A stretch of 34,292 nt of DNA, from positions 1-34,292 of the forward strand of contig DBMK01000269.1 of NCBI GenBank assembly GCA_002298885.1, written 5' to 3'. Numbering within the stretch: position 1 is the stretch's first letter; each line of letters begins with the position of its first letter. The translations under genes were made by a program, and so were the position numbers. Source of the stretch: Anaerolineaceae bacterium UBA700. GTDB lineage: Bacteria; Chloroflexota; Anaerolineae; Anaerolineales; Anaerolineaceae. Shown in pieces: positions 1 through 34,292 of this stretch. The notes beneath the pieces were generated by a model. That model ran no database searches and was not told the origin of the DNA. It was given only the letters and a program-made list of their open reading frames with translations.

Positions 1-1
1 G

Positions 2-55
2 TACGCCCCCTTCGACGGCAAGCTGCGGATGTACTTGCCCGAAATTCGCAAATAA
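2..55 (+). CDS. 3' end of a gene entering from the left
   Basis: An open frame runs from the window edge to a TAA at 53-55 and gives 17 residues ending in YLPEIRK. Nothing in this fragment identifies the family. The strong hairpin six bases after the stop supports it being the true end of a gene. Only the C-terminal tail is visible, so no function is proposed. Confidence 0.5.
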   Translation, partial: YAPFDGKLRMYLPEIRK

Positions 56-60
56 AAATT

Positions 61-109
61 CAGAATCAAGAAGCGGCGTGTGCCCTGCGCACGCCGCTTC
101 TTGATTCTG
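61..109 (+). terminator. 20-bp perfect stem-loop after the left-edge gene
   Basis: Bases 61-80 and 90-109 are exact inverted repeats around a 9-nt loop. The hairpin starts six bases after the stop of the partial gene. The right arm is not followed by a U tract, so it may act as a transcript-end stabiliser or as a terminator that does not rely on a long U run. Confidence 0.65.
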
Positions 110-128
110 TTCGCTCCATTTGCTCAAA

Positions 129-145
129 GGGGGTCTCCGACCCCC
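129..145. other. Small hairpin downstream of the flavodoxin-like gene
   Basis: GGGGGTC at 129-135 pairs with GACCCCC at 139-145 around a 3-nt loop. It lies beyond the 3' end of the minus-strand flavodoxin-like gene. The stretch 191-225 also holds near-repeats of GCGAGC followed by A runs, which read as T-rich on the minus strand. It could contribute to ending that transcript, but no classical terminator is clear. Confidence 0.3.
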
Positions 146-226
146 GTCCCGATAGCCCTTAGCGCGCCCCTCGGCGGCCATAGACCGCCTGCGAGCAAAG
201 GCGAGCGAAAGCGAGCGAAAAAAGCG

Positions 227-871
227 CTACCCTGCCGCCACCCCATCAGCCCACGCCGTAATCTGCTCCCATTTGCGGAAGTCGCCCTCGGGAGTCTTCA
301 TGAAGACCATCATAATCCGCTCCAACAGGGTCAGCTTGTTCGGGTTCATCACCCCGGCGAACAGGCCTTCGCTGGCGGGTTTCACCACCGCCCGCACCGG
401 GTCCAGGTACGCTGATACCTTCTGGCGCGTCTCGGCGTTGTCTTTTTCCAGCGTCATGCACAGGATGAACATGCTGAACGGTTTCTGCTGCAGCGCGGCC
501 TGGTTCTGCTGGATGAAGCTCATTGCTTCGTCCAAAATCTTGCCGCCGCGGATGGCGCTGCCGAGGACCACTGCCTGGTAGGGGGTCAGGTCGGTTGCCT
601 GGCTCACCGGCAGCACGTCGACCGCCAGGTTGTGCCCGGCAAGCGTTGCGCCGATGCGGCTGGCGGTTTCGGCGGTTGATCCGGCCTTGGTGGCGTAAGC
701 CACCAGGATGCGCCTGGCGGCCGACCGGTCTCCCAGGCTGGCGGACGGCTGGTCGATTTTCGGCTGGATGGTTGCGGCAAGGGCAAATCCACCGCATGCC
801 GTAACCCCGACCGCGGCAGTTACCACGCATCCGGTGCGCAAAAATCGGCGGCGAGAAAGTTGAGCTGGCAT
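227..871 (-). CDS. Tat-exported flavodoxin-like (HemG/flavodoxin_5 type) protein
   Basis: The 214-residue product starts with a twin-arginine motif (SRRRFLR, residues 6-12), a hydrophobic stretch and VTAC at 23-26, which resembles a lipobox. It may therefore be exported folded through Tat and lipid-anchored. From residue 54 it is a flavodoxin fold: the FMN phosphate loop is near 60-68 (ATKAGSTAE) and a GSAIRGGK segment lies at 104-111. The C-terminal PEGDFRKWEQITAWADG resembles the HemG/flavodoxin_5 family. HemG itself is a cytoplasmic-face menaquinone-linked protoporphyrinogen oxidase, so that specific activity is not claimed. The start has a strong AAGGAGGG site. It lies 10 bp after the upstream membrane-protein gene, so the two are probably cotranscribed, and the product probably carries out electron transfer on the outer side of the membrane. 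Confidence 0.8.
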   Translation of the reverse strand: MPAQLSRRRFLRTGCVVTAAVGVTACGGFALAATIQPKIDQPSASLGDRSAARRILVAYATKAGSTAETASRIGATLAGHNLAVDVLPVSQATDLTPYQAVVLGSAIRGGKILDEAMSFIQQNQAALQQKPFSMFILCMTLEKDNAETRQKVSAYLDPVRAVVKPASEGLFAGVMNPNKLTLLERIMMVFMKTPEGDFRKWEQITAWADGVAAG

Positions 872-881
872 AATTCCCTCC

Positions 882-1739
882 TTAAATGTTCCGGGCGACC
901 TGGCTGCCTGCCGCCGGGCTCTCAGCCTGCGGCAGCGCCGGGCGCATATTGCCGAGCAGGAGCAGCGTGGCGGCCAGGCTGCTGGCGGCGACGAAAATAT
1001 AGAATGGGGTCAGCGCGTCCCACGTCCCGGTGGCGCTGGCAGCAAAGGCGGCCATAGCAATCAGGGCCAGGCCATACGTGGTGCCCTTGATCATCATCAT
1101 GGTCCCTAGGATGTATCCCCACGGCCGGCGCCTCCATAACAGAATTGCGCCGATGGTCATGGCCGGGAAGAGCAGGGACAAATCGGTGGCAAATACGATC
1201 GCTGTGGGATTGCCCGTTTCAACGACTGTTTGCGGCAGCGCGCCGCCGAACAGATACGCCACCGATTCGGTGATTTCCTTCATCACACCCATGAAAGCCA
1301 CGAAGAACAGCATCAAACAGCTCACCCATCTGACCGGCGTCTTCGGGCTGAATTCGCGGATGATTTCTGTGACTTCGACTTTCGAAAGCGACAGAATGAG
1401 TGCGTACATCGACAGCGCCACCAGGGCGATGTAACCCAGGAAGGCTTTATTGTAGGCTGTCCCGTAAAGGTAAAACACATAGTTGTAAAGCATGTATCCG
1501 AGCGATCCCATCCAGATCAATTGGGCCCGCTTCGAGCCGCTGCGCGCCCATACCAGGCTGATGATCAATAGCGGTACCACCAGGACGAGCGTTACCAGGT
1601 CGTTGCCGCGGAAAGCCGCCGTAACCAGGGGGTTATCGCGGTACAACATGCTGAAAAGACCTGCCGCCGACACGATGGTTGCCAGAACGACGATAAATGC
1701 AGATAAGATCACTGCAATCCTGAATTTTGATGGTTTCAT
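882..1739 (-). CDS. Multi-pass membrane protein of unknown function
   Basis: The open frame extends further upstream, but the start at 1737-1739 is chosen because GGGAG sits about six bases before it and the protein then begins MKPSKFRIAVIL, a normal first membrane segment. This gives 285 residues with roughly eight hydrophobic helices and short loops. I recognise no catalytic motif or named family. It is the first gene of a two-gene unit with the Tat-flavodoxin 10 bp downstream. This suggests, without proving, that it anchors or passes electrons to that protein, or is a sensor-like or transport membrane partner. A TATACT -10-like box is present at 1831-1836 on the minus strand but has no convincing -35. 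Confidence 0.75.
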   Translation of the reverse strand: MKPSKFRIAVILSAFIVVLATIVSAAGLFSMLYRDNPLVTAAFRGNDLVTLVLVVPLLIISLVWARSGSKRAQLIWMGSLGYMLYNYVFYLYGTAYNKAFLGYIALVALSMYALILSLSKVEVTEIIREFSPKTPVRWVSCLMLFFVAFMGVMKEITESVAYLFGGALPQTVVETGNPTAIVFATDLSLLFPAMTIGAILLWRRRPWGYILGTMMMIKGTTYGLALIAMAAFAASATGTWDALTPFYIFVAASSLAATLLLLGNMRPALPQAESPAAGSQVARNI

Positions 1740-1922
1740 GGAAGTCTCCCGGGGTATAAAAATGAAAATTTCGAAGCTGTTTTTACAGTAAAAGAATATC
1801 AGGAATCTCAGGGTTAAATCATCCTCCAAAAGTATACAAGAAAGGATTAATTTATTCCCGTTTCGCAGGAATTCAAGGAAATAATTATTAATAATTTGAG
1901 CCAATATTTATGCTTTTTCCCC

Positions 1923-1950
1923 TTGCATCTATTTAAAACCATACTATACT
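1923..1950 (+). promoter_or_regulatory. Candidate promoter of the oligopeptide transporter operon
   Basis: TATACT at 1945-1950 is a good -10 box. The -35 candidate TTGCAT at 1923-1928 is weak (three of six consensus bases) with a 16-bp spacer. If used, transcription starts near 1957 and leaves a leader of about 230 nt before the first gene. The surrounding 1740-1960 is AT-rich compared with the coding regions. Confidence 0.4.
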
Positions 1951-2082
1951 TTAAGACAAATTCCGAAAAAGATTATTGATACCTGATGATATCCCTGGAC
2001 CCTATCACAGACGCCCTTTCTTCCGAAGACAAACCTCCGTCTACCGGCTGCGCTTTCATATTTCCCACACGTCAATTACTCA

Positions 2083-2112
2083 CGCGGGTGCGTTCGCCCC
2101 GCGGTTTTTTTT
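2083..2112 (+). terminator. Intrinsic terminator inside the transporter leader
   Basis: CGCGGG at 2083-2088 pairs with CCCGCG at 2098-2103, and the stem is followed by eight T residues (2105-2112). No plus-strand gene ends nearby: the only upstream plus-strand gene stops at 55. The hairpin therefore most likely acts within the leader of the downstream transporter operon as an attenuator. Confidence 0.6.
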
Positions 2113-2132
2113 ACCATTTGAACGGGCTAAAA

Positions 2133-2172
2133 CCGGCGGATTGATCAAATTTCCGCCGGATAATATTTTTTT
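2133..2172 (+). terminator. Second terminator-like hairpin just before the binding-protein gene
   Basis: CCGGCGGA at 2133-2140 pairs with TCCGCCGG at 2152-2159 around an 11-nt loop, and a run of seven T residues follows at about 2166-2172. It ends less than 20 bases before the start codon of the binding-protein gene. It may terminate transcription or modulate access to the ribosome site. Confidence 0.5.
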
Positions 2173-2189
2173 GCTAAGTGGAGGAGAAG

Positions 2190-3932
2190 ATGCAAGCAAA
2201 AAAGGTTCTGTTTTCGTTTGTGCTGTTATTTACCCTGTTGGTAGGCTGCGCCACTCCCACGCTGCCGGCTGCGACGCCGACGCCTGCCGCTCCGCCTGCG
2301 GTCGCCACAGTTGCGCCCACTTCTCCTGCGGCTACTGCGCCGCCGGCTCCCACGGCGGTTCCCACCGCCGCGCCGACCCATGCCCCGCAAAAAGCCACAT
2401 TCATTTTCACCCAGGAATTCGATACCCTCAACCCGCTGTACACCAACATGTACTTCTCTCAAATCACCCAGCAGTTTTGGAGCTGCTGGGCCTGGGATTT
2501 CGACGACCAGAACCAGCCACGGCCGGTGTTGGTGAAGGAGCTGCCCACCGCCGATAACGGCGGGGTTTCGGCCGACGGTAAGATCATTACCATGAAGCTG
2601 CGCGACGACATCGTCTGGTCGGATGGCCAGCCGATCACCGCCGACGACTTCATCTTCACCTGGAAGATGTACGTCGACCCCAACAATACCGTCGCCACGG
2701 CCCACCCCTACGACCTGATCGACAAGATCGTGGCGCCGGACCCCCGCACGGTGGTGATCACCTTCAAAGACCCGTTTGCTCCCTGGCTTTACTCACTGTG
2801 GAAGGGCCTGCTGCCTAAGCACATCGTCCAGCCGGATTTCGATAAGGACGGCAACATCAACAACTCCGCCTACAACCGCGCTCCAACCGTCGGCTGCGGC
2901 CCATACGTGTTCGATAAATGGGAGTCGGGCAGCTTCGCCCACTTTGTGACCAACCAAAAATATTGGGGTGCCAAACCCAAGATCGATGAGCTGACCATCC
3001 GCTTCGTCCCGGACGACGCCTCGCAGATTGCGGCGCTAAAGGCCGGGGATGGCTTGCTCGGCACCTTTATTGCCTATTCGGATATCCCCGACCTGCAGAA
3101 GGCCGGCCTGAACGTCGTCTCGGTCAAATCGGGCTACAACGAGGGCATCTATTTCTACCTGGACCCGAAGAAAGGCCACCCGGCGCTGCAGGACGTGCGC
3201 GTGCGCCAGGCCATTGCCTACGCCACCAACCGCCAGGCACTGACCAAGGACCTGCTTCTCGGCCTGACCAAGCCGGCCTCGACGGATTGGGACGGCACTC
3301 CCTACGTCGATCCCACCCTCCAGCCTTATCCCTTCGACCCGGGAAAGGCCAAACAGCTCCTGGACGATGCTGGCTGGAAGGTCGGCCCGGATGGCGTCCG
3401 CCAGAAGGATGGAGTCAAGCTGGATCTGAAATACGGCTCGACGGACCGCGAGATCCGCAAGGATACCCAGGCCGTTTTCCAGCAGCAGTTGATGGAAGTG
3501 GGGATTAAGACGGAGCTGCTCAACTTCGACTCGGATACCTTCTTCAACGGGTACGATAAGCAGGGACCGGCGGCGACCGGCAAGCTGGACATTTTCGAAT
3601 ATTCGCAGGTATCGACGGCGTTCCCGGACCCCGATATCGCCGAATGGCTGTGCAGCGATATCCCCTCTGACGAGAAACCGACTGGCACGAACTGGTCTGC
3701 GATTTGTGACAAAGACCTCGACAAGCTGTTCCAGGACCAGGCCACCCAGATCGATTTCAAGACCCGCCAGCAGACCTTTTACCAGATTACCAAAATGATC
3801 TATGAAAAGGCCTATTGGATCGGCTTCTGGCAGGATCCGGATCAGTGGGCGGTCAGCTCCAAGCTCACCAACGTAAAGATTTCGGGCGCCACTCCCTTCT
3901 ATAGCATTGCGGATTGGGATATCGCCAAATAG
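2190..3932 (+). CDS. Oligopeptide/dipeptide ABC transporter substrate-binding lipoprotein (SBP_bac_5)
   Basis: The 580-residue protein is an extracytoplasmic solute-binding protein of the DppA/OppA family. It starts with a lipoprotein signal peptide with lipobox LVGC (Cys20). A Pro/Ala/Thr-rich tether of about 45 residues follows, then the family 5 binding domain. The family's usual features are visible: FTQEFDTLNPLY near the start, KLRDDIVWSDGQPITADDF, and a central lobe with repeated Asp/Tyr/Trp residues. An in-frame GTG at 2178 is possible, but the ATG at 2190 is preferred because GGAGGAG lies just ahead of it. The four other subunits follow directly. The natural ligand cannot be read from sequence; oligopeptides are the default for this family, though some members bind sugars or nickel. 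Confidence 0.9.
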   Translation: MQAKKVLFSFVLLFTLLVGCATPTLPAATPTPAAPPAVATVAPTSPAATAPPAPTAVPTAAPTHAPQKATFIFTQEFDTLNPLYTNMYFSQITQQFWSCWAWDFDDQNQPRPVLVKELPTADNGGVSADGKIITMKLRDDIVWSDGQPITADDFIFTWKMYVDPNNTVATAHPYDLIDKIVAPDPRTVVITFKDPFAPWLYSLWKGLLPKHIVQPDFDKDGNINNSAYNRAPTVGCGPYVFDKWESGSFAHFVTNQKYWGAKPKIDELTIRFVPDDASQIAALKAGDGLLGTFIAYSDIPDLQKAGLNVVSVKSGYNEGIYFYLDPKKGHPALQDVRVRQAIAYATNRQALTKDLLLGLTKPASTDWDGTPYVDPTLQPYPFDPGKAKQLLDDAGWKVGPDGVRQKDGVKLDLKYGSTDREIRKDTQAVFQQQLMEVGIKTELLNFDSDTFFNGYDKQGPAATGKLDIFEYSQVSTAFPDPDIAEWLCSDIPSDEKPTGTNWSAICDKDLDKLFQDQATQIDFKTRQQTFYQITKMIYEKAYWIGFWQDPDQWAVSSKLTNVKISGATPFYSIADWDIAK

Positions 3933-3941
3933 GGAACAGCA

Positions 3942-3978
3942 GGGGCGATTTTTCCGGCGCTGCTGGAAAAATCGCCCC
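3942..3978 (+). promoter_or_regulatory. 14-bp intercistronic stem-loop between binding protein and permease genes
   Basis: Bases 3942-3955 and 3965-3978 are exact inverted repeats with a 9-nt loop, ten bases after the stop of the binding-protein gene. There is no U tract. In binding-protein-dependent transporters such structures commonly stabilise the upstream message or partly block readthrough, so that more binding protein than permease is made. That role is inferred from position. Confidence 0.6.
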
Positions 3979-3994
3979 GCCAACGAAAGCGTAA

Positions 3995-5026
3995 ATGACT
4001 CGATACGTCGCCCGGCGCATTTTGCAGGCCATACCGCTTATATTCATCCTGAGCGTGGTGCTGTTTGTGTTCACGCAGAGTATCGGCGACCCGCTGGCGA
4101 CGATGGGCGGGCGCACGGTAACCCGCGCCGAAGACCGCAAACGCCTGGCCCGCCAGCTCGGCCTGGACCAGCCTATTCTCACTCAGTACGTTTATTGGCT
4201 CATCGGCAACGACTGGACCAAAGTAGACATGAACGGCGACGGCGTCGCCGAGACGCCGGGCACGCGCAAGGGCATCCTGCGCGGCGACCTGGGCTCCTCG
4301 CTGACCGAGCGCCGCCCGGCGGTCGACGTGATCGGCGACCGCCTGCCGAACACACTTCTGCTGATGGTTGCCTCGGAGATCTTCATCATTGCCGGCGCGC
4401 TGATTCTCGGGATCTATTCAGCGCTGCGGCAGTATTCGCTGCTGGATAACCTGGTAACGGGGGTGTCCTTTATAGGCTACTCGATGCCGATCTTCTTCAT
4501 TGCCCTGGCCACCATGGCCGTTTTTTCGGTGGATTTCAAGCAGTGGGGGCTGCCGTATTTGCCCACCGTGGGCATGTTCGACCCGGCCGTTGGCGAAACG
4601 CCGGGGCAGGTGTTGATTCACATGGTTCTGCCCGTTTTCAGTATTGCCTTCATCAGTTTTGCTTCGTATAGCCGATATATCCGCAGCACCATGTTAGAAG
4701 TGTTGGGTCAGGATTACATCCGCACGGCCCGCTCCAAGGGCCTCACCCGCCAGAACATCGTCTTCGTGCACGCTCTAAAGAATGCTTCCCTGCCCATCGT
4801 GACCGTGGTCGGCCTGGACCTGCCCCTGCTGCTGGGCGGCGCGGTGGTCACCGAGCGCATCTTCGCCTGGCCGGGCATGGGGCGCCTGTTCCTCGACAGC
4901 ATCGGGCGCGGGGATACCCCGGTGGTGATGGGGATCTTGATGATCATCGCCATCGCCGTCGTCTTGTTCCAGATCCTGACCGACCTGGTCTACGCCTGGC
5001 TGGACCCGAGGATCCGCTATGACTGA
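3995..5026 (+). CDS. Oligopeptide ABC transporter permease (DppB/OppB type)
   Basis: The 343-residue inner-membrane permease begins MTRYVARRILQAIPLI, typical of the DppB family. The first helix is followed by a large external segment (about residues 35-110) and then five further helices. The EAA-type cytoplasmic loop that contacts the ATPases is visible as ARSKGLTRQNIVFVHALKNA, followed by LGGAVVTERIFAWPGMGRL. The external segment is somewhat long and contains a DMNGDGVAE stretch resembling a calcium-binding loop, which could be incidental. The gene is separated from the binding-protein gene by a hairpin and overlaps the next permease gene by 8 bp, so it is translationally coupled. Its ribosome site is weak. 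Confidence 0.92.
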   Translation: MTRYVARRILQAIPLIFILSVVLFVFTQSIGDPLATMGGRTVTRAEDRKRLARQLGLDQPILTQYVYWLIGNDWTKVDMNGDGVAETPGTRKGILRGDLGSSLTERRPAVDVIGDRLPNTLLLMVASEIFIIAGALILGIYSALRQYSLLDNLVTGVSFIGYSMPIFFIALATMAVFSVDFKQWGLPYLPTVGMFDPAVGETPGQVLIHMVLPVFSIAFISFASYSRYIRSTMLEVLGQDYIRTARSKGLTRQNIVFVHALKNASLPIVTVVGLDLPLLLGGAVVTERIFAWPGMGRLFLDSIGRGDTPVVMGILMIIAIAVVLFQILTDLVYAWLDPRIRYD

Positions 5027-5966
5027 GGCCGCCAATGTCGCCCGCCTCGTTCCGGACGAGCTGGAAGCGCCTCCGCTCAGCCTGCGCCGGCTGGCCTGGC
5101 GCCGCTTCCGCCGCCACAAGATGGCCATTTTTGGCGCCGTGGTCCTGGTGGTGCTGGTAGCCTATTCGATCGTCCCGGCCATTTTCATCCCGGAAAGCTA
5201 CGCCAACCACAACGATACCAGCCTGAGCCTGGATGCGCCTTCAGCGGCCCATCCCTTCGGCACCGACACGGTCGGGCGGGATATCCTCTTTCGCACCATC
5301 TACGGCGGGCAAATCTCGATCCTCATCGGCATCACCGCCGCTCTCATCGAAGTGATCGTCGGCATCCTCATCGGCGCCATGGCAGGCTATTACGGCGGCC
5401 TTCTCGACAGCCTGCTCATGCGTTTTACCGAAGCCGTGCTGATCATCCCCCAGATCTTCCTCTTGATCGTCATGTCCAAGCTGCTGGCGGGCAAGATCCC
5501 GAATATCACCGTCCTGGGGCGCGAGCTGAGCGGGAGCGTGGTGGTTATTGTGCTGATCATCGGCCTGACGAGCTGGCCCTACCTGGCGCGCATCGTGCGG
5601 GCGGAGTTCCTCTCGATCAAGGAGCGTGAGTTCGTCCTGGCAGCGCGTTCCACCGGCACGCCCACCCGCCAGATCATCTTCGGCCACATCCTGCCGAACT
5701 GTGTGGCGCCGATCATCGTCTCGGCAACCCTGGGCGTGGCCAATGCCATCACCCTGGAGGCTTACGTCAGTTTCCTGGGGCTGGGCGTTGGAGCGCCCAC
5801 GGCCACCTGGGGAAATATGCTGGAGGGCGCCTACAAATATATCCAGAACGGCACCTATTGGTTGTGGTTGTTCCCCGGCCTGTTGATCGTGCTCATCGTA
5901 TTGAGCATTAATTTCCTGGGCGACGGCCTGCGCGACGCCCTGGACCCCCGCAGCCGAACCGAATGA
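5019..5966 (+). CDS. Oligopeptide ABC transporter permease (DppC/OppC type)
   Basis: The 315-residue second permease has the DppC N-terminal signature: a charged cytoplasmic stretch (LAWRRFRRHKMAIFGAVVL) leading into the first helix, then a periplasmic loop with HPFGTDTVGRDI. Five more helices follow. The EAA loop is VLAARSTGTPTRQIIFGHIL, followed by EAYVSFLGLGVGAPTATWGNM. The start lies inside the end of the preceding permease gene with GAGG seven bases upstream, and the stop overlaps the next gene in an ATGA junction. It pairs with the DppB-type subunit to form the translocation channel. Confidence 0.93.
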   Translation: MTEAANVARLVPDELEAPPLSLRRLAWRRFRRHKMAIFGAVVLVVLVAYSIVPAIFIPESYANHNDTSLSLDAPSAAHPFGTDTVGRDILFRTIYGGQISILIGITAALIEVIVGILIGAMAGYYGGLLDSLLMRFTEAVLIIPQIFLLIVMSKLLAGKIPNITVLGRELSGSVVVIVLIIGLTSWPYLARIVRAEFLSIKEREFVLAARSTGTPTRQIIFGHILPNCVAPIIVSATLGVANAITLEAYVSFLGLGVGAPTATWGNMLEGAYKYIQNGTYWLWLFPGLLIVLIVLSINFLGDGLRDALDPRSRTE

Positions 5967-6946
5967 GCACACTCCTCGAAGTCAGCGATCTGCGCACCCG
6001 CTTCCATACCCCCGAGGGTACGGTCTATGCCGTCAACGGTATCTCTTTCGACCTGCACGAGGGCGAGACCCTGGCGGTGGTCGGCGAAAGCGGCTGCGGC
6101 AAGTCGGTGACCATGCTGTCCATCCTGCGCCTCATCGCTATCCCTCCCGGCGAGATCGTCTCCGGCACGGCTATGTACCGTGACCGGGACCTGCTGCGCC
6201 TGAAAGATAAGGAATTGGAGCACATCCGAGGCAAAGAGATCGCCATGATCTTCCAGGACCCGATGACCTCGCTCAACCCGGTGCTGACCATCGGGCGGCA
6301 GATCACCGAAATGCTGCGCACCCACGTGGCGATGGACCCGCAGCAAGCCTCCAAACGCGCCGTGGACCTGCTGGAGGCGGTCGGCATCCCCGATCCGCCG
6401 CGCCGCCTGGGCGATTACCCGCACCAGTTCTCGGGCGGCATGCGCCAGCGGGTGATGATTGCCATGGCCCTGGCCTGCCAGCCCGGACTGCTGATCGCCG
6501 ACGAGCCGACGACCGCCCTGGACGTCACCATCCAGGCGCAGATCCTTGAGCTGGTGAGCCGCATGCGCCAGCAGCTCGGCATGGCCATGATCTGGATCAC
6601 CCACGACCTGGGTGTGGTCGCCGGCCTGGCCGAACGGGTGATCGTGATGTACGCCGGCTTCATCGTCGAAAAGGCCAGTGTGGACGACCTGTACGACGAC
6701 CCGCGCCACCCGTATACCATTGCCCTGCTGGCTGCCCTGCCGCGCGCCGACCGACGCCGCGACCAGCGCCTCAAGTCGATCCCCGGCGCGCCGCCGGGAC
6801 TGCTGGTGGAGCCCAAGGGCTGCCCGTTTGCGCCGCGCTGCGACCTGGTCTTCGACCGCTGCTGGTCGGAGAATCCCACCTTGCGCCAGGTTGCCCGAGG
6901 CCACTGGACGGCCTGCTGGCTGGATGTGAAAGAGGTTGACGAATGA
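5963..6946 (+). CDS. Oligopeptide ABC transporter ATPase (DppD/OppD type)
   Basis: The 327-residue ATPase has the Walker A motif GESGCGKS at 41-48, the Q-loop near FQDP (97-100), the signature FSGGMRQR at 156-163 and Walker B LLIADEP at 176-182. The H-loop is in [13 protein letters not shown]. The C-terminus carries the cysteine-containing tail of oligopeptide-type ATPases ([15 protein letters not shown] and a later TACW), known in relatives to bind an iron-sulfur cluster. The start is coupled by 4 bp to the permease gene and the stop by 4 bp to the second ATPase gene. It forms a heterodimer with the DppF-type protein to drive uptake. Confidence 0.93.
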
Positions 6947-8001
6947 CCCAAACCGTACCCCGAACTTCGTTGAATGGTGTCGCCGCACCGGAGAGCCCTG
7001 AATCGGCCGGTCTGTTTGCCTCCGGCCAGCCCCTGGTGCGCGTCGAGAACCTCAAGAAATATTTTCCGGTGACCCGTGGGCTGCTCATCCAGCGCGTCAC
7101 CGGGCAGAACCGGGCCGTGGACGGCATTTCGTTCACCATCCAGCGCGGTGAAACCCTGGGCCTGGTGGGAGAGAGCGGCTGCGGCAAGACCACCGCCGGC
7201 CGGACTATGCTCGGCCTGTACCATCCCACCTCCGGCTCGGCCAGCGTGGATGGGCTGAACCTGCAAGAGCTGCATGGGTCGCAGGTCCTGGGCTTCCGCC
7301 GTAAGGCGCAGATGATCTTCCAGGACCCCTACGCGTCGCTCAACCCGCGCTGGACGGTCAATTCGATCGTCAGCGAGCCGCTGCGCGTGCACGGGCTGTT
7401 CAAGACGGAGCGCGAACGCGCCGAACGCGTGAAGGAGCTGCTCGAGCTGGTGGGGTTGAACGCCCGCCACGTCAACCGCTTCCCGCACGAATTTTCCGGC
7501 GGGCAGCGCCAGCGCATCGGGGTGGCGCGCGCCCTGGCCTCGGAGCCGCTGTTCATCGTCTGCGACGAGCCCATCTCAGCCCTGGATGTTTCCATCCAGG
7601 CCCAGGTGGTCAACCTGCTGGAGGACCTGCAGGACCGGCTGGGCCTGACCTACCTGTTCATCGCCCACGACCTGAGCATGGTGCGCCACATCTGCGATAG
7701 GGTGGCGGTGATGTACCTGGGTCAGATCGTCGAATCAGCGGACCGGGACGCCCTTTACGAGACCCCCCTGCACCCCTACACCCAGGCCCTGCTCTCCGCC
7801 GTGCCCATCCCCGACCCCAAGAAGGACCGGGCCCGCCAGCGCATTACTTTGCAGGGCGACGTGCCCAGCCCGCTCAACCCGCCTTCCGGCTGCCGCTTCC
7901 ACACCCGCTGCCCCATCGCCCGCCCCCACTGCGCCGAGGTAGCGCCGGAGCTGCGCGAAATCACAACAGGCCACCTGGTGGCCTGTCACGAAGTCAAATA
8001 A
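6943..8001 (+). CDS. Oligopeptide ABC transporter ATPase (DppF/OppF type)
   Basis: The 352-residue second ATPase has Walker [10 protein letters not shown] at 76-84, [11 protein letters not shown] after the Q-loop, signature [11 protein letters not shown] at 183-193 and Walker [13 protein letters not shown]. The last 60 residues carry the Cys-containing tail [15 protein letters not shown]. The N-terminal 30 residues form a variable extension before the nucleotide-binding domain; the insert [18 protein letters not shown] is typical of DppF. It completes the five-subunit transporter. Its stop overlaps the stop of the convergent downstream gene by 8 bp, leaving no room for a separate terminator. 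Confidence 0.93.
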
Positions 8002-9151
8002 CAATAGCCCCGCGGCCGCATTCACTGCATGGCCCGCGCCGCCGGAAGTAATAGCCCAATGCCGCCACCGCAAGCGCTATTCCCCAAACCGGGAACAGCA
8101 AGGTGGAGCCGAGCTGGAAGAATACTTCCACTACGAGTCTGAACCCTTCTACCCCGGTGGCCGCCAATGCACCCGCCATCTGGCTCAGGCTGGACCAAAT
8201 CCCCAGGCCGCCCACGATCAGCAGCACCGATACGATCGCTACCGGGACTACCGCCAGCGCCATGGGCACCCGGCGTCCCGCCAGGCCGATCATCCAGCGC
8301 GGGAATACCTCACCCCAGCGCTGCACCAGGCCGAGCGTGAGCAAGGCCCCCACCAGCCCGAAGGTCGCCAGGAAGAGCCCCGAGATCCACATGCCGCGCT
8401 CCTGGCCGCTGAGCCAGGCCTCCTCGCTCATCCCCAGCGGGAATCCCAGCGCCCAGGCGTACCGGGTGAAGCCGTAAAAGACCGGCGCCACCATCGACAC
8501 ATACACGGCGATCCGGCCCCAGTGTGCTGCGCGGGCTGGACTTGTCCAGCCTTCTGAGGCTTCTCGGCGTCCGCAGTATAGGCAGGCGTCCCCGCTGCGG
8601 TGGGCGTAGGCGACGGTAGCCACCAGCCACAGGAATCCGCCGGTGAGGCACAGCACCTGGTGGATCGTCGACCATTGAGTCACCCCCACAAGGTATTTCT
8701 GGCCGAACTCTCCGCCGCTCAAAAGGGCGCGCACGGCATAGGGGATATACCCGAACTGCACCAGCAGGTCGAGGCCGGTCATGAGCAGCAGCAGGGCTCC
8801 AGCGAGCAACGCGCCGGCAGTGATAAGCAGAGGCCGGAGCGCCCTGCTTCGAACACCGCGCAGCATCGCCGTTCCTGCCGCAACTGCGGGGATACCCGCC
8901 AAAATCACGACGCCCCAGGCCGCTCCTGGTCCGAACCGTCCGACCAGCGGCGCCATGGGGTCGGATACGGATTCCGGAGTAAACGGGAATCCGCTCCCGC
9001 CTGCCATCCAGTATATCCCCAGCGCTGCGTAGGCCAGCGACCACGCAACCGCCGCATACGGCGCCCAGCGCCGCCAGTCGCCAATTCCTGCGACGCGCGC
9101 CGGTGTGACATTGGCCATCTCGCTTCCTTTTACATAATCGATCTCGTTCAC
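7994..9151 (-). CDS. Multi-pass membrane protein with two CxxC pairs, function unknown
   Basis: The product is 385 residues with about nine or ten hydrophobic helices. A GTG start at 9149-9151 is chosen because AAGGAG lies six bases upstream; an internal ATG at residue 12 also has a GGAAG site and is an alternative. Two cytoplasmic-type CxxC pairs stand out: CLYCGRR in the central loop after helix five, and CSECGRG at the extreme C-terminus. Together they could form a zinc site or a redox centre. I do not recognise the family. The gene is monocistronic, convergent with the peptide transporter, and overlaps its last gene at the stop codons. Confidence 0.75.
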
Positions 9152-9320
9152 GATTGCTCCTTGTTATTCATCTCATCTTCATCCAGGCGCGCCACCAATA
9201 GTCTATAGCAGACCGCCTGATCGGTTTCTGTCTATAGTTTAGCGCGCCGCCAGTCGGCCCGCATCTGCCAAAGGGATATACCGGGTTTATTTGTAGGGGT
9301 TAGCGAGAGGTGATAAATGC

Positions 9321-9388
9321 GTAGGTTGGGTTGAGGGGCGATAAGCCCGTGCAGCCATCAATTTCTACCGCCCCGAAACCCAACATCG
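9321..9388. repeat. Dispersed palindromic element, copy A
   Basis: The left end GTAGGTTGGGTTGAGGGGCG and the right end CGCCCCGAAACCCAACATCG are imperfect inverted repeats around a variable centre. Two more copies with the same organisation lie at 9493-9557 (inverted orientation) and 29590-29658. No ORF or transposase is associated. Confidence 0.65.
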
Positions 9389-9415
9389 GAATACAATTTA
9401 TAGGGCTAGTAAATA

Positions 9416-9448
9416 AGACTTCCGAAGATTGAAAATCTTCGGAAGTCT
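9416..9448 (-). terminator. Perfect 15-bp hairpin downstream of the dhaM fusion gene
   Basis: Bases 9416-9430 and 9434-9448 are exact inverted repeats with a 3-nt GAA loop. On the minus strand the hairpin is followed by CTTATTTAC, a modestly T-rich tail. It sits about 110 bp after the stop of the DhaM-HPr-EI gene and is the best candidate end for the glpA-sdh-dhaM transcript. Confidence 0.55.
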
Positions 9449-9492
9449 GTTATGGCGGACATTCGAATTCTATGCCTGATTGCATATTGCAA

Positions 9493-9557
9493 GATGTTGG
9501 GTTTCGGGGGAGTGGGTTCACTTTGCCTCGGCCGATGCTTCACCCCCTCAACCCAAT
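9493..9557. repeat. Dispersed palindromic element, copy B
   Basis: This copy begins GATGTTGGGTTTCGGGGG and ends CCCCCTCAACCCAATC, the same ends as copy A in reverse order. Its right end abuts the stop codon of the DhaM fusion gene (9558). The centre is unrelated in sequence to copies A and C, so conservation is restricted to the pairing ends. Confidence 0.6.
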
Positions 9558-12068
9558 CTATGGGTTATTTTTCGCCAGTGTGCGTGCCTCTCCCGCATTC
9601 CGCGTCGCCAAAACCTTCTGTGCAAACACCTGCGCCTCGCCATAATCCAGCTCGCGCACGATGGACTTGATGCGCGGGATGCCGGCGGAATTGAGGCTCA
9701 GCTCGTCCACCCCCAGGCCCACCAGCACCGGGGCGGCCATTGGGTCGCCGGCCAGTTCGCCGCACACGCCAACCCATTTGCCGCGGGCGTGGGCCGCTTC
9801 CACGACTTTCTTGATCAGCGCCAGCACCGCCGGGTGCAGGGCGTCGCTCAGGTAGGTCAGCGCCGGGTTGCCGCGCTCGGCCGCCAGCGTGTATTGGGTC
9901 AAATCGTTGGTGCCGATGCTGAAAAAGTCGACGTGCTCGGCCAGGCTCTCGCTGAGCAGCGCCGCCGCCGGGATTTCGACCATGATCCCGGTCTGGATCG
10001 GCCACTGGTGCTCGATCTCGGCCTCCGTCAGCTCGCGGTGCACGTCGTCGACGAACTGCCTGGCCTGCAGCACCTCCTCGATGCTGGCCACCATGGGGAA
10101 CATGATCCTGAAATTGCCTTCCGCGCCGGCCCGCAGCACCGCCCGCAGTTGGGTCTTGAACAGCTCGGTCTCCTTGAAGCACAGGCGGATGGCACGCACG
10201 CCCAGGAAGGGGTTGGACTCGGCTGGCTGGTTGAGGTAGGGCAGCTCCTTATCGCCGCCCGCGTCCAGCGTGCGCACGATCACCGGCAGGCGCTTCATCG
10301 TCTTGGCGATGGCGGCCAGCGCCTGGTACTGCTCGCTTTCGTCCGGGGGCGTGGTGCGGGTCAGGAAGAGGAATTCGGTGCGCAGCAGGCCGATGCCCTC
10401 GGCGCCGTTGTTGAGTGCCATCTCGGTGTCCTTGAGACTGCCAACGTTGGCCACCACTTCCACCCGGTGCCCATCCCGTGTGATTGCCAAATCCTGGCTG
10501 CTCTGCTGCAGCTCCTTGAGCCGTTCCAGCCATGCCTGGCGCTGGGCTTGCAGTTCGGCCAGCTTTTCGCCGCTGGGGGTCGTCCACACCCGGCCGCTGA
10601 ACCCATCAATGCCGATGGTCGTATCCACCGGCGCCGCCTCCAGGCTCTGGCTGGCCCCGGTCACCGCCGGAATGCCCATCGCCCGCGCCAGGATGGCGCT
10701 GTGCGAGGTAGGCCCGCCAGCCACGGTAATCAGCCCCAGGATTTTCCCCATATCCAGCGCCGCGGTCTGGGTGGGGGTCAGCTCGGCCGCAAATAAGATT
10801 GAAGGTACTTTCAGTTCCGGGGTCTCGACTTCAGCCTTGCCAGCCAGGGCGTTCAGCACCTGGTCTCCCAGGCCGGTGATGTCGGCGGCCCGCTGGCGCA
10901 GGTAGGGGTCTTCCAGGTCCAGGTAGCTCTTTTTGACCGCCCCGATGGCTTGATCCCAGGCCGCCGCCTCGTTGAGCTTGTTCTCAAAAATGAGCCGGCG
11001 CGCCTGCTCCAGCAGGTCCGGGTCCTGTAAGATCAACAGGTGTGCGTCGAAGATGGCCGCGTTGCCTTCGCCCAGGCTGCGCGCCACCAGCTTGCGCTGC
11101 TCGCTCACCGACTTTTGCACCAAGGCAATCGCCTGCTGCAAATGAGCCCAGGCCGCTTCGGGGTTGGCGGTCGGCTCGGTAGGCACCACGGGCAGGGCGC
11201 TGCGCATGTGCGCCAGCGGTCCCACCGCGTACCCTTCGGAGATCGGCACAGCCTGCAGGTAGCCATCTCCGGCTTCGGCTGGGGCCGGCGTCTGCGGCGC
11301 GGCTGCAACCGGCACGGCTGCGCTGGTCGGCTCACCAAAGGCCTCTTCAACCAGCCGGCTGAGCGCATCGAGCGCCTTTTGCCCCTCGCGTCCGCTGGCC
11401 AGGATAGTGATCTTATCCCCGCCAACAGCCCCCAGCGTAGCCAGACTGTTCAAGCTCTTGGCCTGAACCGGCCCCTTGCCGGAAGTCTCATTGATAACCT
11501 GGATGTTGGCGTCGAAGGAAGCCGCCATCTGCACGAAGCGCGCCGCCGGGCGGGCGTGCAGCCCGTGCTGGTTCTTCAATACCAGGGTTACCTTCTGGCT
11601 GCCTTCGAGCGGCGCTTCGACTGGCGCCGCGGCTGTGGTCGCTGCTGGCGCTTCCTCAGGCAGGCCCAACTGCTCGCGCTTTGGCTGCAGCGCCTGCAAG
11701 GCCTCTTTGCACACAGTCTCGGCGTCGCTGCCCAGGCCGATCTGCACCGCCGCGGCAATGCTGCCCTCCACGATGGGCGCGCCGCAGAAATGCACTCCCG
11801 CCGCCATCTCCGGCGGCAGCAGGTCCAGCGCCATCTGGGCGCTGAGGATGGCGCTGCCCAGGTCCATTAAAACGACTACTCCCGCAGGGGAGTAGACGGA
11901 TTGGATGGCTTCCATGATTTGAACTGCGTCCGTCCCAAATTCGCTCCGGTCCGAGCCGACGCCGGCCGCGGTTGCCAGGGGGAACTCCGCGTTGGCAACC
12001 TGGCGCACCAGCTCGCGGAGCGAATCCGCCAGGGCCCGGCTGTGCGAGACGATCACCATTCCAACCAT
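9558..12068 (-). CDS. dhaM: DhaM-HPr-Enzyme I fusion: PEP-dependent phosphoryl donor for dihydroxyacetone kinase
   Basis: The 836-residue protein carries three PTS modules. Residues 1-135 are the EIIA-Man-like DhaM domain with active His9 in VIVSHS. After an Ala/Pro linker, residues 158-245 are HPr with His171 in GLHARPA. From about 270 to the end is a complete Enzyme I: phosphohistidine His456 in GGPTSHSAILAR, the PEP-binding barrel (GIGLLRTEF, GGDKELPYL, FFSIGTNDLTQY) and catalytic Cys769 in GVCGELAGD. It can therefore take phosphate from PEP and relay it His456 to His171 to His9 to the ADP held by DhaL. E. coli DhaM has the same module order, but its EI portion is only a fragment. The gene is the last of the glpA-sdhBCD-dhaM unit, 13 bp after the second anchor gene, while its partners dhaK and dhaL lie 6 kb upstream. 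Confidence 0.93.
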   Translation of the reverse strand: MVGMVIVSHSRALADSLRELVRQVANAEFPLATAAGVGSDRSEFGTDAVQIMEAIQSVYSPAGVVVLMDLGSAILSAQMALDLLPPEMAAGVHFCGAPIVEGSIAAAVQIGLGSDAETVCKEALQALQPKREQLGLPEEAPAATTAAAPVEAPLEGSQKVTLVLKNQHGLHARPAARFVQMAASFDANIQVINETSGKGPVQAKSLNSLATLGAVGGDKITILASGREGQKALDALSRLVEEAFGEPTSAAVPVAAAPQTPAPAEAGDGYLQAVPISEGYAVGPLAHMRSALPVVPTEPTANPEAAWAHLQQAIALVQKSVSEQRKLVARSLGEGNAAIFDAHLLILQDPDLLEQARRLIFENKLNEAAAWDQAIGAVKKSYLDLEDPYLRQRAADITGLGDQVLNALAGKAEVETPELKVPSILFAAELTPTQTAALDMGKILGLITVAGGPTSHSAILARAMGIPAVTGASQSLEAAPVDTTIGIDGFSGRVWTTPSGEKLAELQAQRQAWLERLKELQQSSQDLAITRDGHRVEVVANVGSLKDTEMALNNGAEGIGLLRTEFLFLTRTTPPDESEQYQALAAIAKTMKRLPVIVRTLDAGGDKELPYLNQPAESNPFLGVRAIRLCFKETELFKTQLRAVLRAGAEGNFRIMFPMVASIEEVLQARQFVDDVHRELTEAEIEHQWPIQTGIMVEIPAAALLSESLAEHVDFFSIGTNDLTQYTLAAERGNPALTYLSDALHPAVLALIKKVVEAAHARGKWVGVCGELAGDPMAAPVLVGLGVDELSLNSAGIPRIKSIVRELDYGEAQVFAQKVLATRNAGEARTLAKNNP

Positions 12069-12081
12069 AGAGGCCTGCTTT

Positions 12082-12462
12082 CTAGCCTGCCGCGCCTTTC
12101 GAAGCGATGGCCAGGATCAACCAGATTCCGTAAACGATTGCCGCCAGGCCAACCACCATGAAGAGCCAGTTGATGCCGGTGAGCACGGCGCGGGTCGGCT
12201 TAAGGTCCAGCAGGATGCCGCGCAGCCCGATCAGCGCATGCGAGACGACGAAGACCACGAACAGGATCTCCATGATCGGGATGATCGGATTCTGGTAATA
12301 CTTGATCACGTCTGCATAGGAGAGCAGCCCGGTGGGGGCTACCAGATGGTTGACGACGAAATGCACGCCGAGGATGACGATAATCAGCACCCCCGTGGCC
12401 GCTTTAATAAACCACAGCCAGGTGCCTTCGCCAGATTTGGGTCCGTAGAGCGATTTTTCCAT
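12082..12462 (-). CDS. SdhD-like membrane anchor subunit (cytochrome b type)
   Basis: This 126-residue protein has three membrane helices. The third-helix-side motif SHALIGLRGILLDLKPT (His75) matches the SdhD heme-ligand segment HAWIGMWQVLTDYVKP of E. coli. Two further histidines, His34 and His39 (GVHFVVNHL), lie in the first helix and could ligate a second heme, as in two-anchor, diheme type A enzymes. AAAGGA precedes the start. It is fourth in the operon after glpA, the sdhB-like gene and the sdhC-like gene, with a 40-bp gap from the last. Its expected role is quinone reduction together with the SdhC-like subunit, taking electrons from the iron-sulfur subunit. Confidence 0.82.
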   Translation of the reverse strand: MEKSLYGPKSGEGTWLWFIKAATGVLIIVILGVHFVVNHLVAPTGLLSYADVIKYYQNPIIPIMEILFVVFVVSHALIGLRGILLDLKPTRAVLTGINWLFMVVGLAAIVYGIWLILAIASKGAAG

Positions 12463-12502
12463 AGGAGTTTCCTTTACCCGTTTCGAGTTCCGAATGCCGC
12501 CA

Positions 12503-12895
12503 TCACGCCCCGAACATGCGCACGGCGAAGTACAGGCTGATGACCACGGCGATCGAAATCAGCCCGATCAGCAGTTGTTTCTGGTAGCGGTTGCCGATCC
12601 CCAGGCTGTTCAAGACGATGCGAATGCCGTTCAGACCGTGCATGACGCCGGCAGTCACCACCAGCACTTCCCCAAAGGTGAACAGGGGGTTGTGAATGGT
12701 GGCGATGAAGTTATCATAACCGCCAGGGCCTCCAGCCAACTGGCTGAGGACGATGAGGTGCATGGACAGGTAAAGGGTGAGGCCCAGTGCGGTAATGCGG
12801 TTGAGGATGAACCCCAGATAATTGACCGAGCGGGCGCGCGGGTCGAACCATTTGACGGCCCGGATCAAGGGGGATTGCCTGGTGATTTCGCTCAT
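12503..12895 (-). CDS. SdhC-like membrane anchor subunit (cytochrome b556 type)
   Basis: The 130-residue protein has three predicted helices. RITALGLTLYLSMHLIVL (His46) and GVMHGLNGIRIVL (His86) are the classical heme-ligand regions of SdhC-type anchors; the second corresponds to YHVVVGIRH in E. coli SdhC. The N-terminal RSVNYLGFILNR is like the segment that packs against the iron-sulfur subunit. The start overlaps the stop of the iron-sulfur gene as ATGA, with GGAGG seven bases upstream. This strict coupling supports one complex. Together with the SdhD-like protein it should bind quinone and probably two b hemes. Confidence 0.83.
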   Translation of the reverse strand: MSEITRQSPLIRAVKWFDPRARSVNYLGFILNRITALGLTLYLSMHLIVLSQLAGGPGGYDNFIATIHNPLFTFGEVLVVTAGVMHGLNGIRIVLNSLGIGNRYQKQLLIGLISIAVVISLYFAVRMFGA

Positions 12896-13665
12896 TTGCT
12901 GGCCTCCATCGTGTCGATTTTCTTTGCAGTTGAACCGCCAAATAGTCTTCTAAAGCGTGTCGCAATCGCCTGTTTGCGCAGGTCCATAATCCGCCAGCCG
13001 GGGTCCACATTTGACGGGCAGACCGCGGTGCATTCGAAGGCGCTGTGGCAGCGCCAGATGCCGTCCTCGCAGTCGACCAGCCGGTACACTGCCTCGTCGT
13101 TCTGGATCCCGTGCTGGTGCGCGCCGGCCAAAACCGCCGGACCCAGGTATTCCGGGGAAGAGGCGGTAATCGGGCAGGCGCTGATGCACAACCCGCACTC
13201 GATGCAGTCCGAAAGGCGGATGAAATCCTCGCCGCGCTGCACCGGCCCGGCGGGCCGCAGCTCTGGTTGGATGGCTTCGTTGCAGTCCGAATTGACCGAA
13301 CGCTGCCCCACCTTGTCCATGCGAGTGTACAGAACCCCCATGTCCACCGCCAGGTCGCTGACCACCGGGAAATTACGCATCGGCTCTACCTTAACCACCC
13401 CGCCGTCGTGGGTAACGTCTTTAATGGGGGTGATGCAGGTCAGCTTTTCGACCCCGTTGACGCGCATACCGCAGGCGCCGCAGGTGGAATGGTGGCAGGC
13501 GTGCCGGAAGACCAGCGTGCGGTCGTGGTAAGCCCAGATACGCTCGACCGCATCCAGTACATATTCGTCCGGATCGACCTCTAGCTTGAAATTATCAAAA
13601 TGGGGGGATGCTTCTTCCTTTTTTCGCGATACTTGGAAAGTGACGTTCCACTTGGTCTGGCTCAT
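12892..13665 (-). CDS. SdhB/FrdB-like iron-sulfur subunit, linked to GlpA rather than SdhA
   Basis: The 257-residue protein shows the complete SdhB cysteine pattern. The N-terminal [2Fe-2S] domain has Cys57, 62, 65 and 77 (CHHSTCGACGMRVNG). The C-terminal domain has Cys154, 157, 160 and 164 (CIECGLCISACP) and then Cys206, 212 and 216 (CHSAFECTAVCP), as expected for [4Fe-4S] and [3Fe-4S] clusters. It is not GlpC, which has CCG domains and no plant-type [2Fe-2S] domain. The AAGGAG site and start lie 10 bp after the stop of glpA, and no sdhA is present in the window. The inferred role is to carry electrons from the FAD of GlpA to the heme/quinone anchor. A shared use with an SdhA encoded elsewhere cannot be excluded. 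Confidence 0.88.
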   Translation of the reverse strand: MSQTKWNVTFQVSRKKEEASPHFDNFKLEVDPDEYVLDAVERIWAYHDRTLVFRHACHHSTCGACGMRVNGVEKLTCITPIKDVTHDGGVVKVEPMRNFPVVSDLAVDMGVLYTRMDKVGQRSVNSDCNEAIQPELRPAGPVQRGEDFIRLSDCIECGLCISACPITASSPEYLGPAVLAGAHQHGIQNDEAVYRLVDCEDGIWRCHSAFECTAVCPSNVDPGWRIMDLRKQAIATRFRRLFGGSTAKKIDTMEASK

Positions 13666-13675
13666 TGAAGGCTCC

Positions 13676-14842
13676 TTAATTGTTCTGGTAATAAGCGCGG
13701 TATGAAAGCAGTGGCGTATCTTTGGTCGTGCAAACGGCTTGTATGCCCAGCTTGGCGCAAACCATGTCGGCCGTTTTTTCCGCCATTTGCCGCAGAGTCG
13801 TGGCTTTTCCGCCGGTAATGGTTACCAGTCCTTCAATGCCATCCGATTCTTTATGGTCGAAGCATTTAAACGTGCGGGCGATGCTGCGTCCCGCCGACCC
13901 CTTGCCGATCAGCGGGCGGGTGGCCATGTACACGCCGCGCGGGTTGGCCTTGCGGATGCCCGGCACCAGCTCCGAACCGCGTTCCAGCATCATATTGACC
14001 TGTTCGTCGACCACCGGCACGTAATCCAGGTCGGTCACCGAGAAGCTTGACGTTCCCACCACTAGCATACGGCGCTGTGGCACGATAATGTCGCCATCGC
14101 CGGGTTTGTTCAGGCGATTGACGCAGCGCTGGACCAGGCGCTGGTCGTAGGCCACCATCACACCCGGGGTGGGGTTGATCGGCACGTGGGCGCCAGCTTG
14201 GGAAGTAATCTCGCCGACCCAGGCGCCGGTGGCGTTGACCACCATGTCCGCATACAGCTCCTCGCGCACGTTCGAAGCCCGGTCCAGCACCTTTACGCCC
14301 TTAACGTTGCGCTGGCCGTCGATAATTAGCTGTTCCATCTCGGTAAAGGTGCGGAATTTGGCGCCGTTCTTTTTGGCCGTCCCCGCAAAAGCCAGCGCCA
14401 GGCGCAGTGGATCGAACGTCCCGTCCGGCACGGTAAAAGCGGCGATCACCCCCGGGTTAATGTTGGGCTCCATTGCCAGGACCTGTTTGGGTGTGAGCTG
14501 CTCGATCGGAATGTGGCAGGCATTGCAGCCCTCGATGAAATCCTCGGCGAAAGCCAGGTCGCTGTCGTCGAGGGCGATGAACAACCCGCCGTTGGGCTCG
14601 ATGACCTGCGGCACGATCTTGCGCAAGATCATGTTCTCGTCGATGCATTCGATGGCGGATTCCTGGTCGCTTACGGCGTAACGCCCCCCGCTGTGCAGCA
14701 ATCCGTGAGTCCTCCCCGAGGTGCCGTTGGCGATATCGCCGCGCTCAACGACCGTAACATCAAAACCGCGTAAAGCCAGGTCGTGAGCCGTGGCAACCCC
14801 CGTAAAGCCGGCCCCAATCACAATTACTTTCGGCTTACTCAT
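13676..14842 (-). CDS. glpA: FAD-dependent glycerol-3-phosphate dehydrogenase, GlpA type without the BFD domain
   Basis: This flavoprotein oxidises sn-glycerol-3-phosphate to DHAP. It has an N-terminal FAD dinucleotide fold (VIVIGAGFTG, then VVERGD) and the GlpA/GlpD substrate region SGRTHGLLHSGGRYA. The DAO core continues to LVTITGGKATTLRQMAEKTAD. It stops shortly after CTTKDTPL, where E. coli GlpA (CTTADTAL) continues into a BFD-like [2Fe-2S] domain, so the 388-residue protein lacks that module. No GlpB or GlpC is adjacent; an SdhB-like gene follows after 10 bp. The second ATG (14840-14842) is chosen because AAGGAG is seven bases before it; the first ATG is only one base from the same site. 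It heads the operon behind a promoter-like TATAAT. Confidence 0.9.
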   Translation of the reverse strand: MSKPKVIVIGAGFTGVATAHDLALRGFDVTVVERGDIANGTSGRTHGLLHSGGRYAVSDQESAIECIDENMILRKIVPQVIEPNGGLFIALDDSDLAFAEDFIEGCNACHIPIEQLTPKQVLAMEPNINPGVIAAFTVPDGTFDPLRLALAFAGTAKKNGAKFRTFTEMEQLIIDGQRNVKGVKVLDRASNVREELYADMVVNATGAWVGEITSQAGAHVPINPTPGVMVAYDQRLVQRCVNRLNKPGDGDIIVPQRRMLVVGTSSFSVTDLDYVPVVDEQVNMMLERGSELVPGIRKANPRGVYMATRPLIGKGSAGRSIARTFKCFDHKESDGIEGLVTITGGKATTLRQMAEKTADMVCAKLGIQAVCTTKDTPLLSYRAYYQNN

Positions 14843-14902
14843 AGACATACTCCTTGCGTAATTTATTCAGAACATTGTGCAGGATTGTCTGATCTATTCA
14901 CA

Positions 14903-14932
14903 ATTATATTCCACGCGGCCCGGTCTGGCGAA
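14903..14932 (-). promoter_or_regulatory. Candidate promoter of the glpA-sdh-dhaM operon
   Basis: A perfect TATAAT lies at 14903-14908 (read on the minus strand), with a weak TTCGCC at 14927-14932 and an 18-bp spacer. Transcription would begin near 14896, leaving a leader of about 53 nt. Just downstream is a short inverted repeat, ATTGT and ACAAT separated by 11 bases, around 14884-14905. It overlaps the start region and could be an operator. Confidence 0.45.
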
Positions 14933-14946
14933 GGTTTTAGGCGGAA

Positions 14947-15528
14947 TTAATCGGCGCAGCTCGGGCAGGACGAGACTTCGTGGACGTACTCGAATACGGC
15001 AGGGGTTAATTCCTCAGCCGGGCCGGGAATGAAACCTGCCGCCCCGCACCAGCAGGCATACCAGCCCATCTTCACAGCTTCAAACGGCACGCGCTCCGCA
15101 TGCAGGTCGATTACTTCCACCCCCATCCTCCAGCGCGCATTGGTGATCAGCCGCCGGCAGCCTGCGTCCTTCAATTTTGCAGCGAACTGCTTGAAATGAG
15201 TGCAGTGGCGCATCAACAGCACGCCAACACTAATATCGCTCGGAAAAGGGAGCCGTAGCGCGTCGCCGCACACAACAGTCAGGTTGAGCGGCAGGCCCAG
15301 CGAAGGTTTGGACAACGCGCGGCCGATAATATCAGAATGAATTTCGATTGCCAGAACCCGACGTGCGATGGGCGCCATCTGCCGCGCCAGGCGCAGGTCC
15401 CCGGCGCCAATTTCAAGCACGCAATCGTCCGCCCGGATGGCCTGCAGGACGATATCGTACGTCGGCTGGTCGTAGGGAGCCCACATCAACTCCCAGTTTG
15501 AATTGCTCCGCAGCAAATCCACGTCCAT
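14947..15528 (-). CDS. Class I SAM-dependent methyltransferase-like protein
   Basis: The 193-residue protein has SAM-binding motif I VLEIGAGDLRLA at about residues 36-47, an acidic motif II residue in VLAIEIHSDII, and a GDALRLPF motif typical of motif III. The second half is unusual, with several cysteines (CWCGAAG and a final CPSCAD), so a metal site is possible. The substrate is unknown. A GGGGA site precedes the start weakly. The gene lies between the small membrane-protein gene and glpA on the same strand, but the glpA promoter-like region separates it from glpA. It is probably unrelated to glycerol metabolism. Confidence 0.7.
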   Translation of the reverse strand: MDVDLLRSNSNWELMWAPYDQPTYDIVLQAIRADDCVLEIGAGDLRLARQMAPIARRVLAIEIHSDIIGRALSKPSLGLPLNLTVVCGDALRLPFPSDISVGVLLMRHCTHFKQFAAKLKDAGCRRLITNARWRMGVEVIDLHAERVPFEAVKMGWYACWCGAAGFIPGPAEELTPAVFEYVHEVSSCPSCAD

Positions 15529-15564
15529 ACAGTGTCCCCGGCCAGGTGATCACCAGGCTGGGGT

Positions 15565-15885
15565 TCAGCGCCGCAGCCAACGATAGAACAACTGGGAAAG
15601 GAAAAAAATGGCCCAAATAACTGCCCCGTAGAGCAAGGCGTACCCGATCCCCTCCAGCCAACCGACTACGGGCACGTACTGGATGGCGGTCAGCACGGCC
15701 ATGCCGACGCTGCAAACCGTAATAATGATAACGCCAGTGCGGAACGAGATCCACGGCGTCAGGCCGGTCCCCGAAACGGTCTTCGACGCTGCGGCCGGCT
15801 TGGCCGGCTTCACCGGCTCGGCCGGTTGAGCGTCGGCGCCTTTCCTGCCCTTCAATTCTTTAATCTTGTCGGTCTTCTTCGACAT
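15565..15885 (-). CDS. Small membrane protein with a Lys/Ala/Pro-rich head
   Basis: The frame is open further upstream, but the start at 15883-15885 (MSKKTDKIKELKG) is preferred because AGGAG lies six bases before it. The 106-residue product has a charged, Ala/Pro/Lys-rich N-terminal part of about 45 residues. Two membrane helices follow (TGVIIITVCSVGMAVLTAI, and a second around GIGYALLYGAVIWAIFF), then an Arg-rich end. I do not recognise a family. It lies between glpK and the methyltransferase gene, 36 bp before the latter, and may be cotranscribed with it. Confidence 0.6.
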   Translation of the reverse strand: MSKKTDKIKELKGRKGADAQPAEPVKPAKPAAASKTVSGTGLTPWISFRTGVIIITVCSVGMAVLTAIQYVPVVGWLEGIGYALLYGAVIWAIFFLSQLFYRWLRR

Positions 15886-15903
15886 TCCCATCTCCTGGTA
15901 AGG

Positions 15904-15943
15904 CCTGGCGGCGCACCCCATGAAGTCCGGGTGCGCCGCCAGG
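15904..15943 (-). terminator. 15-bp GC-rich stem-loop after glpK
   Basis: CCTGGCGGCGCACCC at 15904-15918 is the exact inverse of 15929-15943, with a 10-nt loop. It lies about 60 bp after the stop of glpK and immediately before the ribosome site of the small membrane-protein gene. There is no U tract. It probably protects or ends the glpF-dhaK-dhaL-glpK message. Confidence 0.55.
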
Positions 15944-16003
15944 GATGAAGGTGACGCAATGAGGCGCTCGAACTACCGCCTCACATATTCAGTTCGGGTA
16001 GGT

Positions 16004-17503
16004 TTACTGCTCCACCCATTCGAAGGTGCGGGTGACGGCTTTCAGCCAGCCCTTGTAGTGTTTGTCGCGGTCCTTGGGGGCCATCTTGGGATCCCATTCC
16101 TTGTCCTTGCCCCAGTTGGCACGCAGGTCCTCGACCTTGGCCCAGAAGCCGACTGCCAACCCGGCGGCATAGGCCGCGCCCAGAGAGGTGGTCTCGGCAA
16201 CTGTCGGGCGGATAACCGGCACGCCCAGGATATCGGCCTGGAACTGCATCAGCAGCTCATTGTACACCATGCCGCCGTCCACTTTGAGGGCGGTCAGGTT
16301 CACGCCGGAGTCTTTGTTCATGGCGTCCAGCACTTCGCGGGTCTGGAAGGCGGTGGCTTCCAGGGCGGCGCGGGCAATGTGGCCCTTGTTCACATAGCGG
16401 GTCATGCCCACGATGGCGCCGCGGGCGTCGCTCTTCCAGTACGGAGCGAACAGGCCGGAGAACGCCGGGACGAAGTAGATGCCGCCGGCATCGTCAACCG
16501 TCTTGGCCAGGGCTTCCACATCCGCCGATTTGGCGATCATGCCCAGGTTGTCGCGCAGCCACTGCACCAGGGCGCCGGTGATGGCGATAGAGCCTTCCAG
16601 GCAGTACACAGCCGGCTGGTCGCCGATCTTGTAGCCCAGAGTGGTCAGCAGGCCGTTCTTGGACTGCACTGGCTTGGTGCCGGTGTTGAGCAGCATGAAG
16701 CAGCCGGTGCCATACGTGTTCTTGGCTTCGCCGGCGCTGAAGCAGGTCTGCCCGAACAGAGCCGCCTGCTGGTCGCCCAGGTCGCCCGCCACCGGGATGC
16801 CTGCGAGGTCACCCACTGCCTTGCCGTACACGGCGCTGGAGGGCATGATCTTGGGCAGCATGGCTCGCGGAACGCCCATGATCTTGAGGATCTCGGGGTC
16901 CCAGTCCAGCGTCTCGAGGTTCATCAGCATGGTGCGGGAGGCGTTCGAAACGTCGGTGACGTGCACGCCGCCGTGAACACCGCCGGTCACGTTCCAGATC
17001 ACCCAGGTATCGATGTTGCCGAACAGTACTTCGCCTTTTTCAGCTTTGGCGCGCACGCCGGGGACGTTATCCAGAACCCACTTGATCTTGGGGCCGGAGA
17101 AATACGTTGCCAGCGGTAGGCCTACCTTCGGGCGGAAGCGATCCTGCCCGCCGTCCTTGGCAAGCTCGTTGCAGATTTGATCGGTTCGGGTATCCTGCCA
17201 TACGATGGCGTTGTACACCGGTTTGCCGGTCGCCTTGTCCCAAACCACCGTCGTCTCGCGCTGGTTGGTGACCCCAATCGCCGCAATGTCCTTCGGATCG
17301 ACATGCGTCTTGGCCAATGCGCCTTTGATCACTTCCTGCGTGCGCTCCCAGATCTCCATCGGGTTGTGCTCGACCCACCCTGGCTTCGGATAGATCTGCT
17401 CGTGTTCCTTCTGGTCCACGCCGACTACCTTGCCGCTGTGGTCGAAGATCATGAAGCGAGTGCTGGTGGTACCCTGATCTATTGCACCTGCATACTTAGC
17501 CAT
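16004..17503 (-). CDS. glpK: Glycerol kinase
   Basis: This cytoplasmic FGGY kinase (499 residues, the usual length) phosphorylates glycerol to sn-glycerol-3-phosphate with ATP. Phosphate loop DQGTTSTR is at 9-16. Glycerol-binding Arg82-Glu83 ([10 protein letters not shown]), Tyr134 and catalytic base Asp244 ([14 protein letters not shown]) correspond to E. coli Arg83, Glu84, Tyr135 and Asp245. The segment before the catalytic Asp ([16 protein letters not shown]) lacks the YHFYG histidine that HPr phosphorylates in many Firmicutes, so direct PTS activation of this kinase is not expected. AGGAG lies eight bases before the start. The gene is last in the glpF-dhaK-dhaL-glpK unit. Its product feeds the GlpA complex encoded 1 kb downstream. 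Confidence 0.97.
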
Positions 17504-17554
17504 TTCTTTCTCTCCTGTTAAAAGTGGTTTGAATAGGATTTGAGTGGGCCTTGG

Positions 17555-18190
17555 TTAGCTGTTGGCCCAGGTTTCGGCGGCTGCATTGAGGATCAAGAAC
17601 GAGGATGTTGCCCCAGGATCCTGGTGATTGGCGCTTCTTTCACCGAGGTAGCTGGCGCGTCCTTTGCGGGCAACCAGGGGAGTCGTGCCTTCCATGCCCG
17701 CTTTAGCTGCGTCAGCGGAAGCCCGCAGCGCCGTGCCGATCGCCTGTTTTTCGCTGACGGCCTGCTTGAGCGCCTTGACAGCGGGGGTCAGCGCATCGAC
17801 CATGGTTTTGTCGCCCAACTCAGCTTTTCCGCGCATGATCACGCCGTTCAAAGCGGCGTCGAGCGCGTTATACCAGTCTTCCAGAGTTAGCTCCATCTTC
17901 CCGGCAGTCTTCGTTCCTGCCTGGATGAAGAATGTGCCGTATAGAGGACCTCCGGCTCCTCCGACCGTGGACAGGAGCGTCATCCCGACCGTCTTAAATA
18001 TGGTGCCGATGTCTTTGTCGCTCATCTCCGGCATCTTATTCATCACAGCCTGGAAACCCCGGTCCATGTTTGCGCCGTGATCGGCATCGCCGATGGCGGC
18101 ATCTAGCTGGATAAGATAGTCCCGGTTTTCGGCGAGAACTTTCGCGCAGGCCTTAATCCATTCCAATGCATCATCGCGGGCAACAGGCAT
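17555..18190 (-). CDS. dhaL: PTS-type dihydroxyacetone kinase, ADP-binding subunit DhaL
   Basis: The 211-residue subunit holds the ADP that is rephosphorylated in place by DhaM and passes phosphate to dihydroxyacetone on DhaK. The Mg-binding aspartates Asp30, Asp35 and Asp37 in LDAAIGDADHGANMDRG have the same numbering as in E. coli DhaL. The glycine-rich TVGGAGGPLYGTFF segment and the later SYLGERSANHQDPGATS motif are also present. GGAG precedes the start. It sits between dhaK (72 bp upstream, with a hairpin between) and glpK (51 bp downstream). The phosphate donor DhaM is not adjacent but lies in the glpA operon. Confidence 0.95.
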   Translation of the reverse strand: MPVARDDALEWIKACAKVLAENRDYLIQLDAAIGDADHGANMDRGFQAVMNKMPEMSDKDIGTIFKTVGMTLLSTVGGAGGPLYGTFFIQAGTKTAGKMELTLEDWYNALDAALNGVIMRGKAELGDKTMVDALTPAVKALKQAVSEKQAIGTALRASADAAKAGMEGTTPLVARKGRASYLGERSANHQDPGATSSFLILNAAAETWANS

Positions 18191-18207
18191 ACCTTACTCC
18201 ATATATA

Positions 18208-18242
18208 GGGGGCTGGTGATCAACTTGCGATTTCCAGCCCCC
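18208..18242 (-). promoter_or_regulatory. Intercistronic hairpin between dhaK and dhaL
   Basis: GGGGGCTGG at 18208-18216 and CCAGCCCCC at 18234-18242 are exact inverted repeats with a 17-nt loop, lying between the two genes. There is no U tract, so full termination is unlikely. It may set relative levels or mRNA stability of the two subunits. Confidence 0.4.
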
Positions 18243-18262
18243 ATTTGAAAGAAAACGGAAGG

Positions 18263-19264
18263 TTACACGCCCCAACGCAGGCCGGGCGTCTTCACCGGAG
18301 CGTCCCACAGCTTGAGGAGCTGATCGTCCATCTTGAGCATGGTGATCGAGGTGCCCGCCATTTCCAGGCTGGTGATGTAGGGACCGATCAGGTTCCGCAC
18401 CACTTTGAGCCCGTGTTTGGTGGCGATCTCGTAGGCCTTGCGATAGACGATGTACTGCTCGACCAGCGGGGTTCCGCCCATGCCGTTGACGAAGATGAGC
18501 ACGTTGTCGCCGGCTTTGTAGGGGATGTCACTGAGGATGGGCTCCATCAGCATTTCGACGATTTCGTCCGCCGATTTGACCGGCATGCGCTGCCGGCCTG
18601 GCTCGCCGTGAATGCCGATGCCGATTTCCATCTGGTCTTCCGGCAGGTCGAAGGTGGGTTTCCCAACGTGCGGGACGGTGCAGGAGGTGAGCGCCATGCC
18701 CATGCTGCGCCCCCAGCCCTTTACCTTGCGGCAGACGTCGGCCACTTCCTTGAGCGACATGCGCTGTTCGGCGGCCGCGCCGCAGACCTTTTCGGCAAGC
18801 ACCGTGCTGCCGACGCCGCGGCGACCGGCGGTGTACAGGCTGTCTTTCACGGCTACGTCATCGTCGATGATCACTGCTTCGACCGGGATGTCCTCTGCTC
18901 TGGCCAGGTCGGCGGCCATTTCGAAGTTCATGATATCGCCGGTGTAGTTCTTGACGATGTGCAGCACGCCCGCTCCGCCGTTGATGGCTTTGGTGGCTTC
19001 GAGCATCTGGTCCGGTGTAGGTGAGGTGAAGACCGCGCCCGGGCAGGCTGCATCCAGCATGCCCATGCCGACAAATCCACCGTGCATTGGTTCATGCCCG
19101 GAGCCGCCCCCAGAGAGGACGCCAACTTTGCCTTTGACGGGGGCATCGGCGCGCACGACATAGTTGGGATTGAAATGGATTTTGACCAAATCGGGATGAG
19201 CGAAAGCTACACCCTCCAGCTCTTCTTTTACGACGTCTTCGGGTTTGTTGATAAGCTTTTTCAT
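18263..19264 (-). CDS. dhaK: PTS-type dihydroxyacetone kinase, substrate-binding subunit DhaK
   Basis: The 333-residue subunit binds dihydroxyacetone covalently through a histidine hemiaminal. That residue is His219 in GIGIHGEPG, matching His218 of E. coli DhaK. The other conserved pieces are [16 protein letters not shown] (51-66), [10 protein letters not shown] (106-115) and VNGMGGTPL (259-267). AAGGAAGG precedes the ATG. The presence of a separate dhaL, and of DhaM in the neighbouring operon, makes this the PEP-dependent rather than ATP-dependent type. It lies 64 bp downstream of glpF. The source of dihydroxyacetone is not encoded here, as no gldA-like glycerol dehydrogenase is seen. Confidence 0.96.
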
Positions 19265-19328
19265 ACGCCTTCCTTTCTCCGTAACCGATCCCAGTAGATT
19301 TGCCAGCTTTAAGCGGGTAGCGAGTGGA

Positions 19329-20132
19329 TTATGATGCTTTGTCCTTAACAGCAGCCGTCACGAACCAGTCATACGTATAGCCGCCAATCACGCCGCCGAT
19401 CAGGGTCATGATCACAGGCGGAACCAGCCAGTAGATGCCGTCGAACAGGCCCTTGGTCCCGACCACCAGGCCGAACAGGCGGGGGCCGAAATCACGGGCA
19501 GGATTGATGGCGTAGCCGGAGGGGCCGCCCAGCGAGAGGCCAACCGCCAGCACCGTACCGCCGACCAGGAATGGGCCCAGGTTGTGCATCAAGCCCAGGT
19601 TCTTCGAGTCGCCGGAGGCCAGGATGCCCCACATCAGCACCATGGTGCCAAAGAGTTCTGAGATGCAGGCGTTCAGCAGGCTGTAGGGAGTGCCCGAAGT
19701 GCCGGCTGCCGCCGTGCCGCCCCAAAAGGCTTGTCCGAAGACCGAGCCCGGACCCGTGCACCACACGTTGGGGAGACCAGCGCCGTTCAAGCCATCCATA
19801 TAGACCAGGTAGACGGCCAGAGCGCCAAGGAAGGCACCCACGATTTGAGCGATCCAGAAGGGGACGACCTTGCCCCAGGCGAAGCCGCGGCGCACCGCCA
19901 GCATCAGGGTGACTGCCGGGTTCAAGTGCGCGCCGGAAACGCCGCCGGAGACATACACGGCCACGATGACTGCGAACGCCCATCCGAACGTGATGGTGTT
20001 CCAGTTATACGCCGGAGCTGCCAGACGAGGCGCAAGACCGACATTGGCAACAACGCCATCACCTAACAAGATGAGGATAAAGGTACCGAAGACCTCACCG
20101 ATTAGTTCTTTCGTCAGACTCATTTGTTTCAT
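19329..20132 (-). CDS. glpF: Glycerol facilitator (MIP family aquaglyceroporin)
   Basis: The 267-residue inner-membrane channel has six main helices and two half-helices with NPA motifs at 71-73 ([11 protein letters not shown]) and 210-212 ([11 protein letters not shown]). The Asp214 after the second NPA, and the selectivity Arg213, are the marks of glycerol-conducting GlpF rather than water-only aquaporins. AAGGAG and GAGG sites precede the ATG at 20130-20132. It is the first gene of the glpF-dhaK-dhaL-glpK unit. Upstream, on the same strand, are a leader terminator and a consensus promoter, so expression is probably controlled by readthrough. It supplies both glycerol and, plausibly, dihydroxyacetone. 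Confidence 0.95.
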
Positions 20133-20298
20133 TGTGCCTCACTCCTTATTAAACAGAATGGTTGATATGAATGGCTCGAAGTAAGCCGCGATGGAAAAAA
20201 ACAAATAATTTTCAACTGTAGTTTTTTGGGATAACACCTCCTTTCTTTGCTTTAGTGGATAACGGAATTTGACGCGAAACGCAAACTTCCATACCGCC

Positions 20299-20333
20299 AA
20301 AAAAAAGCCAACCAGCAAATGGAACTGGTTGGC
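20299..20333 (-). terminator. Intrinsic terminator in the glpF leader
   Basis: GCCAACCAG (minus strand, 20333-20325) pairs with CTGGTTGGC (20315-20307) around a 9-nt loop. Eight U residues follow at 20306-20299. It stands about 165 bp before glpF and about 135 bp after a consensus promoter on the same strand. It is therefore either the end of a short RNA or an attenuator for glpF. It would also stop readthrough from dhaR. Confidence 0.8.
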
Positions 20334-20348
20334 AGGAGGAGAATTGCC

Positions 20349-20417
20349 TTAGGTAAATAGGGACTGGTTGTCCTTCATGCTCTTATGAGTTTGTGTCGAC
20401 CAAACTGCATACGGCAT
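20349..20417 (-). CDS. Possible 22-residue leader peptide before glpF
   Basis: An ATG at 20415-20417 opens a 22-codon frame (beginning MPYAVW, ending QSLFT) that stops with TAA at 20349-20351. A GGAAGGG-like site lies nine or so bases upstream. It sits between the consensus promoter and the terminator. Its stop is 16 bp before the terminator stem, and its coding sequence contains the alternative pairing segment at 20364-20370. There is no strong codon evidence, so it may equally be untranslated leader RNA. Confidence 0.25.
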   Translation of the reverse strand: MPYAVWSTQTHKSMKDNQSLFT

Positions 20418-20468
20418 TGGTATTCCCTTCCCTTCTTGCACTACCCTGGAAATAAAAAGTACCCATCC

Positions 20469-20497
20469 ATTATATAGAATATCGTTATGGTTGTCAA
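20469..20497 (-). promoter_or_regulatory. Consensus sigma-70 promoter for the glpF-dhaK-dhaL-glpK unit
   Basis: Read on the minus strand, TTGACA (20497-20492), a 17-bp spacer and TATAAT (20474-20469) match the consensus exactly. Transcription would start near 20462, about 50 bp after the stop of dhaR, and run towards glpF. A promoter this strong followed by a terminator suggests that control acts after initiation or through a repressor. AT-rich sequence with repeated GAAAC/GTTTC segments lies just upstream (20510-20555) and could hold a regulator site. Confidence 0.75.
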
Positions 20498-20548
20498 ATT
20501 ATTACCGGAATATGTTTCGTTTTGAAACTGATTTTAGAGTAAAATGTT

Positions 20549-22546
20549 TCAAGTTGGAACGCTTTTTGTGGTGCTGCGGTTTCGCGGGCTGCCGTTGCGG
20601 TACGCGTGGATCTCGATGTTGTATTGCTTCAACTTGCGCCACAGCGTTGTGCGACTGATCCCGAGCAATTCGGTCATTTTGAGCAGGCTGCCTTCGCAGG
20701 CGCGCGCTGATTGTAGCAGCGCCTCGCGCTCGATCTCCTCCAGCGAGTTGCCGGAGACGAGCTGCGTAGCGTCGAACTTGAGCCGGTAAGGCCGGCGGAT
20801 GGCGTCTGGAAGGTGTTCGGGGGTAATCTCCTCGCTGCCGATGAGCTGGCTGGCGGCGCGGCCCAGGACGGCCTCCAATTCGCGCAGGTTGCCGGGCCAC
20901 TGGTAGTTAATAAACAAGGCCATCGCCTCGGGGCTGATCGACAGGGATTCGTTGTATTGAGAGGAGAGGCGCTTCAGGATGTTGTTGATCAGCAGGGGCA
21001 GGTCTTCCATACGCTCGCGCAGCGGCGGCAGGCGGATCTCGAACGGGCTCAGCCGGTAGTACAGGTCCGGCAGAAAGTTCCCTTGTTCAATCAATTTCTC
21101 CAGGTTGGCCTTGGAAGAGGCAATCAGGCGCACGTCCAGCGGGATGGTGTGGCTGTTATTAAGCCTTTGGATGATCCCCATTTCTAGAAAGTTAACCAAA
21201 ATGGTCTGGGCATCCAGCGGCAGCGTATCCACATCCTGTAAAAAGAGCGTCCCGCCGTCTGCAAGCTCGATCTTGCCGGGGTGGCTGTCTCCGGAGAAGC
21301 GTCCCGAGGCTTCGTCGAAGCCGATCAGCTCCCGCACCACCATTTCGCTGGGGACTGAGGTGCACGAGAAGACGATGAATGGCCCGTTGCTGAACGAGCT
21401 GTGGCGATGGATGATCTGCGCCAGCAAGTTTTTACCAGTGCCGGCTTCGCCGCGGATGATGACGCTGGCGCGGGCGGCAGCCGCCAGGGTGGCCTGGCGT
21501 TGGACGCGCTGAATTTCGAGCGACTCGCCGAGCAGGTCTTGCAAGGTGAATACGGCCTGCGAACCGATCTGGCGCTGAATGAGCTGCCGAATTTCCTTGG
21601 CCCGGCGCAAGATGGTCACCACTGTGCGAATGCCTTCCGCATCTCTACCGAAACGGATGGATAGTATGCAGTCCACCACTTGGTTGCCAATCTCAATGCT
21701 GGCTTCCACGTCAGTCAGTTCTTTGCCCAATTCGACGGCATTGGAGATGAAGCGCGGAATCTTAATGTTCTCGCGCATCGGTTTGCCTTTGAATGGGTCG
21801 AAGCTGAAATTGAACAGGTCAGCTGCCGCCGGGTTTGCCTGGATGAGGATGCCATCCCGGCTCCAGACCAGGATGGCCTCTGAAATTGTGTTTAGGATGG
21901 CATTCAGGCGTGCCAGGTGGCTGTTTTGTTCGCCGAGGAGCTGGTCAGCCCGGCGCTGGCCCTCGATGGCCCGCGCCCCGCTGACCGCCAGGGCCAGGCT
22001 GTGCAGGTGCGATTCGCCTTCGAAATTGATGATTCCAATCGCCCCCAGGGGTTTGCCCGTGCTGTCGAAAATCGGAGCCGCGGCTTCGGTGATCGAATGG
22101 AACTGGCGGCGGTAATGTTCAAAGCTTTGCACCTGGACGGGCACCTTCTCGGTTAGGGCCAGGGCGAAGCCGTTGGTGCCCATTTCCATTTCCGAAAGCA
22201 GCACGCCCCGGCGTACGCTAAGCTGGTTGAGGTGGGCGATGATCCTGGGGTCGCCGAGCATATCCAGCACGTAGCCCACGTGGTTGACAATCAAAATGGC
22301 CGTTTCGGAGGTCTCGGTGTATTGGTAAATGTCCTCCATGATCGGCCGGGCCAGGGAGAGGAAATCGAAGTTCAAGACCTGGGCGTTGAGCAGGTCGGGG
22401 TCGCTCAATTTTTGCAGCGAGATCCAGTTGAAGGCGGAGATGAGCGGCCGGCAGCGTTCCCACGAGTTGGCGATCAGCGCCGGAATCCCCGCCGGCAGCT
22501 CATGTGAATTGACGAAACGCGTCCAATCGGTCTTCTGGATTTTCAT
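20549..22546 (-). CDS. dhaR: DhaR-type transcriptional activator (GAF, PAS, AAA+, Fis HTH)
   Basis: The 665-residue regulator has the DhaR/AcoR layout. A sensory GAF-like region occupies about 20-195 (starting ALIANSWERC) and a PAS domain about 212-315 (NTISEAILVWSRDGILIQANPAAADLF). The AAA+ domain is at about 335-560, with Walker A GEAGTGKN (366-373) and Walker B GGTLFLQDVD (431-440), plus arginine-finger segments. A Fis-type HTH lies at about 600-640. The loop that binds sigma-54, normally GAFTGA, is replaced by SGRFSGDS (414-421). As for E. coli DhaR, action on sigma-70 promoters is therefore likely. E. coli DhaR is controlled by binding DhaL or DhaK, and the neighbouring dhaK/dhaL fit the same logic. 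The start has no clear ribosome site. Confidence 0.85.
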   Translation of the reverse strand: MKIQKTDWTRFVNSHELPAGIPALIANSWERCRPLISAFNWISLQKLSDPDLLNAQVLNFDFLSLARPIMEDIYQYTETSETAILIVNHVGYVLDMLGDPRIIAHLNQLSVRRGVLLSEMEMGTNGFALALTEKVPVQVQSFEHYRRQFHSITEAAAPIFDSTGKPLGAIGIINFEGESHLHSLALAVSGARAIEGQRRADQLLGEQNSHLARLNAILNTISEAILVWSRDGILIQANPAAADLFNFSFDPFKGKPMRENIKIPRFISNAVELGKELTDVEASIEIGNQVVDCILSIRFGRDAEGIRTVVTILRRAKEIRQLIQRQIGSQAVFTLQDLLGESLEIQRVQRQATLAAAARASVIIRGEAGTGKNLLAQIIHRHSSFSNGPFIVFSCTSVPSEMVVRELIGFDEASGRFSGDSHPGKIELADGGTLFLQDVDTLPLDAQTILVNFLEMGIIQRLNNSHTIPLDVRLIASSKANLEKLIEQGNFLPDLYYRLSPFEIRLPPLRERMEDLPLLINNILKRLSSQYNESLSISPEAMALFINYQWPGNLRELEAVLGRAASQLIGSEEITPEHLPDAIRRPYRLKFDATQLVSGNSLEEIEREALLQSARACEGSLLKMTELLGISRTTLWRKLKQYNIEIHAYRNGSPRNRSTTKSVPT

Positions 22547-22552
22547 AGGTCA

Positions 22553-22567
22553 ACTATACTGATTATA
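22553..22567 (-). promoter_or_regulatory. -10 boxes of dhaR, suggesting a very short or absent leader
   Basis: On the minus strand TATAAT (22567-22562) and TATAGT (22558-22553) lie just ahead of the dhaR ATG (22546-22544). The first predicts a leader of about eight bases; the second has six bases before the ATG and would give a leaderless message. No -35 of quality and no Shine-Dalgarno sequence is visible. Confidence 0.4.
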
Positions 22568-22597
22568 TGCCGCTTTGGGGGCTGGGAGGGGTGTTTC

Positions 22598-22640
22598 AAA
22601 AAAAATTTTAGCGGCTGGCACTGCCAGCCGCTAAAATTTT
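22598..22640 (-). terminator. Strong intrinsic terminator after the repeat-protein gene
   Basis: Bases 22602-22620 and 22622-22640 are exact inverted repeats of 19 bases. On the minus strand the stem runs into a U tract (22605-22598). It lies 30 bp after the stop of the 17-residue-repeat protein and insulates dhaR from that gene. Confidence 0.85.
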
Positions 22641-22670
22641 CAAATACCCTCTCATTTTCTTGGGAGAGGC

Positions 22671-23171
22671 TTACGCTTTATGCTCAGAATCGTTGTTCAC
22701 CAGGCCGACTTCCGGCTTATGGGCCGCCTCACCCGGCTTATCGTTATTGGTCAGACCGATTTCCGGAGCATGAGTTGCTTCGCCCGGCAAATCGTTCTTG
22801 ACCCGGCCAATTTCCGCTTGGTGGGCAACTTCGCCTGGACGTTCGTTATTGATCCGGCCAATTTCTCCGTGTTGTCCTTCTGCAGGCTGCTCAACCTCAT
22901 CCGCGGTAGTGGCTGTATTCGTAACATCATTGTAAATTCGCCCAATTTCGGACGAGTGACTGGCCTCACCGGGGAGGTCGTTATTCGTGCGCCCAATTTC
23001 GGGTTCGTGGATGGCATTACCTGGCAGATCATTGTTGATTCGCCCAATCTCAGGGGTGTGTTTTACACCGCCAGTTGCTTTGTTGTTAATCACGCCAATT
23101 TCCATTTTGGCCTTTCTTTCTTCGTCCATTTTCTCTTCTTTTTCCATCTCCATAACATTTTGATCGGACAT
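22671..23171 (-). CDS. Small hydrophilic protein of eight 17-residue tandem repeats
   Basis: The 166-residue product has a charged head of 23 residues (rich in Met, Glu and Lys) and then eight repeats beginning at residues 24, 41, 58, 75, 103, 120, 137 and 154. The consensus is EIGRINNDLPGEAxHxP. Repeat four carries an 11-residue insert containing DEVEQPAEG, and the last repeat is cut short. There is no signal peptide, membrane helix or cysteine. AAAGGAG lies six bases before the ATG, and a strong terminator follows, so it is a well-formed single-gene unit. I do not recognise the family. The strict period suggests a regular solenoid or a flexible binding array. It is divergent from the alpha-2-macroglobulin gene. 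Confidence 0.75.
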   Translation of the reverse strand: MSDQNVMEMEKEEKMDEERKAKMEIGVINNKATGGVKHTPEIGRINNDLPGNAIHEPEIGRTNNDLPGEASHSSEIGRIYNDVTNTATTADEVEQPAEGQHGEIGRINNERPGEVAHQAEIGRVKNDLPGEATHAPEIGLTNNDKPGEAAHKPEVGLVNNDSEHKA

Positions 23172-23213
23172 CTCAGTCTCCTTTCACTCAGTAATGGAGG
23201 GTAATTTAAACCA

Positions 23214-23219
23214 ATTATA
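23214..23219 (-). promoter_or_regulatory. Candidate -10 box of the repeat-protein gene
   Basis: TATAAT on the minus strand lies 43 bp before the start codon in a very AT-rich segment (23210-23260). No convincing -35 was found at 16-18 bp spacing, so the assignment is weak. Confidence 0.3.
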
Positions 23220-23293
23220 TCATAATAATCATAAATATTACCTAAGAATCTGCTATTTCCATATGGTTGAAAAATGGAACGATTGAATACACT

Positions 23294-23321
23294 TTGACGT
23301 CTAGGCTATACAGACTACAAT
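23294..23321 (+). promoter_or_regulatory. Promoter of the alpha-2-macroglobulin gene
   Basis: TTGACG (23294-23299), a 16-bp spacer and TACAAT (23316-23321) each match the sigma-70 consensus at five of six positions. Transcription would start near 23328, giving a leader of about 36 nt before the ATG at 23364. Confidence 0.6.
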
Positions 23322-23363
23322 TAAATTTGTACTTCAGGGATTCTCAGAAAGCGGGGTTCCGTT

Positions 23364-26300
23364 ATGAAACACAATATCAGTCGTTTCATCAGCCAGAACC
23401 GGTATATCGTGGCCGTGGCTGCCATTCTGGTTATCGCCGCGGGCATCTACCTGGCCTGGCGCGCCGTCCAGCCGCAGGGGAATGGCGGACACATCGTTCC
23501 CATCCAGGTCGGGGGGACCGGTCAAACAGGAGGCCTATCCACTATGGGAAGCGTTCTTTCATTGGCGTCCTTCCGGCTGAGCGAAGGCAAGGCTCAACCC
23601 CAGTCCGTAACACCTGTCCCGCTGGCAGCCGGCGACCCGCTTTCGCCCCAGGAGATCCAGCAGATTCTATCCCGCCTGCCGACCCTTACCGTCGACCCGG
23701 CGACCCAGGTCGATTTCAAGCTGCCCAAGGACCCCATCCCCCCGCCGCGCCCCGGGCAAACGATACCCCAGGCCTTTCCGCCGGCCGAATCGGCTCCGCC
23801 GGCGACGGTGGAGACCGGCCCCCTGGAAGTGCTGCGCTATTCGCCCGAAGGCGAAATCCCCATTGCCCCGTTCATCAACATCACCTTCAACCAGCCCATG
23901 GTGGCCCTGGATACGGTGAGCGACCTGGCTGCCGGGGCCGTGCCGGTGCAGATCGAACCGCCCCTGCAGGGCACCTGGCGCTGGCTGGGAACCAAGACCC
24001 TGAACTTCCAGTATGATTCGACCTTGATCGACCGCCTGCCCAAGGCCACCAACTATCATGTCACCATCCCGGCCGGCACCAAATCGGCCTCTGGCGGCGC
24101 GCTGGCCAAGACGGTGGAATGGAGCTTCAGCACCCCGCCCCCCAAGATGGCCTTCACCTACCCGGATAACCAACCCCAACCCCGCAATCCTTTATTCTTC
24201 ATCCAGTTCGACCAACGCATCGACCCGGCCGCCGTCCTGGGCCACATCCAGGTGACGGCAGGAAACCAGCGCCCCAGCATGGCACTGGTGGACGAGGCGT
24301 CCATCAAAGCCGATGACAAGCAGAAATGGCTGCTCGCAGACGCAAAGGAAGGTCGCTGGCTGGCCTTCCGGGCCAAAGAGGAACTGCCGGCGGATTCGGA
24401 GGTAAATGTTGTCGTTGGGGAAGGCACGCCATCCGCAGAAGGCCCACTGGTTACCGCAAGCGCCCAATCCTACTCCTTCCGCACCTACGCCGCCCTGCGC
24501 GTCGAAAATTCCAACTGCACCAACGGCAACGACTGCCCGCCGCTCTCCCCGTTCTACATCGGCTTCAATAACCCCATCGACGAAAGTGCGGTGACGGATG
24601 CCATGGTCAAGATCGACCCCGAGCTGCCGGGGGCGGTAGTCAACATCTTTGGTAATTCGATTCAAATCCAGGGCGCCAGCAAGGGTCAGACCACCTACAC
24701 GGTCACCTTGAGCGCCGATTTCCAGGACGTCTTCGGCCAAAAGCTCGGGCAGGATACGCAGGTAGTCTTCCACGTCGGCCAGGCCGAAGCCATGTTGTAC
24801 GGCCAGCAGGGGAATTTCGTCACCCTCGACCCGGCCGCCAAAAAGCCGGTCTTCACCGTTTTCACCATGAACCTCAAGGCATTGGACGTCAAAGTTTACG
24901 CCGTCCAGCCGGGCGATTATCCGGGATTTAAGGATTATCTGCGCAATTACTACCAGAATACGGTCAAAACCGGGGCGCCCGGGCGCCTGGTGCTGGATAA
25001 ATCGATGCCGATCGAATCGCCCAGCGACACCTTGAACGAGGTGGACATCGACCTGAGCAGCCTGATGGATGGTCCCTTCGGCCACTTCATCGTCATCGTC
25101 ACCCCGCCCAAGGCGCTGCTGGACAGCAACCCCAACCGCTACTGGCAGAACGTCATCGCCTGGGTGCAGGTGACCCAGATTGGCCTGGACGCCTTCAATG
25201 ATCAAACCGACCTGGTCGTGTGGGCCTCGGCGCTCAAAGACGGCGCCCCGCTCGAAGGGGTTGCTATTTCGGCCGGCCCCTCTGGGACTCAGGTGGCCTC
25301 CACCGGTGCTGACGGCACGGCTCGCCTCGCGATCCCCAACGGCGCCAGCTACCTGGTCGCCAGCCGGGGCGCCGACCAAGCCATCCTGCCGCGCAGCCCC
25401 TACCCGTGGAGCGACGAGACCTGGAGCCGAAACTCGCAGGTCGATGAGCTGCGCTGGTACGTGTTCGACGACCGCCAGATGTATCGCCCGGGCGAGGAAG
25501 TCCACTTCAAGGGCTGGCTGCGGCGCATCGGCGCCGGACAAAATGGCGATGTGGGCCTGGTGGGCGGCGCTGTAACTTCGGTGAGCTACCAGGTGATTGA
25601 ATCCCAGGGCAATGTGGTGGGCAACGGCAGCGTGCAGGTCAACGCCCTGGGCGGATTCGACTTCGTGTATAAGATCCCGGATGCCATCAACCTGGGCTAC
25701 GCCAGCCTGAACCTGACCGCCAACGGCGGGGGCATGAACGGCATGCAGTTCGGCCATTCCTTCCAGGTCCAGGAGTTCCGCCGGCCCGAGTTCGAGGTGA
25801 CGGCCCGTCACGAGACCGAGGGACCGTACTTCGTCGGCTCGCAGGCCACGCTGGCGGTGGACGCCAATTATTACGCCGGCGGCCCGCTGCCCAACGCAGA
25901 CGTGACCTGGCAGGTGACCTCGTCGCCAGGGCAGTATTCTCCGCCCAACTGGCCCGATTTCACCTTCGGCACCTGGGTCCCCTGGTGGTCCCGCTACGGC
26001 GTTAGCGATGTTTATGTCAAAGGATTCCCGCCCGGAGGCTCGCAGGGCAAAGTAGAGACTTTCAGCGGCAAGACCAACGCCGGCGGCAGCCATTTCCTGC
26101 AGGTGAATTTCGATTCGCTAGGCGGCCTGCAGCCGGTTAGTGTGGTCGCCGAGGCCACGGTAATGGACGTCAACCGTCAGGCCTGGTCCGGCAGCACCAC
26201 GCTGCTGGTGCATCCCGCCAGCTTGTACGTGGGCCTGCGCGGCGACAAGATTTTCGTCGACCAGGGCACCCCGCTGAAGATCGATTTTATCGTCACCGAC

Positions 26301-29300
26301 CTGGACGGCAAGCCGGTGGCCGACCGCCCGGTGGAGGTGAAAGCTGCCCGCCTGGAATGGAAGTACACCAATGGATCCTGGCAGGAAATGGAAGCCGACG
26401 TCCAGACCTGCAGCCAGGGCTCCAAGACTGAGCCTTCTACCTGCACGTTTAACACCCCCATCGGCGGCAGCTACCGCATCACCGCCACGGTGAGCGACGA
26501 GCAGGGCCGCCAGAACCAGAGCCAGCTCACGCGTTGGGTCAGCGGCGGCAAAATCCCGCCGGCGCGCAACGTCGAGCAGGAGCAGGTAACCCTGATACCG
26601 GATAAGAAGACTTACCAGCCCGGTGACGTGGCGCGCATCCTGGTCCAGTCGCCGTTCAGCCCGGCCGAAGGCCTGCTCACGGTCAGCCGCAGCGGCATCT
26701 TGTATACCCACCGCTTCTCGCTGCCGGAAGGTTCGGCCACGCTCGAGGTGCCGATTGAGGATCGCTTTGTCCCCAACCTGAACTTGCAGGTGGACGTGAG
26801 CGGCTCGGCGCCGCGCACCGACGACCAGGGCCAGGCCCTGCCCGGCGTGCCGGCTCGCCCGGCATACGCCAGCGGGCAGTTGGACCTGAGCATCCCGCCT
26901 CAAACGCGCACCCTGGCGCTCGAAGTTAATCCCGACCAGAAAGAACTTGAACCAGGCGGCGAGACCACCCTGCACGTCACCGTCAAGGATGCTAAAGGCC
27001 AGCCGGTCTCTGGCTCCGAGGTGGCAGTGGTGGTGGTTGATGAATCGATCCTGGCGCTGACCAATTACGCCAGCCCGGACCCGCTGAGCGCCTTCTACAC
27101 CGAACGCTACCCGGAACTGGCGAGCATCTACGCCCGCGCCAGCCTGGTGCTGGCAAATCCGCTGGCCCTCACCGGCCAGGCCGGCGATCACACCCAAAAT
27201 GAAATGGCGCTGAAAAGCGTCGAACGGCAAGCCGCCGGCGCGGCCGCCCCCATGGCCGCTCCAGCAGCAACATCGGCTCCGGCAGCCGCCCAGGCACCGG
27301 CCATGGACAGCTTCTACGGCGGAGCCAATGCTCAAGGAGCCTCCACGCCCATCCGCGTGCGCATCGACTTCAATCCCCTGGCCACATTTGCCGCCGCCGA
27401 ACAGACCGACGCCGGCGGGAACGTGCAGGTGCAGGTGAAGCTGCCAGACAACCTCACTCGCTACCGCGTGATGGTGGTGGCGGTGGACGGCAGCGGCAAG
27501 CAGTTCGGCGAGGCCGAGACCAGCCTGTTGGCCCGCCTGCCGCTGATGGTGCGTCTCTCGGCGCCGCGTTTCCTCAACTTCGGGGATAAGTTCGACCTGC
27601 CGGTGGTGCTGCAGAACCAGACCGACGCCGCCATGAGCGTGAACGTGGCCGTGCGCGGCACCAACATCGCCCTCACCGGTAGCCAGGGCCTGAAGGTGAA
27701 TGTCCCGGCGCGTGACCGGGTTGAAGTGCGCTTCCCGGCCGCCACCCAGATGGCCGGCACTGCCCGGCTGCAGGTCGCGGCCGTTTCAGGGTCGGCGGCA
27801 GATGCGGCCAACGCCGAGCTGCCGGTCTACACCCCGGCCACCTCCGAAGCCTTTGCCACCTACGGCGTGATCGACTCGGGTTCCGTCCTGCAGCCGGTGG
27901 CGGCGCCTACCGGTGTCTTCGCTCAGTACGGCGGGCTGGAAATCACCACTTCCTCCACCGCCCTGCAGTCACTGACCGACGCCGTGCTCTACCTGGTGTC
28001 CTATCCTTTCGAATGCACCGAGCAGCTATCCTCCCGCATCCTGGCGGTGGCTTCCCTGCGCGACGTGCTGACGGCTTTCAATGCCCCCGGGCTGCCCTCG
28101 CCGGCCGAAATGGAAGCAGCCGTGAAGAGCGACATCGAGCGCCTGAGCGCCCTGCAGAACGACGACGGCGGGTTCCCCTACTGGCAAAGGGGCAAGGAAT
28201 CCATCCCGTTCAACACCATCCATGCCGTCCATGCCCTGTACCGGGCCGGCGCCAAGGGCTTCAGCGTGCCTGCCGACGTGCAGCAGCGCGCCCTGGCCTA
28301 CCTGCAACAGATCGAGAGCCACTATCCCTCCTGGTACGGCCAGCACACCCGCTGGACGCTGAGCGCCTACGCCCTCTACGTGCGCAACCTGATGGGCGAC
28401 CGCGATCCGGCCAAAGCGCTGAAGCTGCTGAATGACGCCGGGCTGGACAAGCTGCCCATGGAAGCCATCGGCTGGCTGTGGCCGGTGCTCAAGGATGCCC
28501 ACGATGCCGCCGGGCAGCTTGATGCCATCCGCCGCTTCGTCAATAACCACACCGTCGAAACCGCCGGGGCGGCCAACTTCACCACCAGCTACGACGAGCA
28601 AAGCTACCTGCTGCTCTCCTCCGACCGCCGCACGGATGCGATCCTGCTGGATGCGCTGATCGGCGACAACCCCAAGAGCGACCTGATCCCCAAGGTGGTT
28701 AACGGCCTTCTGGCGCACCGCACCGCCGGGCGCTGGGACAACACCCAGGAAAACGTGTTCGTGCTGATTGCCCTGGACCGCTACTTCAACACCTTTGAAG
28801 CCCAAACGCCGGATTTCGTGGCCAAAATCTGGCTGGGCGAGACCTACGCTGGCAGCTCCGAGTTCAAAGGCCGCACCACCGAGCGCCACGAAACGGATAT
28901 CCCCATGTCCTACCTGGTGGACCCGGCCAAGGGCGGCGGCGCAACCCAGAACCTGATCCTGAGCAAGGACGGCGATGGGCGCCTCTACTACCGCCTGGGC
29001 CTGCGCTACGCCCCCACCGATCTGGACTTGAAACCGCTGGACATGGGTTTTGTGGTCGAGCGCGTTTACGAAGGGGTGGATAACCCCTCTGACGTTACCA
29101 AGGATGCCGACGGCGTGTGGCACATCAAAGCCGGGGTGCGGGTGCGGGTGCACCTGACCATGGTGGCGGATAACCGCCGCTACCACGTAGCCCTGGTCGA
29201 CCGCCTGCCGGCGGGCCTGGAGATCGTCAACCCGGCGCTGGACGTCTCGCAGAGCATCCCGCAGGACCCGAACAGCCCGGATTACCGCTACGGCTGGTGG

Positions 29301-29510
29301 TACTGGGGCAGTTGGTTCGAGCACCAGAATCTGCGCGACGACCGGGCTGAAGCCTTTACCTCGCTGTTGTGGGACGGCGTCTACCAGTACACCTACATTG
29401 CCCGGGCCACTACCCCCGGCCGGTTCATCGTTCCGCCCGCCAAGGCCGAGGAGATGTACTCCCCCGAGACGTTTGGTCGCAGCGGCAGCAACGTCGTCAT
29501 CGTCGAATAG
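23364..29510 (+). CDS. Large bacterial alpha-2-macroglobulin with intact thioester motif
   Basis: The 2048-residue protein is anchored by an N-terminal helix (about 13-31) with the rest outside the membrane. Ig-like domains occupy about 150-480. The MG2 region begins near 698 (RQMYRPGEEVHFKGWLRR), with further MG domains after it. An Ala/Pro-rich stretch at about 1290-1315 is a likely protease bait segment. The alpha-2-macroglobulin core (about 1330-1430) is followed by the thioester motif CTEQ at 1551-1554 and an alpha-helical thioester domain, then a terminal MG domain (about 1920-2048). The family traps proteases by bait cleavage and covalent coupling. It is longer than E. coli YfhM (about 1650), mostly through the N-terminal domains. 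The usual partner gene, penicillin-binding protein 1C, is not adjacent. The ribosome site is weak. Confidence 0.93.
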   Translation: MKHNISRFISQNRYIVAVAAILVIAAGIYLAWRAVQPQGNGGHIVPIQVGGTGQTGGLSTMGSVLSLASFRLSEGKAQPQSVTPVPLAAGDPLSPQEIQQILSRLPTLTVDPATQVDFKLPKDPIPPPRPGQTIPQAFPPAESAPPATVETGPLEVLRYSPEGEIPIAPFINITFNQPMVALDTVSDLAAGAVPVQIEPPLQGTWRWLGTKTLNFQYDSTLIDRLPKATNYHVTIPAGTKSASGGALAKTVEWSFSTPPPKMAFTYPDNQPQPRNPLFFIQFDQRIDPAAVLGHIQVTAGNQRPSMALVDEASIKADDKQKWLLADAKEGRWLAFRAKEELPADSEVNVVVGEGTPSAEGPLVTASAQSYSFRTYAALRVENSNCTNGNDCPPLSPFYIGFNNPIDESAVTDAMVKIDPELPGAVVNIFGNSIQIQGASKGQTTYTVTLSADFQDVFGQKLGQDTQVVFHVGQAEAMLYGQQGNFVTLDPAAKKPVFTVFTMNLKALDVKVYAVQPGDYPGFKDYLRNYYQNTVKTGAPGRLVLDKSMPIESPSDTLNEVDIDLSSLMDGPFGHFIVIVTPPKALLDSNPNRYWQNVIAWVQVTQIGLDAFNDQTDLVVWASALKDGAPLEGVAISAGPSGTQVASTGADGTARLAIPNGASYLVASRGADQAILPRSPYPWSDETWSRNSQVDELRWYVFDDRQMYRPGEEVHFKGWLRRIGAGQNGDVGLVGGAVTSVSYQVIESQGNVVGNGSVQVNALGGFDFVYKIPDAINLGYASLNLTANGGGMNGMQFGHSFQVQEFRRPEFEVTARHETEGPYFVGSQATLAVDANYYAGGPLPNADVTWQVTSSPGQYSPPNWPDFTFGTWVPWWSRYGVSDVYVKGFPPGGSQGKVETFSGKTNAGGSHFLQVNFDSLGGLQPVSVVAEATVMDVNRQAWSGSTTLLVHPASLYVGLRGDKIFVDQGTPLKIDFIVTDLDGKPVADRPVEVKAARLEWKYTNGSWQEMEADVQTCSQGSKTEPSTCTFNTPIGGSYRITATVSDEQGRQNQSQLTRWVSGGKIPPARNVEQEQVTLIPDKKTYQPGDVARILVQSPFSPAEGLLTVSRSGILYTHRFSLPEGSATLEVPIEDRFVPNLNLQVDVSGSAPRTDDQGQALPGVPARPAYASGQLDLSIPPQTRTLALEVNPDQKELEPGGETTLHVTVKDAKGQPVSGSEVAVVVVDESILALTNYASPDPLSAFYTERYPELASIYARASLVLANPLALTGQAGDHTQNEMALKSVERQAAGAAAPMAAPAATSAPAAAQAPAMDSFYGGANAQGASTPIRVRIDFNPLATFAAAEQTDAGGNVQVQVKLPDNLTRYRVMVVAVDGSGKQFGEAETSLLARLPLMVRLSAPRFLNFGDKFDLPVVLQNQTDAAMSVNVAVRGTNIALTGSQGLKVNVPARDRVEVRFPAATQMAGTARLQVAAVSGSAADAANAELPVYTPATSEAFATYGVIDSGSVLQPVAAPTGVFAQYGGLEITTSSTALQSLTDAVLYLVSYPFECTEQLSSRILAVASLRDVLTAFNAPGLPSPAEMEAAVKSDIERLSALQNDDGGFPYWQRGKESIPFNTIHAVHALYRAGAKGFSVPADVQQRALAYLQQIESHYPSWYGQHTRWTLSAYALYVRNLMGDRDPAKALKLLNDAGLDKLPMEAIGWLWPVLKDAHDAAGQLDAIRRFVNNHTVETAGAANFTTSYDEQSYLLLSSDRRTDAILLDALIGDNPKSDLIPKVVNGLLAHRTAGRWDNTQENVFVLIALDRYFNTFEAQTPDFVAKIWLGETYAGSSEFKGRTTERHETDIPMSYLVDPAKGGGATQNLILSKDGDGRLYYRLGLRYAPTDLDLKPLDMGFVVERVYEGVDNPSDVTKDADGVWHIKAGVRVRVHLTMVADNRRYHVALVDRLPAGLEIVNPALDVSQSIPQDPNSPDYRYGWWYWGSWFEHQNLRDDRAEAFTSLLWDGVYQYTYIARATTPGRFIVPPAKAEEMYSPETFGRSGSNVVIVE

Positions 29511-29528
29511 TTGAATAAAAGCAGGCAT

Positions 29529-29573
29529 AAAAATCAAGGGAAGGCAGCCATTGCCTGCCGTCCCTTGATTTTT
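29529..29573 (+). terminator. Intrinsic terminator of the alpha-2-macroglobulin gene
   Basis: The arms AAAAATCAAGGGA and TCCCTTGATTTTT pair perfectly and continue after one mismatch into GGCAG/CTGCC around a short loop. The 3' arm ends in five T residues. It starts 18 bp after the stop codon. The A-rich left arm would also give a U tract on the minus strand, so it may act in both directions. Confidence 0.85.
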
Positions 29574-29589
29574 AAGGCGAATTTTTCAT

Positions 29590-29658
29590 GTAGGGTGGGT
29601 GAAGGGGCGATCATACCGTTAAAAAATCCATTTCCAGCGCCCCGAAACCCACCATCCG
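29590..29658. repeat. Dispersed palindromic element, copy C
   Basis: The ends GTAGGGTGGGTGAAGGGGCG and CGCCCCGAAACCCACCATCC are imperfect inverted repeats and closely match copy A at 9321-9388. Where copy A has GTTGGG in one arm and CCCAAC in the other, this copy has GGTGGG and CCCACC, so the pairing is kept. It lies between the alpha-2-macroglobulin terminator and the stop of the hydrolase gene at 29663. Confidence 0.65.
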
Positions 29659-29662
29659 GTAA

Positions 29663-30772
29663 TCAATCAGCCAGATTATTTTCCCCCGCCAGCACGTCCT
29701 CCCGCATTATCCGCCGGATTCTCTCCGGCTCTTCGAACATTGGGCTGTGGGCCGACTGCTCGAAGGTGTAAAAACCTTTTAACGGCGCTTTCAGGCTGTC
29801 GTAGTAGGATTTAGACTCCGAGTAGCAGACGGTGTAATCGTGTTTTCCGGAAAAGAAATAGGTCGGCAGATTGAGCCCCGTCACCTGTCCAGTGAGGTCC
29901 GTGGCCAGCGCCGTATTCCACAGTTTGCGCTTGGAGAAAATTTTGCCGCGCCACAGGGCTGCCTTTTCGGCCAATGTATACTCTTTACTCAGCCACGACG
30001 GCACAAAGATGCCGGTGACCACCGATTTCATGTCGCGGGTCGTACCGATGCCCAGGGTGTGCATGGCTTCGTCGCGCAGCGCATCGTAAGCAGCCGGGAG
30101 CGGGACGGTCATAGAAGGTGGCGCGCCCTCAAGCCTGCGCACCATGTTCGTGTTTCCGTTCGTTTTGTACTGTTCGAGCATGTACGCGTAGGCGATGTTT
30201 TCCGACCGGATCTGGTATGAAATTTGGGATATGCCGATGTAGGCGTGGAACAGCTCCGGGGCACGCGCCGCTGCCTGGATGCCTATGAAGCTCCCCCACG
30301 AATGGGCCATCAGGTAGATCTTTTCTTTACCGAAGCGGGTGCGTAAATAATTTGCCACCCCCAGCGTATCGGAGATGAACTGTTCCACCGTCATCGTCTC
30401 TGGCGGGATGCTGGTGTGGAAGGAGAGCCCCGAACCGCGCTGTTCCCACCAGCACACGGTGAAGATATCTTCCAGCCCGGTCGGATACCGCCGGGTCAGG
30501 TAGTACTCGGGCATCCCCGGTCCCCCATGCAGAAAGAGCAGCACCGGATTCTTCCCATCCCTGCTCTTGATAAACATCCCCTGGTCCGCGCCGTTGATAG
30601 TAACGTGGATTTTTTCCGCAATGCTTCCCGCCAGGAGGCTTCCGTTTTCATCTAGAATTGGCCTGGGTTTTCCGGGACTCAATAAAAACAATGCGATCAC
30701 AAGAATGAGCAGAAAGGCCAAAAAAATGGATAAAATGATCAGCATTGAAAGTAATGCCTTTCGGTAGTGCAT
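29663..30772 (-). CDS. Membrane-anchored alpha/beta hydrolase, proline iminopeptidase-like
   Basis: The 369-residue protein begins with a single hydrophobic helix (about 7-32), so the catalytic domain is probably outside the cytoplasm. The hydrolase core has the oxyanion segment LFLHGGPGMPEY (about 79-90), nucleophile Ser158 in AHSWGS, an acid in FSGKHDYTV and the histidine in EQSAHSPMFEEP. HGGPG with this layout is characteristic of the proline iminopeptidase (S33) group, but esterases and lactonases share it, so the substrate is open. No clear ribosome site precedes the first ATG. A Met at residue 10 has AAAGG about 11 bases upstream and is an alternative start. A 133-bp palindromic element separates it from the upstream reductase gene. 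Confidence 0.8.
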   Translation of the reverse strand: MHYRKALLSMLIILSIFLAFLLILVIALFLLSPGKPRPILDENGSLLAGSIAEKIHVTINGADQGMFIKSRDGKNPVLLFLHGGPGMPEYYLTRRYPTGLEDIFTVCWWEQRGSGLSFHTSIPPETMTVEQFISDTLGVANYLRTRFGKEKIYLMAHSWGSFIGIQAAARAPELFHAYIGISQISYQIRSENIAYAYMLEQYKTNGNTNMVRRLEGAPPSMTVPLPAAYDALRDEAMHTLGIGTTRDMKSVVTGIFVPSWLSKEYTLAEKAALWRGKIFSKRKLWNTALATDLTGQVTGLNLPTYFFSGKHDYTVCYSESKSYYDSLKAPLKGFYTFEQSAHSPMFEEPERIRRIMREDVLAGENNLAD

Positions 30773-30825
30773 GGTTTATCTTACTTTATTCATTAATCCA
30801 AACTGCCACCCAAGTCCTGAATCTT

Positions 30826-30958
30826 ACCTCACCCCCAGCCCCTCTCCATGGAATGGAGAGGGGAGCGCTCAGTGAAAGTAAATATGAGACTTATTCACCA
30901 GGTAGGAATTGCCTACTCCCCCTCTCCATTCCATGGAGAGGGGGGCGGGGGGTGAGGT
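30826..30958. repeat. 133-bp inverted-repeat element with nested hairpins
   Basis: The arms at about 30826-30865 and 30915-30958 are near-perfect inverted repeats (CCTCACCCCCAGCCCCTCTC on one side, its complement on the other), separated by about 50 bp. Each arm is itself a hairpin, with CCCCTCTCCA pairing to TGGAGAGGGG around a short loop. There is no ORF. It has the form of a non-autonomous mobile palindrome or REP-like doublet. It lies between the genes at 30772 and 30970 on the minus strand. Confidence 0.75.
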
Positions 30959-30969
30959 CAGTTTCAATA

Positions 30970-31950
<981 letters not shown>

Positions 31951-31994
31951 TGGATCCTCCTTCTGAACAATACTGTGTAAAGCCAACGATAAAA

Positions 31995-33197
31995 TTATGC
32001 GGTCTGCAGTACAGCCTTTGACCGCTGCTCTTTGACAAAAACCAGCCCGATGAATCCGGCCAGGGCCAGCCCCGCCCACAGGGCGAACGGCAGCCTGGGG
32101 TCGGTTAACGCCAGGCTGTTGCCCACCAGGGGTGCAATGGTGTTCCCCAGAGAGAGGAACACCATCATCAACCCTGAGGCGGAACCGGCGTAATCAACGC
32201 CTACACCATCGACTTCCAGGATCATGGTGACGAACAGTCCCATAAAGCCATCCCTCCCCATCCCGGCGATGATCACCGCCACCCAGATCAGGCCTCCCTC
32301 CACCACGGACAGTAATCCCACCCCGGTCAAAAGGAGCAGCAAGACGGGCAGGAGCACGCCCTTGCGCTGGCCCAGCCGGTCGGAGAGCAGCGCAATCGGG
32401 ATGATAAAGACGAGGCTAACCAGGTTGAAGGCCGAAAAAGCTTGGTCCGCCAGCAGCGTCGGCCAGCCGGCGGTTTGCAGGTAGGTAGGCAGGTAGCCCA
32501 ACACTCCCTGGATGCAGCCGCTGATGCCCATGATGAGCAGGCTCAACAGCCACAACATGCGCAGCCGCATCACGTGGGCGATGGCCACGCGCATAGGGAT
32601 AGCCGAGGTTGTCCCGCCGAAAGCAAGGCCGTGCTTAGGCGCCGCATTGGTCAACAGCCAGGGAATTGCCAGCAGCATGCCCAGCGCGCCGTACAAGTAA
32701 AGCACATTACGCCACCCGCCCAACTGCGGCGAAAGCACGCTGGCACTGAACAGCGAGGCGAGGATGAATCCCAGCGAAACCCCCATGGAAAGCACCCCGT
32801 TTGCCAGGCCAAGCTGGCGTGGCGGGAACCAGATGCCGCAGATTTTGATGTTGTTGAGGATCACCAGGGGAACCAGCAGGCCCATCAGGATGATTGCCAG
32901 CATCAGGGTGCTAAAATCCGTCGCCGCGCCCCGCAATGCTCCGGCCGCGCCGGTCAGCAGACAGGCGGCAATGAGCACGCGCTTGGGCCCAAACCGGTCG
33001 CCGATCGCCCCTCCGAACAGGGCAGTGAATACGCTGGGCAGTGAGCCCATCCCCCAAAGCAGGCCAACTTGAACCACGTTGAGGTTCAAGGCCGTGGATA
33101 TTTCGGGGAACAGTACGGATAGGCTCATCACCGGCAGCCCGACCAGGATCGAATTGGTAAGGCCTGCCAGGATGAGGACGTACCAGCGATATTTCAT
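31995..33197 (-). CDS. MFS transporter
   Basis: The 400-residue protein has 12 predicted helices. The MFS motif A-like loop between helices two and three reads GGAIGDRFGPKRVLIAACLL, with a matching half-way loop LLSDRLGQRKGVLLPVLL after helix eight. The substrate class cannot be assigned with confidence; the overall look is that of anion or organic-acid type or cyanate-like importers. The start overlaps the stop of the upstream aldo/keto reductase gene by 4 bp, so it is translationally coupled to it. A second reductase gene follows, which suggests uptake of a compound that the two enzymes then reduce or oxidise. Confidence 0.88.
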   Translation of the reverse strand: MKYRWYVLILAGLTNSILVGLPVMSLSVLFPEISTALNLNVVQVGLLWGMGSLPSVFTALFGGAIGDRFGPKRVLIAACLLTGAAGALRGAATDFSTLMLAIILMGLLVPLVILNNIKICGIWFPPRQLGLANGVLSMGVSLGFILASLFSASVLSPQLGGWRNVLYLYGALGMLLAIPWLLTNAAPKHGLAFGGTTSAIPMRVAIAHVMRLRMLWLLSLLIMGISGCIQGVLGYLPTYLQTAGWPTLLADQAFSAFNLVSLVFIIPIALLSDRLGQRKGVLLPVLLLLLTGVGLLSVVEGGLIWVAVIIAGMGRDGFMGLFVTMILEVDGVGVDYAGSASGLMMVFLSLGNTIAPLVGNSLALTDPRLPFALWAGLALAGFIGLVFVKEQRSKAVLQTA

Positions 33198-34192
33198 GCG
33201 TCTGCCTGTCCGCGCCCCAGGATCGTTTCGATCTCGGCCATCTGCGCCGGGTTCAGGGGGCCAAATTGCAACGCCTGGCAGTTCTCCTGCACCTGGGCCA
33301 CGGTACGGAAACCAGGGATGGGCAGGGTTTTAGAACTGCGCCCCCACAGCCAGGCCAGGGCGCCCTGCGCCAACGTACGCCCGCCGCTGGTGAGCACTTG
33401 CCGCACCGCTTCGAGCTTTTTCAGGAATTCAGGGTTGGGCTGGCCGTTTTTGAAATACTTCATCCACTCTGGGCTCTTCACGCCGCGCACGTCGTCGATT
33501 GTGGGTTTCGAGTCGGCGGTGTACTTGCCGGTTAGCAGGCCCATGGCAAGCGGGCCGCGGTTGATGGCCGCCATGTTGTACTTTTCGCAGACCGCCAGCA
33601 CTTCCGGATTGGATTCGAACACGTTGAGCTGGAGTTGAATCGACGTGCATTTTTCACCCTGGGCGAAGACCTCCGCGCTGCGCGGGAAATCGGTGCTCCA
33701 GCCGTAGGCCCTGATTTTGCCTTCCTTCACCAGCTCTTCGAGCGTATCTCGCACCGGGGCAGCTTTTTCCGGCGGGTAGCCGTTGTCGTGGAACTGGTAT
33801 AGGTCGATGTATTCTGTGTCCAGCCGGCGCAGCGAATCCTCGCAGGCCCTGCGGATGCCCGCCGGCGATGCATCCGAGCCGGTCACCCGGCGGGTGGTCT
33901 CGTCGAACACGGCATTGAACTTGGTGGCGATGACTACCTTGTCTCGTCGCCCGGCAATTGCTTTTCCTAACAGGCGTTCGCTGTGCCCGGCGCCGTACAC
34001 GTTGGCAGTGTCGAAAAAGGTGATACCCATATCGAATCCGCAGTCGATGGCCCGCAGCGACTCGGCGTCGTCGACCTCGCCCCAGCCCTGCGGCGTCTCG
34101 CCCGCCCAAAATGGGCCGCCGATCGCCCAACAGCCCAGCCCCATGGCGCTGACTTCAATTCCGGATCGCCCGAGTTTACGCATTGTGCTCAT
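33194..34192 (-). CDS. Aldo/keto reductase
   Basis: The 332-residue enzyme starts MSTMRKLGRSGIEVSAMGLG after a textbook AAGGAGG site. Catalytic residues are visible as Asp and Tyr in FFDTANVYGAGHSERLLG, Lys in VIATKFNAVF and His in YQFHDNG. The coenzyme end is IPGFRTVAQVQEN. It differs clearly from the reductase at 30970-31950, sharing only family motifs, so it is not a recent duplicate. It is the first gene of the AKR-MFS-AKR unit. The 100 bp upstream, to the window edge, is AT-rich at the far end but shows no clean promoter. Confidence 0.9.
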   Translation of the reverse strand: MSTMRKLGRSGIEVSAMGLGCWAIGGPFWAGETPQGWGEVDDAESLRAIDCGFDMGITFFDTANVYGAGHSERLLGKAIAGRRDKVVIATKFNAVFDETTRRVTGSDASPAGIRRACEDSLRRLDTEYIDLYQFHDNGYPPEKAAPVRDTLEELVKEGKIRAYGWSTDFPRSAEVFAQGEKCTSIQLQLNVFESNPEVLAVCEKYNMAAINRGPLAMGLLTGKYTADSKPTIDDVRGVKSPEWMKYFKNGQPNPEFLKKLEAVRQVLTSGGRTLAQGALAWLWGRSSKTLPIPGFRTVAQVQENCQALQFGPLNPAQMAEIETILGRGQADA

Positions 34193-34292
34193 ACTAACCT
34201 CCTTGGCTGCGTAAATTTCGCGCCGCCCCCGCCTGGCGCAGCAATCCCTATTCTACCCGTTTTCAATTGAATTTCGGGTTAAAGAATTTTGG

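Follow-up and report, generated by a model that had tools for sequence, protein, structure and literature searches.

Does the glycerol operon analysed here encode an enzyme in which the glycerol-3-phosphate (G3P) flavoprotein GlpA stands in place of SdhA on the iron-sulfur and membrane subunits of complex II? The question is raised by four minus-strand genes in the order glpA-sdhB-sdhC-sdhD, identified within a glycerol operon in the ORF list of the window, i.e., the whole stretch of 34,292 nucleotides that was analysed. The first gene, glpA (13676..14848, 390 aa), encodes a short G3P dehydrogenase flavoprotein with a DAO fold (TIGR03377, PF01266), which scores 440 bits against TIGR03377, below the cut-off of 552.8, and aligns with model positions 1-377 of 530. 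The Fer2_BFD domain, located at positions 432-484 of E. coli GlpA, is absent. GlpA is followed by an SdhB-type iron-sulfur subunit (12892..13665, 257 aa; 168 bits against TIGR00384, cut-off 88) and by two Sdh_cyt membrane anchors (PF01127, cut-off 25.8), SdhC (12503..12895, 130 aa, 50 bits) and SdhD (12082..12462, 126 aa, 39 bits). According to their coordinates, glpA and sdhB are separated by 10 bp, sdhB and sdhC overlap by 4 bp, and sdhC and sdhD are 40 bp apart. By reading, neither glpB nor glpC was found among the window ORFs, and the window ORFs and family scan yielded no sdhA in the operon. The first-pass annotation had described this gene set, its junctions, the truncated GlpA and the missing GlpB, GlpC and SdhA in the same way; it also located glpA correctly but opened it at 14842, the second in-frame ATG of an ORF that begins at 14848.

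The complete SdhB cysteine set and the conserved anchor histidines that had been claimed were likewise recovered. Eleven SdhB cysteines (57/62/65/77 and 154/157/160/164/206/212/216), which, as in SDH and FRD, would be the ligands of a [2Fe-2S], a [4Fe-4S] and a [3Fe-4S] cluster, are invariant in all 27 aligned sequences, as are H46 and H86 of SdhC and H34, H39 and H75 of SdhD in 23 of 23.

The gene order is kept among relatives, where a lack of conservation would have spoken against the proposed pairing. Among the 16 close Chloroflexota loci, glpA is present upstream of sdhB in every one of the 14 where the DNA extends far enough, so the adjacency is not due to chance, and chance adjacency of glpA and sdhBCD was rejected. 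At E <= 1e-50, an SdhB of the window type was detected in 15 of 301 Chloroflexota genomes, in 13 of which it lies beside glpA and sdhC/sdhD. The hybrid type is also present in at least 2 of 299 sampled Bacillota genomes, with variation in the membrane partner: glpA adjoins a fused SdhB-SdhC-SdhD in one Bacillota locus (L146), and the Bacillota hybrid L119/L145 encodes a CCG protein, a GlpC-like feature, which in L145 occupies the place of sdhC/sdhD. In two Chloroflexota genomes (G040 and G264), the short glpA and the window-type SdhB are encoded at separate places and a single SdhC/SdhD pair is located on the contig of sdhA; therefore, SdhCD is not always dedicated to GlpA. Also counting against a strict pairing, a plasmid search identified short GlpAs (390-425 aa) in Rubrobacter and three haloarchaea, and on the plasmid sequences alone no adjoining SdhB and no hybrid were present at the four loci inspected. 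The annotated plasmid matches are called ordinary GlpA, FAD-dependent oxidoreductase or SDH-type SdhB, and others bear no annotation.

Across the 301 Chloroflexota genomes, GlpA occurs in two kinds, a short one without the BFD domain and a long one. The short form lies beside sdhB at 14 of 16 inspected loci (the neighbourhood of a second short glpA in G259 was read from coordinates, and a 160-residue contig-end fragment in G005 was left out of the count), and the long form lies beside glpB at all 14 loci inspected out of 51 places, the other 37 including G179, where the open frame spans only 405 aa. Two genomes (G161 and G291) encode a long GlpA besides the short one, at loci outside the inspected set. 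Fer2_BFD was detected in none of 27 short-group members, compared with 37 of 39 GlpB-linked GlpAs, and E. coli GlpB had no match at the hybrid loci examined in Chloroflexota and Bacillota. In a tree that includes the GlpB-linked GlpAs trimmed to 420 residues and the E. coli protein trimmed to 400, the 25 SdhB-linked and two solo GlpAs are separated from 43 others with 100/100 support. A single-subunit enzyme of the GlpD/GlpO type was rejected, as none of the 27 short-group members matched DAO_C (PF16901) at E <= 0.001.

Natural GlpA-SdhB fusions point the same way, i.e., to SdhB as the predicted partner of GlpA. The fusion protein P0242 (685 aa) shares 50% identity with the window GlpA and 43% with the window SdhB over the respective parts, and P0243 (430 aa) consists of the C-terminal part of GlpA and SdhB. 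An AlphaFold2 model of P0242 (mean pLDDT 81.4, pTM 0.84) had G3P dehydrogenases or oxidases as its best nine PDB matches in Foldseek; a second structure search (VIA) mainly covered the GlpA half, with no SdhB entry among the 50 matches listed.

Taken together, glpA-sdhBCD very probably encodes a membrane-bound glycerol-3-phosphate:quinone oxidoreductase with GlpA in place of SdhA, the complex, its electron path, its heme and its quinone being predicted from sequence. The basis for GlpA-SdhBCD is gene content, conservation, partner exchange, one-to-one gene counts (see below) and fusions. In the proposed mechanism, glycerol kinase (GlpK) would form G3P, which would be oxidized to dihydroxyacetone phosphate (DHAP) at the FAD of GlpA, and electrons would pass through the [2Fe-2S], [4Fe-4S] and [3Fe-4S] clusters of SdhB to a quinone at the SdhC/SdhD anchor, where the presence of two b hemes is suggested by conserved histidines. 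What the BFD domain, GlpB and GlpC accomplish in GlpABC would be done by SdhB together with the anchor. To our knowledge, no member of the GlpA-SdhBCD type has been purified, and we know of no biochemistry on the window operon.

The final acceptor is the part of this path for which an alternative has most weight. The first-pass annotation had led electrons from FAD via the clusters and heme to quinone; the pairing of GlpA with SdhB is supported, and the quinone acceptor is inferred. MqnA was found in none of the 17 genomes with short GlpA, and MenD exceeded the cut-off in 6 of the 17, but in none of three cultivated relatives (G001, G002 and G003). GlpA and SdhB could thus form an electron-transfer pair whose end acceptor differs from ordinary menaquinone, either a quinone that is unusual or scavenged or, in certain lineages, a different acceptor, as the CCG protein at the sdhC/sdhD place of L145 would also allow. 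We consider this reading unlikely, as the SdhC/SdhD histidines are invariant in all 23 aligned sequences, a divergent MenD could escape the search, and genes for a quinol bd oxidase, for complex I and for an alternative complex III have been reported in Thermanaerothrix daxensis (PMC4653793).

The genes surrounding glpA-sdhBCD, all on the minus strand, bear on the direction of the reaction. The operon further contains a glpF-like glycerol facilitator gene (19329..20132), dhaK (18263..19264) and glpK (16004..17503), which would supply G3P, all three named from sequence and glpK without a family scan, as well as dhaL (17555..18190; TIGR02365, 248 bits). At a distance of 13 bp from sdhD lies a gene for a DhaM-HPr-EI fusion (9558..12068), the putative phosphoryl donor of dihydroxyacetone kinase, with EIIA-man, PTS-HPr and PEP-utiliser domains. 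A glpK match is located upstream of glpA at 14 of 14 glpA-bearing close loci and at 12 of 14 sdhB-linked loci of the 301-genome sample. A glpF-like gene occupies the equivalent operon position in L001, L002, L010, L011, L012 and L013, and dhaK adjoins in L001, L002, L005 and L010-L013. Complex II-type enzymes can act as reductases in anaerobes, and the enzyme could in principle run mainly in reverse, using DHAP and quinol electrons to form G3P for lipids. However, an operon with glpF, glpK and dhaKLM looks catabolic, and the potentials of G3P/DHAP (approximately -190 mV) and menaquinone (approximately -74 mV) favour G3P oxidation, which makes the reverse direction very improbable.

A small methyltransferase gene (14947..15528, minus strand; PF13649) is a recurring neighbour, relatives of which adjoin the operon in L011, L049/L063, L054 and L055, with a similar ORF in L148. 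A separate protein (P0244) consists of SdhB fused to a methyltransferase, which has no real similarity to that of the window.

The 17 genomes with short GlpA together encode 36 SdhBs, matching the sum of 18 SdhAs and 18 short GlpAs. This count derives from 37 SdhB matches over the cut-off, with two partial matches in G146 taken as one gene split across contig ends; weak PF02910 matches away from any SdhB match (G161:C15 and G018:C35) were left out of the SdhA count, and neighbourhood listings exclude the rows of one 'SdhA' query (from L018) that proved to be a wrong-strand frame. A separate sdhA and sdhB locus was present in all 17 relatives, where another SdhB is encoded no more than 0.9 kb from each of the 18 SdhA-type genes, and an orphan SdhA in need of the window-type SdhB was found in none of them. 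In the SdhB tree, 24 GlpA-linked and two solo sequences are placed on the opposite side of a 100/100 branch from 17 SdhA-linked ones, of which L017 is from Bacillota and the other 16 are from genomes with short GlpA. That SdhBCD belongs to a succinate dehydrogenase with sdhA elsewhere and glpA as a chance neighbour is extremely improbable given these gene counts, the split of the two SdhB groups and the natural fusions, which led us to reject a second succinate dehydrogenase even though SdhB and both anchors are true relatives of complex II. The replacement of SdhA by a DAO-type flavoprotein, as claimed by the first-pass annotation, is thus supported by partner exchange, gene counts, trees and fusions.

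More tentatively, GlpA-SdhB may represent a portable electron-transfer core apart from both GlpABC and complex II, for which bacteria would use various exits into the membrane: SdhC/SdhD, an SdhB-C-D fusion, a CCG protein, with an additional cysteine at the third cluster, or perhaps, in G040 and G264, the anchor that succinate dehydrogenase also uses. Its acceptor in Anaerolineaceae cells lacking a recognised menaquinone pathway may be an unrecognised quinone. Our results suggest that the front end of a respiratory complex II-type enzyme has been swapped in nature, that a flavoprotein of another family, the DAO type, can be paired with the electron-carrying half of complex II, and that this combination is conserved within a group of Chloroflexota as well as in at least two of the 299 sampled Bacillota genomes. 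The label 'succinate dehydrogenase / fumarate reductase iron-sulfur subunit' is likely misleading for GlpA-linked SdhBs in metabolic models. GlpA-SdhBCD is directly testable because its hosts include the cultivated T. daxensis, Bellilinea caldifistulae and Longilinea arvoryzae.

Compared with known systems, the window enzyme shares the catalytic DAO domain with E. coli GlpABC (39-47% tblastn identity between E. coli GlpA and Chloroflexota hybrid GlpAs over approximately residues 11-386) but lacks the BFD domain, GlpB and GlpC. With complex II (SDH/FRD) it shares an SdhB with the full cysteine set and two Sdh_cyt anchors with conserved histidines, whereas its flavoprotein is GlpA instead of SdhA; the window SdhB is 32-36% identical (tblastn) to the SdhA-linked SdhBs of the three cultivated relatives. 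A truncated GlpA with an altered membrane partner has also been described in Sulfolobus acidocaldarius, although there the partner is CoxG, which in the excerpted text is suggested by the authors to provide an anchor without electron transport (Schmerling et al., 2025, Commun Biol 8:539, PMC11962113). According to the same excerpts, canonical bacterial glpA is consistently accompanied by glpB and glpC, a picture to which the window and its relatives would add a second bacterial glpA type. The closest counterpart is the GlpA-SdhBCD complex proposed there for the archaeon Thermofilum pendens and its kin, in which the genes downstream of glpA encode putative b, c and d subunits of SDH and which is named in the legend of Fig. 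9 (PMC11962113). A search of the literature by title and abstract yielded no paper on this architecture besides that Sulfolobus study. The first-pass annotation knew of no characterised enzyme of such architecture, which holds insofar as no purified member is known to us, but the architecture had already been predicted in Thermofilum. The order glpA, sdhB, sdhC, sdhD is the same in Thermofilum and in the window and its relatives, and the likeness concerns gene make-up and order only: the archaeal proposal, as far as the excerpts go, rests on synteny and phylogeny, whereas the systems described here belong to Chloroflexota and Bacillota and include fusions and a CCG variant. By this analogy, the window system is a putative bacterial branch of the predicted Thermofilum-type GlpA-SdhBCD, with a CCG-protein partner and fusions among its variants, rather than a wholly new system.

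On its minus strand, the window carries a glycerol operon in the order glpF, dhaK, dhaL, glpK, a small ORF, a methyltransferase gene, glpA, sdhB, sdhC, sdhD and a DhaM-HPr-EI fusion, with glpF, dhaK and glpK identified from sequence only. Re-examination confirmed the glpA-sdhB-sdhC-sdhD cluster described in the first-pass annotation, including its coordinates and junctions. The small ORF between glpK and the methyltransferase gene has no Pfam match. The adjacent gene (14947-15528) encodes a small class-I methyltransferase that also occurs near the hybrid operon in several relatives, either before glpA (loci L011 and L049/L063) or after sdhD (L054/L055), and a similar ORF is found in locus L148. 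On the plus strand, a 2048-residue ORF (23364-29510) putatively resembles bacterial alpha-2-macroglobulin, judging by its sequence.

Since the match of the 390-aa window GlpA to the TIGR03377 profile stops at model position 377 of 530, whereas the Fer2_BFD domain of E. coli GlpA lies at 432-484, the window protein corresponds to the GlpA catalytic domain alone. In the proposed enzyme, GlpK would produce glycerol-3-phosphate (G3P), which would be oxidised at the GlpA FAD, and electrons would then reach the SdhC/SdhD anchor by way of the three clusters in SdhB. SdhC has two invariant histidines and SdhD has three (23/23 in both), a number that would be enough for two b hemes. Type A anchors contain two b hemes.

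This gene order is kept in Chloroflexota. A genome contig scan with the window SdhB as query recovered 17 loci, 16 of them from Chloroflexota, including the cultivated Thermanaerothrix daxensis, Bellilinea caldifistulae and Longilinea arvoryzae. In these 16, glpA lies upstream of sdhB in all 14 loci whose DNA extends that far, and sdhC and sdhD follow to the extent of available DNA; the seventeenth locus (Salsuginibacillus) has an SdhA match adjoining SdhB. Of 301 evenly drawn Chloroflexota genomes, 15 contain a window-like SdhB (E <= 1e-50); 13 of these SdhBs adjoin glpA with sdhC and sdhD, and two stand alone beside leuS.

GlpA was detected in 66 of the 301 genomes (E <= 1e-60), with 18 places at least 50% identical to the window GlpA (one a contig-end fragment) and 51 places 37-45% identical. 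Among the inspected loci, sdhB adjoins GlpA of the former kind in 14 of 16 (one per genome; those of genomes G040 and G264 stand alone), and a GlpB match adjoins GlpA of the latter kind in 14/14, with sdhB in 0/14. Fer2_BFD was found in none of 27 short-group GlpAs (window, 24 Chloroflexota and two Bacillota rows). Of 39 GlpB-linked GlpAs (14 Chloroflexota, 24 Bacillota and E. coli), 37 have the domain and all 39 retain C434, C436, C470 and C475 of the E. coli C-terminal part. From these neighbourhoods and domain counts, every inspected glpA apart from the two solo cases has either glpB or sdhB after it, and the BFD domain accompanies glpB. Both GlpA kinds are present in one genome in two cases (G161 and G291).

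The SdhB tree separates 24 GlpA-linked and two solo rows from 17 SdhA-linked rows (split 100/100); both solo rows branch within the GlpA-linked SdhBs. The GlpA tree separates 25 SdhB-linked and two solo rows from 39 GlpB-linked and four plasmid rows (100/100). Inner placement of the long-branch rows (L119, L120, L105 and L017 for SdhB; L120, L115, E. coli and L130 for GlpA) is unsure because of branch length and a program warning on the meeting of long branches. The third [2Fe-2S] ligand position is Cys in 21/21 GlpA-linked SdhBs and Asp in 12/13 SdhA-linked ones. One of the plasmid loci (L115 4989-6161, Rubrobacter indicoceani) encodes a 390-aa short GlpA without adjoining SdhB, surrounded by genes for dihydroxyacetone kinase, FGGY kinases and two annotated sn-glycerol-1-phosphate dehydrogenases.

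Relatives also hold a separate succinate dehydrogenase locus, as expected if GlpA had taken the place of SdhA here, which was the reading of the first-pass annotation. SdhA (PF02910) is present in all 17 genomes with short GlpA (16 from the draw plus Longilinea). These yielded 37 SdhB matches above cut-off (TIGR00384), equal to 36 genes when two contig-end pieces in G146 are taken as one; by coordinates, 18 lie <= 0.9 kb from an SdhA-type match, 16 adjoin short glpA and two stand alone, in the two genomes whose short glpA is also solo. With 18 short GlpAs (two in G259), the SdhBs thus equal the SdhA-type matches plus the short GlpAs (36 = 18 + 18). Each of the three cultivated species has two SdhBs. 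In G040 and G264 (L061, L062, L075, L076), short glpA is unlinked to its SdhB and the only SdhC/SdhD pair lies on the sdhA contig; the anchor is possibly shared with SdhA.

A search with a protein of the Bacillota locus L146 as query identified two predicted fusions from separate sources, which differ in sequence and linker; assembly error is possible for either. P0242 (685 residues) joins GlpA to SdhB via a Pro/Ala-rich linker, with 50% (387 columns) and 43% (224 columns) identity to the respective window proteins, and P0243 has a 157-residue stretch that corresponds to the last part of the GlpA catalytic domain and runs into SdhB. Another predicted protein, P0244 (478 residues), combines an SdhB-like region with a methyltransferase domain that does not resemble the window's. 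AlphaFold2 modelling of P0242 (GlpA and SdhB rows) gave a mean pLDDT of 81.4 and a pTM of 0.84, so high despite the low-confidence linker that definite packing of the two domains is suggested for this fusion, which was modelled on its own. The best nine Foldseek PDB matches were G3P dehydrogenases or oxidases, and the top two VIA matches were E. coli GlpD. Among 299 Bacillota genomes, 25 contained GlpA (E <= 1e-80) in 26 places, 24 with an adjoining GlpB match and two hybrids. In G371, glpA adjoins a 571-residue protein containing SdhB and two Sdh_cyt stretches; in G469 (L145 5517-7347), glpK, glpA and sdhB precede a gene whose product has two CCG stretches, and SdhB has an additional cysteine in the third-cluster motif. 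This pair resembles the SdhE-containing type E succinate dehydrogenase, in which the third cluster is [4Fe-4S], and the CCG protein is possibly an SdhE-type membrane exit. Partner exchange, gene counts, fusions and Bacillota variants carry the evidence past synteny and support the hybrid-enzyme interpretation.

The electron acceptor is likely a quinone. A simple menaquinone scheme is opposed by the lack of MqnA in all 17 short-GlpA genomes, by MenD above cut-off in only six of them and by finding neither in the three cultivated Anaerolineaceae despite their two complex II-type SdhBs; a missed or unusual quinone pathway, or uptake, is a possible explanation. On the other side, complex I, alternative complex III and a quinol bd oxidase have been reported for T. 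daxensis (PMC4653793).

In a literature search with thin coverage of subscription journals, no title or abstract was recognised as a bacterial description of GlpA-SdhBCD. PMC4574363 does not mention the architecture, the main texts of PMC11653643 and PMC4877987 lack the word 'glycerol', and 'glp' is likewise absent from that of PMC11653643. In the sections consulted of Schmerling et al. (2025, PMC11962113), Thermofilum-related archaea are described with glpA followed by putative succinate dehydrogenase b, c and d genes, named GlpA-SdhBCD in T. pendens, which makes the present finding less surprising. For bacteria, the same study describes canonical glpA as regularly accompanied by glpB and glpC. 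Because this archaeal proposal came first, the window architecture, which shares its make-up but is bacterial, is a bacterial member of a kind already proposed, and with the genomes analysed in this work the picture drawn in those sections gains a second type of bacterial glpA.
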